This document shows, one piece after another, positions 1-64,000 of a stretch of 64,000 nucleotides of DNA (position 1 is its first letter; the number at the start of each line of letters is the position of its first letter). A program made the translations under genes and the position numbers. The notes under the pieces are model-generated. The model was not told where the DNA came from and searched no databases. It saw only the letters and a list, made by a program, of their open reading frames with translations. Origin of the DNA: Beijerinckiaceae bacterium. Lineage in GTDB: Bacteria; Pseudomonadota; Alphaproteobacteria; Rhizobiales; Beijerinckiaceae. The stretch is from assembly GCA_030684835.1 (NCBI GenBank), contig JAUXWZ010000055.1, forward strand, positions 1 to 64,000, in the 5' to 3' direction.

Positions 1-427
1 TCCTGTCGAGCGAAAGCGGGCCACCGCCGCGCAGCGCGATGGCGAAGAGCATCACGCCCCACATCAACGTGAATTCATAGCCGCGCGAGGTCCAGCTGAA
101 GCCGTTGCCCCAGAAAATATAGAACGTCAGGACGCCCATCAGGATAGCGGCGGCCGACGCGAAGAAACGCGTGAATAGTCCCAGCGCGATGCAGATGCCG
201 CCGACGAACTCGATGATCATCAGAACGAATGTGATCTCGGCCCCGATCGCGGCGAGATCAGGCAATCGTTGCATCAATTCGTTGGGCCCACGCGTCCGCC
301 CGACCTTTCCCCAGCCGTGCACCGCAAGGATGAGTCCTGCACTGCATCGAACGAGCAGCCATGAGAACGGGATCGCTAGGGTATAGAACCCGTCAAGCGC
401 CGGTATGAGGCGCTTTGGCTCGCTCAT
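1..427 (-). CDS. DoxX family membrane protein (partial)
   Basis: The reading frame starts at the ATG at 427 and runs off the left window edge, giving about 142 residues. A GGGGGGAAAC ribosome site lies directly before the ATG. Four hydrophobic helices are visible at roughly residues 18-38, 60-83, 85-105 and 117-130, with the small-residue-rich sequence and the HGWGK motif after helix 1 that are usual in DoxX/DoxD proteins. The family consists of small four-helix inner-membrane proteins, some linked to quinone or thiol redox balance; the substrate here is unknown. It diverges from the DUF72 gene. The C-terminus is missing because of the window edge, not because of a mutation. Confidence 0.8.
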   Translation of the reverse strand, partial: MSEPKRLIPALDGFYTLAIPFSWLLVRCSAGLILAVHGWGKVGRTRGPNELMQRLPDLAAIGAEITFVLMIIEFVGGICIALGLFTRFFASAAAILMGVLTFYIFWGNGFSWTSRGYEFTLMWGVMLFAIALRGGGPLSLDR

Positions 428-585
428 GTTTCCCCCCTGGATAATTTGAGATTCGGCAGACGACCGCCGATCCGCCGGAACGTTGACCCAAATTGCCAAG
501 GTTAGCAAGCCTGCGCGTTCCGTAAGGCAAAGCGAGCGGAACGAACACTGCGTGCGACTGGTTTGAGGCTTTGAGCGAGGATCAG

Positions 586-1386
586 ATGGCGAAAACCGGG
601 CGCATCCTTATCGGCGTTGGCGGCTGGACTTACGCGCCCTGGCGCGGGGAGTTTTATCCTGATGGGCTGACCCAGAAGCGCGAGTTGGAATACGCCAGCT
701 CGAAGCTTACGACCATTGAGATCAACGGCACGTATTACGGAACGCAGAAGCCCGCGAGCTTCGCAAAGTGGCGCGACGAGACGCCCGATGACTTCGTCTT
801 CTGCCTTAAAGGCTCGCGCTACACGACGAACCGCCGCGTGCTCGCGCAGGCGGGCGACTCGATCAAGCGCTTCATAGACAGCGGCGTGAGCGAATTGCGC
901 CACAAGCTGGGGCCGATCAACTGGCAGTTCATGCCAACAAAGAAATTCGATCCGGCCGATTTTGAAGCGTTCCTTGGCCTGCTGCCGAAGACCATCGACG
1001 GCGTCGCGCTGCGCCACGCGGTAGAGGTGCGCCATGACAGTTTCCGCACGGTCGAATTCGTGACGCTTGCGCGCAAGTATGGCGTGGCCATCGTCGTGGC
1101 GGGTGATTCCGGGTTTCCGCTCATTCCCGATGTGACGGCGCCCTTCGTTTACGCGCGCATCATGGGCACGGCGCAGAGCAGGCCGAAGGGTTACGCCCCC
1201 AAGGCGCTGGACGCATGGGCCGCGCGCGCGAAGATCTGGGCCGCTGGCGGCGCGCCTGACGATCTGGAGCCTGTTTCCGAGACGTCGGCGAAGACCAGGA
1301 AGGCGCGGGATGTTTTCCTCTTCGTCATCAGCGGCTACAAGGCTCGCAATCCGGCCGCCGCCATGGCGCTGATAGCCCGCCTCTGA
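586..1386 (+). CDS. DUF72 (YecE-like) family protein
   Basis: This 266-residue protein opens with the DUF72 signature GVGGWTYAPWRGEFYP at residues 10-25, then EINGTYYG and RHDSF, consistent with the TIM-barrel fold of the YecE family. The biochemical role of the family is not established. I chose the ATG at 586 over the in-frame TTG at 571 because a GAGCGAGG ribosome site sits 5 bases before it. It is followed after 12 bases by the ArsC-like gene on the same strand, so the two are probably co-transcribed. Length is normal for the family (about 240-290 residues). Confidence 0.85.
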   Translation: MAKTGRILIGVGGWTYAPWRGEFYPDGLTQKRELEYASSKLTTIEINGTYYGTQKPASFAKWRDETPDDFVFCLKGSRYTTNRRVLAQAGDSIKRFIDSGVSELRHKLGPINWQFMPTKKFDPADFEAFLGLLPKTIDGVALRHAVEVRHDSFRTVEFVTLARKYGVAIVVAGDSGFPLIPDVTAPFVYARIMGTAQSRPKGYAPKALDAWAARAKIWAAGGAPDDLEPVSETSAKTRKARDVFLFVISGYKARNPAAAMALIARL

Positions 1387-1398
1387 AGGAGCCCTCGC

Positions 1399-1746
1399 GT
1401 GTCCATCACCCTCTACGGCATCAAGGCCTGCGACACGATGAAGAAGGCGCGCGACTGGCTCGACAAGGCGGGCGTCGCTTACGACTTCCACGACTACAAG
1501 ACGCAAGGCGTCGATCGAGCGCATTTGGAGAAGTGGGCGAAGGTGGTCGGCTGGGAGGTGCTGCTCAACAAGACGGGCACGACGTTTCGCAAATTGCCGG
1601 ACGCGGACAAGACGAACATCGACGCGGCGAAGGCGATCGCGCTGATGCTCGCGCAACCGTCCATGATCAAGCGGCCCGTGCTGGAGCATGGGGCTGAGAT
1701 CATCGTCGGCTTCAAGCCGGATGTTTATGCCGGCGCCTTGAAGTAG
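1399..1746 (+). CDS. ArsC/Spx-like reductase family protein
   Basis: A 115-residue thioredoxin-fold protein of the ArsC/YffB (Spx-MgsR) group. It begins ITLYGIKACDTMKKA with a single Cys at residue 11, and has the conserved RPVLEHG segment near residue 93. The proximal TCR/CxxC second cysteine is absent, as in YffB-type proteins thought to be glutathione-dependent, so true arsenate reduction is doubtful and no ars genes are nearby. The start is GTG at 1399 after a GGAG site. The gene ends 4 bp before the stop codon of the convergent amidohydrolase gene. Confidence 0.85.
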   Translation: MSITLYGIKACDTMKKARDWLDKAGVAYDFHDYKTQGVDRAHLEKWAKVVGWEVLLNKTGTTFRKLPDADKTNIDAAKAIALMLAQPSMIKRPVLEHGAEIIVGFKPDVYAGALK

Positions 1747-1750
1747 CGGC

Positions 1751-3226
1751 TCACGCCAGCGTGTTCTTCACGATGGCGCCGCCCTTCATGATGACCTTGA
1801 GGGAGCTTTCGGGTCTGCCAAGCAGGTCGATGTCCCGGATCGGATCGCCGTCGACCAGCAGGAGGTCGGCGAGGGCGTCCTGCTCCACCACGCCGACCTT
1901 TCCAGGATAGGGATTGCGCGGGCCGGAGAGCGCGAGCAGCGCGGCGTTGTCGGTTGTCGCCATGCGCAGAATCTCCACGGGCGTGTACCAGCGGGTCATC
2001 TTCATGAGGTCTCGCGGCCGACGCGCCGCGGCTTTCGGGTCGAAGAGGATGTCGGTGCCCCACGCGATGCGCATGCCGAACTTTTTCGCCAGCGCGTAGG
2101 CGGTCTCGGCGCCGCGGTTCATCTCAATTTGCTTGAGGCGATTGGGCGAGCCTTCTGCGAACGCCGACGGCCCGTCTTCAGTGAATGGCTGAAGGCTCCA
2201 CCACACACCCTTTTCGTTCATCAACACGACGGTTGCTTCATCGAGCAATTGTCCATGATCGATGCAGCGTACGCCCGCCTCGATGGACTGGCGCACGGCG
2301 CGCGGCGTGTAGGCGTGCACGGTGACATATGTGCCCCAGTTTTCCGCGGCCTCAACGGCGGCTCGCAACTCCGGCACGGTGTATTGCGTCACGTCGAGCG
2401 GATCGTAGTGCGAGGAGACGCCGCCGCCCGCCATCAGTTTCAACTGCGAGGCGCCAAGCGCCAATTGCTCGCGCGCGCGTTGGCGAACGAGATCGGGAGA
2501 ATCCGCAATCGCGGCGGCGCCCACGCGCTCGGAGAATGTGAAGGAGCCCGGCGCAGCGGGCATGTCGTTGGGCAGCCGGAAGTCCCCGTGGCCGCCCGTC
2601 TGTGAAATGAATGCGCCCGATGGCCAGATGCGCGGACCGGGCGCGAGGCCCTGGTCGATGCCGCGCTTGACGCCGAGCACAGGGCCGCCGAGATCGCGAA
2701 CGCTGGTGTAACCGCGCATCAACATGTCGTTGGCCGTGCGCAGCGCCGCAACGGTGATGTAACTTATGTCGCCCGTCAGGATCGCGACCTGGGGAAGCGC
2801 CTCGAACATCACATGCACGTGGGCGTCGATGAGGCCTGGCATCAGCGTGCGTCCGCCGCCGTTGATGCGTGTGAGCGCGACGTCGGCCGGCGCGGCGGTG
2901 GGGCCGCGTGAAATTCCGCGTATCTTGTCACCAAGCACGAACACGCTGGAGGGCGGCGTCAGCGAGCCCGAGCCGTCAAAGATGCGAACGTCTTCGAACA
3001 GAACGCCCCGCGCTTGCTGTGACACTCCCGGCGCGGCTGTTTGCGCTGACGCGGGCAGGCCGAGACTTGCCGCCGCAGCCGCGATCCCTGCAAGCGCCTC
3101 GCGGCGTGACAGGCCGGACTCGCGCTTGTTCATCGCGTGGGTGATTGCGCCCAATTCCGGTGCGCAGCAAGCGCAGCCAGCTGAAGACACGAGGTGCTGA
3201 TACTTGCCGCCGACCCTGATCCGCAT
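1751..3226 (-). CDS. Exported metal-dependent amidohydrolase
   Basis: A 491-residue amidohydrolase-superfamily enzyme of the imidazolonepropionase/Xaa-Pro-dipeptidase type. Metal-site motifs are GLIDAHVHV (His136, His138), a Lys in SQLKLMAGGG, VHAYTP, CIDHGQ and WGTDILFD. A twin-arginine-like motif SRREALAG at residues 40-47 is followed by an Ala-rich helix ending PASAQ, which suggests Tat export to the periplasm. The ATG at 3226 was chosen over the longer frame because GGAGGA lies 4 bases before it. This leaves an unusual n-region of about 40 residues containing Cys18, Cys20 and Cys21 (AGCACCAPE). If translation instead starts at the later MNKRE, this cysteine motif would not exist. The substrate cannot be read from the sequence. 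Confidence 0.85.
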   Translation of the reverse strand: MRIRVGGKYQHLVSSAGCACCAPELGAITHAMNKRESGLSRREALAGIAAAAASLGLPASAQTAAPGVSQQARGVLFEDVRIFDGSGSLTPPSSVFVLGDKIRGISRGPTAAPADVALTRINGGGRTLMPGLIDAHVHVMFEALPQVAILTGDISYITVAALRTANDMLMRGYTSVRDLGGPVLGVKRGIDQGLAPGPRIWPSGAFISQTGGHGDFRLPNDMPAAPGSFTFSERVGAAAIADSPDLVRQRAREQLALGASQLKLMAGGGVSSHYDPLDVTQYTVPELRAAVEAAENWGTYVTVHAYTPRAVRQSIEAGVRCIDHGQLLDEATVVLMNEKGVWWSLQPFTEDGPSAFAEGSPNRLKQIEMNRGAETAYALAKKFGMRIAWGTDILFDPKAAARRPRDLMKMTRWYTPVEILRMATTDNAALLALSGPRNPYPGKVGVVEQDALADLLLVDGDPIRDIDLLGRPESSLKVIMKGGAIVKNTLA

Positions 3227-3366
3227 GGCGTCCTCCGACCAATTGGCAGTGCTTTGCCTTAACCATAGCGCGCCAGCGCCTGGTCGCCAATAGTCGGCCA
3301 ATCAGGCGACTTTGCGCACTGTCAAAATCGCTCGTGGAAACTGGCCCGGGAGCTTCCGCCGAGTGC

Positions 3367-3383
3367 GACAGACTGTCTATATG
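3367..3383. promoter_or_regulatory. Palindrome next to a possible -10 of the Bug gene
   Basis: GACAGACTGTC (3367-3377) is a perfect 11-bp dyad directly followed by TATATG (3378-3383), which could be a -10 element for the solute-receptor gene at 3438. Such a placement would suit a repressor operator. No matching -35 is clear. The same leader has a hairpin CCGCGCG/CGCGCGG (3400-3419) just before the ribosome site. The call rests on symmetry and position only. Confidence 0.3.
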
Positions 3384-3437
3384 AACACAATGAAACACCC
3401 CGCGCGGTCAGTCGCGCGGCAAAATGAGGAACGCACC

Positions 3438-4460
3438 ATGTTGCGCATGATCGTCGGCGCCGCTGTCGCCGCTACACTTGTCACATTTTCAGGCGCCGCC
3501 AGCGCGCAGCAGTCGGATGCTGATTTCTTCAAAGGCAAGACGCTGCGCATGATCATCGGCTATGGCGCGGGTGGCGGCTACGATCTCTATGGCCGCTTTG
3601 CTGCGGAGTTCCTTGGCGCGCATCTGCCGGGCAACCCGACAATCGTGCCGCAGAACATGCCTGGCGGCGGCAGTATCGTGGCGGCGAAATATCTCTATTC
3701 CGTCGCGCCGAAGGACGGCACTGCGATGGGTTGCATCGTGCAATCGCTCGGCCTCGATGCTGCGACCGGCAACGTCACGGGCATCGACGCGACAAGGTTC
3801 ACGCATATTGGCCGACTCACGTCGAACATCGATCTTGGCATTGGGCGGCCTGGCGGCAAGATCTCGTCCTTTGAGGACGCTCGCGCACGCGAGTTTACGG
3901 TCGGCGCAACGGGCGGCGCCTCGCCAGCGGTGTTGTTGCCCACTGCGCTGAACGTCTATGGCGGCGCCAAGTTCAAGATCATACGCGGCTATCAGGGCAT
4001 CGCCGACACGCTGCTCGCGCTTGAGCGCGGCGAGGTCGATGTTGCGGGCTCGGGCGGACTTGTCGGGTTGCTCGTAAGCCACCCAACGTGGGTGATGGAG
4101 CGCAAGGCGCCGCTCATCTATCAGGCTTCGCTCAAACGTCATCCGCTCATTCCGCATGTGCCGACGCTGGAAGAGTTGGCGCTCAGCGACGAAGGCCGCC
4201 AGGTGATGCGGGCCATCTCCAGCACGGCTGAAATCGGACGTTCGATCGTCCTTCCGCCGGATGTGCCTGCCGCGCGCGTGGCTGTTCTGCGCGAAGCATT
4301 CCAGGCTATGTTGAAGGACAAGAATGTCATTGCTGTTGCGGCGAAACGCAACCTGATGCTCGATCCGGGCCGCGGCGAAGATATGGACGCGCTTGTGCGC
4401 GAGACCATGGCGCTTCCCAAGGATATCGTTGAGAAGGTCGGGAGGCTTCTGAAGATGTAA
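3438..4460 (+). CDS. Bug-type tripartite tricarboxylate receptor
   Basis: A 340-residue periplasmic binding protein of the Bug/TctC family. A cleavable signal peptide (MLRMIVGAAVAATLVTF to SGAASAQ) is followed by the family start FFKGKTLRMIIGYGAGGGYD and IVPQNMPGGGS. These receptors bind carboxylates or aromatic acids and usually feed a TctAB transporter; no tctA or tctB gene is nearby, so this is an orphan receptor, common in alpha- and betaproteobacteria. The ATG at 3438 was preferred over an upstream frame extension because GAGGAACGCACC precedes it and the signal peptide starts there. It diverges from the amidohydrolase gene, which might supply or use its ligand; that link is a guess. Confidence 0.88.
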   Translation: MLRMIVGAAVAATLVTFSGAASAQQSDADFFKGKTLRMIIGYGAGGGYDLYGRFAAEFLGAHLPGNPTIVPQNMPGGGSIVAAKYLYSVAPKDGTAMGCIVQSLGLDAATGNVTGIDATRFTHIGRLTSNIDLGIGRPGGKISSFEDARAREFTVGATGGASPAVLLPTALNVYGGAKFKIIRGYQGIADTLLALERGEVDVAGSGGLVGLLVSHPTWVMERKAPLIYQASLKRHPLIPHVPTLEELALSDEGRQVMRAISSTAEIGRSIVLPPDVPAARVAVLREAFQAMLKDKNVIAVAAKRNLMLDPGRGEDMDALVRETMALPKDIVEKVGRLLKM

Positions 4461-4496
4461 CCTGATTGCTCGGCGCCATCAGGCCTGCGCGGCGGG

Positions 4497-4521
4497 GCCC
4501 ACAAGTTTGTCGCTTGTGGGC
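4497..4521. terminator. Stem-loop in a convergent gap
   Basis: GCCCACAAG (4497-4505) pairs perfectly with CTTGTGGGC (4513-4521) around a 7-base loop. It lies between the 3' ends of the plus-strand Bug gene and the minus-strand HtrA-like gene, so it could stop transcription from both sides. There is no T-run on either strand, so it may act only as an RNA-stabilising hairpin. Confidence 0.5.
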
Positions 4522-4567
4522 AGCCGGTGCAGGAAGCGTTGCTCGCAAGCCGGACCCGCGGAAAAGC

Positions 4568-5545
4568 TCAATGCAGGCGCGGGGCCTTGAACATGCGGGC
4601 GCGATCGCTTGATGGCACGATCACTTCGAAGGTCTTGCCCTCGCGATGAATGGTGAGCGGAACTTCAACGCCGGCTTCGCCCTGTTCCTTTATGCGGCGA
4701 TAAAGACCTGCGAGAGTTGAAATTGGTTGACCGGCCACTGCGACGATGATGTCGCCGTTGCGCAAATCCGAGTTGCGCGCCGGGCCGCGCTGGCTGCGTC
4801 CCACCACCACGATGTGGTCTTCTACCTCTGACGCGTACACGCCCAGCCATGGCTTAGGCGGCGTGTGGCGGGCGCCGAGCGTGACAAGGTCGTCGAATAT
4901 GGGTTTGAGGAGATCTATGGGCACGATCATGTTGAGGTGGCCTCGCTGGTCGTTGCTCTCGCTCTGCTCGATGTGCAGCGAGCCCAGGCCGATCAGCTGG
5001 CCCTTCTCGTTGATGACGGCGGTTCCGCCCCAGTTGGGATGCGCGGGCGACGTGTACATCGCCTCGTCAAGCACGTACTCCCAATAACCGGCGAACTCCT
5101 GCTTGGCGACGATGTGGGCGGAGACCGATTTTTCTTTGCCGCCCGCGCCCGCGACAATCACGACGTCGCCGACACGCGCATCCGCCGATGATCCCAGCGG
5201 AAGTGCGGGCAGATCGAGATGCGCGAGGGCCTGCACGAGGCCGAAGCCGGTTTCCTGATCATACGCGAGGACGTGGCCCTGAAAAGCGCGGCCATCGTTG
5301 GCGCGCAGCCAGATATCCTCGGCTTCCGTGATGAGGTAGCCAATGGTGAGGATCAGTCCGTCTTCGCGGATGATGACGCCGTTGCCCTGGCGCAACGTGC
5401 CAAGCGTTTCGGCGGTGAAGGCTTCTTCCGGCACATGCGATGTCACGGCCACGACGGAGTTAAGCGTGGTGTCGAGATCGAACGCGAAATCCTCCGCCTT
5501 CGGCTGCAGACCGACCGGAATTCTCCACTCCGGCTGCGACGCCAT
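4568..5545 (-). CDS. HtrA-like protein lacking the catalytic triad, with PDZ domain
   Basis: A 325-residue protein with a trypsin-like S1C fold (about residues 28-222) and one PDZ domain (about 231-311, PWLGVYASE and LRNGDIIVAVAG). The positions aligning with the DegP triad have changed: His of TNNHV is Tyr70 in ILTIGYLI, Asp of the SDIAL motif is Gly100 in ETGFGLVQ, and Ser of GNSGG is Trp172 in PNWGGTAV. It also lacks any signal peptide or membrane helix, so it should stay in the cytoplasm. It is therefore expected to be a binding or scaffold protein rather than a protease. The ATG at 5545 has a GGGAG site. Automated annotation would probably call it a serine protease. The frame is intact, so this is not a decayed pseudogene. 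Confidence 0.85.
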   Translation of the reverse strand: MASQPEWRIPVGLQPKAEDFAFDLDTTLNSVVAVTSHVPEEAFTAETLGTLRQGNGVIIREDGLILTIGYLITEAEDIWLRANDGRAFQGHVLAYDQETGFGLVQALAHLDLPALPLGSSADARVGDVVIVAGAGGKEKSVSAHIVAKQEFAGYWEYVLDEAMYTSPAHPNWGGTAVINEKGQLIGLGSLHIEQSESNDQRGHLNMIVPIDLLKPIFDDLVTLGARHTPPKPWLGVYASEVEDHIVVVGRSQRGPARNSDLRNGDIIVAVAGQPISTLAGLYRRIKEQGEAGVEVPLTIHREGKTFEVIVPSSDRARMFKAPRLH

Positions 5546-5599
5546 TGAAAACTCCCACGTTGGTTGACGCCCGGATGCGGGCTTCCCGACCTTATAATA

Positions 5600-5620
5600 G
5601 AACGCGGGCGGCCCGCGTTC
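5600..5620. repeat. 10-bp inverted repeat between MFS and HtrA-like genes
   Basis: GAACGCGGGC and GCCCGCGTTC are perfect complements around one central base. The site lies after the stop codon of the minus-strand MFS gene and before the HtrA-like gene. On the minus strand it is followed by TATTATAA, which could be a -10 element for the HtrA-like gene, so the palindrome may be a terminator for one gene or an operator for the next. A second small hairpin (GCCCG/CGGGC) lies nearer the start codon. Confidence 0.4.
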
Positions 5621-5638
5621 AAAAACAATGTCGCTCCT

Positions 5639-6892
5639 TCAGGCGTCGCGGACGATATCTGGCCGCCGCCAGACGTATACGGCGATGATCACAAGCGCCA
5701 CGACGAGCACGGCCCCCACGACGAAGAAGGAATTGCCAAGGCCGGTGAACGCAGCCACAGCGCCCATGGAGATGGGCGTCACGGCAGCGGCGACGCGATT
5801 GGCGGTTGTGCGCAAAGCTGCGCCTTTGCCCTGAGAGCCTTGCCCTGCGGCTCCGATCAGCATGGACATCATCAATGGCTGGCTGACCCCCATGGAGAGC
5901 CCGCGCAACCCTGCCGCGATGGCGAGCATGGTGAAGGACGGCAGCAGCGGCGTGATGGTGATGAACACAACGGACCAGACGGCGCTGATGATGAGCACCC
6001 ACATGGGTCGCGCATAACGCGTGATCCAGCCGATAGATAATGAGCTGGCCGCCGCTGTCGCTGAGGAAATTGTCATCAAAAGCCCGATTTGCGTGGCCGA
6101 ATAGCCCACGGTCGTCAGGTAAAGCGGATAAAACGAATCCTGCACGCTGGAGGCGGAGATGCGAACGACCGTGATCATGAGCACGACCGTCATGGCTGGA
6201 ATGGTCGCAAGCCGGAAGGCGGCGCGGTAGTCCGACCAGCGGGGTATCATGTCCGCCAGCCGCGCCTTTTGCGCGCGCTCGGGGGCGTTCGCGGCGCTCT
6301 TGGGCACCATGAGAGCCATAAGCACCGCGCCGAGCGCCCAGAGGCCCAGGAAGAGGAAGCCGCTGCCAACGCCCAGATTGTCCCACACCAGGCCGGCGAT
6401 GGGCGGGCCCAAGAAGCCCCCGACGCGTAGCGAAAAGGCGAAGCGGCCAGCGTACACATGATCCCGCCGCATGAGCTGGCCGAACAATGTTTGCGCGCCG
6501 AGCCAGCCCATCGACGAGCCGAAACCCGCGATCACCTGCAGCAAGACGATCAGAGGAAACCAGCCGACCCATGGAAACAGTGGCAGCGCGACGACAGCCA
6601 GCATCAGGCAGCCGACCATCACGCTGCGGGCGCCGAAGCGGTCCATAAGGGCGCCGCCGTGAATCGCCAGCAGAATAGGCAAGATATGCTTCGCGCCGAT
6701 AATCAGGCCGATGGTCGCTGCGGATTCGCCTGTTCCCGCCAGCCAGACCGGCAGGATGATGGAAATGACATCCGTGACAGTGCTGGCGAACATTCCCGCC
6801 CCATAAATGGGGGCCTGAATGCGCCACGAAATACGATCTACGCCTTGCTTCACTCCGAACGTCTCCTCAGCTTGGACGATAAGCCTCAGCAT
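5639..6892 (-). CDS. MFS transporter
   Basis: A 417-residue major facilitator protein with about 12 hydrophobic helices. After helix 2 it carries the MFS loop signature HGGALMDRFGARSVMVG, and the later symmetric GWITRYARP loop. The middle loop is charged (NAPERAQKARLADMIPRW). The substrate is unknown; no ligand-specific neighbour helps. An in-frame TTG at 6904 would add 4 residues and has a somewhat better placed GGAG, so the exact start is uncertain. It diverges from the YfgM-like gene at 7105. Confidence 0.85.
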   Translation of the reverse strand: MLRLIVQAEETFGVKQGVDRISWRIQAPIYGAGMFASTVTDVISIILPVWLAGTGESAATIGLIIGAKHILPILLAIHGGALMDRFGARSVMVGCLMLAVVALPLFPWVGWFPLIVLLQVIAGFGSSMGWLGAQTLFGQLMRRDHVYAGRFAFSLRVGGFLGPPIAGLVWDNLGVGSGFLFLGLWALGAVLMALMVPKSAANAPERAQKARLADMIPRWSDYRAAFRLATIPAMTVVLMITVVRISASSVQDSFYPLYLTTVGYSATQIGLLMTISSATAAASSLSIGWITRYARPMWVLIISAVWSVVFITITPLLPSFTMLAIAAGLRGLSMGVSQPLMMSMLIGAAGQGSQGKGAALRTTANRVAAAVTPISMGAVAAFTGLGNSFFVVGAVLVVALVIIAVYVWRRPDIVRDA

Positions 6893-7104
6893 GGACGGCG
6901 CCAACTGCGCTCAGCTCCGCAGCGGCAAAAAAGCGCTGGCTTGCCGCATTGCGGCCTTTCGAGCGGCCCTGCGCTCAGGCCTGGAGGGCGCAATCGGAGG
7001 GTAGGCGGCAATTTTCTCGCATTTTCGCGGGTCTCGTGGTAACCGCAGGGCGAACGGCTCGCCTGCGCGCGGCTTTCTTTCACTAGCAATCCGACTGGAC
7101 CGAC

Positions 7105-7758
7105 ATGAGTGACTTCATCCGCGAGGTCGAAGAAGAGTACCGCCGCGATAAGGCCATCGAGGCCTGGAGGCGATACCAGAACTGGATCATCGCGCTCGCT
7201 ATCGTCATCGTGGCGGCGGCGGGCGGCTGGCGTTATTGGCAAAGCCAGCAGCGCGCTGCGTCCGAAGCTGCGGGCGCGCGCTTCGAATCCGCCATTCAAC
7301 TCGCGCGCGAAGGCAAGCCGCAGGAGGCCGAACAGGCTTTCCTTGAAATCGCGCGTTCCGGTCCCAGGGGCTACGCGGTGCTTTCCCGTTTCCGCGCCGC
7401 AACTGAAATCGCCAATCGTGATCGGGCGGAGGCCGTGACGATCTACGACGCACTCTCCAACGATCCAGGCGTCAGCCCGGTGATGCAGAACGTCGCGCGG
7501 TTGCGCTCTGCGCTACTGCTTGTCGACACCGCCGATGACGCCGAGATGAAGAAGCGAATCGAGCCGCTTGCAGCGCCGACCTCCGCTTTTCGGCATTCAG
7601 CTCGCGAACTGCTCGGGCTGGCGGCGCTGAAGGCTGGAGATTACGACGCGGCCGGGCGCTGGTTCGATATGATCGTCGCCGACCCGCAAGCCCCGCAAAG
7701 CCTGCGCGAGCGTGCAGGCACTATGCTTGGCCTCGTCGCGGCGGGGCCCCTCAAGTAG
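7105..7758 (+). CDS. YfgM-like TPR membrane-anchored protein
   Basis: A 217-residue protein with a short cytoplasmic N-terminus (MSDFIREVEEEYRRDKAIEAW), one transmembrane helix at about residues 27-46 and an Ala-rich TPR region outside (EGKPQEAEQAFLEIA, ALKAGDYDAAGRWFDMI). This is the architecture of YfgM, which in E. coli associates with the SecYEG translocon and PpiD and sits next to bamB-der. Here it lies 16 bp before der, matching that conserved neighbourhood, though bamB is not between them. A role in helping exported proteins fold is inferred from the family. Confidence 0.85.
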   Translation: MSDFIREVEEEYRRDKAIEAWRRYQNWIIALAIVIVAAAGGWRYWQSQQRAASEAAGARFESAIQLAREGKPQEAEQAFLEIARSGPRGYAVLSRFRAATEIANRDRAEAVTIYDALSNDPGVSPVMQNVARLRSALLLVDTADDAEMKKRIEPLAAPTSAFRHSARELLGLAALKAGDYDAAGRWFDMIVADPQAPQSLRERAGTMLGLVAAGPLK

Positions 7759-7774
7759 GTCTATTGGATAAAAA

Positions 7775-9196
7775 ATGTCATTTTCCGTCGCCATCATCGG
7801 CAGGCCCAACGTCGGCAAATCGACGCTGTTCAACCGGCTGGTTGGCAAAAAACTCGCACTTGTAGATGATCGTCCCGGCGTGACGCGTGATCGCCGTGAA
7901 GGCGAAGCGCATCTTGCCGACCTCACATTCACAATCATCGACACCGCCGGTCTCGAACAAGGCGATGTCGCGTCGCTCTCGGGGCGCATGCGCGCGCAGA
8001 CTGAAGCCGCCATTGAGGCCGCCGACGCTGTCTTTTTCGTCATCGACGCGCGCACGGGCGTGACGCCGACCGATCGCCATTTCGCCGAACTCGTGCGCCG
8101 AGCCAATAAACCCATCATCCTCATCGCGAACAAGGCGGAAGGTAAGCAGGGCGAAGCGGGCGCACTCGACGCTTACGAACTGGGGCTGGGCGAGCCCGTG
8201 CCCCTGTCCGCCGAACACGGCGACGGGTTTGGCTCGCTTTACGAAGCCCTGCTTGACGCGTTGCCCGAAGAAACCGCCGCTCCTGCCGAGCCGGAAGACG
8301 ACGAGGGACCACGGCTGGTCCTCGACGACGAGGAGGACGGCAGCGAACTCGACATGACGAAGCCGCTGCGTATCGCGGTTGTCGGCCGTCCGAACGCGGG
8401 CAAGTCCACGCTCATAAATCGGATTCTGGGCGAAGAACGTCTTCTGACCGGCCCCGAGGCCGGCATTACGCGCGACTCCATCGGTGTTGATTTTGCCTGG
8501 GCCGGCCCGCAGGGGCCGCGGCAGATCAAGCTTTGGGACACCGCTGGCATGCGCAGGCGCGCCAACGTGCAGGACAAGCTTGAAAAGCTCGCCGTGGCCG
8601 ACGCCATTCGGGCCATCCGCTTTGCGGAGATTGTCGTCGTCCTGCTGGACGCAACGATTCCCTTTGAGAAGCAGGATCTGACCATCGCCGATCTTGTGGA
8701 GCGCGAGGGCAGGGGCCTCGTATTTGCGCTCAACAAGTGGGATCTCGTGGAAGATCCGAACAAGACATTGCAGCTACTGCGCGAAGAAGCTGATCTGCTG
8801 ATGCCGCAATTGCGCGGCTCTCCTGTTGTTCCCGTGTCCGGGTTGACCGGCGGCGGGCTCGACAAGCTGATGGCCGCGGTAATGCGCGTGCATGAAACGT
8901 GGAACAAGCGCATCTCGACCGGCAAGCTCAATCGCTGGTTGACCGCAACGATTGACCGCACGCCGCCGCCGGCGGTGTCGGGTCGCCGCATCAAGATCCG
9001 CTACATGACGCAGCCCAAGGCGCGGCCGCCGTTTTTTGTGCTGTTCGGCAACCAGTTGACGTCGTTGCCCACAAGCTATGAGCGCTTTCTCGTCAACGGG
9101 CTGCGCGAGACGTTCGACTTACCCGGTGTGCCGATCCGCATCTCCAAGCGCACCAGCGATAACCCCTACGCCCACAAAGCCAGCCGACACCGCTAA
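7775..9196 (+). CDS. der: Ribosome assembly GTPase Der (EngA)
   Basis: A 473-residue double GTPase. The first P-loop GRPNVGKS is at residues 9-16 and the second GRPNAGKS at about 204-211; both domains have DTAG and NKxD-type motifs (IANKAEG, ALNKWDL). The first NKxD is altered to NKAE, as seen in many alphaproteobacteria. A KH-like domain occupies about residues 385-473 (RHKASRH-type basic tail). Der acts in 50S subunit maturation. An acidic linker (about 166-193, [14 protein letters not shown]) separates the G domains. It follows the YfgM-like gene by 16 bp and is very probably in one operon with it. Confidence 0.97.
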
Positions 9197-9203
9197 ACGC
9201 GTT

Positions 9204-9231
9204 GCTTGCGCGCCCGCAAGCGACCGCTTGC
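9204..9231 (+). terminator. Overlapping short inverted repeats after der
   Basis: GCTTGC (9204-9209), GCAAGC (9216-9221) and GCTTGC (9226-9231) can form two mutually exclusive 6-bp hairpins just after the der stop codon. There is no T-run, so this is a weak terminator candidate. Confidence 0.25.
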
Positions 9232-9325
9232 AGCGGCCTAGATTGCAGCTGATCGCTCCAGAGCCATATGCAGACGCGAAGGCGGCTCGCGATATTCGCG
9301 GCCGCGTAGCGACGGAGCATCCATC

Positions 9326-10024
9326 ATGCTGCAGGTGAGAAAGGCCGCCGATCGCGGCCGCGCAGATTTCGGTTGGCTTGATAGCCGGCACACGTTCTCC
9401 TTTGGCGAATATTACGATCCGGGCTTCATGGGCTTTGGCCCGTTGCAGGTCATCAACGATGATCGCGTCGCGCCGGGCGGCGGCTTTGGCACGCATGGTC
9501 ATCGCGAGATGGAAATCGTCTCCTACGTTCTCGATGGATCGTTGGCGCACAAGGACTCGCTTGGCACGGGCTCCATGATCACGCCCGGGGACGTTCAGCG
9601 CATGAGCGCAGGCACGGGCATCCGCCACAGTGAGTTTAACGGCTCGGACAAGGAGCCAGTACACTTTTTACAAATCTGGCTGCTGCCCAACGCAAACGCG
9701 ATTGAGCCGTCCTACGAGCAGAAAAACTTCCCCGACCGCATCGGCAAATTGCGGCTTGTTGGCTCAAGCGACGGGCGCGAGGGATCGGTGACGATTCACT
9801 CTGACGCCGATCTCTATGCAACCGTTCTGGCGAACGGCGAGGCCGTCGAACATGCCTTCGGCAACCAGCGCATCGGCTGGGTGCAAGTTGCGCGCGGTTC
9901 AGTCGAGGTAAATGGCGTGACGCTTGAAGAGGGCGATGGGCTCGCGATTGCGGATGAAGCCGCAATCACAATCCGCGGTCGCGAGGGCGATGCGGAAGCT
10001 CTTTTGTTTGACATGGCAAAGTAG
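9326..10024 (+). CDS. Pirin family protein (YhaK-like)
   Basis: A 232-residue bicupin of the pirin family. The N-terminal cupin has the metal-site motif THGHREMEIVSYVLDG (about residues 55-70) and the family hallmark MSAGTGIRHSEFN, followed by LQIWLLPN. The sequence is closest in pattern to the E. coli YhaK/YhhW branch, some members of which oxidise quercetin; the natural substrate is unknown. A GGAGCATCCATC sequence precedes the ATG at 9326. It stands alone, 129 bp after der, and converges with the SDR gene. Confidence 0.9.
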   Translation: MLQVRKAADRGRADFGWLDSRHTFSFGEYYDPGFMGFGPLQVINDDRVAPGGGFGTHGHREMEIVSYVLDGSLAHKDSLGTGSMITPGDVQRMSAGTGIRHSEFNGSDKEPVHFLQIWLLPNANAIEPSYEQKNFPDRIGKLRLVGSSDGREGSVTIHSDADLYATVLANGEAVEHAFGNQRIGWVQVARGSVEVNGVTLEEGDGLAIADEAAITIRGREGDAEALLFDMAK

Positions 10025-10055
10025 GTCAGCGCGCAAGGCTGTCCGATAGCAAACC

Positions 10056-10079
10056 CTTCTCCCCGTATGCGGGGAGAAG
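10056..10079. terminator. Perfect 10-bp hairpin in a convergent gap (REP-like)
   Basis: CTTCTCCCCG and CGGGGAGAAG pair perfectly around the loop TATG, between the convergent pirin and SDR genes. The CTCCCCG-n-CGGGGAG core followed by ACCGGATG resembles a repetitive palindrome found between genes in many Rhizobiales genomes; only one copy is seen in this window. It would serve as a two-way terminator. Confidence 0.6.
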
Positions 10080-10131
10080 ATTACCGGATGGCCTGCGTTA
10101 TTCCCCTAGCGACGGGACGGCGTCAGGCGAA

Positions 10132-10881
10132 TCACGCGGGCCCTTGGAACTTGCGAACCTTGTCGGCTGGAAGATCGTACAGAACGCCTGTTTCTTTCCA
10201 TTCAGGCGAGCACAGCTTCGCGATCTGCGGCGCGATTTCCTCGGGCGCGGGAATGGTCATCGGGTCCTCGCCCGGCATGGCCTGAGCGCGCATTTGCGTT
10301 CGCACGTAGCCGGGCGTCACCATCGTCACGCAAACATTCGACGTTGTCTTCGTTTCCGCAGCATAGGTGCGGCCGATGGCGTCGAGCGCGGCCTTCGTCG
10401 TCGCGTAAAGGCCGCGGTAGGGCGCAAGGTCCGCCTTGTGCCCGGCGCCCGACGTCATCAGTACGACGCGCCCTGCATCCGAGGCGCGCAGCAACAGGTC
10501 CAATGAGCGAATGAGACGATAGTTGGCGGTCACGTTGACGGCGAACACCTTGTCCCATTCTTTGGGGTCGAGATGCGGAACCGGCGAAATGGAGCCCAGC
10601 AGCGCGGCGTTGCCGACAAAAATATCAAGCTTTTTCCAGCGCTCGAAAATAGCAGCGCCAAGACGATCCAGCGCCTCGAAGTCCGTGATGTCGCACGGCA
10701 CGAGCGTCGTGCTCCCTCCGAGTTTCGTGATCTCGTCGTCGAGCGCTTCGAGGCTGCCTTGCGTGCGGGCCAGTGCGATCACATGGGCGCCCTGTCGCGC
10801 AAGCTCTATGGCGACGGCGCGGCCAATGCCGCGCGAGGCGCCCGTGACCAGAGCTATTCTGTTTTCGAGGGGACGCGACAT
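10132..10881 (-). CDS. SDR family oxidoreductase
   Basis: A 249-residue classical short-chain dehydrogenase. The NAD(P)-binding motif is TGASRGIGRAV near residues 14-24, NAALLG stands in the NNAG position, and the catalytic YATTKAA (YxxxK) is present with a Ser in VLMTSGAG. The substrate is unknown. The gene follows purF on the same strand with a 51-bp gap, an arrangement that recurs in Rhizobiales as part of the radA-cvpA-purF run, so co-transcription is likely. Confidence 0.88.
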   Translation of the reverse strand: MSRPLENRIALVTGASRGIGRAVAIELARQGAHVIALARTQGSLEALDDEITKLGGSTTLVPCDITDFEALDRLGAAIFERWKKLDIFVGNAALLGSISPVPHLDPKEWDKVFAVNVTANYRLIRSLDLLLRASDAGRVVLMTSGAGHKADLAPYRGLYATTKAALDAIGRTYAAETKTTSNVCVTMVTPGYVRTQMRAQAMPGEDPMTIPAPEEIAPQIAKLCSPEWKETGVLYDLPADKVRKFQGPA

Positions 10882-10932
10882 GTCGATCTCCGGCTTTGCG
10901 GCGTCAGACGCCGGTCCGACTGCGCCGGATGC

Positions 10933-12447
10933 TTAACCCGCTTCGGCCAGAAGCGACAACTGCTGCCGGTTGGGATCGCCTGCAATATCGGTGAGCATCG
11001 TCGGGTAGTCGCCGGTGAAGCAATGATCGGTGAATTGAGGGCGCTGGGCGTCGCGGCCCTCGTAGCCCATGGCGCGGTAAATGCCGTCCACCGACAGGAA
11101 CGCGAGCGAATCAGCGCCCACGTATTTGCACATGCCTTCGATGTCGATCTTGCCGTTCTTCGTCATCTGTGCGGCGAGCAGTTTGTCCTGCTGCGGCGTA
11201 TCAATGCCGTAATAATCGGGGTGCGTAATGGGCGGCGAGGATATCCGGAAGTGGACTTCCTTTGCGCCGGCGTCACGCATCATCTTCACGATTTTCACGG
11301 ACGTCGTGCCGCGCACGATCGAATCGTCGATAAGGACGATTCGCTTGCCCTTAACCACGCAGCGGTTTGCGCTGTGTTTCAGGCGCACGCCCAGTTCGCG
11401 AATGGACTGCGTTGGCTCGATGAACGTGCGGCCGACGTAATGATTTCGGATGATGCCAAGCTCAAACGGAATGCCCGATTGCGCTGCGTAGCCAATAGCG
11501 GCCGGAACGCCGGAGTCCGGCACTGGCACGATGACGTCGGCATCAATGCCGGCCTCCATCGCGAGCTGCGCTCCCATACGCTTGCGCACATCGTAGACCG
11601 GGCGGCCATGCACAACGGAATCCGGCCGGGAGAAATAGATGTACTCAAAGATGCAAGGGCGCATGACCTGCGGCGGAAACGGCTTGTGGCTTTCGAGCCC
11701 GTCCTCTGAGATCACGATGATCTCGCCGTTTTCCACATCGCGGATGAAACGCGCGCCGATGATGTCGAGCGCGCAGGTTTCTGACGCGAGGATGTAATTG
11801 CCGTTGAGTTCGCCGATCACGAGGGGGCGGATGCCGAGGGGGTCGCGGGCGCCAATGAGCTTTTTGTTGCTCAGCGCCACAAGGGAGTACGCGCCTTCTA
11901 TCTGGCGAAGGGCCTCGATGAACCGCTCCAGAATTCGCGCGCGGCGGCTGCGCGCCACCAGATGCAGAATGACTTCGGTGTCGGAGGTGGACTGATAGAT
12001 CGCGCCATCGCGGATCAGCTCGCGACGAATTGATAGCGCGTTCGTCAAATTGCCGTTATGCGCGACTGCGAAGCCGCCGGTGTCCAGCTCAGCAAACAAG
12101 GGCTGGACGTTGCGCAGGATTGTTTCGCCTGTCGTCGAATAGCGGACGTGACCGACGGCGGCGTTGCCGGGCAAGCGGTCAATGATCGACTGGCTGGAGA
12201 AGTTTTCGCCCACCAGGCCCATGCGGCGTTCCGACGAAAAACGCTTTCCATCGAAAGAGACGATGCCGGCGGCCTCCTGGCCACGGTGCTGAAGCGCGTG
12301 CAGGCCAAGCGCCGTAATCGCGGCCGCGTCGGGATGCCCGAAAATCCCGAAGACGCCGCATTCCTCGCGAAGCGTGTCGCCGTCGAGATCGAAATCCGCT
12401 GCATGCGCGGTCGAGGGGAACGCGTGATTGTTTGTCGCTTGCGACAT
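10933..12447 (-). CDS. purF: Amidophosphoribosyltransferase
   Basis: A 504-residue enzyme for the first committed step of purine synthesis (PRPP plus glutamine to phosphoribosylamine). The N-terminal nucleophile is Cys30 in REECGVFGIFG, so the first 29 residues form a propeptide that must be removed. The glutaminase domain has GHVRYSTTG and AHNGNLTN; the phosphoribosyltransferase domain has VLIDDSIVRGTT, the PRPP loop. The ATG at 12447 has GGGGAA upstream, and the longer frame to 12522 adds no homologous sequence. It lies downstream of cvpA as in many bacteria. Confidence 0.97.
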   Translation of the reverse strand: MSQATNNHAFPSTAHAADFDLDGDTLREECGVFGIFGHPDAAAITALGLHALQHRGQEAAGIVSFDGKRFSSERRMGLVGENFSSQSIIDRLPGNAAVGHVRYSTTGETILRNVQPLFAELDTGGFAVAHNGNLTNALSIRRELIRDGAIYQSTSDTEVILHLVARSRRARILERFIEALRQIEGAYSLVALSNKKLIGARDPLGIRPLVIGELNGNYILASETCALDIIGARFIRDVENGEIIVISEDGLESHKPFPPQVMRPCIFEYIYFSRPDSVVHGRPVYDVRKRMGAQLAMEAGIDADVIVPVPDSGVPAAIGYAAQSGIPFELGIIRNHYVGRTFIEPTQSIRELGVRLKHSANRCVVKGKRIVLIDDSIVRGTTSVKIVKMMRDAGAKEVHFRISSPPITHPDYYGIDTPQQDKLLAAQMTKNGKIDIEGMCKYVGADSLAFLSVDGIYRAMGYEGRDAQRPQFTDHCFTGDYPTMLTDIAGDPNRQQLSLLAEAG

Positions 12448-12582
12448 GGCTTTCCCCAACGATGCGCGATAGCAGGCACAGACTGAACGCTGTGGCCTGA
12501 AGTGCCTACATAGTCGCTTCAAACGCTTTTGTCAGGGGCGTTGCGTCGCACCAACGTCGCGGCCACAAAATTTTTCCCCCAA

Positions 12583-13167
12583 TCAGAGCCGGCGCGCCGG
12601 CGGTTGCTCGCTCGACGGCGCAGTTCCCGTTTGCGGTGGCGGGTCGCCTTCGCGCAGGCGGCGGTTAACCCGATCCTGGAGCGTATTCAGCGGATCTTCC
12701 GGAAGCATGGCCATCAATTGTTCGCCGGTTGACTGCAAGAACGGCCGCGTTTTGGCCTCCCGGACCCACGAGGGCTGGCCTTTTTCTGGCACCAGCCAGG
12801 AGAAAAACAGGAAGGCCACAACGCATAGCAAAACGCCGCGAGCTGCCCCAAAAAAGAAACCCAGCGTTCGATCGAGCGCGCCGACCTTCGAATCGAGAAT
12901 CGCATCGGAGATACGCACAGTGATAATCGAGACGATGATCAGCGTTATCAAGAATACGCCGCCAACGGCTGTGGCAAGCGCAATCGTATCCTTGGCGATG
13001 TAGGGCTTGAGGTATGGCAACGCGATGGGATGAAAGTAATAGGCTGCGACTGCCGCTGCCGCCCAGGACGCGATTGCGAGAACTTCTCGCGTGAATCCGC
13101 GCAACATCGACAAAATCGCCGAGATGAAGACGACTCCGAGCAGTCCAAGATCAAGATATGACGGCAT
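12583..13167 (-). CDS. cvpA: CvpA family membrane protein
   Basis: A 194-residue inner-membrane protein with four hydrophobic helices (about residues 5-25, 29-48, 62-85 and 102-123) and the family start LDLGLLGVVFISAILSMLRG. The C-terminal tail is Pro-rich and polar. CvpA homologues affect envelope homeostasis and colicin V production in E. coli; a precise activity is not known. The ATG at 13167 starts directly before the first helix; the upstream frame adds 12 unlikely residues. It sits between radA and purF on the same strand. Confidence 0.92.
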   Translation of the reverse strand: MPSYLDLGLLGVVFISAILSMLRGFTREVLAIASWAAAAVAAYYFHPIALPYLKPYIAKDTIALATAVGGVFLITLIIVSIITVRISDAILDSKVGALDRTLGFFFGAARGVLLCVVAFLFFSWLVPEKGQPSWVREAKTRPFLQSTGEQLMAMLPEDPLNTLQDRVNRRLREGDPPPQTGTAPSSEQPPARRL

Positions 13168-13278
13168 CAATCGACTTTCCGTAGGCTCGGCGCGCGCAAA
13201 CATCCGGCGGATTCTCTAGGTTCCGCGGGCGAAGTTATACATAAGCGAAGGCCCAGCGTCACCCCGACGCACCGTCAA

Positions 13279-14688
13279 TCAACTAACAGCTGTGGGCCGC
13301 TGGGGATTACGCTTGGGCGCGCGCGCCGCGATGTCTGCAACAAGTGATGCGATGTGGCCACATGCGGAGAGCGTGAGCGGGCTTTTTTCCTGTCCTTCGA
13401 GCGCGCCCGGTGGTGCGACGGCTGCGCGGAAGCCGAGTTTCGCCGCCTCCTTGAGCCGATGACCGCCATGGGCCACGGGGCGCACGGCGCCCGACAACGC
13501 GATCTCGCCGAAATAAACGCCGTCGCCGGGCAGCGCGGAGCCTGTAAGCGAGGAAATCAACGCTGCCGCAGCGGCAAGATCAGCTGCAGGCTCGTCTATG
13601 CGCAGGCCGCCAGCGACGTTCAAATAAACGTCATGTTGTCCAAGTCGCAGGCCGCCGTGCGCCTCCAGCACAGCCAGAACCATCGAAAGCCGCGCAGGGT
13701 CCCAGCCCACTACGGCGCGGCGCGGCGTGCCAAGCGATGTCGGCGCGACCAGCGCCTGTATCTCCACCAGCACAGGGCGTGTGCCTTCCATGCCTGCGAG
13801 CACTGCGGCGCCTGGCGCCGATGCGTCACGCCCGGCCAGGAAGAGGGCTGAGGGATTGGTGACTTCGCTCAAGCCAGCGCCGGTCATTTCGAAGACGCCG
13901 ATCTCGTCGGTGGGGCCGAAACGATTCTTCACCGCGCGCAGGATGCGAAATTGTCTCCCGCCTTCGCCTTCAAATGAGACAACCGCGTCCACCATATGCT
14001 CGACGACGCGTGGGCCTGCGATCTGGCCATCTTTGGTGACGTGACCGACCATGATGACGCATGCGCCGGTTGTCTTGGCGTAACGGATCAGCGCCTGCGC
14101 CGACGTGCGCACCTGCGTCACTGTGCCGGGAGAGGCTTCGGCTGAATTCGTCCACATGGTCTGTATCGAGTCGATGACCACAAGCGCGGGACGTTCTCCC
14201 TGCTTCAAAGTCGCGATGATATCGTCGACGCTGGTCTCAGCGGCCAGTTCGACAGGCGAATCCGACAGCCCCAGCCGCGACGCGCGCAGACGCACCTGCG
14301 CCACCGCTTCTTCGCCAGAGATGTAGACGACCCGGCGGCCCAGCAGCGCGAGACGCGCGCAGGCCTGAATCAGCAGCGTCGATTTCCCGATACCCGGCTC
14401 GCCGCCGATGAGGATCACCGAGCCCGGCACAAACCCGCCCCCTGTCACACGGTCGAGTTCGGCGATCCCTGAGTGAATCCGTGGGGCCTCGCGGCCGCCG
14501 CCTTGCAAGGCCTCAAGCGCGAACACGCGGCCTTTGCCAGCGCCTGCGACCGCGCGCGCGCCGATGCCGGAGGAGGGCGCCTCTTCGGTCATCGTGTTCC
14601 ACTCGTTGCACGCCTCGCATTTGCCCTGCCAGCGCTGAGCGACGGCGCCGCAATTCTGGCAGACGAAGGTGGTGTGGCTTTTCGCCAT
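13279..14688 (-). CDS. radA: DNA repair protein RadA
   Basis: A 469-residue RecA-like helicase that helps branch migration during recombination. Zinc finger cysteines are 10, 13, 24 and 27 (CQNCG, CEACNEW). Walker A is GEPGIGKST near residues 96-104, and the RadA-specific KNRFGPTDEIGVFEM follows; the Lon-protease-like C-terminal domain ends the protein. Its ATG at 14688 overlaps the stop codon of a small upstream gene as TGATG, so the start is well supported and translation is probably coupled. cvpA follows 111 bp downstream. Confidence 0.97.
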   Translation of the reverse strand: MAKSHTTFVCQNCGAVAQRWQGKCEACNEWNTMTEEAPSSGIGARAVAGAGKGRVFALEALQGGGREAPRIHSGIAELDRVTGGGFVPGSVILIGGEPGIGKSTLLIQACARLALLGRRVVYISGEEAVAQVRLRASRLGLSDSPVELAAETSVDDIIATLKQGERPALVVIDSIQTMWTNSAEASPGTVTQVRTSAQALIRYAKTTGACVIMVGHVTKDGQIAGPRVVEHMVDAVVSFEGEGGRQFRILRAVKNRFGPTDEIGVFEMTGAGLSEVTNPSALFLAGRDASAPGAAVLAGMEGTRPVLVEIQALVAPTSLGTPRRAVVGWDPARLSMVLAVLEAHGGLRLGQHDVYLNVAGGLRIDEPAADLAAAAALISSLTGSALPGDGVYFGEIALSGAVRPVAHGGHRLKEAAKLGFRAAVAPPGALEGQEKSPLTLSACGHIASLVADIAARAPKRNPQRPTAVS

Positions 14689-14903
14689 CAGGCTGCGCGT
14701 GGTTCTGGTGTGGCGTGGGGTAGGCCGCACGCGTCGATATGCGCGCGGATGTCGGCGAGCTGACGCTCAAGCGCATCCTCGGCCGCGCGCAATTCGTCGA
14801 AAGCGCGACGCATCGAGGCGGCAGTCTCGGCAAAACTCCGCTGCGAGCGAAACGGCAGGCAGGCGGCGACGGGCTGATCAAAACCGGCTTCTTCGAATGT
14901 CAT
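14688..14903 (-). CDS. Small coiled-coil protein coupled to radA
   Basis: A 71-residue reading frame not matching a family I recognise. The start at 14903 has a strong GGAGGGACCC ribosome site, and the stop codon overlaps the radA start as TGATG. Residues about 25-58 (for example FDELRAAEDALERQLADI) form a probable coiled coil, with a single Cys near residue 60. Ribosome site, overlap and helical pattern make it more likely real than random. It may be a small regulator or simply ensure RadA translation. Confidence 0.55.
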   Translation of the reverse strand: MTFEEAGFDQPVAACLPFRSQRSFAETAASMRRAFDELRAAEDALERQLADIRAHIDACGLPHATPEPRAA

Positions 14904-15010
14904 GGGTCCCTCCAGGGCGAATCCATGACGAGAACAATACATGAACGCAAATTTCCCGCAAGCCAGGCGCCGTTCTGTTCGTTAAGCTCGGGACGTCGCG
15001 GATTGCCCGA

Positions 15011-16138
15011 CTAACTGACGTAAACGCGATGATATCGCCGGCCAAGGCTGGTGAGGATTTCGTATCCGATCGTACCGGCGCGGTGGGCGAGATCGTCGAC
15101 GGTGATCTCGTCGCCCAGCAACCGCCCCATGGCGCCCGGCTTCAGCGCCTCCTTGGGCGCGTCTGTTGCGTCGATGACGATTATGTCCATCGATACGCGC
15201 CCGGCGAATGGGCAGCGCACGCCGCCGATGATGGCCTCGCCGGCGCGTGCGCCGTGTGCGCCTGAGGCGCTGCGCAGCAATCCGTCCGCATAGCCAACGC
15301 CGATGGCCGCGAGCACGCTGTCGCGCCGCGCGGTCCAGGTCGCATTGTAGCCGACCGTGGCGCCGGCCTTGACTGGGCGAACGCGCAGGATCGGAGCGTC
15401 CAGCGTGACGACCGGCCGCATCGGATTAGGCAAGCCGGGCGACGCGTTGCCGCCGTAAAGCGCATAGCCCGGTCGCACAAGATCGTAGTGCGGTTTGCTT
15501 GCGAGAAGGATGCCCGACGAATTCGCCATGCTGGCGGGGGCGTTTGCAAACAACCCGCGCAAGCCGTCAAAAGCGCTGATCTGGCGCGCATTAAGCGCGT
15601 TGTCGCTTTCTTCGGAAGCAACGAAGTGGCTCATTACGAGATCGATGGCGCTGGCGTTCGCGTCGGCCGCGATGATGCGCGCTTCATCCGCGCTGGCGCC
15701 AAGCCGGTTCATACCCGTGTCGATGTGCAGGGCGCAGGGGCGTTGCGGCGCCAGCGCGCGCCATGTGCTCCATTCTTCCTGTGAGCCGATGATGGGCGTT
15801 GCGTCCGATGCGATAAGCGACTGCGCAACGTCCGCGTCCGCCAGCAGTCCGTTCAATACGTAAATGCGCGCGCCGCCTGTGCCCAGCGTTGCGCGGGTGC
15901 GACGCGCCTCGCTGGCGTGAGCGACGAAAAAAGTTTTGCAGCCTGCTTTCGAAAGCGCCTGGACTGCAGGCTCAAGTCCGATTCCGTAGGCGTCGGCCTT
16001 GACGACAGCGGCGCATTCCGCGCCGCGCGCGATGCGCGAAAGAGTGCGCCAGTTTTCGACCAGCGCGCCGAGGTTGATCGTGAGGATCGCCTGCGCTTCT
16101 TCGCGCGCCGGTGGCGCGGGTGGTATCGTTGCGCTCAC
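15011..16138 (-). CDS. alr: Alanine racemase
   Basis: A 375-residue PLP enzyme that makes D-alanine for peptidoglycan. The PLP lysine is Lys47 in AAVVKADAYG; YALYGG and the catalytic-Tyr region VGYNATW follow. The GTG at 16138 overlaps the dnaB stop codon as GTGA and has GGAG upstream, so translation is coupled to dnaB. Longer frames reaching into dnaB were rejected. The AYGIG in place of the common AYGHG is a minor variant. Confidence 0.95.
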   Translation of the reverse strand: MSATIPPAPPAREEAQAILTINLGALVENWRTLSRIARGAECAAVVKADAYGIGLEPAVQALSKAGCKTFFVAHASEARRTRATLGTGGARIYVLNGLLADADVAQSLIASDATPIIGSQEEWSTWRALAPQRPCALHIDTGMNRLGASADEARIIAADANASAIDLVMSHFVASEESDNALNARQISAFDGLRGLFANAPASMANSSGILLASKPHYDLVRPGYALYGGNASPGLPNPMRPVVTLDAPILRVRPVKAGATVGYNATWTARRDSVLAAIGVGYADGLLRSASGAHGARAGEAIIGGVRCPFAGRVSMDIIVIDATDAPKEALKPGAMGRLLGDEITVDDLAHRAGTIGYEILTSLGRRYHRVYVS

Positions 16139-17640
16139 ATCTGCTCCGGCAGCGCGTCTTCGCGGGCGAGATTGGAAAAGCGGGTCACTTCCGCGTCGAA
16201 CTGCAACTCGACTGTGCCGGTGGGTCCGTGACGCTGCTTGCCGATGATGACTTCGGCCTTGCCGTGCGCGCGCTCCATTTCGGCGAGCCAATTGGTGAAT
16301 TCTTCCGTGCCTTCGCGCGGCTGTTTGTTCTTGATGTAATATTCCTCGCGGAAAACGAAGAGCACCACGTCAGCGTCCTGTTCAATCGAGCCCGATTCGC
16401 GCAGGTCAGAAAGCTGCGGACGCTTGTCATCGCGCGATTCAACCTGACGCGACAATTGGGACAAAGCTATGACTGGGGCCGCCAGTTCCTTCGCCAGCGC
16501 CTTGAGGCCGGTGGTGATCTCGGTCAATTCCTGCACGCGGTTTCCCTCGCGCGATTTTGAGCCGGTGAGCAATTGCAAATAGTCGACGACGAGCACGTCG
16601 AGGCCCTTCTGGCGCTTCAGGCGGCGGGCGCGCGCGACGAGTTGCGCGATGGAAATGCCGCCGGTCTGGTCGATGTAGAACGGGATCGATTGCATCTCGC
16701 GCGCGGCTTCCGAAATGCGATGAAACTCGTGATCCTGAATATCGCCGCGCCGGATCTTGTACGATGGCACGCCTGATTGTTCTGCGATGATACGCGTCGC
16801 CAATTGCTCGGCCGACATTTCCAGCGAGAAGAAGCCGACGATGCCGCCGTTCTTGGGCACGTGCGCCCCATCGGCGCGCACTTCGTATTCGTAGGCCTTG
16901 GCGATGTTGAAGGCGATATTGGTCGCCAGCGCCGTCTTGCCCATGCCGGGACGGCCCGCGACGATGATAAGATCGGACGATTGCAGGCCGCCCATCTTCT
17001 GGTCGAGGTCCGTCATGCCGGTCGAGACGCCCGACAATTTTCCATCGCGCTCGTAGGCTTTTGCAGCCGTGTCGATGGCGGTGGTCAGCGCCTGTGAGAA
17101 GCTCTGGAAGCCGCCGTCGTAGCGGCCTTGCTCGGCGATTTCGTAGAGGCGGCGCTCGGCCTCCTCGATTTGCACGCGCGGCGACAGATCCACGGGCGAG
17201 TCGTAGGCCGTGTTCACGACGTCTTCGCCGATGGTGATGAGATTGCGCCGCACGGCGAGGTCGTAGATCGTGCGGCCGTAGTCTTGCGCGTTGATGACTG
17301 TGGTCGCTTCAGACGCGAGGCGCGCGAGATATTGGGGCACAGTCAGGCCACCCAGATCGTGCTCTCCCAGAAAGGTTTTCAGTGTAACCGGGGATGCGAC
17401 CTTGCCGGCGCGCACGAGTTGCGCGGTGATCTCGAAAACGCGGCGATGCAATTCTTCGTAGAAATGCTCGGCGCGCAGGAAATCGGATACGCGATCAAAC
17501 GCGTCGTTGTTCACGAGGATCGCGCCGAGCAGCGCTTGCTCCGCCTCAATATTGTGTGGCGCGAGGCGATAACTGGGTTCGGACGCGTTCGCCATGAGGG
17601 CGAAACGTCCCACGAATGGTTCGACGGCGGACATCTTCAT
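16135..17640 (-). CDS. dnaB: Replicative DNA helicase DnaB
   Basis: A 501-residue replicative helicase. The N-terminal domain (about residues 25-135, HNIEAEQALLGAIL) binds primase; the C-terminal RecA-like domain has Walker A AGRPGMGKTALA at about 228-239, LDVLVVDYLQLLTG as Walker B, and the arginine-finger region near the end. No intein is present. The start could be either the first ATG at 17640 or one at 17634 or 17595; only the first residues differ. It precedes alr with a 4-base overlap. Confidence 0.96.
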   Translation of the reverse strand: MKMSAVEPFVGRFALMANASEPSYRLAPHNIEAEQALLGAILVNNDAFDRVSDFLRAEHFYEELHRRVFEITAQLVRAGKVASPVTLKTFLGEHDLGGLTVPQYLARLASEATTVINAQDYGRTIYDLAVRRNLITIGEDVVNTAYDSPVDLSPRVQIEEAERRLYEIAEQGRYDGGFQSFSQALTTAIDTAAKAYERDGKLSGVSTGMTDLDQKMGGLQSSDLIIVAGRPGMGKTALATNIAFNIAKAYEYEVRADGAHVPKNGGIVGFFSLEMSAEQLATRIIAEQSGVPSYKIRRGDIQDHEFHRISEAAREMQSIPFYIDQTGGISIAQLVARARRLKRQKGLDVLVVDYLQLLTGSKSREGNRVQELTEITTGLKALAKELAAPVIALSQLSRQVESRDDKRPQLSDLRESGSIEQDADVVLFVFREEYYIKNKQPREGTEEFTNWLAEMERAHGKAEVIIGKQRHGPTGTVELQFDAEVTRFSNLAREDALPEQM

Positions 17641-17874
17641 CCAAAGCTTGGGGGTGACGGGCGACTCAACTGCGACCGAGGTAATTTACCTCAACGCGGT
17701 GCGCGTCACCTTCTCGCACGACTGAGCGCGGCGCGCGAGGGGGCAGGCTTGCCCAATCGTTAACGCACGCGCGCATGCCCCATGATTCACAGGCTGCTAA
17801 ACGTTGGGCTTGACGCAGCTGTCGTGAGCGGTGCAGGGGCGCCAATGGCGGCCAAGAACGAGGCGCCATATGCA

Positions 17875-17902
17875 AAAAGGCCCGCGCGATGGCGAGCCTT
17901 TT
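17875..17902 (-). terminator. Terminator of the rplI operon
   Basis: On the minus strand AAAAGGC pairs with GCCTTTT, with an inner CGC/GCG pair, and a T-rich end follows. It lies 20 bp after the rplI stop codon and before dnaB. The rest of the gap 17641-17922 shows no gene and must hold the dnaB promoter, which I cannot pinpoint. Confidence 0.7.
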
Positions 17903-17922
17903 CGTTTTCTGTTGCAATTCGA

Positions 17923-18489
17923 TTAGCGGTCGTCGCCGCCGCCAGCTTCCGCAAGCGCCGCGCCGATTTCGAGGCCGAGGTCGTCCATGCTTGTTTCTTC
18001 GCGCTCGTTGAGCGCTTCGCCACGGGTCTGGCGGTCTGCTTCTTCGGGCGAACGGGCGACGTTGATCGTCACCTTCGACTCGACTTCCGGATGCAGAAGC
18101 ACGGGGATCGGGTGCAGGCCAATCGACTTGATCGGCACCGAGATAGCGATCTGGTTGCGATTGACGCTTACGCCGCCGGCCGTGATCGCTTCGGCGATGT
18201 CACGCGTTGAGACTGAGCCGTAGAGCTGGCCGGTTTCGCCCGCCTGACGGATGATGACGTAGGTCTGTCCGTCGAGCTTACCCTGGACGCCTTCGGCTTC
18301 CTTCTTGAGCTCGAGGTTGCGGGCCTCAAGCTGCGCGCGCTGATCGGAGAAGCGCTTCTTGTTGCCTTCGGTTGCGCGAAGGGCCTTGCCCTGCGGCAGA
18401 AGGAAGTTGCGCGCGAATCCGTCCTTCACGCGAACAGACTCGCCCATTTGGCCGAGCTTGGGAACGCGCTGTAGCAGAATGACTTCCAT
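17923..18489 (-). CDS. rplI: 50S ribosomal protein L9
   Basis: A 188-residue L9 protein that binds the L1 stalk base of 23S rRNA. It opens with [17 protein letters not shown] and has the long connecting helix near [12 protein letters not shown]. The acidic C-terminal tail of about 40 residues ([14 protein letters not shown]) is longer than in E. coli (149 residues), typical of alphaproteobacteria. It is the last gene of the rpsF-rpsR-DUF2232-rplI group and is followed by a terminator. Confidence 0.97.
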
Positions 18490-18508
18490 TATACTCTCCT
18501 GTCAGTTT

Positions 18509-19522
18509 TCAATTGTCATTGCGGGGCGCAGGCGGCGCCGGGGGGCGCCGTGCGGATTTCGGAAACATCGCCGCAAGTCCGAGCGCCGCGAACAGCGGCA
18601 ACGGCAGCGGGAAAAGAACGAGCAGCAAGATGTAAACTGCCGCCAGAATGGCGGTGCGCGCGCCAGACGCGCGCGTGCTGGCGTGAAGCCCTGCAAGCCC
18701 CTTGAAGATGAGCAGCGCGGTAATCGCTGCGACGCCAATTGAGCCCAGCGAGCGCGGCAGTCCGTCGATCAGCATCAATGCGAACGAGGCGGCGAGCGCG
18801 GGCAGGATTTCGCGCGGAAGTTCCAGGTGCTCAGGCAGATCAAGCCAAGGGCGTTTCATCTGCCCGGAAACGAGCGCGACGCGTCCCGCGATCCAGAGAT
18901 TGAGGGCCAGCCCCGCCGCCGTCCACGCGGCCATGATGGGGCCGGTTGCGAGAACGAAGGTGCGAGCCAGTTCGCTGGCCTGCAATCCGCCCGGCATTCC
19001 TTTGGCGCCGCCGAACAATTGCTCGATGATGGGTTGGATGCGGCCGGCGGATTCAATCACGAAGGCGTCGAAGGAGCCCGAACGGACGACCGCCGCGAAA
19101 AGGCCCAGAGTCACGGCCCCGGCCGAGAGAATCGCCGCCCACATGGCGAGGCGGCCGAGCGGATACCAGACGAGGCCGTCGGAGGCGGGAGTTTCGTTTT
19201 CCGTGGGCGGGCGGGCGAGCCAGGCGAGTCGTGTCAGCCACCACGCCGGAAAGGCGGCGGTCAGCGCAAAGAAGGCGCAAAAAATTAATGAGGGCCCGAG
19301 ATTGACGTCAGCGAAAAGCATCAGGCCGAAGAGGAGGGCGAACGTGCCGGCGACTGCGCTGACAAAAGCGGCAGCCGGGCGAAATGCGAGGCCAACGATC
19401 ATCACGGGCAGGGCGGCGAACATCGCAAGGGTCATCGCAAACGCCGTGCCCTTCACCGGAATGAAGAAGAGCAGCGCGGCGGCGAGGCCTGATCCGACGG
19501 CGATAAAGAACTGCTGGTTCAT
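18509..19522 (-). CDS. DUF2232 multi-pass membrane protein
   Basis: A 337-residue protein with about eight or nine hydrophobic helices, in the DUF2232 (YybS-like) family. It lies between rpsR and rplI, its standard position in alphaproteobacteria. Some helices are very Ala- and Leu-rich. Function is unknown; the fold recalls ECF-type substrate-binding components, but no energising module is nearby. The ATG at 19522 begins directly before the first helix (NQQFFIAVGSGL). Confidence 0.88.
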   Translation of the reverse strand: MNQQFFIAVGSGLAAALLFFIPVKGTAFAMTLAMFAALPVMIVGLAFRPAAAFVSAVAGTFALLFGLMLFADVNLGPSLIFCAFFALTAAFPAWWLTRLAWLARPPTENETPASDGLVWYPLGRLAMWAAILSAGAVTLGLFAAVVRSGSFDAFVIESAGRIQPIIEQLFGGAKGMPGGLQASELARTFVLATGPIMAAWTAAGLALNLWIAGRVALVSGQMKRPWLDLPEHLELPREILPALAASFALMLIDGLPRSLGSIGVAAITALLIFKGLAGLHASTRASGARTAILAAVYILLLVLFPLPLPLFAALGLAAMFPKSARRPPAPPAPRNDN

Positions 19523-19657
19523 GTGCGTCCGGTTGTCCCGCAGTACGCGGTTAGAGCGGATGATTCCGCCCAGCCATGCAGGCTGGTTTTGCCAGCCTGC
19601 TTGTTTCTCAAAACCTCCGCGCGTGACGTTAGCGTCTCTGGCGCAGAGGACGCGCGA

Positions 19658-19894
19658 TTAGCGGATCACGTAAGGCAGCAGCCCCAGGAAGCGTGCGCGC
19701 TTGATCGCCTGGGCGAGCTCACGCTGCTTTTTGGCGGAGACCGCCGTGATGCGCGAGGGCACGATCTTGCCGCGCTCGGAAATGTAGCGCGAGAGCAGAC
19801 GCGTGTCCTTGTAGTCGATCTTCGGGGCGTTGACGCCGGTGAAGGGGCAGGTCTTCCGACGACGGAAGAACGGGCGGCGGGGTGACGTAGCCAT
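19658..19894 (-). CDS. rpsR: 30S ribosomal protein S18
   Basis: A 78-residue S18 with the typical [15 protein letters not shown] start, [19 protein letters not shown] and the rRNA-binding ending [13 protein letters not shown]. It has one Cys in place of a four-Cys zinc site. It is normally found bound to S6 in the 30S platform. The ATG overlaps the rpsF stop codon as TGATG, so synthesis is coupled. Confidence 0.98.
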
Positions 19895-20313
19895 CAGACA
19901 GCAGCTCCTTCAAAACCTTCCTGACGGCGGGGCGGACGATCGCCGCGCGGGCCACGGCGTTCGCCGCGATCACCGTCACGATCAGAATCCTCACGCTTAC
20001 GCATCATCGCCGACGGGCCATCTTCGTGCTCTTCGACGCGAATCGTCAGCACGCGGAGGATATCTTCGTTGATGCCCATCTGACGCTCCATCTCGGCGAC
20101 GGCGGAAGCCGGGCCATCAATGTTGATGAGCGTGAAGTGCGCCTTGCGGTTCTTGTTGATGCGATACGCGAGCGTCTTGACGCCCCAGTATTCGACCTTG
20201 GCGATCGTGCCGCCGCCGGCCTCGATAATGCCCTTGAATTGCTCCGTCATGGTTTCCACCTGCTGGGCGGTCACGTCCTGACGGGCAAGATAGATGTGCT
20301 CGTAAAGAGCCAT
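19894..20313 (-). CDS. rpsF: 30S ribosomal protein S6
   Basis: A 139-residue S6. The core is [18 protein letters not shown] to about residue 95 and includes [20 protein letters not shown]; the rest is a charged Arg/Asp/Gly tail usual in alphaproteobacteria. The ATG at 20313 has GAAAGGCAG upstream; the longer frame was rejected. S6 pairs with S18, made from the next gene. First gene of the operon, with a leader of about 175 bases. Confidence 0.97.
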
Positions 20314-20494
20314 TGATCTGCCTTTCTCTGTTGCTCGAAACATCCGGCGCGGAGCCCTTCGAGCCCGGAGAAAGGCTCGACGGAAGCGCAATCGAAGGCG
20401 GAGACACGGGAAGACGAGGAGGATTCCTCTACCATACGGGCGAACCCGGGCATGGCCTTCCGTTCAGCCCCCGGCCGGAAGCTGCGAAGCGCGC

Positions 20495-20522
20495 CTTATA
20501 CAAGGTTTTGAGAGAGAGGCAA
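20495..20522 (-). promoter_or_regulatory. Promoter of the rpsF operon
   Basis: On the minus strand TTGCCT (20522-20517) and TATAAG (20500-20495) are separated by 16 bases, a good sigma-70-type pair. Transcription would begin near 20488, giving a leader of about 175 bases before the rpsF start. Such leaders in other bacteria can carry an S6:S18-binding autoregulatory structure; I could not confirm it by eye. Confidence 0.6.
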
Positions 20523-20548
20523 GGCGAGGACGTAGCCTGCACGCGCGA

Positions 20549-20572
20549 ACGGGAGCGCTGCGGCGCTCCCGT
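20549..20572 (-). terminator. Terminator after the one-TM stress gene
   Basis: ACGGGAGCGC and GCGCTCCCGT form a perfect 10-bp stem with loop TGCG. The hairpin lies 24 bp after the stop codon of the minus-strand gene ending at 20596 and just before the rpsF promoter, so it can insulate the two. No clear T-run follows. Confidence 0.55.
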
Positions 20573-20595
20573 CTAAGGCAAGAAGAGGCCTGGAA

Positions 20596-21045
20596 TTATA
20601 TTCCGCGGCCCTGGCGGTCCACACTTGTGGCGCCGCGCTCCATGGAGGCCGCGCGGCCCGAGGGGCGGGGCTCGCGGCGATAGCGGTAGCGCGCCGGATC
20701 AAAGCTGTTGCGCGATACGCGCGACAGAACCGGCCGATAGGCCATCCAGAGTGCGAAAACGCTGGCTACCGCGATGGCGGTCCACAGCTGGCTGGGGTGA
20801 TCTTCCGCCCATTCGCTGACGCGCCGTGAACCCTGTTCGTAATAGTCCCGGCCTGTTTGCCACGCGTCGTCGGCCATATGGGACGCCTGGTCCATATAGC
20901 CTTGATCTTTCCCACCCGGGTCGCTCAGGCGGTGCTGAGGATCGTGGCTCATGCCGCTGCTGCGGGGATGCTCTGGCCCCAGATCGGATGCTGATCCGGC
21001 GCCGTACTGCGTTGTTGAGCCCGGCCTGAAATTGCTGTCTGACAT
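20596..21045 (-). CDS. Hypothetical one-TM protein under EcfG promoter
   Basis: A 149-residue protein. The first 85 residues are polar and Gly/Ser/Asp-rich (DSNFRPGSTTQYGAGSASDL), then RDYYEQGSRRVSEWAEDHP leads into one membrane helix at about 87-106 and a basic Arg-rich tail. The layout resembles ElaB/YqjD/DUF883-type stress proteins, but I cannot assign it to a family. The ATG at 21045 has AAGGAGGA 7 bases upstream. A perfect EcfG-type promoter lies 26 bases before the start, so it should be induced in the general stress response. Confidence 0.75.
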   Translation of the reverse strand: MSDSNFRPGSTTQYGAGSASDLGPEHPRSSGMSHDPQHRLSDPGGKDQGYMDQASHMADDAWQTGRDYYEQGSRRVSEWAEDHPSQLWTAIAVASVFALWMAYRPVLSRVSRNSFDPARYRYRREPRPSGRAASMERGATSVDRQGRGI

Positions 21046-21070
21046 GCGAGTGTCCTCCTTGTCTGGGGTC

Positions 21071-21095
21071 AACGTTGGGCGCCCTCGCACGTTCC
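21071..21095 (-). promoter_or_regulatory. EcfG (general stress) promoter, leftward
   Basis: On the minus strand GGAAC (21095-21091), a 16-base spacer and CGTT (21074-21071) match the known alphaproteobacterial EcfG consensus GGAAC-N16/17-CGTT. It points to the gene starting at 21045 and predicts a leader of about 20 bases. Confidence 0.8.
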
Positions 21096-21133
21096 GATTG
21101 TGAAGCATCGCGCCAATGGAAGTCGGCTCGCAG

Positions 21134-21158
21134 GGAACAGGGCCCCGGGTGGCTCGTT
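21134..21158 (+). promoter_or_regulatory. EcfG (general stress) promoter, rightward
   Basis: GGAAC (21134-21138), 16 bases, CGTT (21155-21158) again match the EcfG consensus fully. It points to the PRC-barrel gene at 21198 and predicts a leader of about 33 bases. Together with the leftward copy it makes a divergent stress promoter pair. Confidence 0.8.
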
Positions 21159-21197
21159 GACAATTGATTGCCAAAATACCCCAGCGAGGAGAGCGAC

Positions 21198-21614
21198 ATG
21201 CCCACCCAGCTTCCTGATGAACATCGCCTGCGCGCGCCCGGCTCCATGGAGCTTGATCCTTCAGGCGAAGGCGTAGCCATTGAGGAAACAGTGCGGCTCA
21301 TTGCGTCGAATAAGGTTGAGGGGACGCCGGTTTACAACGAACGCGGTGATGAGCTTGGCGCCATCCATAACTTCATGGTCGACAAATACACCGGGCAGGT
21401 CGCCTATGCGGTCATGGTGTCCGGCGCATTTCTTGGGTTTGGCGGCAGTCATCATCCGCTGCCATGGCGAGCGTTGCACTACGAGCCCAGGGCCGGCGGC
21501 TATGTCTTGAAAGGCGATGACCAGCAGCTGACGAACGCGCCACGCTATTCTGAGAGCGACGACCCGTTCGCGGAGCCAGGTTTTGGGGAAAAGGTCGACG
21601 CGTATTACCCGTGA
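21198..21614 (+). CDS. PRC-barrel domain protein
   Basis: A 138-residue protein with a PRC-barrel domain at about residues 26-100: RLIASNKVEGTPVYNERGDE, GAIHNFMVDKYTGQVAYAVM and LPWRALHYEP. PRC barrels occur in RimM and photosynthetic reaction centre H subunits and as stand-alone soluble stress proteins. The ATG at 21198 follows a GAGGAGAG site. An EcfG promoter lies 40 bases upstream. No signal peptide or membrane helix is seen. The function is unknown; the context suggests a stress role. Confidence 0.85.
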   Translation: MPTQLPDEHRLRAPGSMELDPSGEGVAIEETVRLIASNKVEGTPVYNERGDELGAIHNFMVDKYTGQVAYAVMVSGAFLGFGGSHHPLPWRALHYEPRAGGYVLKGDDQQLTNAPRYSESDDPFAEPGFGEKVDAYYP

Positions 21615-21623
21615 TGGGGCGCG

Positions 21624-22583
21624 CTAAACCTTGGGGGCCACGTTGACTGCAGGCTTCCTGTTTCGTCGCTCCGTCAGTACGAGATACAGCGAAGTCGCCA
21701 TGATGAGCAGCATGCCGGCGAAGCTCGCCCACCCCGGCACTTCACCAAAGATGACGAAGCCAAGGACAGCGGCGTAAACCACGCGCAGGTAATCGAGCGG
21801 CACCAGCGCCGTCGCGTCGCCCATGCTCAAACCATGGGTGATTAACGCCTGTCCGCCCATGCCCATGGCGCCGATAAGCACCAGCAGCACGAATTCGGAT
21901 CCGGTCGGCGTGATCCAGGTAAACATAGCGGGAACGAAAGCGAAAAAGGCGTTCCAGAACGCGTAATAAAACATGATCACGCGAGTGGACTCGGTCTTCT
22001 GCAAATTCTTGATCGCCACAACCACGAGAGCGGCGAACAGTCCGCCGAAGGCGCCGACAATCGCGTTTGGATCAAACCCTTCCGTGAATGGCTTGGCGTA
22101 AAGCAGCACGCCCAGAAAGCCCACAGCCGCAATCGCCACGCGGCGAAACCCGACGACCTCCGACAGGAAGCACAAGGCCAGCGGGATCATCCATAGCGGC
22201 CGCGAAAACTGCAGCGCCATCGAGTCTGCCAGCATCATGTGCGTGATGGTCCAGAAGAAGCAGGCGTTGCCACCCGCTCCCACAAGGCCGCGTATGAAGT
22301 GGGCTCCTTGGCGCTTCGTGCGAAACGGCTCGAACAAGTCGGCGCGGAACACCCACAGCGCGCAGAGAAAACCAACGGCGGAGCGGAAAAACAGAATCTC
22401 GAACGGCGGTAGCCTGTTGCCGAGAAATTTGACGATGACGGCCATCAGGACGAGGCCGATGGAGCCAGTCGAGACAAGAAACGCGCCCCGCGCACTGGTG
22501 GGCATGGCGAGCCACCACGCGTCAACGGGCGCGCGAAGGCGCGTCGCAAGAGTTGGCGTCGCCGCCGGTTCGTTCGGACTCAA
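21624..22583 (-). CDS. EamA/DMT family transporter
   Basis: A 319-residue drug/metabolite transporter with ten hydrophobic helices in two EamA repeats. The first repeat has FEILFFRSAVGFLCALWVF and the second AMGMGGQALITHGLSMGDAT followed by PLDYLRVVYAAVLGFVIFGE, both family patterns. The substrate is unknown. It converges with the PRC-barrel gene 9 bp away and follows the SDR gene on the same strand with a gap of 74 bp. Confidence 0.9.
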   Translation of the reverse strand: MSPNEPAATPTLATRLRAPVDAWWLAMPTSARGAFLVSTGSIGLVLMAVIVKFLGNRLPPFEILFFRSAVGFLCALWVFRADLFEPFRTKRQGAHFIRGLVGAGGNACFFWTITHMMLADSMALQFSRPLWMIPLALCFLSEVVGFRRVAIAAVGFLGVLLYAKPFTEGFDPNAIVGAFGGLFAALVVVAIKNLQKTESTRVIMFYYAFWNAFFAFVPAMFTWITPTGSEFVLLVLIGAMGMGGQALITHGLSMGDATALVPLDYLRVVYAAVLGFVIFGEVPGWASFAGMLLIMATSLYLVLTERRNRKPAVNVAPKV

Positions 22584-22657
22584 TGAAACATCCTTCCGCT
22601 CACGCCATCATGCGCGGGCGAAGGCGCTCGATGCAAGCGCGACTGGCCGGGAGGCGC

Positions 22658-23524
22658 TTAAACGCCCGGACACGTCGACGTGACGCCGCCGTCAACCACA
22701 AGCATTTGCCCCGTGACATAAGCGCTTTCGTCGCTGGCGAAGAAGAGCGCGGCATAGGCGACGTCCCAACCTGAGCCCATGCGTCCCATAGGAACAATCT
22801 CATTGCGCGCTGCGGCGTAGATTTCCGCGCTTTCAAAGCCCTTGCGCTTGTAGCTTGGCACGCCGCCAATATCGCGGCGGATGAATGGCGTGTCGATATA
22901 GCCGGGCAGGATGCAATTGGCGCGAATCTGCTTGCGGGCATATTCGACGGCGATGTTCTTTGTCAGCTCGTTCAATGCGCCCTTCGCAGCTGAATACACA
23001 GCGGTCGGCACGCCCAGATGCCGGATGGATGAGACCGAAGAAATATTGATGATGGACCCGCCGCCGGTCCGCTCCATGTGCGGAACAACAGCGCGGGAGG
23101 TCAGCATGGCGCTCGTTACGTTGCGGGCGAATGTCTCGTTCCAGTCGCCCAGCGTGATGTTGTCGAGACGCTTGCCCGTGCCCGAGCCGCCGACATTATT
23201 GTGCAGGACGTCGAGGCGCCCGAAGGCTTCGATCGTTGCACTGACAATTTGCGCGACGTCGGCTTCGTCGGTGACGTCGCCGGACAGTGCGATCGCCTCG
23301 CCCCCTGCAGGGCGAATGATGTCCACCGTCTCCTGCGCTGCATCCTCGCGCCGGTCGACCACCGCGACCCTTGCGCCTTCACGGGCGTAGACGACCGCCG
23401 CCGCTTTGCCATTGCCCCATCCGGGGCCAATGGAGCCTCCGCCGATGACCAGCACGGTTTTGCCGGCCAGTCGTCCTCGGCCGGGCATGTTTTCAAGATT
23501 GGTTAAATCGCTTGGCGCCGTCAT
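22658..23524 (-). CDS. SDR family oxidoreductase
   Basis: A 288-residue short-chain dehydrogenase. The nucleotide motif is VIGGGSIGPGWGNGKA (in the TGxxxGxG position, with an unusual loop), NNVGGSGTGK stands in the NNAG position, and YSAAKGA provides the YxxxK pair with Ser in NISSVSS. The ATG at 23524 has GGGGAGGAC just upstream. It ends with a C-terminal VTSTCPGV tail. The substrate is unknown; the neighbouring DMT transporter might act on a related compound, but nothing in the sequence shows this. Confidence 0.88.
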   Translation of the reverse strand: MTAPSDLTNLENMPGRGRLAGKTVLVIGGGSIGPGWGNGKAAAVVYAREGARVAVVDRREDAAQETVDIIRPAGGEAIALSGDVTDEADVAQIVSATIEAFGRLDVLHNNVGGSGTGKRLDNITLGDWNETFARNVTSAMLTSRAVVPHMERTGGGSIINISSVSSIRHLGVPTAVYSAAKGALNELTKNIAVEYARKQIRANCILPGYIDTPFIRRDIGGVPSYKRKGFESAEIYAAARNEIVPMGRMGSGWDVAYAALFFASDESAYVTGQMLVVDGGVTSTCPGV

Positions 23525-23593
23525 GTCGTCCTCCCCGGTTTTGCTTGCCCCAATGATGCGCGGGACGGGGAGCGTGGACAAGCGGCCGCTACG

Positions 23594-24010
23594 TTACGTC
23601 CAGGGCGCGACCTGTCCGCTTTCAAAGATGCGCCAGGTTTTCACGCCGGACTTGGCGACGACGATTTTGCCTTCTTTGGCCTTGGCGACAAGCAGTTTGA
23701 AGACCAGCGGATGGCGCCACGCCATGGGCGTCTTGGGGTCAACGACAGCCTGATATTCCTCGGACTCTGGGTCTTCCTGCAGGATCGTGCCGGTCCGGTC
23801 GGGTCGCAATTGCGGCGGCATGGAGCGGTCCATCAGCCAGTCGCACAGGTAGTCCCGGCAGATTTGCGGGCGCGTATGGTAGATTTTGCAGCCGCCGCCG
23901 AGCGCGCAATTGCCGCACAGTATGCCCGCGTCCTTGTCGAGCTCCTCGATGACCAGCACCTTGCAGCACATGGTGCAAGGGCCGCAGCTTTTTCCCGGAG
24001 CGACAGACAT
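23594..24010 (-). CDS. YkgJ-type Cys-cluster protein
   Basis: A 138-residue protein of the YkgJ (CxxCxxCC, putative zinc- or iron-chelating) family. Cysteines lie in KSCGPCTMCCKV, AGILCGNCALGGGCKIY, PQICRDYLCDW, which could hold a metal site. The function is not established. An upstream TTG at 24052 would add 14 residues but has no ribosome site; the ATG at 24010 is preferred, though its GGAG is rather distant. It diverges from fabD. Confidence 0.85.
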   Translation of the reverse strand: MSVAPGKSCGPCTMCCKVLVIEELDKDAGILCGNCALGGGCKIYHTRPQICRDYLCDWLMDRSMPPQLRPDRTGTILQEDPESEEYQAVVDPKTPMAWRHPLVFKLLVAKAKEGKIVVAKSGVKTWRIFESGQVAPWT

Positions 24011-24180
24011 TTCGAAGGACAACTCCCGATTCGGCGCAAATGCGTCTTGCAAGCGTTAACCGAGGCGCCTTGCGCTGTCATCGACGGAACGCGCCTATAC
24101 ACACTGATCATTTGCGGCCCTCTTGACTTGGCGCCGCGCGGGCGCCACTCGCACGCCTGCTTCTTGTAAAGGGAATGAGC

Positions 24181-25134
24181 ATGGCGACGGCGTTCGTGTT
24201 TCCGGGGCAGGGCTCCCAGGCTGTCGGCATGGGCAAGGCGCTGGCCGAGGCGTTTCCAGCAGCTCGCGCGGTCTACGCCGAGGTTGACGAGGCCCTCTCG
24301 CAGAAGCTGTCCGCGCTCATGTTCGAGGGGCCCGAAACAGAGCTGACACTCACGGCAAACGCTCAACCGGCGCTCATGGCCGTCAGCATGGCTGTGCTGC
24401 GCGTGCTTGAGGCTGAGGCCGGACTGGATATTGCCAGCGAGGCGAAGTTTGTCGCGGGCCACTCCCTTGGCGAATATTCGGCGCTTGCCGCTGCGGGCGC
24501 GTTCACGCTGGCTGACACCGCGCGTCTCCTGCGGCTGCGCGGCGACGCCATGCAGAAAGCTGTACCCGTGGGCGAGGGCGCCATGGCTGCCCTGCTGGGG
24601 CTCGACCTTGCCACCGGGCGCGAGATCTGCGCGGAAGCGGCTGCCGCCACTGGCCTCGTCTGCCAGATCGCCAACGATAATGGCGGCGGGCAGGTCGTCG
24701 CGTCCGGCTCCCGGGCGGCGGTGGAGAAGGCGATGGAAATCGCCAAGGCGCGCGGCGTGAAGCGCGCCATCCCGTTGCCGGTGTCCGCGCCGTTCCATTG
24801 CGCGCTCATGCACCCCGCAGCCGACGCCATGGCGCGCGCCTTGTCCGAAGTCACGATCAGGGCGCCGCGTGTTCCACTCGTCGCCAATGTGCTGGCCGCC
24901 CCGTTGACAGACCCCGAGGAGATTAGGCTCCGGCTAGTGGAGCAGGTGACTGGAACGGTCCGCTGGTCCGAATCGATTGCCTTCATGGCTGGGCAGGGCG
25001 TCACGCATTTCTATGAGCTTGGCGCGGGGAAGGTCCTTTCGGGTCTGGTGAAGCGCATCGCGCCGGAGGCGTCAGGTTCTGCAATCGGCGCGCCTGCGGA
25101 TGTGGAGACATTCAAGGCCCGTGCGCGGGGCTAA
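24181..25134 (+). CDS. fabD: Malonyl-CoA:ACP transacylase
   Basis: A 317-residue acyltransferase that loads malonate onto ACP for fatty acid synthesis. It has FVFPGQGSQ at the start, the active-site Ser95 in GHSLGEYSAL, and the catalytic His in SAPFHCALM near residue 201. Two ATGs lie 6 bases apart (24175, 24181); AAAGGGA spacing favours the second. It opens the fabD-fabG-acpP-fabF cluster. Confidence 0.97.
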   Translation: MATAFVFPGQGSQAVGMGKALAEAFPAARAVYAEVDEALSQKLSALMFEGPETELTLTANAQPALMAVSMAVLRVLEAEAGLDIASEAKFVAGHSLGEYSALAAAGAFTLADTARLLRLRGDAMQKAVPVGEGAMAALLGLDLATGREICAEAAAATGLVCQIANDNGGGQVVASGSRAAVEKAMEIAKARGVKRAIPLPVSAPFHCALMHPAADAMARALSEVTIRAPRVPLVANVLAAPLTDPEEIRLRLVEQVTGTVRWSESIAFMAGQGVTHFYELGAGKVLSGLVKRIAPEASGSAIGAPADVETFKARARG

Positions 25135-25173
25135 TCGGCTCAACGACTGAATTAAGCGCTGGAGAAGCCGATT
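25133..25173 (+). terminator. Long-loop inverted repeat after fabD
   Basis: AATCGGCT (25133-25140, overlapping the fabD stop codon) pairs with AGCCGATT (25166-25173) across a 25-base loop, followed by a T-rich stretch. It could reduce read-through from fabD to fabG, but the loop is long. Confidence 0.25.
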
Positions 25174-25229
25174 TAGGTTTCTGCTAAACTGAGTCCGAAA
25201 ACACCGACAAGGTATTGAAGGAACACACT

Positions 25230-25967
25230 ATGTTCGACCTTACAGGAATGAATGCGCTGGTGACCGGCGCGACCGGCGGGCTGGGTGGCGGTATCGCCCG
25301 GGCGCTTCATGCGCAAGGCGCGACGGTCGCCATTTCCGGCACGCGGGCTGACGTCCTCGAGGCTTTGGCCACGGAACTGGGCGAGCGCGTCCATGTCCTG
25401 CCGTGCAATCTTGGGGACGCCGCGCAGGTCGAGGCGCTGGTGCCCGGCGCCGAAAAGGCCATGGGCCAGCTCGATATTCTTGTAAATAACGCCGGAATCA
25501 CGCGTGATGGTCTGTTCATGCGCATGAAGGACGAGGATTGGGAGCAGGTGATTTCCGTCAATCTGACGTCCGCGTTCCGGCTTTCGCGGGCGTGCCTGCG
25601 CGGTATGATGAAACGCCGTTTCGGGCGGATCGTGTCGATCACTTCAATCGTAGGCGTGACAGGTAACGCGGGGCAGGGTAATTACGCGGCATCCAAGGCT
25701 GGCATGATCGGCATGTCGAAGTCTCTGGCTGCGGAGGTCGCGAGCCGCAACATCACCGTCAACTGCGTTGCGCCGGGCTTCATCTCCAGCCCTATGACGG
25801 ACGTTCTGAACGAAAAGCAGAAAGACGCCATCATGGGCACGATCCCGGCGGGCAGGCTTGGCGAGGGGCAGGATGTCGCCGCCGCCGTGGTGTATCTCGC
25901 TAGCCGTGAGGCTGGTTATGTCACCGGGCAGACGTTGCATGTTAACGGTGGAATGGCGATGATATGA
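25230..25967 (+). CDS. fabG: 3-oxoacyl-ACP reductase
   Basis: A 245-residue NADPH-dependent SDR of fatty acid elongation. The cofactor loop is TGATGGLGGGIA, NNAGITRDGLFMRMK is the FabG signature around residue 87, and the catalytic set is Ser138, Tyr152, Lys156 (NYAASKAG). The ATG at 25230 has GAAGGAACACACT upstream. Located 95 bp after fabD and before acpP, as in most alphaproteobacteria. Confidence 0.97.
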   Translation: MFDLTGMNALVTGATGGLGGGIARALHAQGATVAISGTRADVLEALATELGERVHVLPCNLGDAAQVEALVPGAEKAMGQLDILVNNAGITRDGLFMRMKDEDWEQVISVNLTSAFRLSRACLRGMMKRRFGRIVSITSIVGVTGNAGQGNYAASKAGMIGMSKSLAAEVASRNITVNCVAPGFISSPMTDVLNEKQKDAIMGTIPAGRLGEGQDVAAAVVYLASREAGYVTGQTLHVNGGMAMI

Positions 25968-26142
25968 GGGCTTCCCACCTCTCGCATTGCTCGGGGAAGC
26001 ATGCTATGAGGCGGCGAAATCTGCTGGAAAATTCGACTCTGCGCGTGCGCAGGCGTCGACTTCCGGAGTAGTCCGGGGATCCCTCGGTCAATAGGGATCG
26101 TGAAGGTTTGGGGGTCGTCGTGGACGTTCGGTCCAGAAGCGT

Positions 26143-26171
26143 TTGAAACGCAGGGGCGATGTCGCGATAAC
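26143..26171 (+). promoter_or_regulatory. Possible acpP promoter
   Basis: TTGAAA (26143-26148), 17 bases, GATAAC (26166-26171) form a plausible sigma-70-type promoter 33 bases before the acpP start. The whole gap 25968-26203 also has a small GATCCCT/AGGGATC hairpin and no gene. A separate promoter would suit the high demand for ACP. Confidence 0.45.
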
Positions 26172-26203
26172 TCGCGATCGGAATGTAAACAGGGAAATTA
26201 AAG

Positions 26204-26443
26204 ATGAGCGATGTCGCCGAGCGCGTGAAGAAGATTGTTATTGAGCACCTCGGCGTAGATGCCGACAAGGTGGTCGACAACGCCAATTTTATCGACGACC
26301 TCGGAGCGGATTCGCTCGACACCGTCGAGCTCGTCATGGCGTTTGAAGAAGAATTCAGCGTTGAAATTCCCGACGACGCAGCCGAGACGATCACGACCGT
26401 CGGCGATGCCGTGAAGTTCTTGGAAAAGGCCGCTGCCGCCTGA
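26204..26443 (+). CDS. acpP: Acyl carrier protein
   Basis: A 79-residue acidic carrier protein. Ser37 in [20 protein letters not shown] receives the phosphopantetheine arm. AGGGAAATTAAAG precedes the ATG. Length and sequence are normal for the family. The gene has its own likely promoter and a strong hairpin after it. Confidence 0.98.
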
Positions 26444-26492
26444 GGCGGACCTGCTTCGTTAAATGCGCGGGACGGGCGAACGCCTGTCCTTT

Positions 26493-26516
26493 CAAGGGCC
26501 GGGTTTCCGGCCCTTG
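26493..26516 (+). terminator. Terminator after acpP
   Basis: CAAGGGCCGG and CCGGCCCTTG form a perfect 10-bp stem with loop GTTT, 50 bp after the acpP stop codon. A T5 run follows only 16 bases later, so termination may be partial, leaving some transcript for fabF. Confidence 0.65.
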
Positions 26517-26578
26517 TCGTGTCCAGACCTTTTTGCGACGGTCGCGCTTCGTAATCCCGATATCGACTGGAGGTTCAC

Positions 26579-27841
26579 TTGAGACGTGTCGTGATGACGG
26601 GTATCGGCATGGTTTCCCCCCTTGCGGCAAGCGCGGAGGAGACCTGGTCCAGAATGCTCGCCGGGCGCAGCGGCGCCAACCGGATCGAGTCCTTTGAAGT
26701 GTCCGATCTGCCTTGCCAGATCGCCTGCCAGGTCAAACGGGGCGACGGAACTAACGGCACATTCAATCCCGACGCGTGGATGGAGCCGAAGGAACAGCGC
26801 AAGGTCGACGATTTCATAATCTTTGCGGTTAGCGCCGCCACGCAGGCTCTTGCCGACGCCGGCTGGGCGCCCAAAACTCCCGAGGAGCAGAACTCCACTG
26901 GTGTCCTCATCGGGTCGGGGATCGGGGGCCTTGGCGGGATCGCGGAAGCCGCGATCATCCTAAAGGAAAAGGGCCCGCGCCGGCTGTCCCCGTTCTTTGT
27001 GCCGGGGCGTCTGATCAATTTGGCGTCTGGCCACGTCTCGATCATGCACGGGCTGAAGGGCCCAAATCATTCCGTCGTCACGGCATGCTCGACGGGTGCG
27101 CACGCTATTGGCGACGCAGGGCGCCTTGTTGCGCTGGGTGATGCGGACGTGATGGTCGCGGGCGGCGCTGAATCAGCGGTTAACCGCCTTGGCATGGCGG
27201 GATTTGCCGCGTGCCGCGCGTTGTCCACAAGTTTCAACGACCGCCCGGAGCTGGGTTCGCGCCCCTACGACAGGGACCGGGACGGCTTCGTGATGGGCGA
27301 GGGCGCAGGCTGCGTGGTGCTCGAGGAATACGAGCACGCCAAGGCGCGCGGCGCCAAAATCTACGGTGAACTGGTGGGCTACGGCATGTCCGGCGACGCT
27401 TACCACATTACCGCGCCGGCCGAAGATGGCGACGGCGCCTTCCGCTGCATGAGCGCGGCGCTCAAGCGCGCTGGCATAGCGCCTTCCGACGTCGACTACA
27501 TTAATGCGCATGGCACCTCGACGCCCCTGGGCGACGAGATCGAACTGGGCGCCGTCACGCGTCTCGTGGGCAACGCCGCGGCGACGATTTCGATGTCGTC
27601 GACAAAGTCCGCCATTGGTCATCTGCTGGGAGCGGCCGGCGCCGTCGAGGCGATCTTCTCCGTGCTGGCGATTCGCGACAACATCGCGCCGCCGACGCTC
27701 AACCTCGACAATCCCTCCGTCGAGACTGTCATCGACCTCGTGCCCAAGGAGGCGCGCAAGCGGGAAATCAACATCGCGCTTTCCAATTCTTTTGGCTTCG
27801 GCGGCACAAACGCATCCCTCGTTTTCCGTCGAGCTTCGTGA
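26579..27841 (+). CDS. fabF: 3-oxoacyl-ACP synthase II
   Basis: A 420-residue condensing enzyme. The active-site Cys170 lies in VVTACSTGAHAIGDA; the catalytic histidines are in INAHGTSTPLGD and SAIGHLLGAAGAVE. The start is TTG at 26579, 6 bases after GGAGG; the next in-frame ATG (MTGIGMV) would cut into the conserved N-terminal strand. Follows acpP by 135 bp. Confidence 0.96.
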   Translation: MRRVVMTGIGMVSPLAASAEETWSRMLAGRSGANRIESFEVSDLPCQIACQVKRGDGTNGTFNPDAWMEPKEQRKVDDFIIFAVSAATQALADAGWAPKTPEEQNSTGVLIGSGIGGLGGIAEAAIILKEKGPRRLSPFFVPGRLINLASGHVSIMHGLKGPNHSVVTACSTGAHAIGDAGRLVALGDADVMVAGGAESAVNRLGMAGFAACRALSTSFNDRPELGSRPYDRDRDGFVMGEGAGCVVLEEYEHAKARGAKIYGELVGYGMSGDAYHITAPAEDGDGAFRCMSAALKRAGIAPSDVDYINAHGTSTPLGDEIELGAVTRLVGNAAATISMSSTKSAIGHLLGAAGAVEAIFSVLAIRDNIAPPTLNLDNPSVETVIDLVPKEARKREINIALSNSFGFGGTNASLVFRRAS

Positions 27842-27992
27842 GGGGCGGGGTTGTCCACAGGGGTGTTCTTCGGTTCGTCCACCTTATTTCGCCACATTCT
27901 CGACTAGGGTGCATGATGCGTTGCGAGTCGGGGCATGGGGGCTGCCTCGCGCACGCCAACCTCGTGTCTGTATCCGCGAGCCAGAGTATGGA

Positions 27993-29762
27993 ATGACGGA
28001 CTCTCATCATAAGAACGAGCTTCCATCCAGTCAGGCGCGCCCCACATCGCGCTTTTTTGGCCGGACGACGCTGCGTACTCCGCAGGAGGCGTTGCAGCCT
28101 GACGCCGCACCACCGCCGCCGCCTGACGACCGGAAACGTCCCAGTCAGCGCCGTCCAACGCTTTCCGCGATCAGCGGTTTTCTCTCATTCTTGATGCTTG
28201 CCGCCATTGGTGGCGTCGTGATGTTGGCGGTCGCAGAGCGCAAGCTGTCAACGCCGGGGCCGCTGAGCGCGGACAAGGTTGTCTTTATCGCGCCACGCAC
28301 GGAAGTGGTGGAGGTCATCGACCAACTCGCCTCAGCCGGGGTCATCGACCAGCCGACGCTGGTGAAAGCCAGTCTCTGGCTTGAAGGGCGCTGGAGCCAG
28401 GTCAAGGCTGGCGAATATCTCTTCAAGCGCGAGGCGAGCCTTCGCGATGTCATGGATACGATCGTGTCCGGCCGTCAGTTGCTCCATTCTGTTACGATCC
28501 CGGAGGGTTTGACGAGCGAGCAGATCGTTCAGCGCCTGAAGGAAATAGACATTCTGGCGGGCGATATTCGCCAGATTCCGCCGGAAGGCACGCTGCTGCC
28601 TGAGACCTATCGTGTGACGCGCGGCATGTCCCGCAACGATCTCATCCGCAAGATGCAGCTCGATCACAACCGGCTGGTCGATCAGGTTTGGGAGAAGCGC
28701 GGGTCCAATCTTCCGATCCGTTCGAAATATGAGATGGTGACGCTGGCCTCCATCGTCGAGAAGGAAACAGGCCGCGCGGACGAACGCACGCGCGTCGCGG
28801 CCGTGTTCCACAATCGCCTCAACAAACGTATGCGCCTGCAGTCCGATCCGACGATTGTGTATGGCATCGCGGGGGGCAAGGGCACGCTGGGCCGTCCCAT
28901 CCTGCGCAGCGAGATCACACGGCCAACGGCTTACAATACCTATGTCATTGAAGGTCTGCCTCCCGGACCCATCGCCAATCCCGGGCGCGCGGCGCTTGAG
29001 GCGGTGGTGAACCCTTCACGCACCAGCGACCTGTTCTTTGTGGCTGATGGCACTGGCGGTCACGCGTTCGCAGAAACCCTCGATCAGCACAATCGCAACG
29101 TGGCGCGCTGGCGCGAGATCGAGCGTGATATGCGCGCGCGTCAGGACGCAACGCCTGAGGCCGACCGTGCTGCCCCCGACGACGGCGCGTCTGCGCCAAC
29201 GCCTGCGGCTGCCCCAGCCAATTCACGGCAGCGACGCAGCGAAGCGCCGGCTTCCAGCTTTGGCTCAATCGCAGCCGGAGCCTTCGGCGTTGCGAGTGCG
29301 GCCCGCGTGAGCCCGCGCGGGCCTTTGGGTTTCCGCTCTGCCCACTGGCCGCAAACGCCAACGCCGCTTGTGGCGAGCTCCTATCGGCTGGCCCCGATTG
29401 CGTCGATGCTGCTGCCCACCACCACGGCTGACAAGAACAGCGCGAGCGGCCGTGCCGCGCTGCGCGCGATTGCAGCGAATGCGCCCACCGAGTCGGCGCC
29501 GTCGGCCGCGACCGCGTTCGCGCCGACAAGCTCCCTGGGGGATGCGACAAGCCTCAATTTTGCAGGTTTCGACCGCACGCGCGCCGCAGCGGTGCCCGGC
29601 GCCGCGCAGGCACAAGCCGAGGTCGCGAGCGTCGTCATGACGGGAGACGTCGATGACGAAACGGACGGCATTGAGGCTTCGTTGGTGACTGTTCCGGTCT
29701 CGGGCAAGCGCCTGAGCGACATGGAAGCCCGCGCGGCACGCTTCCGCGCTGTCCAGGACTAG
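27993..29762 (+). CDS. mltG: Endolytic transglycosylase MltG with long C-terminal tail
   Basis: A 589-residue protein. A polar N-terminus with a Pro run (about 40-44) precedes a membrane helix at about 59-81 and a LysM-like and YceG catalytic domain ending near residue 384. The catalytic glutamate is in ASIVEKET (256 or 258). MltG cuts nascent glycan strands and sets their length. Residues 385-589 form an extra Ala/Pro/Ser-rich, probably disordered tail with no recognised domain; usual MltG length is about 340-420. The ATG at 27993 was chosen because the upstream part of the frame runs through fabF in another frame. Confidence 0.92.
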   Translation: MTDSHHKNELPSSQARPTSRFFGRTTLRTPQEALQPDAAPPPPPDDRKRPSQRRPTLSAISGFLSFLMLAAIGGVVMLAVAERKLSTPGPLSADKVVFIAPRTEVVEVIDQLASAGVIDQPTLVKASLWLEGRWSQVKAGEYLFKREASLRDVMDTIVSGRQLLHSVTIPEGLTSEQIVQRLKEIDILAGDIRQIPPEGTLLPETYRVTRGMSRNDLIRKMQLDHNRLVDQVWEKRGSNLPIRSKYEMVTLASIVEKETGRADERTRVAAVFHNRLNKRMRLQSDPTIVYGIAGGKGTLGRPILRSEITRPTAYNTYVIEGLPPGPIANPGRAALEAVVNPSRTSDLFFVADGTGGHAFAETLDQHNRNVARWREIERDMRARQDATPEADRAAPDDGASAPTPAAAPANSRQRRSEAPASSFGSIAAGAFGVASAARVSPRGPLGFRSAHWPQTPTPLVASSYRLAPIASMLLPTTTADKNSASGRAALRAIAANAPTESAPSAATAFAPTSSLGDATSLNFAGFDRTRAAAVPGAAQAQAEVASVVMTGDVDDETDGIEASLVTVPVSGKRLSDMEARAARFRAVQD

Positions 29763-29806
29763 GGGCGCGCTTTTTCTAATTTTCCGGCGACTCATGCGGC
29801 GCGGTG

Positions 29807-29835
29807 TTGAGCCGGACGCGCGTGCGCCTTATGGT
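29807..29835 (+). promoter_or_regulatory. Possible yicC promoter
   Basis: TTGAGC (29807-29812), 17 bases, TATGGT (29830-29835) resemble a sigma-70-type promoter 48 bases before the YicC start. The match is moderate. Confidence 0.35.
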
Positions 29836-29882
29836 TCGCGCCCCGGCGCGCCGCGCCGAACATTGCGCCGAATCGGATCAGC

Positions 29883-30770
29883 ATGAGCCTTCAAAGTATG
29901 ACCGGTTTTTCCCGGTCGCAGCGCAGCCACGGAGCCTGGCGTCTGTCCTGGGAGATAAAGTCGGTCAACGCCAAGGGGCTCGACCTTCGTTTGCGCACGC
30001 CCAGCGGGTTTGACGCACTGGAGCAGGAGGCGCGCAATCGCATCAGCAAGAAGCTGACGCGTGGCGCATGCTACGCGACGCTCACCGCTCAGCGCGAAAG
30101 CGCCGCACCGGAAATCCGGGTCAACGAGGCCGCCCTCACCAGCCTGCTGAACGCCGTTGCGAAAGTGCCGGTGGGCGGCAATGTCCAGCCCGCATCGCTC
30201 GACGGACTGCTGGCTATCAAAGGCATTGTCGAGATCGTGGAAAGCGCCGACAGCGAGGAGACGATGGCGCAGGTTCACGCCGCTGCGCTGGATGCGCTCG
30301 ATGAAGCGGTGGACGGTATCGTTGCCATGCGCGCCGTTGAAGGAAAGTCGCTGCACGACGTTCTCTCGCAGCGCCTTGATGTGATTGCCGCGCTCACCGA
30401 TTCATCCGACGCATGCCCCGGCCGCAAGCCCGACGCCGTGCGTGCGCGCCTTGAACTTGCTGTCGCCGCGCTCGCGCAGGCGTCTGCTGGTCTTGATCCC
30501 GTCCGGTTGCATCAGGAAGCAATCCTGATCGCGGCAAAGGCGGATGTGCGCGAGGAGCTGGATCGGCTGAAAGCGCATGTCGCCGCGACGCGCGACCTGC
30601 TGGCCTCCGGCAAGCCCGTCGGGCGCCGTCTCGATTTCCTGGCGCAAGAGTTTGGGCGCGAATCGAACACGCTGTGCGCCAAATCAAATGACCCCGAGTT
30701 GACGAGGCTGGGTATGGAGCTGCGCGTCGAGGTCGAGCAGTTTCGCGAGCAGGTTCAGAACGTCGAATGA
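29883..30770 (+). CDS. YicC/YloC family endoribonuclease
   Basis: A 295-residue protein starting SLQSMTGFSRS, the hallmark of the YicC family, with EIKSVNAKGLDLRLR, and ending with RLDFLAQEFGRESNTLCAKS and LGMELRVEVEQFREQVQNVE. E. coli YicC is an RNase that acts on small RNAs. It precedes gmk by 7 bp, the standard arrangement, and is likely co-transcribed with it. Confidence 0.93.
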   Translation: MSLQSMTGFSRSQRSHGAWRLSWEIKSVNAKGLDLRLRTPSGFDALEQEARNRISKKLTRGACYATLTAQRESAAPEIRVNEAALTSLLNAVAKVPVGGNVQPASLDGLLAIKGIVEIVESADSEETMAQVHAAALDALDEAVDGIVAMRAVEGKSLHDVLSQRLDVIAALTDSSDACPGRKPDAVRARLELAVAALAQASAGLDPVRLHQEAILIAAKADVREELDRLKAHVAATRDLLASGKPVGRRLDFLAQEFGRESNTLCAKSNDPELTRLGMELRVEVEQFREQVQNVE

Positions 30771-30777
30771 GAGCGCA

Positions 30778-31470
30778 ATGACAAACGCTGGAAAGAAGGC
30801 CGCAAGGGAAGATGTGAAACAGGACGCCATGTACGGCGACCACATCCATCGGCGCGGACTTATGCTGATTCTGTCCTCGCCCTCCGGCGCGGGCAAGACG
30901 ACATTGACTCGCGATCTCCTCAGCGACCGCGCACTCGATCTGACGCTCTCAATCTCGGTCACCACGCGCGCGCGCCGCAGCAGCGAGGTGCACGGTATCC
31001 ATTACAATTTCGTCGCCAAGGATGACTTTCTGAAATTGCGCGATCGCGACGATTTGCTGGAATGGGCTGAGGTGCATGGCAATTTTTACGGCACGCCGCG
31101 CGAACCCGTCGATAAGGTCCTGAGCGAAGGGCGCGATATGCTCTTCGATATTGATTATCAGGGCACGCAGCAGGTGTTGCAAAAGGCGAGCGGCGACGCC
31201 GTGACAATCTTCATCCTGCCGCCGTCGATGAAGGAGCTAAAGTCGCGACTGGAGCGTCGCGCCGAAGATGCGGCTGACGTCATCGCGAAGCGGCTCGAAA
31301 ACGCGCGCAACGAAATTTCGCGCTGGCAGATGTACGATTATGTCATCGTCAATGAGGACATCCAGCGCGCGCTGCATGAGGTGACGGCTATTGTTGTCGC
31401 GGAGCGGTTAAAGCGCACGCGCAGCGAAGAAGGCATCTCGCGTTTCGTGCAGGGGCTTCTCGAAGAATAA
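30778..31470 (+). CDS. gmk: Guanylate kinase
   Basis: A 230-residue enzyme converting GMP to GDP. The P-loop is SSPSGAGKTTLTR at about residues 33-45; VTTRARRSSEVHGIHY and DIDYQGTQQV bind GMP. The first ATG at 30778 is used; the 26 residues before the core (to HRRGLML) are variable in the family, so a later start is possible. It converges with rsmA with a 13-bp gap. Confidence 0.96.
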   Translation: MTNAGKKAAREDVKQDAMYGDHIHRRGLMLILSSPSGAGKTTLTRDLLSDRALDLTLSISVTTRARRSSEVHGIHYNFVAKDDFLKLRDRDDLLEWAEVHGNFYGTPREPVDKVLSEGRDMLFDIDYQGTQQVLQKASGDAVTIFILPPSMKELKSRLERRAEDAADVIAKRLENARNEISRWQMYDYVIVNEDIQRALHEVTAIVVAERLKRTRSEEGISRFVQGLLEE

Positions 31471-31483
31471 TCAGCCCGAGAAG

Positions 31484-32353
31484 TCAGGCCCTGCCGCGCG
31501 CGGCGTCCCACGCGTTCGCCAGCGCGACGAAGCCATCAATGTCGATTTCCTCAGCGCGAGCTGTCTCGCGTATGTTGGCTTGCGCGAGTAGAGCCTGTAC
31601 GTCGCAGCCAAGGCCCTTGAGCGATTGTCGCAACATCTTGCGCCTCTGGCCGAACGCCGTCTGCGCGACGCGTGCGAGCGATTCACCACTGCAGGGCTGG
31701 GGCTTTTCGCGCGGCGTGATTTCTACAACCGATGACGTGACCTTGGGTGGCGGCGTGAACGCGGACGCGGGCACATCAAACAGGATGCGCGCGCGCGTGC
31801 GCCAACCGCACAAGATGCTCAGGCGCCCGTAGTCGGCGCGCTCGGCGGGCGTAGCCACGATTCGTTCGGCGACCTCGCGTTGGAACATCAGCACCATCTT
31901 GTCCCACAATGGCGGCCATTGCGGGCTTTCAACCCAATTGGTCAGAAGCGGCGTGCCGATGTTGTAGGGCAGGTTGGCGACGATCCGCACGGGGCCGCCT
32001 TGCGCATGTTCGGCGGCAAGCGCGGCGTAGTCGATCTCGAGCGCATCGCCCGGCACGACGATGAGGCGTCCGGGACAGGCGGCCTCGATCTCGGCAAGCG
32101 CGGCCAAACAACGTTCGTCACGCTCGATCGCAACGACCTTGCGCGCGCCTTCGGTCAAAAGCGCGCGGGTGAGGCCGCCCGGTCCAGGGCCAACTTCAAT
32201 CACAGTCGCATCGCGCAACGGCCCGGCGGCGCGTGCGATGCGGCCGGTGAGGTTGAGATCAAAGAGGAAGTTCTGCCCCAATGATTTCTTGGCGTTCAGG
32301 TCGTGTCGCTGCACAACTTCGCGAAGCGGCGGCAGGTCGTCGAGAGCCGTCAC
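31484..32353 (-). CDS. rsmA: 16S rRNA dimethyltransferase RsmA (KsgA)
   Basis: A 289-residue methylase that dimethylates two adenines near the 3' end of 16S r[16 protein letters not shown] is at residues 22-34, the SAM motif [10 protein letters not shown] at 53-62, and the catalytic [11 protein letters not shown] at 127-137. The ATG overlaps the pdxA stop as ATGA. It ends the lptF-to-rsmA gene run. Confidence 0.96.
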
Positions 32354-33396
32354 GCGGTGTCGCCAGCGTCTGCGTTCGCGAGCCGCGCGGCAAGGCGGAG
32401 CGCCGCGATCAGGCTCGCGGGGTTGGCCTTGCCCGTTCCGGCAATGTCGTAGGCCGTTCCGTGGTCGGGCGACGTGCGGATGAATGGCAAGCCCAACGTC
32501 ACATTCACCGCGCTGTCGAAGGCGATGGTCTTGATGGGTATGAGCGCCTGATCGTGATACATGCAGATGGCGGCGTCATACGTATCGCGCGCGGCCTTGT
32601 GAAAGAGCGTGTCGCCGGGCAGCGGACCGCGCGCGTCAACGCCTTCCGCGCGAAGACGCGCAACGGCTGGCGCGATGATGTCGATGTCTTCGCGGCCCAT
32701 GGCGCCATTTTCGCCCGCGTGCGGATTGAGCCCGGAAATAGCAAGACGCGGCGCGCTGACGCCAAAGCGCGCGCGTAGATCATGCGCCACAATGCGGCCG
32801 GTCGCGACGATGAGATCCGCAGTGAGATCTTCAATCGCCTGCCGCACCGACACGTGAATGGTGGCAGGCACGACAGCCAGTTCTGGCGACCACAGCATCA
32901 TCACAGGCTGCGCGGCCACGCCAAACTCACGCATGGCCAGTTCGCCCAGAAACTCCGTGTGGCCGGGATGATTGAACCCGGCCTTGTAGAGATTGTTCTT
33001 GGAGATCGGGTTGGTGACGAGCGCATGGGCGCGTCCTTCGCGCACGAGACGCACACCCGCTTCAATGGCTTCTATGGTGGGCCTGGCGTCCGTAGGATCA
33101 GGGCGAGCAGGCTCGCCACGCACGGCCGATGACAGGCGGCACACCGGTAGTGCGCTGGCGAAGGCCGCGCCAGCGCCTTCTGGCGTCGTCTCAACCACCG
33201 GCGCCTCGAGGCCGATGCGGCTTGCAACGGCGCGCAGATGATCAGGATCAGCGAGAATGAAAAACGGCCGGTCTTCAGGCTCGCGGCGCGTCCACGCTAT
33301 CAGCGCGATTTCAGGCCCGATGCCGGATGGATCGCCCATTGAGACGGCGATCGGCGCGGCCTTGTGATCGCCCGCTTCACTGCCCGTTGCACTCAC
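32350..33396 (-). CDS. pdxA: 4-hydroxythreonine-4-phosphate dehydrogenase
   Basis: A 348-residue enzyme of pyridoxal phosphate synthesis. Family motifs are [12 protein letters not shown] near residue 19, the metal-site [26 protein letters not shown] and [11 protein letters not shown]. The gene lies 4 bp downstream of the SurA-like gene and overlaps rsmA by 4 bases, the classic surA-pdxA-rsmA arrangement. Confidence 0.96.
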
Positions 33397-33400
33397 GGCG

Positions 33401-34306
33401 CTATCGCCTCACGACGATCGCGCGCTTGCGAAGCGGCGCGTACAATTTTTCCTCCACGCCCTCCAGCTTTTTAGCGAGAAGCTCCTGACGCACTTCCTGC
33501 GCGGCGCTGCTTTCGCTTCCTGCGCGGCCTGCGCCGCACACTGCGATCATTTCATAACCATCGGCAGTGCGTTGCGGCGGCGTTAGCCGTCCCACTGGGG
33601 TTTTTTCGATCGTGTCGGCCAAACTGTCGGGGAGGGAGGATAGCGATCGCGTGATTTGCGGACGGATCGCCACATCGCGCAGCGCGCGGGCAAATTGTAA
33701 CCCGCTCTCGCAATCGGTGAAGCGCGTGCGGAAACTCGCGGCCTCGCGCGCGCGGCCTTCGGCCTCGCCGGAGCTTGCGTTGCGGGGAACAACGAAAACG
33801 ACGGGGCGCAGATTGTAATCCTGAGAGCGTTTGGAGCCACGGCGCGCCAGTTCTGCGCGCACCTCTGTTTCGCTTACGCTCACGCCCTTGTTGAGAGCCG
33901 AGACATAGCCGCGCCAGCCAACTTGTGCGCGCCCGTGATCTTGCCAGTGTTGCGTATCAACGCGCGCCGATTGCAAAGCTGGCCCCAAGGACGGCCCGGG
34001 AATCTTCTTGCGTGCCGCGATGCGAGCAAGCTCCTGACCCGCATCCTGCGCGCTGGGGCTGATGCCATATTTGCGCGTTTCCGCCGCCTTGATGCGATCC
34101 TCGATGATGCTCTCGAGGGCGGCTGCGGGCGAGGCGGGTTCGCGAAGAACACGCAAGAGACGAACGCGCTGCTCCAGATCGTAATTCGTGATCGGAGAAT
34201 CGTTGACGGTTGCAACCAGCGATTGCGCGCTGACGGCCGTCGCAAACATGAGCCCCGAAGCGAGAGCGAGCGCAAGTGCGCTAAGATAGCGGGTGGTTGC
34301 AGTCAT
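33401..34306 (-). CDS. SurA-like periplasmic chaperone
   Basis: A 301-residue exported protein: signal peptide to about residue 27 (FATAVSAQ), then a SurA N-terminal domain (LVATVNDSPITNYDLEQRVRLL) and a single C-terminal region in the parvulin position (from about 165) with little recognisable active-site sequence. E. coli SurA has 428 residues and two parvulin domains, so this is a shorter form. It probably helps outer-membrane proteins such as LptD, encoded directly upstream, to fold. Confidence 0.82.
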   Translation of the reverse strand: MTATTRYLSALALALASGLMFATAVSAQSLVATVNDSPITNYDLEQRVRLLRVLREPASPAAALESIIEDRIKAAETRKYGISPSAQDAGQELARIAARKKIPGPSLGPALQSARVDTQHWQDHGRAQVGWRGYVSALNKGVSVSETEVRAELARRGSKRSQDYNLRPVVFVVPRNASSGEAEGRAREAASFRTRFTDCESGLQFARALRDVAIRPQITRSLSSLPDSLADTIEKTPVGRLTPPQRTADGYEMIAVCGAGRAGSESSAAQEVRQELLAKKLEGVEEKLYAPLRKRAIVVRR

Positions 34307-34332
34307 TCTTTATTCCCTTGCCTTCCTTGGCG

Positions 34333-36963
34333 TCAGCGCGCGTTGCCGGACGATAGACCGTCCTGCATACGAATCGCGTCAAGGCCGGAGCGCACGCGCG
34401 CATCGCCGAGCGTGCGCAGTTGCAGCTGCAAGCTGATGGTTTGGTTCCGCTCCTGCACGCCGAGTGTGTTTTCCTGCAGGATCGATGTGTAGGTTACGGC
34501 AAGCGTCGTGCACTCATCCGTGTAGCCCGCGCCAATTCCGAGGCCGGCCACTGAGAACAGCGGCGCCTGTCTGACAGGCCCCGCAAGGTTGAGCGTCGAA
34601 TAGTTCTGGCGTGACATGTCAACGATAATGCTTCCGTTGACGAACCAGTTCTCCGTGAACTTGATTTTTGTAGAGGCGCCAAAGCCCTCACGCGGCTTGT
34701 AATAGCCGATGAGCGGTTGCGCATCGTAATTCGCATAGAGCAGCGTCGCCTCGAACTTGCCCCAGTTCGCATGCGCTGCAAGATCGAAGCGCCGCATGTT
34801 GAGCGTGTCGACGTCGAATCGGCCCTTGGCGACAAAGCTGTAGGTCGAGTTTGGCGAAAACGATGCGCGAGCAATGTAGTCAGAGCGCTGGGTGTCCAGG
34901 CCGCTGCCAAGCCCGGTGTTTGCGACGTCCGGGTTTGCGTAAGAATTGGCGCCAGAAATTTGGTAGGACTGGCCAACCATGAAGCTTGCGTAGCCGCCCT
35001 TGTCGAAGGTGGCGGTGTACTGAGCGCCATAATTTGCGCGCGTGCCCCCTTCAATCCGGTCATAGCCCGAGTATTTCGACCATGCGAACAGGTTCGTGTC
35101 GTCGAACACGAGGCTCTGCGCATCTTCGTTCACTAACGCTCGGCTTCGCGTTGCGGCCGGCCGTACGATGATTTGCGCAATCGGCTCGATCACGTGAGAC
35201 GTATTTTCGGATCTTGCGATGAACGGGTAGCGGTATTCGACGCCGGCGCCCGGCAGAAGCTGGCCGCGGAACACCGAGTCCTGGTTGCCGAAGAAATTGA
35301 CCTGACTGGCGTTGCTGATGGTTGACGAGCAATTCAGCGGGTCGGCGCAGCCGCCCACGATTGTCAGACTGTTGCTCGAGTCGAGCTTCAGCCATGAACC
35401 GTTGAAGTTCGCGAAAGCAAACGGCGTCCACACCTGACCGATGGGGTCGATGTACTGGCGCTTCCAGGAAACCTGCGCACTCATACGCGCGTAATTTCCG
35501 CCCATGCCGCGGATGAGGCAATTGTTGCGATCGTAAAGACCGCCGACGCCGGGCGCGCAGACGTCGCTCAGAGCATAAGCTTTGTCGAGCTGGCGCGCGC
35601 CGATGGATTCGAACGCAGTGAGGTCACGCGTGACGTTGGTGAAGTTGAAGTCGAGTTCGAGCTGGCCGCCGATGCCCCATGTGCGATCCTGCGGCAGATC
35701 AAAGGTCTTGTTGTAGTCGATCAGCGGACCGACGATCGGCAATTGTTCCTGGATGTCGGCTGCCGCCAGACCGCGGAAGTAATATCCGCGCAAATCAAAA
35801 TAGCCGCGCGCGCCCTGTCCGGAGAGATAGACAGTGGAGATCGCTTCCTTGAAATAGTTCTGGGCAAGAACAGCGTTGGGAAGCTTGTAGTCACGTGTGA
35901 ACCACCGGTCGGACATCACGGTGATGTCCCAACCCAGCTTCCACTGCGTGTTGATGTTGAACAGGCCCTTGGTCTCGACCGCGCCGCGGAAGTTGCGGTT
36001 TCCCGGACCATATGGCGCTGGCTGGAACGCGTTTGGATCCTGCTGGAAAATACCGGAGGCGCGGACGTTATAGGAGCCGTTCATCAAACGGTGGCGCCAT
36101 TCGGCGACGCCCAGCACGCCCTGTCGTGACAAGATCGTCGGCGTCACAGTCACATCGTAATTGGGCGCGAGCGCCCAGTAGAGCGGAACCGCGATCCCGA
36201 CGCCCAAATTGTTGCTGGCGACGTAGCGCGGGGCGAGAATGCCGCTCTTGCGCTTCACGGAGGGATCGGGCGTCGAGAAATACGGCAACCACGCGATGGG
36301 CATGCCGAACAATTCGAACGTCGCGTCTTCGTAATAGACCATCTGTTCGGAATTGTTATGGATGATTTTCTTGGCCCGCACGCGCCAAAGCGGTGGCTTC
36401 GACGGGTCGGTCTTGCACTCGGGGCAAGCCGTGTATTCGCCGTTCTCGAACACAGTTGTTTCGCCGCCGATGCGCTCGGCCCGTTCGGCGTTGAAGCGGG
36501 TGTTGTCCTCGCTGACCGTGCGCAGACTGTCGACGAAGCCGTCCCTGAAATCGTCGGACAGCTCAAACCGATCTGCGTAGGCGATGGACCCATCGCGCTC
36601 GGTCAGCTTCGCGTTACCTTGGGCGAATACACGTTTGGTGGTCTGGTTGTAGATCACCCGGTCGGCCTGCAGAACGCGGCCCTGATAATAGATCTGGACG
36701 TTCCCGACCGCGGTGATCGTGTTGACGTTGCGGTCGAATTCCATCTGGCTGGCGTCAACCAGCATCCGGTCCTGCTGGCCGGGATCGCCGCGGGCGCTAC
36801 GCGCGATGCGGTCGCCAAGGGTCTGGGACAGGGCTGGTGTTGCGCCCGCCATTCCGGCGAGCAAAAGCGCTGCGAGCAGCACGCTGCGCGCAGGCATTAC
36901 ACGGTCGCCGGGGGATGAGAGGCGACGACCTTTCTCGCTTCTGGGGCCGTTAAGGCGCCCCAT
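34333..36963 (-). CDS. lptD: LPS-assembly protein LptD
   Basis: An 876-residue outer-membrane translocon for lipopolysaccharide. After a signal peptide (about residues 23-46, hydrophobic ARSVLLAALLLAGMAGATPA) comes the LptA/OstA-like domain (LVDASQMEFDRNVNTITAVG), then a large beta-barrel with many aromatic strands. Several Cys pairs (CPECKTD, a Cys in DVCAPG, CADPLNC) could form disulfides. The ATG at 36963 overlaps the lptG stop as TGATG and has AGGAGGAT upstream. Confidence 0.95.
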   Translation of the reverse strand: MGRLNGPRSEKGRRLSSPGDRVMPARSVLLAALLLAGMAGATPALSQTLGDRIARSARGDPGQQDRMLVDASQMEFDRNVNTITAVGNVQIYYQGRVLQADRVIYNQTTKRVFAQGNAKLTERDGSIAYADRFELSDDFRDGFVDSLRTVSEDNTRFNAERAERIGGETTVFENGEYTACPECKTDPSKPPLWRVRAKKIIHNNSEQMVYYEDATFELFGMPIAWLPYFSTPDPSVKRKSGILAPRYVASNNLGVGIAVPLYWALAPNYDVTVTPTILSRQGVLGVAEWRHRLMNGSYNVRASGIFQQDPNAFQPAPYGPGNRNFRGAVETKGLFNINTQWKLGWDITVMSDRWFTRDYKLPNAVLAQNYFKEAISTVYLSGQGARGYFDLRGYYFRGLAAADIQEQLPIVGPLIDYNKTFDLPQDRTWGIGGQLELDFNFTNVTRDLTAFESIGARQLDKAYALSDVCAPGVGGLYDRNNCLIRGMGGNYARMSAQVSWKRQYIDPIGQVWTPFAFANFNGSWLKLDSSNSLTIVGGCADPLNCSSTISNASQVNFFGNQDSVFRGQLLPGAGVEYRYPFIARSENTSHVIEPIAQIIVRPAATRSRALVNEDAQSLVFDDTNLFAWSKYSGYDRIEGGTRANYGAQYTATFDKGGYASFMVGQSYQISGANSYANPDVANTGLGSGLDTQRSDYIARASFSPNSTYSFVAKGRFDVDTLNMRRFDLAAHANWGKFEATLLYANYDAQPLIGYYKPREGFGASTKIKFTENWFVNGSIIVDMSRQNYSTLNLAGPVRQAPLFSVAGLGIGAGYTDECTTLAVTYTSILQENTLGVQERNQTISLQLQLRTLGDARVRSGLDAIRMQDGLSSGNAR

Positions 36964-38051
36964 CAGCCATCCTCCTGGTGCAACAACACAAGCGTACCCA
37001 ACATACTGCCCACTATGGCCGGGGACCAAGCAGCAACCGACGCACTGAGCAAGCCAGCGCCGCCCAGATCGCCCGTGAGCTTCGTCGCCACATAAAGCAC
37101 GAAGCCCGCGCCCACGCCACCCGAAACCATTTGACCAATCCCACCAAACCGGAAGAATCTTAAGGAAACGGTTGCAGCAATAAGAACCATAGCGATCAAA
37201 AGCAGGGGCCGCGCCATAAGTGTTTGAAATTGCATGCGGTATCCCGCTGAATCAAGGCCTGCAGCCTCTGTGCGCCGGCTGATTTCCGGCAGTCTCCAGA
37301 AGGAAACCGACGCCGGATGCACGAACGATTGCGTGACTTGCTCGGGGCTTAATCCGGTCGCCAGAATGTATCTGGGAGACACCTTGGGATCTTCGCCGGG
37401 CACAAAGATGCGGGCGTCGGCCATGATCCATTGGCCAGGCTCCAGAACCGAGCGCTGCGCTTCGACGCGCTCAATAAAGCGGCCCTGCGGATCGTAGACA
37501 AAAGCCGTCACGCCTGAAAGCCGCGTGCCGCCGTCGCTGGAGCGCTCGGCGCGCAGGATCGACTGGTTGGCAACGCTGCGCTGACGGATCCACATGCTCG
37601 TGTCCACGTCCGCGCGGGTTGTGCGGCCAAACACGCGCGTCTCGATTTGGCTGGCCTTCTGCTTCAGGGAGGACGAAATTGGATTGTAGAGCGTTGTCGC
37701 GGCAATGCCGATGAGCAGGACTATAGTCACGGGCGGCGCGAGAAATTGCCAGACCGACACCCCGGATGACCGGGCGATGACGAGTTCCAGGCGGCGCGAC
37801 AGGCCGATGAACGAGAACATGGCTCCGCCGAGCACGGCGAAGGGCAAAACCTGCTCGGCGATTGTGGGCGTGCGCAGGAGCGCCAGATAAGCGAGCAGGG
37901 TGGCGCTGGCGCGTTGGGCGTCGCTTGCCCGGCGCAGCAGTTCGACGAAGTCGCCCAGATAAATGATGAGGAAGAGAACAGCGAAGACGGCGCCAACGCT
38001 TCGCAGGAAGCGCATCGCAAGATAGCGGCCAAGCGTCGAGAACAGAATCAT
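36963..38051 (-). CDS. lptG: LPS export ABC transporter permease LptG
   Basis: A 362-residue permease. Six membrane helices in two groups of three flank a periplasmic beta-jellyroll domain (about residues 125-265, WIRQRSVANQSILRAER). With LptF and the ATPase LptB it extracts LPS from the inner membrane. The ATG at 38051 overlaps the lptF stop as ATGA. It begins FSTLGRYLAMRFLRS, a typical LptG start. Confidence 0.94.
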   Translation of the reverse strand: MILFSTLGRYLAMRFLRSVGAVFAVLFLIIYLGDFVELLRRASDAQRASATLLAYLALLRTPTIAEQVLPFAVLGGAMFSFIGLSRRLELVIARSSGVSVWQFLAPPVTIVLLIGIAATTLYNPISSSLKQKASQIETRVFGRTTRADVDTSMWIRQRSVANQSILRAERSSDGGTRLSGVTAFVYDPQGRFIERVEAQRSVLEPGQWIMADARIFVPGEDPKVSPRYILATGLSPEQVTQSFVHPASVSFWRLPEISRRTEAAGLDSAGYRMQFQTLMARPLLLIAMVLIAATVSLRFFRFGGIGQMVSGGVGAGFVLYVATKLTGDLGGAGLLSASVAAWSPAIVGSMLGTLVLLHQEDG

Positions 38052-39193
38052 GCCGAGAGCGCTCCCGCAGGACGGGACCGGGTAAACAGTCGCTGCGCCC
38101 ACGCCGGCACGCGGCCGAAGGCGTAAAAGAACGCGCCGAACAAACCGCCAAGCGGCAAGGCGTAAACAAGGATGACCGCGCTTGCCGTTCGCGCGGAGAG
38201 GTTGGACGCCGCAATTCCCGCCACACGCAAAGCCAACACGATAATGATGGCGGCGACGATGGCCGTTCCACGCCCTTGCCGGGTGGTGCGCGCCTGCCCA
38301 AGCGCCGCGAAGGCGATCATTGCGAAGGTGAGCACGTAGATGGGGCCGGACAGCCTTTCGTGCAGTTCCGCCCGGAAGCGTCCAAAATACTGTTTCGCAA
38401 ACGCGTCTGCGTTGGCTGGCGTCAGCTTCAGCAAGTCCAGCGTGCCGCGTTCGCGTGGACGCAACGCGCCAGCTTCCGCTCCACCCGCGAACTGCGCCAG
38501 ATCCAGCGCATAGCTTTCGAATTGGACGATTGCCGACGAGCGCTCGCTGCGCTCCTGCCGATGCACGTAGCCCTTCTCCAGCACAAGGAAGTTGTTTTCG
38601 CCCGAACTGGACGTCACTCCTGCCTCGGCGATGTAGGTGCTGATCTTTTCAGGGTCGCGGCGATCCTGGATGAAAATTCCGAGCAGCGCGCCCTGTGCGC
38701 CGCGTTCGCGATAGTGAAATACAAATCCCTGGTCGAGCGTGACGAACTGCCCTTCGCGCACGATGTAGGTGAGGAAATCCGCCCGCACCTTGGTGAGCAC
38801 GTCGCGAATTTGACGATAACTCGCTGGCATCGCCCAGGTGGACATGACGGCCGCCGCGATAGCGACGACAGTCGCCAGGACGATGAAAGGTCGCGCCAGC
38901 CGCGCGGGGGGGATGCCGGCCGCGGTCATGACGACGAGTTCGCTGTCGCCATTGAGCTTGTTCAGCGTGTAGAGAATCGCCGCGAACAAGGCGATGGGCG
39001 CAATGATCGACACAAGCGAGGGAATCGTGAGCGCCGTGACGCCCAGAAACACGAGAATCGTTTGACCTTTTCCGGTCATGAGATCGACCTCGCGCAACGC
39101 CTGCGAGACCCAGACGATCGCTGTAAGCACCGTCAGGCTGGCCACGAAGGCGATCAAGCCGCCGCGGAAAATATAGCGTTCGACGATGCTCAT
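38048..39193 (-). CDS. lptF: LPS export ABC transporter permease LptF
   Basis: A 381-residue partner of LptG with the same six-helix plus jellyroll plan. It starts MSIVERYIFRGG and has the family motif LNGDSELVVMTAAGIPPARLARP near residue 90. First gene of the lptF-lptG-lptD-surA-pdxA-rsmA run and divergent from pepA. An LptB gene is not in this window. Confidence 0.94.
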   Translation of the reverse strand: MSIVERYIFRGGLIAFVASLTVLTAIVWVSQALREVDLMTGKGQTILVFLGVTALTIPSLVSIIAPIALFAAILYTLNKLNGDSELVVMTAAGIPPARLARPFIVLATVVAIAAAVMSTWAMPASYRQIRDVLTKVRADFLTYIVREGQFVTLDQGFVFHYRERGAQGALLGIFIQDRRDPEKISTYIAEAGVTSSSGENNFLVLEKGYVHRQERSERSSAIVQFESYALDLAQFAGGAEAGALRPRERGTLDLLKLTPANADAFAKQYFGRFRAELHERLSGPIYVLTFAMIAFAALGQARTTRQGRGTAIVAAIIIVLALRVAGIAASNLSARTASAVILVYALPLGGLFGAFFYAFGRVPAWAQRLFTRSRPAGALSA

Positions 39194-39523
39194 ACCGTCC
39201 CGGTTCCACTTCCAACAGGAATCGCATTTCTTATACGGCGCCCCGGGCCCTGACGCGAACGGCGCCGCCTTGTCCGAGAGCTTATCTACGCGTCAGGCGA
39301 AATTAAGGGCGGGAGTGATATATCTGCGCACCCTTTGGAGCGCCGGGGCCATCTTGTCGATCACAATCGCGCCACTGGGGTGAGGATCATGTTCGGCGAA
39401 AATGTCGTACAAGTTTTCACAACACGCCCGGCGCCATTGCCATGGACCGGGGCCGTGACCATGATGAACACACGCCGCGCGGCGCCGGACAGAAACGCCG
39501 ACAGGTCTGCCGAAAGGAACGCA
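39194..39523. other. 330-bp divergent intergenic region lptF/pepA
   Basis: No gene is convincing here. An in-frame extension of pepA starting at 39335 exists, but it has no ribosome site and no homologous sequence. The stretch must contain the promoters of both lptF (leftward) and pepA (rightward); TATATC (39325 area) and TTATAC (39231 area) are AT-rich candidates without convincing -35 partners. Confidence 0.4.
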
Positions 39524-41065
39524 ATGAATTCGAAGCTTGCCGTGGAATTCGTCTCCTTCAAGGACGCATCTCTGTCCGCTCGGGCAAAAAAAGGCTCGGC
39601 GTCGCCCCGCACCCTCGTCATCTTCGCCGGCAAGGATCTGACGTTTGGAGCGCAGACGACCCAACTTCTGGGCGACAGCGTCGATTCCATCCGCCGGGCT
39701 GCCGCGTCCGCGTCATTCAAGGGCAAGGCGTCGTCAGTCCTCGAACTCTGGGGCCCTGAAGGTTTGAAGTTTGATCGCCTGCTCGTCGCTGGCGCAGCGC
39801 CGAAGGAACCGCCTGCGAGCCCAGCGCCCACGGACGCGTTGTCGCTAGGCGGTTACGTCATGGGCAAGCTGGGGCGCAAGGGCGAGGCCGTGATTCTGTT
39901 CGACATGCCCCATGAGTTGGAGAAGCCCGATTCTGCCGCTGCCGATATGATGCTCGGCATGCGCATGCGCGCCTATAAGTTTGATCTCTACAAGACCAAG
40001 AAGGGCGATGACGCCGAACCGGAAGGCGCCCTGAACGTCAAGATCGCGCTGGCCGATCCTGCCGGCGCCAATAAGCTGACCAAGCACACCGAGGCGGTCG
40101 CTGAGGGCATCAACATCGCCCGCGATCTCGTCAACGAGCCGCCGAACGTCCTCTACCCGGAAGAGTTCGCCAAGCGCGCCAAGGCCTTGACGAAAGCCGG
40201 CGTTCAGATCGAAATCCTCGACGTGAAGCAGATGCAGAAGCTCGGCATGAACGCGCTTCTGGGCGTCGGCCAGGGGTCTGCGCGCGACAGTCGGGTTGTC
40301 ATCATGCGCTGGAACGGCGCGAAGAACGCGAAGACGAAACCCGTCGCGTTTGTCGGCAAAGGTGTAACCTTTGACACCGGCGGCATCTCGATCAAGCCCG
40401 CCGCCGGGATGGAGGACATGAAGGGCGATATGGCGGGCGCAGCCTGCGTCGTGGGCCTCATGCACGCGCTGGCGACCCGCAAGGCCACGGTCAACGCCAT
40501 TGGCGCCATCGGGCTTGTTGAGAACATGCCGGACGGCAACGCGCAGCGCCCCGGCGACATTGTAAAAACCCTCTCTGGCCAGACCGTCGAAATCATCAAT
40601 ACGGACGCGGAAGGTCGCCTTGTTCTCGCCGATGTGCTCTGGCGTGTTCAGGACCAGTTCGATCCTCAGTTCATCGTCAATCTGGCTACACTCACGGGCG
40701 CCATCCTGGTCGCGCTTGGCACCGAGCACGCGGGCTTGTTCTCCAACAACGACGAACTTGCCGAACGCCTGACGGCTGCGGGGAAGGAGACCGGGGAAAA
40801 AATTTGGCGCATGCCGCTCGGCCCAGCCTACGACAAGCTTTTGGACTCACGCTTTGCGGATATGAAGCATGTCGGTGGACGTCATGCGGGCTCCATCACC
40901 GCTGCGCAATTCCTGCAACGCTTTGTCAATAAGAAGCCTTGGGCGCATCTGGATATTGCGGGCGTCGGCATGTCGTCGCCGTCTACCGACATAAACCAGA
41001 GCTGGGGATCGGGCTGGGGCGTGCGCCTGCTCGACAGGCTCGTTGCGGACCATTACGAGAAGTAA
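39524..41065 (+). CDS. pepA: Leucyl aminopeptidase (M17)
   Basis: A 513-residue cytosolic aminopeptidase with two metal ions. The C-terminal catalytic domain shows [25 protein letters not shown] and the signature [12 protein letters not shown], which carry the metal ligands and catalytic Lys/Arg. The N-terminal domain (to about residue 180) is the non-catalytic macro-like domain. The ATG at 39524 follows GAAAGGAACGCA. The unknown exported-protein gene follows after 25 bp and then holC. Confidence 0.95.
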
Positions 41066-41090
41066 TGTTTCTTTGTTGAAGGGGGCTTCC

Positions 41091-41624
41091 ATGCGACTGG
41101 CGCGCGCCGCGCTCGCCACTGCACTTCTGACCGCTGCATCGGGCGCGCCCGCACAGGCGGCGATGGCGTGCACGGCGTTTATGGATGCTTTCGTCAAGGC
41201 TGCTCCTGACCTGCAGGCGCAATTCGTGCGGCCTGTCGTGATTTCGCGGGGCGGTGCGGTTGGCGGCAGCGAGGCGCGCGATGTCGTGACCGGTTTTGGC
41301 GTCGACGCGCGGATGATTTGCGTCGGCGACAAGTTCGTGCGGTTCGAGGCGCAAATTCCGCAGCAAACCCAGCCAGTCCTCATTGATGGCTTCAACCGGA
41401 TGCAGGTCGCCGCTGCGATGGCCGCCCTGCGCTGGCCCAGAGCGCGCGCCGCGCAGACCGTTACCGCCATGGCCGCCGACGCCGCCGAATATTTGCGGGC
41501 GTCGCAGGAGCGCGGCGACGTGTTCGTGTCCGGTAAGGTCGATCGCCATGTCGGACGCTCTGGTGAGATCGGCGTCGTATGGACACTTGCCGACCGCTCC
41601 TTCATCATCGTCGCGGCGGACTAG
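41091..41624 (+). CDS. Unknown exported protein between pepA and holC
   Basis: A 177-residue protein with a clear signal peptide (MRLARAALATALLTAAS to GAPAQAA) and a mature part of about 150 residues with two cysteines (MACTAF, MICVGD) that could form a disulfide. GAAGGGGGCTTCC precedes the ATG. I do not recognise a family. It lies 25 bp after pepA and 4 bp before holC, so it is inside that operon although the other two products are cytoplasmic. It has no lipobox. Confidence 0.7.
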   Translation: MRLARAALATALLTAASGAPAQAAMACTAFMDAFVKAAPDLQAQFVRPVVISRGGAVGGSEARDVVTGFGVDARMICVGDKFVRFEAQIPQQTQPVLIDGFNRMQVAAAMAALRWPRARAAQTVTAMAADAAEYLRASQERGDVFVSGKVDRHVGRSGEIGVVWTLADRSFIIVAAD

Positions 41625-41628
41625 CGCG

Positions 41629-42129
41629 ATGTCCGAGGTCTGGTTCTACCACCTCGTCCGGCAGCCGCTCGATAAAGTGCTCCCCGCACTCCTCGAAAAA
41701 GCCGCGGCGCGCGGTCTGCGCATCGTTGTGCAGTGTAGCGCGCCCGAGCGGGTGGAAGCGCTCGATGCAGCGCTGTGGACTTATCGCGAAGATTCATTTC
41801 TGCCGCATGGCACGGCGCGCGATGGCGACGCGGAATTGCAACCTGTCTATCTCACAACCGGCGACGAGAACCCCAACGGCGCCACAATGCGAATTTTCGC
41901 AGACGGCGCCCGCGCTGATGACGCTGTTGCGAGCGGCTTTGCTGACGATTACGAGCGCCTGATCCTGATGTTTGACGGCAACGACGAAGTCGCCCTGGCG
42001 GACGCGCGCGCGCAGTGGAGATTCTTCAAGGAGGCCGATTACAAGCTGTCCTACTGGCAGCAAAATGAAAACGGCGGCTGGGAAAAGAAGGCGGAGCACA
42101 AGCCCGCAGCCAAGGACGCATCGACGTGA
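41629..42129 (+). CDS. holC: DNA polymerase III subunit chi
   Basis: A 166-residue chi subunit, which links the clamp loader to SSB. The family start is EVWFYHLVRQPLDKVLPALL; ALWTYREDSFLPHG and LMFDGNDEVALADARAQWRFFK follow. The placement after pepA is the usual one. The C-terminal Lys-rich tail makes it about 20 residues longer than E. coli HolC. The stop codon overlaps the following MFS gene start as GTGA. Confidence 0.94.
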   Translation: MSEVWFYHLVRQPLDKVLPALLEKAAARGLRIVVQCSAPERVEALDAALWTYREDSFLPHGTARDGDAELQPVYLTTGDENPNGATMRIFADGARADDAVASGFADDYERLILMFDGNDEVALADARAQWRFFKEADYKLSYWQQNENGGWEKKAEHKPAAKDAST

Positions 42130-43313
42130 CCTCACAAGATTCCGCAACGCTGCGCCATAACGCAGGCGCCGTTGAGGCCGGTTTTATCGATGCACTCGGC
42201 AGGCGCGAATTCTTCGCTATGTGCGCGGCCGGATTCCTGTTTTCTGTTACGCACAATTATTCGGCGTTGCTCGCCATCGTCTTCGAGCGCTCCGGCCATG
42301 CGCTTCCCAGCATCGGTCTGCTGCTGTCGTTGTTTGCGCCGCCTGCAATCGCCGCTGCGTTTTTCTCTAGCGCCATCATTGCGCGCCTCGGGGCTTTGTC
42401 GGCCGCGCGCTGGGCGATTGTGCTCACTGTCGTGGGCTTATGTTCGCTTGCATTTACGCGGGAGAGTTTCGTTCTCGCCACGATCTCGCGCGTCATACAG
42501 GCGCTGGGCGTTGGCCTCTTTTTGCCCGCCGCCATGGTGTATGTGCAAAGCCGCATCACGCGCGCGCGCTTCGTTTATCTCGTCACCATTTTCTCGGCGG
42601 GCATTCCGCTAGCTGCGGCCGTTGCGCCGCCGCTTGGCGAATGGACACTACGGCATTGGGGCGAGGGCGCCATGTTCGCGCAGGCCGCGTTGCCGGGCGT
42701 TATCGGCGTGCTGCTGACGCTGGGTCTGCGGGCCGTTCCACCGGGCGCCAAGGCGAGCGGACTTGCGCTGACCGGGGCATTTCGCGTTGCGTTCATCCTG
42801 CCCTATATCGCGGTCACGACGGGCGGCGCGCTTTACGGTTTTTCGATCAGCTATCTCGCCACGGACTTGCACGCGCGCGCAATTACGCTGGCCGCGTTCT
42901 TTGTGCCCTCGTCGGTTGGCATGGTGGCGGTGCGCTTCATCGCCATGCGCTGGCTTTCGGCAATGCGGCCGCCCCGGCTGGTGATCGCGAGCCTCGCGAT
43001 TTATGCGCTGTCTTTCGTGCTCATAGCAATTGCCCAGGACGCCTTCGTGATGGGGCTTGCGGGCGTCGCGTTCGGCGTTGGCAACGCGATCATGTTTCCC
43101 GTCGTCTCCGCATGGCTGGGCGAAGGGCTCGCGCCGCATGAGCGGGCGGGCCCGCAAGCGATCGCAACGGCGACGTTCTACATGGGCATCTATGCGACGC
43201 CGCTCGTGCAGACATTCATGATTGGCGCGTGGGGGTTTTACGCCACCGAGATGATCTTCGCCGCGTTGGCGGCGCTTGTGGCGCTGTTACTGTTTGTGAG
43301 CGTGCGCAAGTAG
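42126..43313 (+). CDS. MFS transporter
   Basis: A 395-residue major facilitator protein with about 12 hydrophobic helices. It begins with GTG at 42126 overlapping the holC stop. Signs of the family are RLGALSAARWAIVLTVVG after helix 2 and the AMVYVQSRITRARFVYLV loop. The sequence pattern is that of a sugar-phosphate or drug transporter with no specific hint. Being coupled to holC, it is probably in the pepA operon by position rather than by function. Confidence 0.85.
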   Translation: MTSQDSATLRHNAGAVEAGFIDALGRREFFAMCAAGFLFSVTHNYSALLAIVFERSGHALPSIGLLLSLFAPPAIAAAFFSSAIIARLGALSAARWAIVLTVVGLCSLAFTRESFVLATISRVIQALGVGLFLPAAMVYVQSRITRARFVYLVTIFSAGIPLAAAVAPPLGEWTLRHWGEGAMFAQAALPGVIGVLLTLGLRAVPPGAKASGLALTGAFRVAFILPYIAVTTGGALYGFSISYLATDLHARAITLAAFFVPSSVGMVAVRFIAMRWLSAMRPPRLVIASLAIYALSFVLIAIAQDAFVMGLAGVAFGVGNAIMFPVVSAWLGEGLAPHERAGPQAIATATFYMGIYATPLVQTFMIGAWGFYATEMIFAALAALVALLLFVSVRK

Positions 43314-43330
43314 CTGTGCAAAAGCTACGG

Positions 43331-43780
43331 TTAGCGGGCTTCCAGCTCGCGCACTAGATCTTTCATTTCGGCGATCTCCTTACGTTGCGCTTCAATAATC
43401 TCGTCCGCCAGTTTGCGGACACGCGGATCGTTGATCCTCGCGCGTTCGCTGGTCAGGATCGCGATTGAATGGTGGGGGATCATTCCCTTCATGTAGGAAA
43501 CCTGATCTACCAAGGTTTGACTGCGCATCAGATATACTGCGACAGACAGCAAAACGATGGCGGACGCGAAGATGCCGATATTTATGGCGGTGTGCTTGTA
43601 CATGCCAAGCATGAACGCGAGCATTATAATTGTCATGGTCGCGCCCATAATGAGCGCCATGTAAAGCCGCGTCTCGCTATAATAGACGTGGTCGACTTGG
43701 TAGGTATGCGCGTACATCAGCGCGAACATGACGATAGTGGATGTGAGGATCATCGCGGCGAACCGGAAATACGAGCCCAT
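43331..43780 (-). CDS. DUF305-type membrane protein
   Basis: A 149-residue protein with three or four N-terminal membrane helices (within about residues 5-95) and a soluble C-terminal segment with the DUF305 core: VSYMKGMIPHHSIAILTSER and IIEAQRKEIAEMKDLV. DUF305 proteins such as CopM are linked to copper binding through His and Met residues; the HH and Met pairs are present here. The membrane-anchored form is a variant of the usual exported single-domain protein. The ATG at 43780 has a GCGGAG site; two further upstream starts (43801, 43846) lack one. Confidence 0.82.
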   Translation of the reverse strand: MGSYFRFAAMILTSTIVMFALMYAHTYQVDHVYYSETRLYMALIMGATMTIIMLAFMLGMYKHTAINIGIFASAIVLLSVAVYLMRSQTLVDQVSYMKGMIPHHSIAILTSERARINDPRVRKLADEIIEAQRKEIAEMKDLVRELEAR

Positions 43781-43842
43781 TCGATTACTCCGCTTTTCCA
43801 TTCGTTGCGAAGAAACGACATAGGGAACGGCAAGGTTCCGGC

Positions 43843-45927
43843 TCACGCCTTGCGCAGCCAGACCTTGTTGTCGTGGAAAGCTGCGCCGCCGTAGGGCGCG
43901 GGCGAATCCGCGCCGGTGAGCGTGTTGATGCCCTTGCCGTCCTCAAAGGCGTCGTTCGGCCAGACGCCTTCGGAAATCAGCACCCCGGGCCGCACGCCTT
44001 CGAAAAGTTTCGCGTGCAGGCGCACTTGCCCGCGCGTGTTGCCAAGGATCACCTTGTCCCCGTCCGATACATCGAGCGTCGCCGCGTCGTGCGGATGAAC
44101 GAGGACGCAAGGACGGCCTTCGCGCGCGCGCGAGGAGGCTGTCTCGTTAAACGTCGAATTGAGAAACGAACGCGCCGGCGATGTGGCTAGCCGGAAGGGA
44201 TGCGCCTCGTCTGCTTCTTCGATGACGGACCAATGGTCCGGCCATTCGGGCATGTCGCGCCAGAGAGGCGAGAGCGCCCCGCGAAATGCGATCTCGTTCC
44301 AGCGCGCCTTGAAGCGAAATTTCTTGTCCGGCCACGCGAAACCATTCACGTAATGAGCTTCATCGAAATCCACCTGCACATCGCGCCAGTTCATGCTGGC
44401 GAGCTCGTCGAAAGTGCCCCAGCCGATCTCACGCAACGTGGCGTCGATCAATTCGCGCGGCGTCTTTGTAAAGCCGGGATGTTGCGCCCCGACGCGGCGC
44501 GCCAGTTCGCAAATAACTTCGTGATTGCTGCGGCATTCGCCCGGCGCTTCGACAAGCTTTTGCCCAAGCTCAACATACGAATGGCCGCCGCCTGTATAGA
44601 CGTCGTCGTGTTCGAGGAACATCGTGGCGGGCAGAATGATATCAGCCATGCGGGCCGTTTCGGTCATGAATTGCTCATGCACGACTACGAACAAGTCCTC
44701 GCGCGCAAAGCCTTCGCGCACTTTCGTCTGGTCTGGCGCCACCGACATCGGATTGGTGTTCTGGATCAGCATCGCCTTCACGGCTGGTCCACCCTGCAGC
44801 GCTGCCGCATCGCCCGTGAGAATGGAGCCGACCTGGCTTTGGTCCAGCGCGCGGGTAGAGGCGTCAACGACGTCGGAGCCGTCGATCATGGGCTGGCGCC
44901 ATTTGTAAATAGCGCCATTATTATGAAACGCGCCACCGCCTTCGTATCGCCAGGCGCCGGTGACGGCGGCGATGCACGACGCCGCATGCATGTTCACGGA
45001 GCCGTTGCGCTGGCGCGAAAAACCATAGCCCAGACGAAAGAACGTGCGCTTGCGCTCGCCGATGAGATGGGCAAACGCTTCGATCTGTTCGACGGAGAGC
45101 CCCGTGATTTTTGCGGCCCATTCCGGCGTGCGCGTTTGCAAATGCGCTTGCAGTCCTTGCGGATCATCAGTGTAGCGGTCAAGATAATCCCAATCCGCAA
45201 GGCCATCTCGGAACAGCACGTGCATGACCGCGCAGGCGAGCGCGCCGTCCGTGCCGGGCCGCAGGCAGAGCGCCATGTCCGCCTGTTTCATCGTGTCGTT
45301 GTCGTAGATGTCGATGACGACGATTTTCGCGCCGCGCTCTTTTCGAGCGCGCATCGCGTGAGTCATCACGTTGACCTGCGTGGCCACCGCGTTCGTGCCC
45401 CAGATTACGACGCAATCTGCTTTCGCCATTTCGCGCGGATCGGGCCCGGCCATGCGGCCTGTCCCGGCTAGAAAGCCGGGCCACGCAAGGTTGATGCAAA
45501 TCGTGCCGTTGTGGCGGGAATATTTTTTGGCGTGTGCGAGTCGATTGACGCCATCGCGCATCACCTTGCCCATGGTGCCTGCGTAATAATTCAGCCAGAC
45601 GCTTTGCGCGCCAAAGTCGCGCTCTGCTGCAAGAAAGCGCCGCGCGATCTCGTCAAAGGCTTCGTCCCACGTGATGCGCTCAAACGCGCCTGAACCCTTC
45701 GCCCCGCTGCGGCGCAGGGGATAAAGCAGGCGGTCTGGATGATAGAGACGCTCGGCGTAACGCGCCACTTTCGCGCAGACGACGCCCGCCGTGTAGGTCT
45801 GGTCTTTTGCGCCGTAAACGCGCCCAATGGTCTTGCCGTCGATCACTTCGACGTCGAGTGCGCAGGCGGATGGGCAATCGTGCGGGCAGACGGACGGCTT
45901 GCGTTCGATTGTGGGCGGCGCGTTCAT
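43843..45927 (-). CDS. Molybdopterin-dependent oxidoreductase
   Basis: A 694-residue enzyme of the DMSO reductase superfamily. Cys14, Cys18, Cys22 and Cys51 (CPHDCPSAC, AGVVCAK) form an N-terminal 4Fe-4S site. GERITWDEAFDEIA-type and RHNGTICINLAWPGF regions precede the bis-MGD domains, and LVHPHDAATLDVSDGDKVIL marks the C-terminal domain. There is no Tat signal, so it is cytoplasmic. No electron-transfer subunit is beside it. The substrate is unknown; sequences of this type are often annotated as formate dehydrogenase- or biotin-sulfoxide-reductase-like. Confidence 0.9.
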   Translation of the reverse strand: MNAPPTIERKPSVCPHDCPSACALDVEVIDGKTIGRVYGAKDQTYTAGVVCAKVARYAERLYHPDRLLYPLRRSGAKGSGAFERITWDEAFDEIARRFLAAERDFGAQSVWLNYYAGTMGKVMRDGVNRLAHAKKYSRHNGTICINLAWPGFLAGTGRMAGPDPREMAKADCVVIWGTNAVATQVNVMTHAMRARKERGAKIVVIDIYDNDTMKQADMALCLRPGTDGALACAVMHVLFRDGLADWDYLDRYTDDPQGLQAHLQTRTPEWAAKITGLSVEQIEAFAHLIGERKRTFFRLGYGFSRQRNGSVNMHAASCIAAVTGAWRYEGGGAFHNNGAIYKWRQPMIDGSDVVDASTRALDQSQVGSILTGDAAALQGGPAVKAMLIQNTNPMSVAPDQTKVREGFAREDLFVVVHEQFMTETARMADIILPATMFLEHDDVYTGGGHSYVELGQKLVEAPGECRSNHEVICELARRVGAQHPGFTKTPRELIDATLREIGWGTFDELASMNWRDVQVDFDEAHYVNGFAWPDKKFRFKARWNEIAFRGALSPLWRDMPEWPDHWSVIEEADEAHPFRLATSPARSFLNSTFNETASSRAREGRPCVLVHPHDAATLDVSDGDKVILGNTRGQVRLHAKLFEGVRPGVLISEGVWPNDAFEDGKGINTLTGADSPAPYGGAAFHDNKVWLRKA

Positions 45928-45959
45928 CGACGTCTCCAGAGCGGACGCCTCCAGTCATA

Positions 45960-46676
45960 TCAGAAGCGCGTCGTCAGATCGATCAGCCATGCGGGCGCGG
46001 CCTGCGTCAGCACGGTCTCAATTATCTTGTCGAGCCCGGTGAGGATTGCGACGCCGACGAGAACGAGCAGCGCGCCCATGATCGCCTTGCCCGCCTTGCC
46101 GCCGGTCATCAGCTTGCCGCGCCAGCGCATAATCGTTTCGCGCGATGCGAAGCCCAAAAGCAGCAAGGGCAGGGCCGCGCCGACGCCAAAGGCGAGCATG
46201 GTGAGCGACACTTGGCCAAGGTTTTCGCCGCGCGCCGCCAGAAGCGACGCGGCGCCAAGTGTGGGGCCAACACAGGGCGTCCATACGGCGCCGAGCAGCA
46301 GCCCGACGCCAAACTGGCCGCTCAGGCCCGAGGTCGAGAAATTACCAAACCTGTGTTCGGTCCAGTTCGCGGCGGGGCCCGCGGCTGCCGCCAGGCGCAC
46401 CTGCATCGCGGGAACCAGCAGCACCGCGCCAATCACGATCATCAACACAGCTGCGGCGATGCGGAACACATCCGCGTCGAGCCCCAGCGCGAAGCCGAAC
46501 AGGGCGATGAAAATGCCAATGGCCGTGAATGAAATCGCAAGGCCAGCCGCCAGCGCCGCAGGGCCCATCCTGTGCTCGCCCGTGGCCGCTGCCAGCACCA
46601 TTGGCACAAGCGGCAGCACACACGGCGAAAGCAGCGACAGGACGCCAGCGAGAAACGCTAAACCGATGGCAGCCAT
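45960..46676 (-). CDS. CcdA/DsbD-like thiol electron transporter
   Basis: A 238-residue membrane protein with about six helices, the CcdA (short DsbD-beta) fold. The redox cysteines are Cys19 in LSPCVLPLVP and Cys135 in WTPCVGPTLG. It carries electrons from cytoplasmic thioredoxin across the membrane for cytochrome c maturation or periplasmic thiol reduction. The adjacent exported thioredoxin, 14 bp upstream, is the obvious partner. Confidence 0.92.
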   Translation of the reverse strand: MAAIGLAFLAGVLSLLSPCVLPLVPMVLAAATGEHRMGPAALAAGLAISFTAIGIFIALFGFALGLDADVFRIAAAVLMIVIGAVLLVPAMQVRLAAAAGPAANWTEHRFGNFSTSGLSGQFGVGLLLGAVWTPCVGPTLGAASLLAARGENLGQVSLTMLAFGVGAALPLLLLGFASRETIMRWRGKLMTGGKAGKAIMGALLVLVGVAILTGLDKIIETVLTQAAPAWLIDLTTRF

Positions 46677-46690
46677 GCGTTATGACCTGC

Positions 46691-47089
46691 TCAGAGTGCG
46701 AGACGCATCAGATCTTCGATCGCCTTTGGGTCGGTGATGCCGACGGCCCGCCCAGTCTCTTTCGCGCCCTTGAACGTGATGAGCGTGGACTGGCGTGTGA
46801 CGCGCAGCGCCTTTAGCTCGTTCTTCTGGTTGTCGAAGTCGAGGCTGAAAACTTCCAGGTCCTTGAACTCGGACTTCTTCAGAAGCCCTTTGATAATCGG
46901 CTCCTGCCTCTTGCACGTCGGGCACCAGGGCGCGGTGACATCAATGAAAATCGACTTGCCTTCGGCCTTGGCCTTTTCAAACGCCTTCATTTCGAAGGGC
47001 CAGGCCTCCTGGGCGGACGCGGGCGAAAATAGTGCTGCGGCGCCAAGAGCGACAGCGGCTGCAATAAATGAACGGCGATTGATCGACAT
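46691..47089 (-). CDS. Exported thioredoxin-fold protein
   Basis: A 132-residue protein with a twin-arginine-like N-terminus (NRRSFIAAAVALGAAALF, cleavage near ASAQ at 24-27) and a thioredoxin domain with the redox motif Trp55-Cys56-Pro-Thr-Cys59 (APWCPTCKRQ). The conserved cis-Pro region is seen as TRQSTLITF without a classic cis-Pro before Thr. It pairs with the CcdA-like transporter directly downstream; together they probably form a periplasmic reductase couple. Confidence 0.9.
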   Translation of the reverse strand: MSINRRSFIAAAVALGAAALFSPASAQEAWPFEMKAFEKAKAEGKSIFIDVTAPWCPTCKRQEPIIKGLLKKSEFKDLEVFSLDFDNQKNELKALRVTRQSTLITFKGAKETGRAVGITDPKAIEDLMRLAL

Positions 47090-47167
47090 GGCAAAAACCC
47101 TCCGGGCAATGACGCACAGAGGGTTACCATGTAAAGCCTTCGTCTTGCAGTCACAGACGCGTCAAAC

Positions 47168-47191
47168 GAGGCTCAACATAATTTGAGCCTC
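47168..47191 (-). terminator. Terminator of ndk
   Basis: GAGGCTCAA (47168-47176) and TTGAGCCTC (47183-47191) form a 9-bp stem with loop CATAAT, 13 bp after the ndk stop codon. On the minus strand a short GTTTGAC follows. It separates ndk from the thioredoxin gene. Confidence 0.6.
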
Positions 47192-47203
47192 GCCGATGTA
47201 ACG

Positions 47204-47626
47204 TTATCCGACTATCTCATTTCCGGCGAACCACTGAGCGATTTCCACCGCCGCCGTCTCCGGCGCGTCCGAGCCGTGGACCGAGTTTTCGCCGACCGAC
47301 AGGGCAAAATCCTTGCGGATCGTGCCGGCGTCGGCGTTGGCGGGGTTCGTCGCGCCCATGATGTCACGATACTTCTTGATGGCGCCTTCGCCTTCCAGAA
47401 CCTGCACGACCACCGGTCCGGCGGTCATCGTCTCGACCAGTTCGCCGAAGAAGGGGCGCTCACGATGCACGCCGTAGAAGGTCTCGGCCTGTTCGCGGGT
47501 CATCTGGACGCGCTTTTGGGCGATGATGCGAAGACCTGCTTGCTCGATCTTGGCGTTAACGGCGCCGGTCAGATTGCGGCGGGTCGCGTCGGGCTTGATA
47601 ATGGAAAACGTGCGTTCGAGCGCCAT
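47204..47626 (-). CDS. ndk: Nucleoside diphosphate kinase
   Basis: A 140-residue enzyme that balances nucleoside triphosphates. The phosphorylated His117 lies in [14 protein letters not shown] and the ATP site in [12 protein letters not shown]. The ATG at 47626 is chosen from homology with the family start [13 protein letters not shown]. It diverges from oxyR. Confidence 0.97.
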
Positions 47627-47771
47627 GGCGTTGGACCTGCGTATGGATTGAGGAGCGCGGCTTATAGCGGGGCCTTCCGCGCCGCACAAGGTACGCCCGG
47701 CGCATCCCCGACATTGTTATCGCCTATGCCGGATGGTATTCTGATTGTCTGCAGCGATTGGAATCTTCCGC

Positions 47772-48689
47772 ATGAACCTCCGTGATCTCCAATATGTCGT
47801 CGCAGTCGCGGATCAAGCCCATTTTGGACACGCGGCGCAGGCATGCAACGTCAGCCAACCGACTCTCTCTGGGCAAATCGCCAAGCTGGAGCTGGAACTG
47901 GGTATCGAGATATTCGGCCGGGTTGGGCGCACGATCCGCCCAACCGAGGCGGGTGAGCAGATCATCGCCCATGCCCGCCGCGCCATTGCCGCGGCGCAGG
48001 ACATTGTGGACGCCGCCCGCGCGAACCGCGATCCGTTGAGCGGGCGCCTCCGCCTCGGCATTATCCCCACAATCGCGCCTTATCTCATGCCGTATGTTTT
48101 GCCGCTGACGGCGGAGAAGCTGCCGAACGCGCCACTTGTTCTGGTGGAGGACACGACCGGTAATATCGTGCCGCAAGTCATCGAGGGTAAACTGGACGCT
48201 GCAATCCTGGCGACCAATGAAGATGCGCCGGAGCTGGTGTCGATTGATCTTTACGACGAGCCATTCTTCGTTGCGATGCCTGCTAACCATCCGATGGTGG
48301 CGCAAAAGGAAATCAGGGTTGAGGACATCGATCCCAAGACGCTTCTGCTGCTGACAGATGGGCACTGCCTGCGCGAGCAGGCGCTGGAATTATGCAGCCA
48401 TCCGCAGGTGGGTGGCGGCATGATGGCGGACATGCGCGCAACGAGTCTCGAAACGTTGCTTCATCTGACTGCCGCAGGGCAGGGCGTCACGCTGTTGCCG
48501 CAACTCGCCATTGAGTGCGGCCGCGCCGATACGGACCGACTCGCTACGCGACCACTGGCGGGGGACCATGCCTTTCGGCGGGTGCGCCTTGTGCATCGCA
48601 GGCGCAGTCCCCGCACCAAGGCGTTGATCGAGCTAGCGCGAATTATTCGCATGTCGTTGCCGGCTGGGGTGCGCAGCCTTAAGGGGTAA
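47772..48689 (+). CDS. oxyR: Peroxide sensor OxyR (LysR family)
   Basis: A 305-residue LysR-type regulator. The winged helix-turn-helix is at about residues 4-62 (AAQACNVSQPTLSGQIAKLE). The redox pair falls at exactly Cys199 and Cys208 (LLTDGHCLREQALELC), the same numbers as in E. coli OxyR, so it is a peroxide sensor and not just a LysR relative. It diverges from ndk and is followed 9 bp after its stop by an OxyR box in front of the rubrerythrin gene. Confidence 0.95.
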   Translation: MNLRDLQYVVAVADQAHFGHAAQACNVSQPTLSGQIAKLELELGIEIFGRVGRTIRPTEAGEQIIAHARRAIAAAQDIVDAARANRDPLSGRLRLGIIPTIAPYLMPYVLPLTAEKLPNAPLVLVEDTTGNIVPQVIEGKLDAAILATNEDAPELVSIDLYDEPFFVAMPANHPMVAQKEIRVEDIDPKTLLLLTDGHCLREQALELCSHPQVGGGMMADMRATSLETLLHLTAAGQGVTLLPQLAIECGRADTDRLATRPLAGDHAFRRVRLVHRRRSPRTKALIELARIIRMSLPAGVRSLKG

Positions 48690-48697
48690 GCTACGCG

Positions 48698-48734
48698 ATA
48701 GGCCTGCTCTATCATTGTCATTGGTGCAGCCTAT
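48698..48734 (+). promoter_or_regulatory. OxyR box upstream of the rubrerythrin gene
   Basis: The four tetramers ATAG (48698), CTAT (48709), ATTG (48720) and CTAT (48731) are each separated by exactly 7 bases, matching the OxyR tetramer consensus ATAG-N7-CTAT-N7-ATAG-N7-CTAT at 15 of 16 positions. The last CTAT would coincide with the -35 element for a possible -10 TAGAAT at 48754-48759 (17-base spacer), the geometry of OxyR-activated promoters. The site lies directly after oxyR and before 48904. Confidence 0.8.
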
Positions 48735-48903
48735 CAAGGCTCGCGCGGCTGCCTAGAATTAGAACAAATATAAGGTTGGCGTCGGTCCGCGCGTTGACAA
48801 AGCACGCGCGCGAACCTTCATCGGTCATGGTCGACGCGGCACGTGCCTGATGCATGTTTCGCAGTCGCGGATCGATCTCAAGAAGTCGTTCAGGAGGTGA
48901 GCT

Positions 48904-49320
48904 ATGGCTCTCAAGGGCAGCAAGACCGAAGACAACCTCAAGGCCGCGTTCGCGGGCGAATCCCAGGCGAACCGCCGTTATCTGTATTTCGCACAGAAGG
49001 CAGACGTTGAAGGCTACAACGATGTCGCCTCCGTGTTCCGCTCCACCGCCGAAGGCGAGACGGGCCACGCGCACGGCCATCTCGAGTATCTCGAGGAATG
49101 CGGCGATCCCGCCACCGGCCTGCCGATGGGCAAGACCGACCTCAACCTTAAGGCTTCTATCGCTGGCGAGACGCATGAGTACACCGACATGTACCCCGGC
49201 ATGGCTCGCTCGGCCCGCGAAGAGGGCTTTGAGGAAATCGCCGACTGGTTCGAGACCCTCGCCAAGGCCGAGCGTTCGCACGCTGGCCGCTTCCAGCGCG
49301 CTCTGGACGAAATGAAGTAA
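48904..49320 (+). CDS. Rubrerythrin (ferritin-like, no rubredoxin domain)
   Basis: A 138-residue four-helix di-iron protein. Iron ligands are Glu19 (FAGES), Glu52 and His55 (ETGH), Glu89 and Glu92 (AGETHEY), and Glu123 and His126 (ERSH). The C-terminal rubredoxin domain of classical rubrerythrin is missing, so another protein must donate electrons for H2O2 reduction. The ATG has an AGGAGGTGAGCT site just before it. It is controlled by the OxyR box and followed by a terminator, then by two likely partner genes. Confidence 0.93.
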
Positions 49321-49337
49321 GACTTCGCACGCTTATC

Positions 49338-49373
49338 GGCCGGCGTGAGGATGATCCCGCGCCGGCCTTTTTT
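49338..49373 (+). terminator. Terminator between rubrerythrin and the Fe-S gene
   Basis: GGCCGGCG (49338-49345) pairs with CGCCGGCC (49360-49367), followed directly by six T. This is a standard intrinsic terminator. It would make rubrerythrin mRNA more abundant than mRNA for the two following genes, unless they have their own promoter, which I do not see in the short gap. Confidence 0.75.
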
Positions 49374-49411
49374 ATCCTGCGCACAAAAAGCTTCAGACAG
49401 TGAGGGCGGCA

Positions 49412-50758
49412 ATGAGAGAGGGCAGTCTTGAAGCGCCAACCCGGCATCCGCTGGATTGGCAGAACCCCGACTTTTACGACGATGCGAAGCTCGACGCGGA
49501 ATTGCGCCGCGTGTTCGACATCTGCCACGGGTGCAGGCGCTGCTTCAATCTTTGCGATTCATTCCCGCAATTGTTTGACCTCATCGACGAGTCCAAGACG
49601 GGCGAACTCGACTCGGTGTCGAGTGACGGTTTCAAGCCCATCGTGGACGCCTGCACGCTCTGCGACATGTGCTTCATGACGAAGTGCCCCTACGTGCCGC
49701 CGCATGAATTTAATCTCGATTTCCCGCATTTGATGCTGCGCTATCGCGCCGCGGAGGCAAAGAAGAACGAGACTTCCTTCGTCGACACGCAGCTCGCGCA
49801 GACTGACCGCAACGCCAAGATCGCTGCGCCGCTTGCGCCGATCGCCAACTGGGCGACGCGAACATCCAGCAAATTTACGCGCGGCCTGCTTGAGAAAGTG
49901 GCCGACATTGATGCGCGCGCCGAACTGCCGACCTATGCAAGCTCGCCGCTGACAAGTCAGGCCAGGGCGACGACGCCGGAAATTAATCGCGAGGCGCCGG
50001 GCTTTGGCCGCAAGGCCGTGATCTACGCCACGTGTTTCAACAATTATAACGATCCTGATGTAGGCCTCGCCGCGCGCGCCGTGCTGGCGAAAAACGGCGT
50101 CGAGACCGAGGTTGTTCACCCCCATTGTTGCGGCATGCCGATGCTGGAGCAGGGCAAGATCGCGGAAGTCGCGAAGTCGGCCAAGATTGTCGCTGACGCG
50201 CTCGTGCCGTGGATCGAAAAAGGCTACGACGTCATCGCGCTCGTGCCGTCGTGCTCACTGATGATGAAGTTCGAGTGGCCACTGATCGTTACCGACGACG
50301 CCAACGTGAAAAAGCTGGCGCAGAACACGTTCGACATCAGCGAATACATTGTCGATATCGCGAAGAAGAACGGCCTAGCGCCCGGCCTGTCGCCGGTGCC
50401 CGGCGGCGTGACGCTGCATATCGCATGTCACTCTCGCGCGCAGAACATGGGCCAGAAAGCCACGGAAATGCTGAAGCTTCTGCCCGAAGCCGATGTGCAG
50501 GTGATCGAGCGGTGCTCGGGCCACGGCGGCGCGTGGGGCTTCAAGAAGGGCAATTTTGACATCGCGTTGAAGGTCGGCAAGCCCGTCGCGCGAACCACCG
50601 CGCAGGGCGGCAAGGCGTATGTCACATCCGAATGTCCGCTCGCCGGCGTTCATATCGGGCAGGGCGTTGCGGCGCTGGGCGGCGACCAGCCAAAGCCTGC
50701 CGTCGTGAAGCATCCGATTCAGATCTTCGCGCGTAGTTACGGCATCAATCCTGAGTGA
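49412..50758 (+). CDS. GlpC-like Fe-S / CCG-domain protein
   Basis: A 448-residue protein. Two 4Fe-4S motifs near residues 33-95 are CHGCRRCFNLC (CX2CX2CX3C) and CTLCDMCFMTKC (CX2CX2CX4C). Then follow two cysteine-rich CCG-type domains: HPHCCGMPMLEQGK is typical, while the second has a single Cys in IERCSGHGGAWG. The layout is that of GlpC and heterodisulfide-reductase subunits, which pass electrons between flavin, thiol or quinone partners. No GlpA/GlpB genes are near, so its partner is more likely the rubrerythrin. The ATG at 49412 has GAGGGCGGCA; the GTG at 49400 is an alternative. Confidence 0.88.
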   Translation: MREGSLEAPTRHPLDWQNPDFYDDAKLDAELRRVFDICHGCRRCFNLCDSFPQLFDLIDESKTGELDSVSSDGFKPIVDACTLCDMCFMTKCPYVPPHEFNLDFPHLMLRYRAAEAKKNETSFVDTQLAQTDRNAKIAAPLAPIANWATRTSSKFTRGLLEKVADIDARAELPTYASSPLTSQARATTPEINREAPGFGRKAVIYATCFNNYNDPDVGLAARAVLAKNGVETEVVHPHCCGMPMLEQGKIAEVAKSAKIVADALVPWIEKGYDVIALVPSCSLMMKFEWPLIVTDDANVKKLAQNTFDISEYIVDIAKKNGLAPGLSPVPGGVTLHIACHSRAQNMGQKATEMLKLLPEADVQVIERCSGHGGAWGFKKGNFDIALKVGKPVARTTAQGGKAYVTSECPLAGVHIGQGVAALGGDQPKPAVVKHPIQIFARSYGINPE

Positions 50759-50799
50759 AGGCGCTAGCGTCTTCACGTCATTCAAGCCCGGGAAACACG

Positions 50800-51393
50800 A
50801 TGATGGCCAACAAGCACCAGATCACAGCAGCCGACATCCTGCCGCTCCCTGAATACGTTAAGGGGCGTGCGGAGACGCGCAAGAAAATGGCGGCGATCAA
50901 GCGCGACCGCCGTGTGGACGTTGGCTCGCACGTGACGTTTTACTTTGAAAACTACGACACGATGTGGATGCAGGTTCAGGAGATGCTCTACATCGAGAAG
51001 GGCGGCGACGAGCAGGTTGTCGAGGAATTGAAGGCGTACAATCCGCTTGTGCCGCAGGGCCAGGAGCTTTGCGCAACTTTCATGATCGAGATCGACGACC
51101 CCGAGCGCCGCAAGCGCATCCTTGGCCGTCTCGGCGGCATCGAGGAGACAGCGTTCATGACAGTGAACGGTGAGAAAGTCATGGGGACCGCTGAAGAAGA
51201 TCAGGACCGCACAACGGCGGAAGGCAAGGCTTCTTCCGTTCAGTTCGTGCATTTCAAGTTCACGCCGGCGCAGATCGAGGCTTTCAAAAAGCCTGGCGCG
51301 CAGGCGGTTGTTGGTTTCTCACATCCCAATTATTCGCACATGTCGGTGCTGCCGGAAAACGTCCGCGCCGCGCTTGCCGCTGATTTCGACTAG
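50800..51393 (+). CDS. DUF3501 family protein
   Basis: A 197-residue soluble protein of unknown function, recognised by ITAADILPLPEYVKGR, KRDRRVDVGSHVTFYFEN, MLYIEKGGDEQVVEEL and the ending GFSHPNYSHMSVLPENVR. DUF3501 proteins recur next to rubrerythrin and GlpC-like genes. The ATG at 50800 (a second lies at 50803) has GGGAAACACG upstream; the longer frame from 50755 overlaps the end of the Fe-S gene and has no ribosome site. No cofactor motif is visible. Confidence 0.82.
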   Translation: MMANKHQITAADILPLPEYVKGRAETRKKMAAIKRDRRVDVGSHVTFYFENYDTMWMQVQEMLYIEKGGDEQVVEELKAYNPLVPQGQELCATFMIEIDDPERRKRILGRLGGIEETAFMTVNGEKVMGTAEEDQDRTTAEGKASSVQFVHFKFTPAQIEAFKKPGAQAVVGFSHPNYSHMSVLPENVRAALAADFD

Positions 51394-51431
51394 TTAGAAT
51401 CCTGTCTCTGCGTCGTATGTTTTGGGCCCCT

Positions 51432-52367
51432 TCATCGTTTCGATGGCGGGCCCCGACTGTTTGCGCCATGCGCAAGGCCCGCCGCAAAGGCGAAGAACGA
51501 ATACGCGAGGATGCCGGCAAGCGCCGCGCCTGACCAGACAATGCGCGGGTCCGTCAATTCCAGCGCAAAAATGACGACCGGCCCCAGCGCGCGCAACACT
51601 TGCGCTGTGAGCGGCTTCGTCATTGATATGCCGACCTGAAGCGCATATAGCGGCAGCGCAATCAAAGGCGTAGCAAGGGCCGCGAGCCAAAGCCAGCCTT
51701 GCGCGTCCGCCACGCCTGTTGGCCGCGCGCCGGACAGCACGACAGTAAACGCAATGACGGAGATGAGCAGATAGCGCGCGCCTGTCACCGCGTTGGCGCC
51801 GATGCCGTGCTCGTTGAGCCGCTTGGCCAGAAGGTGGCTTAACGTGATCGAAACGCCGCTCACCGTGAGCGCGGCCAATCCGGTCGCCGCGTTGGCGAGG
51901 GAATAGTCGAGCCGCCCGGACTCGCCGTAAAGGACGACGCCGCCCAGAAAAGCCATTGCAAGCGCAAGGCCTGCGTAACAGAGGTTTTCAAGCCGGCCGC
52001 GTCGCTCGGCTCCGGCTAGCGTGGCGCCAATCATCGCCAGAGCGACGACTGTGAGCGGCCCAAAGCCGCTATGAAGCGCGTTCAGCACCGAGGGCTGCAC
52101 GAACTTCAGGCCGAAGAAGTAGGACGTCCAGGCCAGCGCCGTCGTCAAATTCATCGCCAGCACGAGAGCCCCGAATTTGCGCAGCTTACGTAGGCCCGCT
52201 CGATCCCGCCAAAGCGCGATCCCGCCGAAAATAAGCGCCATCAGCGGAAAGGTCGCCAGGATAACGGCGAAGACATCCACGCTGCGAAAGACCTGCGAGA
52301 GGTAAACGTCGCGCAGCGCCTGCGACAGCACAAACGCGCCGATCAGAATGGGTCCCAAGTGAGTCAT
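51432..52367 (-). CDS. DMT/EamA-type transporter
   Basis: A 311-residue protein with about ten hydrophobic helices in the EamA pattern: ALRDVYLSQVFRSVDVFAVI in the first repeat and VTGARYLLISVIAFTVVLSG in the second. The C-terminal tail is short and basic (SRGPPSKR). The substrate is unknown. It is divergent from the ABC-F gene and convergent with DUF3501, with no function shared by context. Confidence 0.85.
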   Translation of the reverse strand: MTHLGPILIGAFVLSQALRDVYLSQVFRSVDVFAVILATFPLMALIFGGIALWRDRAGLRKLRKFGALVLAMNLTTALAWTSYFFGLKFVQPSVLNALHSGFGPLTVVALAMIGATLAGAERRGRLENLCYAGLALAMAFLGGVVLYGESGRLDYSLANAATGLAALTVSGVSITLSHLLAKRLNEHGIGANAVTGARYLLISVIAFTVVLSGARPTGVADAQGWLWLAALATPLIALPLYALQVGISMTKPLTAQVLRALGPVVIFALELTDPRIVWSGAALAGILAYSFFAFAAGLAHGANSRGPPSKR

Positions 52368-52474
52368 GCGTCCTCCCGCGCTAATGGCTAAAGGGCCCGG
52401 CGGGGACGCGCCACCCGAAACCGATGGCGCGGGCGCCTCTTGCGTTCGCTGCCGTCTGCAGCCACAAGGACTGC

Positions 52475-54346
52475 ATGCTCGCTATTGACGACCTCTCATA
52501 CCGGCTTGGGCCGCGGCTTTTGTTCGATCACGCCAGCGCGATGATCCCGCCGGGCGCACGCGTCGGGTTCGTTGGCCGCAACGGGGCGGGCAAAACGACG
52601 CTGTTCCGGCTCGTCTGCGGGGAGATTGCGCCCGAAGGTGGCTCAACTAGCCTGCCGCGCCGGGCGCGCATCGGCCGCGTGGAGCAGGAGGCCCCCGGGG
52701 GGCCGGGCAAGCTTGTCGATTTTGTGCTCGCTGCCGACATCGAGCGCGCCGAGCTGATGGCGGAGGCGGAGACCGCAAGCGACGCCATGCGCATCTCCGA
52801 TATTCAGATGCGGCTTGCCGATATTGACGCGCATTCAGCGCCCGCGCGGGCCGCCGCGATTTTGTCAGGCCTTGGGTTCGATCACGAGGCGCAGAACCGC
52901 TCGCTGGCCGAATTTTCCGGCGGCTGGCGAATGCGCGTTGCGCTCGCCGCTGTCTTGTTCTCGCGGCCCGATCTTTTGTTGCTCGACGAGCCGACCAATT
53001 ATCTCGATCTTGAAGGCACGTTGTGGCTGATTGATTATCTTGGCCGCTACCCTGCAACCATCGTCGTCATCAGCCATGATCGCGATTTGCTCGACGACGT
53101 TGCCGATCACATTCTCCATCTGGACCAGTCAAAACTGACGCTCTGGAAAGGCAATTACACGAGCTTTGAAAAGCAGCGGCGCGAGCAGCAGGCCATTCGC
53201 CTCAAGCAAATCCGCAAGGACGAAGACAAGCGTGCGCATTTGCAGGAATTCGTCGATCGTTTCCGCGCCAAGGCGACCAAGGCGCGACAGGCGCAATCGC
53301 GCCTGAAGATGCTGGAAAAGATGGAGCCGCTTGACGCTATCGTTGATCAGGACGTTCTGCCATTCAACTTTCCATCGCCCGCAAAACAATTGTCGCCGCC
53401 CATTGTTGCGATGGAGGGCGCGAGCGTTGGATATGATGAAAAGCCCGTTCTGGGGCGGTTGTCTTTGTCGATCTCCAACGACGACCGCATCGGCTTGCTT
53501 GGATCGAACGGCAACGGAAAATCGACTTTCGCGAAACTGGTCGCGGGCCGGCTTGAAGCGATGGCGGGCAAGGTGACGCGTGCGTCCAAGCTCGATGTGG
53601 GCTTCTTCGCGCAGCACCAGATTGACGACCTCGACGCGCGCGGTACGCCTTATTCCCATGTCGTCGTGCGAATGAAGGATGCGCCCGAGGCGCGCGTGCG
53701 GGCTCGCTGCGCGCAGATCGGCTTTCCCAACGTAAAGGCCGACACGCGCATCGAATTGTTGTCGGGCGGTGAGAAGGCGCGTTTACTGATGGGTCTGGCG
53801 ACCTTCGATGGGCCGCACCTCATCATCATGGATGAGCCGACGAACCATCTCGACATCGATAGCCGCGCCGCGTTGATCGACGCGATCAACCGCTACGAAG
53901 GCGCGATCATTCTCGTGTCCCATGACCGGCATTTGCTGGAAGCCTGCGCCGACCGCCTATGGCTCGTTGCAGACGGCACGGTGAAGGCTTTTGACGGCGA
54001 TATGGCGGATTATCGCCGCTTCGTGCTCGATGGCGCGGATGATGGAGATTCATCGCGCAAGGGCAACGGCGGCGCGCAGGCCGAGCAGCGCCGTGAGGCC
54101 GCCAAAACGCGCAAGGAATTGGCGCCGCTCAAGAAGAAAATCGAACAGGCCGAAGACCGTATGAAAAAGTTGGAGCAGCTTTTGGCGCGTGTCGACGATG
54201 CCCTGGCTCATCCGCAGGCATTTGCGAGAGACCCTGCGAAAGCGGCGCAACTTGCGCAGCAGCGCGCTGAACTTGAGAAGGCGATTGCCGGAGCGGAAGA
54301 CGAGTGGCTGACGCTCAGCGGCGAATACGAAAGCGCAATGGTCTGA
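52475..54346 (+). CDS. ABC-F ATPase (Uup-type)
   Basis: A 623-residue soluble protein with two ABC domains. The first has GRNGAGKTT and the signature FSGGWRMRVAL, the second GSNGNGKST and LSGGEKARLL, with LLLDEPTNYLDLE and IMDEPTNHLDID for Walker B. The linker carries a charged P-site tRNA interaction motif region (KQRREQQAIRLKQIRKDEDK). A C-terminal coiled coil (KKKIEQAEDRMKKLEQLL) identifies the Uup/YheS-like group, which acts on stalled ribosomes. The ATG at 52475 follows AAGGA. Confidence 0.93.
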   Translation: MLAIDDLSYRLGPRLLFDHASAMIPPGARVGFVGRNGAGKTTLFRLVCGEIAPEGGSTSLPRRARIGRVEQEAPGGPGKLVDFVLAADIERAELMAEAETASDAMRISDIQMRLADIDAHSAPARAAAILSGLGFDHEAQNRSLAEFSGGWRMRVALAAVLFSRPDLLLLDEPTNYLDLEGTLWLIDYLGRYPATIVVISHDRDLLDDVADHILHLDQSKLTLWKGNYTSFEKQRREQQAIRLKQIRKDEDKRAHLQEFVDRFRAKATKARQAQSRLKMLEKMEPLDAIVDQDVLPFNFPSPAKQLSPPIVAMEGASVGYDEKPVLGRLSLSISNDDRIGLLGSNGNGKSTFAKLVAGRLEAMAGKVTRASKLDVGFFAQHQIDDLDARGTPYSHVVVRMKDAPEARVRARCAQIGFPNVKADTRIELLSGGEKARLLMGLATFDGPHLIIMDEPTNHLDIDSRAALIDAINRYEGAIILVSHDRHLLEACADRLWLVADGTVKAFDGDMADYRRFVLDGADDGDSSRKGNGGAQAEQRREAAKTRKELAPLKKKIEQAEDRMKKLEQLLARVDDALAHPQAFARDPAKAAQLAQQRAELEKAIAGAEDEWLTLSGEYESAMV

Positions 54347-54348
54347 GG

Positions 54349-54374
54349 GCGCGCTGTGTATCAAGCGCGCTTTT
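54349..54374 (+). terminator. Terminator after the ABC-F gene
   Basis: GCGCGCT (54349-54355) and AGCGCGC (54364-54370) form a 7-bp stem followed by four T. It overlaps the final codons of the convergent GST-like gene on the other strand. Confidence 0.7.
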
Positions 54375-55077
54375 GCTGATAGTCGGGGAAATACTGCGCT
54401 GCAAGGCGCGCGCTATAGGCTACGATGTTGCCGTGCCCGCGCGCCAACAGCACCGAGGGCGCTTTGAACGGCGGGCAAAGAAGCACGTTCATAAACGCGA
54501 AAAGCGTTGCGTCAGCGCCGCACGGGGCGTCGCCCATGAGGAATGGCTTGTCGCCAAGGATTATAGCAATAGATTCAAGCCCGCGCTTTGACAGCTCATC
54601 GCGTTCCGCGTCGCTGTAGCGGCTTACGCCCTGCGCATCGCGCATCCGGGCGAGCTTGCGGCTCATGTAAAGTTCGACAACAGGCCGCGCCAGTTTCGGC
54701 ACGCCCTTAAAGTAATTGGCGGGGCCGTTCGCGTACTCGTCGGGCAGCGTCCAGCGCTCATGCGTCCAGATCCAGACCAAGTGGTTTTCGAGCATCTTTT
54801 CCACAGACCACGCGATGGCGCGCTCGCGCGCGTCGAGGCCTGCATCGAAATCGAGCCCGTATTTTTTCTCGAGATGAAAGCGGATGAACGTGGAGTCCGC
54901 AATCGTCTCGCCGTCGTCGATGAGCACCGGCAGTTTGCCGCGGGGCGCTTTGCGCACGTCCGCGGGGATCGCCTCATAAGGCAAGCCCGCAAAGCGAAGA
55001 AGCGTGTGCGCCTTCGCAACGAACGGACTGGGGTCAATCATGTCGTGCTGCTTGCCGAAGGTATGCAGAACGATCAT
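54361..55077 (-). CDS. GST-like (Metaxin/FAXC-type) protein
   Basis: A 238-residue protein with a thioredoxin-like N-terminal domain (HDMIDPSPFVAKAHTLLRFA, PRGKLPVLIDDGETIADSTF) and an all-helical C-terminal domain, as in the failed-axon-connection/metaxin branch of glutathione transferases. The usual catalytic Ser or Cys near the N-terminus is not clear. Function is unknown. It follows purN by 9 bp on the same strand. Confidence 0.8.
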   Translation of the reverse strand: MIVLHTFGKQHDMIDPSPFVAKAHTLLRFAGLPYEAIPADVRKAPRGKLPVLIDDGETIADSTFIRFHLEKKYGLDFDAGLDARERAIAWSVEKMLENHLVWIWTHERWTLPDEYANGPANYFKGVPKLARPVVELYMSRKLARMRDAQGVSRYSDAERDELSKRGLESIAIILGDKPFLMGDAPCGADATLFAFMNVLLCPPFKAPSVLLARGHGNIVAYSARLAAQYFPDYQQKRA

Positions 55078-55086
55078 GAAATGCCC

Positions 55087-55734
55087 TCAGGGAATGTGCG
55101 GCGAGACCATCGCGCGAGCAACGCCTTTTGCGCCGGTGACGCGGAGGTTGTTGATCTTCAACGATCTACCCGCCGCAAGGTTCAGTGCGAGCGGATAGAT
55201 GATGTGCTCCTGCTCCAGCACGCGCGCGCCAAGCGTAGCGGGTGTGTCGTCATCGAGCACAGTCACGGCGGCCTGCGCGATGATCGGGCCGGCGTCCATT
55301 TCGGCAACGACGTAGTGTACCGTGCAGCCATGGATTTTAACGCCGTCGGCGATTGCGCGCTCGTGCGTATCCAGCCCCTTGTAGGAGGGCAGGAGCGAGG
55401 GGTGGATATTGATGAGGCGGCCTTCCCAGTGCGTCACGAACGACGGCGTCAGCAGCCGCATGAAGCCTGCAAGGCAGATGAAATCGATGCGATGTGCCAG
55501 CAGCATCTTCTGTAACGAAGCTTCGAAGGCGGCGCGGCCTGCGTAAATCTTGTGATCGACGGCCGCGACATTGATGCCTTGGGCCTTTGCCGCGAAAAGG
55601 CCCGGCGCTTCGGGCTTGTTCGAAAGCACGAGCACGATTTCAGCCGGGAAGGAGGGCTCCTTGGCCGCCTCGATGAGCGAGGCCATGTTGGAGCCGCGCC
55701 CGGAGATGAGAATTGCGGTGCGCCGTTTGCTCAC
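55087..55734 (-). CDS. purN: Phosphoribosylglycinamide formyltransferase
   Basis: A 215-residue enzyme of purine synthesis using formyl-tetrahydrofolate. Catalytic residues are Asn109 and His111 ([14 protein letters not shown]) and Asp147 (AEMDAGPI). The ATG overlaps the purM stop as ATGA, so the two are translated together, as in many proteobacteria. Confidence 0.97.
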
Positions 55735-56798
55735 AGCTTTAGCTTTCCAGTCGTCACCACCGCTTCGTCGTCGCGCGGGATGATTTGCCCCACGCGCACG
55801 GGCTTTTCGCCAGCATTGCGCAGTGCGGTTTCAACTTCGCCCGCTTTGTCCTCTTGCGCAACGACGATCATGCCGATGCCGCAATTGAACGTGCGCAGCA
55901 TTTCCTTTTCAACCACGCCGCCTTCCTTCGCCAGCCAGCCGAAGACGGGAGGCGGGTCTATGGCGTCGAGATCGAGGCGCACGGCGACGTTGTCCGGCAA
56001 GACGCGCGGAATGTTGTCGGGAAATCCGCCGCCCGTGATGTGCGCCAGCGCCAGCACGCCGTCCGTGGCTTTCAGAGCAGCAAGCAAGCCCTTCACGTAG
56101 ATGCGCGTGGGCGTCAGCAGCGCCTGTGCGAGCGTTTTGCCGGGCGCGAAGGGGGCGGGCGCATCCCAGGCAAGGCCGGTGCGCTCTACAATGCGCCGCA
56201 CCAGCGAGAAGCCGTTTGAGTGAACGCCTGACGAGGGCAGGCCGAACACGATGTCGCCTGGCTTCAGTTCTCCCTTGGGAAGCAGGCGGCCGCGTTCTGC
56301 GGCGCCGACTGCGAAGCCCGCGAGATCGTAATCGTTGTGCGCATAAAGCCCCGGCATTTCCGCCGTTTCGCCGCCGATGAGCGCGCAGCCCGCGTCAACG
56401 CAGCCTGCCGCGATGCCCTTGACGATGGCGACGCCGGCCTCGGGGTCCAGCTTCCCGGTGGCGTAATAGTCGAGAAAGAAGAGCGGCTCGGCGCCCTGCA
56501 CCACCAGATCATTGACGCACATCGCGACAAGATCGATGCCGACAGTATCGTGAATGCCGCTCTCGATGGCGATCTTTACCTTGGTGCCGACGCCGTCATT
56601 GGCCGCGACCAGAATGGGGTCAGTGAAGCCGGCGGCTTTCAGATCGAACAGACCGCCAAAACCGCCGATCTCCGCGTCGGCGCCGCGCCGCCGCGTCGAG
56701 CGCACGAGTGGCTTGATCTTTTCGACCATCGAATTGCCGGCGTCGATGTCCACGCCGGCGTCGGCGTAGGTGAGGCCGGGCTTTTCAGGGGTCTGCAT
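55731..56798 (-). CDS. purM: Phosphoribosylformylglycinamidine cyclo-ligase
   Basis: A 355-residue ATP-dependent cyclase of purine synthesis. It starts [14 protein letters not shown], has [13 protein letters not shown] and [12 protein letters not shown] (substrate loop) and ends VVTTGKLKL. The ATG follows AAGGACCGCC. The leader contains two tandem 15-bp repeats. purN follows with a 4-base overlap. Confidence 0.96.
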
Positions 56799-56807
56799 GG
56801 CGGTCCT

Positions 56808-56837
56808 TTCGCCAAGGGGCGTTTCGCTAAGGGGCGT
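56808..56837. repeat. Tandem 15-bp direct repeats before purM
   Basis: Copies TTCGCCAAGGGGCGT (56808-56822) and TTCGCTAAGGGGCGT (56823-56837) differ at one base and lie 10 bp upstream of the purM start (on the minus strand, in its leader). They may be a regulator-binding pair or the trace of a slip duplication. The rest of the 298-bp gap to the next gene has small hairpins and no gene. Confidence 0.6.
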
Positions 56838-57096
56838 TCCGGAAAATGGCGGGGGCGCTCCAGCGGAGCGGCCCGAAGATTGTCGCCAGCGGGGTTAGCC
56901 CGGGCAGGGGAGCGACGCAAGGAGCGATCCGCGTTGTTGAGCGCCGCGCCATGGCGCAGAGACCCGGCGACGGGTTCGGACAGCCCCTGAAGGGGTTCGT
57001 CTTGTTCAGGCCGTCTGCTAGCGCTTGGCGCGGGCCCATACTCGCGTCTATGTTGGCTTGCGGGCCGCTTGGCTGCGCCAATACAGGGAGGGGACC

Positions 57097-58095
57097 ATGA
57101 GGGGCGTCATCAGGGCTTCTATGCGCGCAGTTTCGCTCGCAACCGTTCTATCGGCTGCCTTGATCCAGTCCGGACCGGGCAGTGCGCAGGAGTTTCCATC
57201 CAAGCCGATCACGATCATCGTGCCGCTGGCGGCAGGCGCGGGCATGGATACGATCGCGCGTCTTTATGCCGACAAGCTGCAACAATCGCTCGGCAAACCC
57301 GTGGTCATCGACAATCGTCCGGGCGCCGCCCTCATGCTGGGCGCGCAGGCGCTTGCCGCAGCCGCGCCTGACGGACACACGCTCGGCCTTGCGACGACGT
57401 CGTCCCTCGCCATCAATCCGAGCCTCTACAAGCAGATCAGTTATGACCCGGAGAAGAGCTTCGTCCCTGTCGCGCTCTATGTGAAGTCGCCGTTCATCCT
57501 CACGGTCAATCCCGCTCTTCCGGTAAAGAGCGTGAAGGAATTGATCGCCTATGCGCGCGACCGCAAGGACCTGAATTACTCATCGCCCGGCGCAGGCGTC
57601 GCGCAGCACCTCTCGATCGAATACATGAAGGCCAAGTTTGGCCTGCAGATCACGCATGTGCCCTATCGCAACACGCCTCAGTCGATCCTCGACATCGCAT
57701 CGGGCCATGTGCAACTGGGCTTCGTGGAAGCGGGCGCAGGGTTGCCGCTGATCAGGGACGGCAAGCTGCGCGCGCTGGCTGTGTCGTCCTCGACGCCGCT
57801 GGCCGTGCTGCCGGATGTGCCGCCGTTCGCGATTGCTTCGGGCGAAAAGGATTTCGAGGCTGTGTCCTGGCACGCAATCCTCGCGCCTGCCGGCACCCCG
57901 GACGCCATCGTCCAGAAGCTGCATGGCGAGATGAAGCGGATCATGGCTGAGCCGCAGATCAAGGAGAAAGTTTCGGCGCTTGGCCTCATTCCCTTCGATA
58001 CGCCCAGCCCAGCGGAATTGCGGAGCTACTTGCGCAACGAGCGCGAAAAATGGGGGAACCTTGTCAAGAGTCTTGGTCTTGAGGGGACACAATAG
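57097..58095 (+). CDS. Bug-type tripartite tricarboxylate receptor
   Basis: A 332-residue periplasmic receptor. A signal peptide (MRAVSLATVLSAALIQS) ends before SAQEFPSKPITIIVPLAA, the Bug family start; AAGAGMDTIARLYADKL, VVIDNRPGAA, YSSPGAG and FGLQITHVPYRNTPQS are conserved features. Like the receptor at 3438 it has no TctAB transporter genes beside it. GGGAGGGGACC precedes the ATG. The ligand is unknown. Confidence 0.9.
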   Translation: MRGVIRASMRAVSLATVLSAALIQSGPGSAQEFPSKPITIIVPLAAGAGMDTIARLYADKLQQSLGKPVVIDNRPGAALMLGAQALAAAAPDGHTLGLATTSSLAINPSLYKQISYDPEKSFVPVALYVKSPFILTVNPALPVKSVKELIAYARDRKDLNYSSPGAGVAQHLSIEYMKAKFGLQITHVPYRNTPQSILDIASGHVQLGFVEAGAGLPLIRDGKLRALAVSSSTPLAVLPDVPPFAIASGEKDFEAVSWHAILAPAGTPDAIVQKLHGEMKRIMAEPQIKEKVSALGLIPFDTPSPAELRSYLRNEREKWGNLVKSLGLEGTQ

Positions 58096-58140
58096 GCATT
58101 GCTGGCCTCTCGCTGACTTTATGGTAGTTCTTCGCATAAC

Positions 58141-58692
58141 ATGAACCCACATCCTCTTCTCGCCAGCCTGCCCAACCTCATAAGCCTTGGCAGGCTGGTG
58201 CTCGTTCCCATCATCGTGTCGCTGATCATCCAGCCGGAATGGGGACTGGCGTTCCTGCTGTTCGTTGTCGCGGGCGTTTCGGACGCGGTTGACGGCTGGC
58301 TCGCCAAACGCTTCAATTTGCGCACCGAGTTAGGCGCTTATCTCGATCCCATCGCTGACAAGGCGTTGCTGGTCTCAATTTATGTGTCGCTCGCGGTGAT
58401 TGGCGTTCTGCCTGCGACCATCGTTGTTCTGGTCGTGTCGCGAGATGTGATGATCGTGGGCGCCGTGATGGTGTCCTGGCTCCTCGATAAGCCGGTGGCG
58501 ATTCGTCCGCTTCTTGTCTCCAAGCTCAACACATTGGCGCAGATATCCTTTGCAGCAGCCGTTCTGGCCGCAAAGGCGTTCGATTTTCCACTTGGGATGT
58601 GGTTCACAATCTCGCTCTATGTCGTGGCGGCGTTGACGCTGGCCTCTGCAGCCGCATATCTGACCCAATGGGTCCGCCACATGGACCTTTGA
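58141..58692 (+). CDS. CDP-alcohol phosphatidyltransferase
   Basis: A 183-residue inner-membrane enzyme with five or six helices. The catalytic pattern D48xxD51G52xxA55K56...G65xxxD69xxxD73 (SDAVDGWLAKRFNL, GAYLDPIADK) is the family signature; AR is replaced by AK. It joins a CDP-activated lipid to an alcohol. It could be a cardiolipin synthase-type or PgsA-type enzyme; the sequence alone does not tell. The AI-2E transporter gene follows by 48 bp. Confidence 0.9.
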   Translation: MNPHPLLASLPNLISLGRLVLVPIIVSLIIQPEWGLAFLLFVVAGVSDAVDGWLAKRFNLRTELGAYLDPIADKALLVSIYVSLAVIGVLPATIVVLVVSRDVMIVGAVMVSWLLDKPVAIRPLLVSKLNTLAQISFAAAVLAAKAFDFPLGMWFTISLYVVAALTLASAAAYLTQWVRHMDL

Positions 58693-58740
58693 GGCGCGCG
58701 CGCGGCCGCGCTTTGTCTATGGTGGGCGGGCGGAACTGAC

Positions 58741-59865
58741 ATGAGAGTCGAACGGCAGATCCAATTCTGGCTGGTGGCGGCGGCGATTACCGCGCTGCTT
58801 CTGTGGCTGCTGTCGGGCGTGCTGATGCCATTCGCCGCCGGCCTCGCGCTCGCCTATCTGCTGGACCCGATCGCCTCTCGCCTGCAAAAGTTGGGCATGA
58901 GCCGACTTGTCGCCTCCCTGTTTATTGTGGGGATAAGCGGGCTGTTGATTTTCTCGGCTGTTGTCGCGTTGCTGCCGGTGCTGATCAAGCAGGCGGCCCA
59001 ATTCCTCGATCGCATGCCTTCCTACGCCTCGCAGCTCGCCGAACTTCTGGGCCGCTACGGCGACGAGATCAGCGGCCGCATTAAGCCTGCGCTCGAATTT
59101 TTTGGCATTCCCCCGCTTGGGGGCGAAACGGATACGGGCCTGCCCAAGACCGGCGATATTGTCAGACAGGGCGCAGGCTGGCTGGGCACGGTGTTCGCAT
59201 CGCTCTGGCAGGGCGGGCAGGCGCTGCTCGGTCTCGTTTCGCTGCTCGTCATCACGCCGATTGTGACATTCTACCTGCTGCTCGACTGGCGCCGTCTGAT
59301 GGTGACGCTTGATAATCTCGTGCCCGTCCACCATCGCGAAGTCGTGCGCGGACTGGCGCGGGAAATCGATTCTGCGATGGCCGGTTTCATCCGGGGTCAA
59401 TCGTTCGTGTGTCTATTCCTTGGCCTTTGGTACGGTCTCGGGTTTACGATGGTGGGGCTTAACTTCGGCATGCTCATCGGCATCACCGCCGGCGTGCTGA
59501 GTTTCATTCCCTACGTCGGATCACTGACGGGGTTGATCGTTTCGGTTGCCGTTGCGTTGGTGCAGGGGCCTGGCTGGGGATTGCTGGGCATGGTGCTGGC
59601 GGTTCAGATCACGGGCCAATTCATCGAGGGCAACATTCTCACGCCGCGATTTGTGGGGGAGGCCGTCGGTCTGCATCCGGTCTGGGTGATGTTCGCGCTG
59701 CTCGCATTTGGCAGCCTGTTCGGCTTCACGGGGCTTATTCTGGCGGTGCCTATCGCCGCCATCATCGGGGTGCTGACGCGTTTTAGCGTGGGGCAATATA
59801 TGACCAGTCCATTGTACACCGGGGTCGCGGCGCGTGCGCCCAAGGACGCGGACATTATTCCGTGA
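58741..59865 (+). CDS. AI-2E/PerM family transporter
   Basis: A 374-residue protein with about eight helices and a long extracytoplasmic domain (about residues 85-150, rich in polar residues such as GRYGDEISGRIKPALEFFG). Family motifs are LPVLIKQAAQFLDRMP near residue 78, FIPYVGSLTGLIVSVAVAL and LTPRFVGEAVGLHPVWVMFA. Substrates in the family include autoinducer-2 and others; unknown here. Its stop codon overlaps the hdaA start as GTGA, an arrangement conserved in Rhizobiales. Confidence 0.92.
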   Translation: MRVERQIQFWLVAAAITALLLWLLSGVLMPFAAGLALAYLLDPIASRLQKLGMSRLVASLFIVGISGLLIFSAVVALLPVLIKQAAQFLDRMPSYASQLAELLGRYGDEISGRIKPALEFFGIPPLGGETDTGLPKTGDIVRQGAGWLGTVFASLWQGGQALLGLVSLLVITPIVTFYLLLDWRRLMVTLDNLVPVHHREVVRGLAREIDSAMAGFIRGQSFVCLFLGLWYGLGFTMVGLNFGMLIGITAGVLSFIPYVGSLTGLIVSVAVALVQGPGWGLLGMVLAVQITGQFIEGNILTPRFVGEAVGLHPVWVMFALLAFGSLFGFTGLILAVPIAAIIGVLTRFSVGQYMTSPLYTGVAARAPKDADIIP

Positions 59866-60545
59866 AAAAGCCCACAAGCCAGCTTGCGCTCACCTTGCCG
59901 CTCGAACCCCGCTTCGGGCGGGAAGACTTTCTCATCTCCCCGTCAAATGAAACCGCCTGGGATATTTTCGAACGCTGGCCAAACTGGCCGGGTCGGATGC
60001 TGCTGCTTCTGGGCCCGACAGGGGCGGGCAAGAGCCATCTTGCGGCCATCTGGGCGCAGCGAGCCGGCGCACGCGTTTTGACGGCCGCGTCTTTGCCGCT
60101 GGCCGACTTGCCCGCCATTGCCGGCGCCGGAGCGGTGCTGGTGGAGGATGCTGACCGCGCTCCATTGGCGGAAGCGGAGCTTTTCCATCTCATAAATCTC
60201 ATCCAGAGCGGGCAAGGCTATCTCGCCATCACGGCTCGGGCATGGCCTGACGCCTGGGGCGTCCAGATCAAGGATCTGCTGTCGCGACTTCGGTTGGCGC
60301 CCGCCATCGAGATCGGCGAACCCGACGACGCGCTGATCCGTGCAGTGCTCGTTAAGCTTTTTCTAGATCGGCAGTTGGTCGTCGACACTTCTGTGGTTGA
60401 ATATCTGGCGAACCGCATCGAGCGATCGCTGGATGCTGCGCGCAACGTTGTCGCGTTGCTCGACAAGGAGGCGCTGGCGGCCGGTCGGGCCATCACGCGC
60501 CCGATGACGGCGGACGTGCTGCGCAGAAGCGGCATCGACATGTGA
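59862..60545 (+). CDS. hdaA: DnaA inactivator HdaA
   Basis: A 227-residue AAA+ protein similar to the ATPase region of DnaA. A beta-clamp-binding motif QLALTL lies at residues 7-12, Walker A GPTGAGKS at 51-58, and Walker B VLVEDADR near 95. HdaA stimulates DnaA-ATP hydrolysis when bound to the sliding clamp and so limits re-initiation of replication. The GTG at 59862 overlaps the PerM-type gene stop. ppk1 follows 58 bp after its stop codon. Confidence 0.93.
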
Positions 60546-60603
60546 TTGTCACGTAATCGACATGCTTGGCAGGTCATGTGGCGGCGAACCGAGGGAGAAG
60601 AAG

Positions 60604-62886
60604 TTGAAGCCCGACGAAGAATCGCTGACCCGCGACGATGTGAGCCCGCCCGTGGACGCTGACTCGGCGGCTGCGCCGGCCAGCAAGCCAGCGCAGGACA
60701 GTAGGGCCGGGCCCGCCGCCAAGGCCGCGGCCTCTGTCGCCAAGGCCGCGTCGCTCGCCCTGCCGGCGGGACGCTACATTAATCGTGAGCTTTCCTGGCT
60801 CGAGTTCAATTGCCGGGTTCTTGAGGAGGCCTCCAACAGCAATCACCCGTTGCTGGAGCAATTGCGCTTCCTCTCGATTTCCGCGAACAACCTCGACGAA
60901 TTCTTCATGGTGCGCGTCGCTGGCCTGCTCGGGCAGATGCGATCTGGCATGACGACCATGTCCGACGATGCGTTGACGCCGTCCGAGCAGCTTGTGCAGA
61001 TCAGGCGCCGCGTTGGCGAACTTGTCGAGGAGCAGCAAAAGCGCTGGAGCGAATTGCGAGACGATCTTTCGCGTGAGCGCATCATCATCGCCGAGCTTGG
61101 TGATCTGGAGGCGTACGAACGCGAGTGGCTGGATGATCATTTCATGCAGCACATCTTCCCCATTCTGACGCCGCTCGCGGTCGATCCGGCTCATCCTTTT
61201 CCGTTCATTCCCAATCTCGGTTTTTCGGTTGCGCTCGATCTTGTGCATACGGGGGAGGCGCGGCGCCTCAACGCGCTTGTGCGTTTGCCGCAGAAGGTCG
61301 AACGCTTTGTGCGCCTGCCGGACACGGATAAACCGGGCGTGCGGCTCGTCTTGCTGGAAGCGTTAATTGCGAGCCAGACCGGTCGCCTTTTCCCCGGATA
61401 CAAGGTTGTCGGGCAAGGCCATTTCCGCGTCATTCGCGACAGCGATCTGGAGCTTGAAGAAGAAGCCGAAGATCTCGTGCGGTTTTTTGAATCCGCGCTG
61501 AAGCGCCGGCGCCGTGGCCGCGTGATCCGTCTTGAAATCGACGCACGGGCGCCGGAGGAAATTCGCAGCTTCGTGGCCGCGCAGCTCGATGTGGGCGAGG
61601 ACAATATCTATACGCAGCAGGGCATGCTTGCGCTGAACGATCTGTCCGAAATCGTGTCGCTCAATAGGCCCGATCTCAAGTTCGAGCCCTACAATCCCCG
61701 CTATCCCGAGCGCGTGCGCGATAACGCGGGCGATTGCTTTGCGGCGATCAAGCAGAAGGACTTCATCGTCCATCACCCCTATGAATCGTTCGACGTTGTT
61801 GTGCAATTTCTGATGCAGGCTGCGCGCGACCCCAATGTGGTTGCCATCAAGCAGACGCTCTATCGCACATCCTCGGACAGCCCCATCGTGCGTGCGCTGA
61901 TCGAGGCGGCGGAAGCGGGCAAGTCCGTCACCGCGCTCGTGGAGCTGAAAGCGCGCTTCGACGAAGAGGCGAACATCCGCTGGGCGCGCGACCTGGAACG
62001 CGCTGGCGCGCAGGTTGTTTTTGGATTCATCGAACTCAAGACGCATGGCAAGTTGTCAATGGTTGTGCGGCGCGAGGGCGCAAGTCTGGCGACCTATTGT
62101 CATGTGGGCACCGGCAATTACCATCCGCTTACGGCGCGTATTTACACGGACATCTCGTTCTTCACCGCCGACCCCGTGCTTGCTGCCGACATCGGGCAGA
62201 TTTTTAATTACATCACCGGCTATGCGCAGCCCGCCAATCTGAAACGGATGGCGGTTTCGCCCATCAGCCTCAAGAAGCGACTGCTGGATCACATCGAGGA
62301 AGAGATTGCGCACGTGAAGGCTGGCCGCCCCGGCGCGATTTGGGGAAAGTGCAACGCTCTGGTCGATCCCGTCATCATCGACGCTCTGTATCGCGCCAGC
62401 CAGGCGGGCGTGAGCATCGACTTCGTCGTGCGTGGCATTTGCTGCCTGCGCCCGCAAGTGCCCGGCCTGAGCGAAAATATTCGTGTCAAATCGATCATCG
62501 GGCGGTTCCTTGAGCATGCGCGCATCTTCGCCTTTGGCGCTGGCCACGGCCTGCCGCATCGCAAGGCGCGCGTCTACATTTCCTCGGCCGATTTGATGCC
62601 GCGCAACCTTGACCGGCGTGTTGAAGTTTTGATGCCGCTGGAGAACCCTACGGTCCACGCGCAGGTTCTCGACCAGATCCTGGTCGCCAATCTTATCGAC
62701 AACCAGCAGAGCTACCGGCTCTTGCCCGATGGGGGCAGCGAGCGCATAGTCCCGCGCGCGGGCGAGGAGCCCTTCAACGCGCACAGCTATTTCATGACCA
62801 ACCCGTCATTGTCTGGCCGCGGCAAGTCGTTGAAGACCTCCAGTCCGAAAACGCTGTTCAAGAGACCCAAGCCGGCCGATTCATGA
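60604..62886 (+). CDS. ppk1: Polyphosphate kinase 1
   Basis: A 760-residue enzyme that makes polyphosphate from ATP. The N-domain begins [19 protein letters not shown]; the catalytic histidines are His507 in [14 protein letters not shown] and His638 in [13 protein letters not shown], with [18 protein letters not shown] nearby. The TTG at 60604 has GAGGGAGAAGAAG upstream; the ATG at 60562 would add 14 residues without a ribosome site. An Ala-rich stretch of about 50 residues precedes the core. The stop overlaps ppx as ATGA. Confidence 0.94.
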
Positions 62887-64000
62887 AGCAAACTAACGAG
62901 GCGCAAGGCCGTCTGCCTTCACTCGACCCAATCGCAATTGTGGACATTGGTTCTAACTCCGTGCGTCTTGTCGCCTATGAAGGCCTGACGCGCGCGCCTA
63001 ATCCAATTTTCAACGACAAGCTGCTTGCCGGTCTCGGCAAGGGCGTTGCCACGACTGGCAAACTCAACGAGGAAGGCGTGGTGCGCGCGCTCAAGGCGCT
63101 TGAGCGTTTCCGCGTGTTGTGCCGCAACATGAAGGTCTCCGAGATTCACGTTCTGGCGACTGCGGCTGCACGTGACGCCATCAACGGCCCGGAATTTCTT
63201 AAAGCCGCCTCGCGCGCCATTGGCGCGAAGATCGAGCTCTTATCGGGCGAGCGCGAATCGCAGCTGGCCGCGATGGGCGTCGTGTCAGGCTTCTTCAAAC
63301 CTGATGGCGTTGTAGGCGATCTTGGCGGCGGATCGCTGGAGCTTGCCGATGTTTCGGGAGACAAGCTGGGCCGAGGCGTGTCTCTGCCGCTCGGCGGCCT
63401 CGCCCTCATGGACATCTCCAAGAATTCGCCCAAAAAAGCGCAAAAGATCGTCCGCGAAGCGTTGTCGAACGTGAAGCTGCTCCGCAAACTTGAGGGCCGC
63501 ACGTTCTATGCTGTTGGAGGAACATGGCGCGCGCTGGCGCGGCTGCACATGAGCCAGCGCAATTATCCGCTCAACGTGATGCACGGCTATGTCATTCCGC
63601 CGCGGGACGCGTCAGACTTTGCGTCGCTGGTTGAGCGCGTAAACGCGGAAGCGCTTGTCGCCATCGAGAGCGTGGCTGCCGGGCGCAGGCCCTTGCTCGC
63701 CTATGGCGCCGTCGTGCTTGAAGAAATCATCCGCATCGCCAAGCCGAAGGAGATTGTCGTCTCTGCGCTTGGATTGCGAGAGGGGCTTCTTTATGAACGC
63801 CTGTCGAAAGCTGATCGCAAGAAAGACCCGCTGATCGAAGCCGCGCGCGATCTTAATATCCTGCGTTCGCGCTCACCCCGGCACGGCGAAGAATTGCGCG
63901 CCTGGACCGATTGTTTCTTTGAGGCCAGCCAGCTTGTCGAGACGGCGGAAGAAAAGCGGTTGCGACACGCCGCTTGTCTGCTCTCCGACATCGGCTGGCG
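62883..64000 (+). CDS. ppx: Exopolyphosphatase (partial)
   Basis: The first about 372 residues of a Ppx/GppA phosphatase, cut by the right window edge. The ASKHA-fold nucleotide motifs are [15 protein letters not shown] near residue 20 and [15 protein letters not shown] near 142, with [12 protein letters not shown] further on. It hydrolyses polyphosphate made by PPK1 (or pppGpp) and its ATG overlaps the ppk1 stop codon, so the antagonistic enzymes are made together. Confidence 0.94.

Follow-up and report, generated by a model that had tools for sequence, protein, structure and literature searches.

A predicted OxyR operator ahead of an aerobic-type rubrerythrin operon in a Beijerinckiaceae bacterium

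Results

The site at 48698-48734 of the 64-kb stretch of DNA that was analysed (the window) very probably serves as operator in an OxyR-activated promoter that drives a rubrerythrin (rbr)-RFO-DUF3501 operon. The OxyR box itself is known biology; what is new is its use for an rbr operon, its apparent exchange with an Irr-like site, and a split of half-site spacings between promoters. The features concerned are as follows:

47713-47758, + strand: putative oxyR operator, half-sites ATTG-N7-CTAT (47713-47727) and ATTG-N7-CGAT (47744-47758), 31 nt start to start
47714-47742, + strand: predicted sigma70-like oxyR promoter between the half-sites, TTGTTA (47714-47719), 17 nt, TATTCT (47737-47742)
47772-48689, + strand: oxyR, 305 aa, with Cys199 and Cys208 (domain, model and cysteine checks)
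48698-48734, + strand: predicted activation-type OxyR box with half-sites at 48698-48712 and 48720-48734, their starts 22 nt apart
48754-48759, + strand: alternative -10, TAGAAT, 19 nt after the box (choice of the first-pass annotation)
48758-48774, + strand: weak Irr-like palindrome, ATTAGAACAAATATAAG, 10/14 letters of the Irr box consensus
48760-48765, + strand: preferred candidate -10, TAGAAC, 25 nt after the box, chosen from the lineage pattern
48794-48799, + strand: TTGACA, kept in the genus at about 59 nt from the box, possible second promoter
48904-49320, + strand: rubrerythrin (rbr), 138 aa, single-domain, aerobic type
49400-50758, + strand: RFO, a GlpC-like Fe-S oxidoreductase with CCG domain, start uncertain, name from PMC5114695
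50800-51393, + strand: DUF3501 protein (domain match)

The product of 47772-48689 contains both domains of a LysR-type regulator (the HTH, PF00126, and the substrate-binding domain, PF03466) and has cysteines at positions 25, 199, 208 and 249. Cys199 and Cys208, which the first-pass annotation had named, are in place, and each is matched by a cysteine in the solved C199-type OxyR chain u100034; the best solved-structure relatives of the protein are OxyR chains. The peroxide-pocket residues of OxyR, Thr100, Thr129, His198 and Arg201, are also present, as read from alignments to solved chains. The best model is PRK11151 (E. coli-type OxyR) at 251.8 bits, below the NCBI cut-off of 329, which is a naming threshold and not a defining trait, so we name the protein an OxyR of alphaproteobacterial type. 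With the next-best match in the same genome only 25% identical, it is likely the sole OxyR encoded there. Near oxyR, past a nucleoside diphosphate kinase gene, 45960-47089 (- strand) encodes a membrane protein similar to DsbD as well as a thioredoxin-like protein, the latter with a Tat-signal match under the Pfam cut-off.

The gene set expected after the box, i.e., rubrerythrin, a GlpC-like protein and DUF3501, was identified in full. A domain search found no rubredoxin domain in the 138-aa rubrerythrin, which, together with the adjoining RFO and DUF3501 genes, places it in the aerobic type. RNA families gave 0 matches at the gathering threshold across 47600-51500.

The box starts 8 nt past the oxyR stop and reads ATAG-N7-CTAT-N7-ATTG-N7-CTAT, so that four tetramers of the ATAG type, each 7 nt from the next, precede a predicted promoter; the near-perfect match that had been claimed is exact in position and strand (48698-48734, +), with 15 of 16 consensus letters. 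No second site with up to three mismatches occurs in the window, and only 3 of 100 shuffles of the window gave any match at that level. A genome scan for the consensus, proposed earlier as a check, returned the box at 48698 as the best match in 4.93 Mb, with a sole companion at three mismatches. At this looseness the reversed control pattern gave 3 matches per strand across the genome vs 2 for the true pattern, and therefore only the one-mismatch site stands out genome-wide.

Conservation was assessed across 51 genomes of the genus, of which 41 contain OxyR (E ≤ 1e-55) and 27 rbr (E ≤ 1e-20). One rbr locus per genome was retained (n = 27 including the window, the second fragment of G214 being dropped), and oxyR lies directly upstream of rbr in 19 of them. 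A comparison across related genomes had been named as a possible refutation of the box, which survives it: the core, AT.G-N7-C.AT twice (12 letters, defined after inspection of the genus boxes), scores at least 10/12 at 22 of the 27 loci, the window counted, and 18 of these 22 score at least 12 on the original 16-letter consensus. Tested against 500 dinucleotide shuffles of the intergenic stretch (or of its final 300 nt), the core reached p ≤ 0.010 and the 16-letter consensus p ≤ 0.002 at 18 of the 27 loci. G215, G119, G212 and G221 have weak boxes (10-11/16) that run across the stop codon of oxyR, outside the shuffle-tested stretch. Five loci (G238, G236, G235, G218 and G211) lack both the box and an upstream oxyR.

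Among the first 100 columns of an alignment of 11 box loci, none is invariant outside the core; all 11 were chosen with a core of 12/12, so that the invariant core letters there are by selection. In the closest pair (G000 and G239) the tetramers are identical at 16/16 positions, the spacers at 14/21 and the remainder at 173/202, and the pair taken alone lends little support to conservation of the box.

In three genomes (G139, G209 and G213) oxyR is not the gene directly upstream of rbr, and rbr keeps the box all the same. OxyR was not found in G209, an 82% complete genome. A single contig of G213 carries both genes, about 2.4 kb from each other, and the box sits at rbr, not after oxyR; the stretch following oxyR in G213 and in G139 has no box (core 7-8/12). 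These unlinked loci disfavor a box that serves oxyR, as a 3' end or antisense element, instead of rbr, and make that reading very improbable even though the box follows the oxyR stop so closely. Likewise, the degeneracy of LysR-type sites could invite the view that the box is a chance match to a loose consensus; the window shuffles, the rarity of the site in the window and in the genome, its conservation and the p-values at the genus loci rule this out to the point that we give it scarcely any credence.

Two genomes of the genus, G237 and G226 (loci L151 and L173), have the box 9-10 nt after oxyR and then a same-strand katG match, which in G226 is short and at a contig end; rbr was not detected in either by the genus search (E ≤ 1e-20). 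In one frame, the leaders after the box at these two loci translate into short peptides that resemble each other. Thus, the box appears to go with a peroxidase gene, either rbr or, in these two genomes, katG. A scan of 54 oxyR loci also found 13 in which a box with a core of 11-12/12 lies upstream of oxyR. Twelve of the 13 were used for further counts (L141 was checked separately), and katG is divergent from oxyR in 8 of the 12 (L126, L128, L131, L134, L140, L143, L161 and L163). The source genome (completeness 96%) has no detected PF00199 catalase and contains two KatG genes. A box with a 12/12 core occurs at one of these (L200, on contig 152), and the fetched locus of the other (L199) has no box above 8/12.

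A TA step lies 22-25 nt after 17 of the 22 genus rbr boxes (1.57 expected), 9 of 10 other rbr boxes (1.22 expected) and 12 of 12 oxyR-upstream boxes read toward katG (1.38 expected), in a distance range chosen after inspection of the boxes. It is absent at this distance in the genus boxes of G209, G213, G199, G168 and G210 and in L141. The first-pass annotation had placed the -10 at 48754 with the last tetramer overlapping its -35, but at that distance from the box the closest relative, G239, has GGGATT in place of the window's TAGAAT, and this -35/-10 placement needs revising. A -10 at 22-25 nt, TAGAAC in the window, seems to fit the lineage better.

A second motif, TTGAC, is found 56-65 nt after the box at 18 of the 22 genus rbr boxes and at 59 nt in both tandem katG loci, and the genus keeps the TTGACA at about 59 nt ahead of either gene. 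This conserved motif may mark a second promoter. That the main promoter uses TTGACA at 48794-48799 as its -35, with OxyR acting from about -114 or modulating a basal promoter, or perhaps with two promoters in use, would agree with these counts and is nevertheless rather unlikely: TTGAC at 56-65 nt is missing at all 10 other rbr boxes and all 12 oxyR-upstream boxes, where the TA step at 22-25 nt is mostly kept, and the window has no near-consensus -10 after TTGACA. A simple promoter scan of 48500-51500 found 0 promoters, of this kind or of the preferred kind.

The oxyR promoter has half-sites of the same form at a different pitch. A half-site pair at 30-32 nt occurs at 25 of 31 genus oxyR loci (exactly 31 nt in 22), drawn from 31 of the 41 OxyR-bearing genus genomes, and at 16 of 22 other family oxyR loci, not counting one family locus that had no upstream DNA; mononucleotide shuffles give 0.000 expected pairs at this distance per set. 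Six of the 31 genus loci lack the pair, among them that of the close relative G181, which has one half-site. Counting back 22 nt from the second half-site, a middle one scores at least 5/6 in 11 of the 16 other-family pairs; of the 25 genus pairs, 2 reach that level, each beside a divergent katG, and the other 23 do not. L145, also with divergent katG, has the pair and only 3/6 at the middle position.

In the reverse view, a third half-site at +9 from the box is exact at 12 of 12 oxyR-upstream boxes, the source genome's own katG and L141 (chance of an exact site, 0.0039), and is below 5/6 at 22/22 genus rbr boxes, 10/10 other rbr boxes and 2/2 tandem katG boxes. The window's rbr promoter therefore has the 22-nt pair only, the oxyR promoter the 31-nt pair only, and the own katG (L200:2126-2171) three overlapping half-sites at 9, 22 and 31 nt from one another. 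The oxyR-box-rbr coupling that lacks the third half-site also occurs in gammaproteobacterial loci.

Reduced OxyR (or its C199S form) is described in PMC2881104 and PMC2225504 as contacting two groove pairs one helical turn apart, and oxidised OxyR as contacting four consecutive grooves. Taken with these contact patterns, the spacings make the oxyR promoter look repression-only, the rbr promoter activation-only, and the one katG a full switch. The site at 47713-47758 accordingly looks like an autorepression operator for reduced OxyR.

Outside the genus, rbr is mostly preceded by another element. Of 199 family genomes surveyed, 38 matched rbr; 32 of the 38 belong to other genera, and loci from 24 of these 32, representing five genera, were examined. 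An Irr-type palindrome of at least 12/14 precedes rbr at 22 of the 24 (shuffle p ≤ 0.01), the remaining two having 10-11/14 (p = 0.056 and 0.016), and oxyR was found in the fetched flank at 0 of the 24. The consensus used, TTTAGAANNNTTCTAAA, is that of the Irr box (ICE). These palindromes are predicted to bind Irr. Given the element at 22 of 24 other-genus loci, OxyR control of rbr looks like a regulator exchange within the family, from an Irr-like site to an OxyR box.

The window's own palindrome matches TTTAGAANNNTTCTAAA at 10/14 (shuffle p = 0.030), those of G239 (p = 0.000) and G209 at 12/14, and the more distant genus members (clade 2) score at chance level. The source genome encodes an Irr protein above the NCBI cut-offs (L197). 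Dual control, with activation by OxyR and a continued action of Irr at a remnant iron-control element over the -10, would draw on the 12/14 palindromes of G239 and G209, on the encoded Irr and on the element of the other genera; we consider it unlikely in view of the weak window site and of clade 2. Moreover, a TTTAGAA stretch similar to the palindrome is found before katG of G237 too, and the Irr-like element may therefore be core promoter in part. A firm Irr remnant in the window was not adopted for this reason.

Among 80 named rbr loci, oxyR lies within 500 nt upstream in five, and these have a core of at least 11 in 5/5 and a TTAGA-N5-TCTAA palindrome (at least 9/10) in 0/5. The other 75 have such a core in 6 and the palindrome in 49, and 20 of the 80 have neither. 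The five comprise L011, which is from the same genus and shares its box with genus member G231, three loci with gammaproteobacterial names (L029, L083 and L088) and L039, named only "Proteobacteria". In a tree of 58 OxyRs, the four from outside the genus stand apart from those of the family (99/99; the root is for drawing only), and the state "linked to rbr" (17 genus rows and 4 others) requires at least six changes. The oxyR-rbr coupling has thus probably changed hands more than once.

Discussion

The mechanism that we propose for the preferred reading, an OxyR-activated rbr promoter, builds on sequence, conservation, spacings and gene order, from which we infer binding, redox states, activation and enzyme function. 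Peroxide would oxidise OxyR at Cys199 and Cys208, and the oxidised tetramer would fill the four tetramers of the box, which has a half-site pitch of 22 nt and lies immediately ahead of the -35 region. Bound OxyR would then recruit RNA polymerase to the -10 about 25 nt downstream of the box, and the operon would supply a rubrerythrin peroxidase together with a protein presumed to be its electron donor. In its reduced form, OxyR is not expected to hold the rbr promoter, as the extra half-site giving a 31-nt pitch is missing there, whereas the 31-nt pair at the oxyR promoter would restrain oxyR. The resulting prediction is peroxide induction of the rbr operon through OxyR.

The wider proposal is a split two-state operator, i.e., a 31-nt reduced-only site at oxyR, a 22-nt oxidised-only site at rbr and a complete switch at katG, together with the passage of rbr from an Irr-type regulator to OxyR. 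We offer this combination tentatively, at somewhat less than even confidence.

If the operator assignment is true, aerobic-type rubrerythrin joins the OxyR regulon beside katG, in a genome without detected PF00199 catalase. The regulation of this type of rubrerythrin is little described in the literature surveyed. Among the matches listed from the open-licence PMC literature, no title or abstract opening claims OxyR control of rubrerythrin, and a search of the same literature for Beijerinckiaceae and rubrerythrin gave nothing pertinent. The spacing split provides candidate activation-only and repression-only OxyR sites for testing how redox state selects DNA; natural one-state operators, if they are such, would allow a direct test of the OxyR redox-shift model.

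The aerobic-type RBR-RFO-DUF3501 cluster of PMC5114695 has the same gene content as the operon here and likewise lacks the rubredoxin domain. In the main text of that paper the terms regulat*, LysR, promoter and PerR each occur 0 times; the cluster here is tied to OxyR.

In Burkholderia pseudomallei, bpss1837-1839 place a rubrerythrin beside a "ferredoxin" gene in the H2O2 response (PMC4175613), comparable to rbr-RFO here, and bpss1837 and bpss1838 would correspond to DUF3501 and RFO. These genes differ from rbr here in that they are given as sigmaE-dependent, OxyR being named only for katG and ahpC in the portion of that paper drawn on.

The rubrerythrin-like mbfA / blr7895, bound by Irr (PMC3413700), is likewise a case in alphaproteobacteria of a regulator joining iron and peroxide defence. 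It is another gene under another regulator than here, and resembles the palindrome picture for the other genera of the family.

The closest parallel in operator layout is E. coli oxyR-oxyS, where the relevant part of PMC5002191 describes three repeats (IR1, IR2 and IR3) centred at -66, -44 and -35. The half-sites have the same form as those here and the same spacings, 22 nt (IR1-IR2) and 31 nt (IR1-IR3). Unlike that operator, the window has the 31-nt spacing only at oxyR and the 22-nt spacing only at rbr, and it is the three-half-site layout of the source genome's own katG (L200) that is the one described for E. coli oxyR-oxyS.
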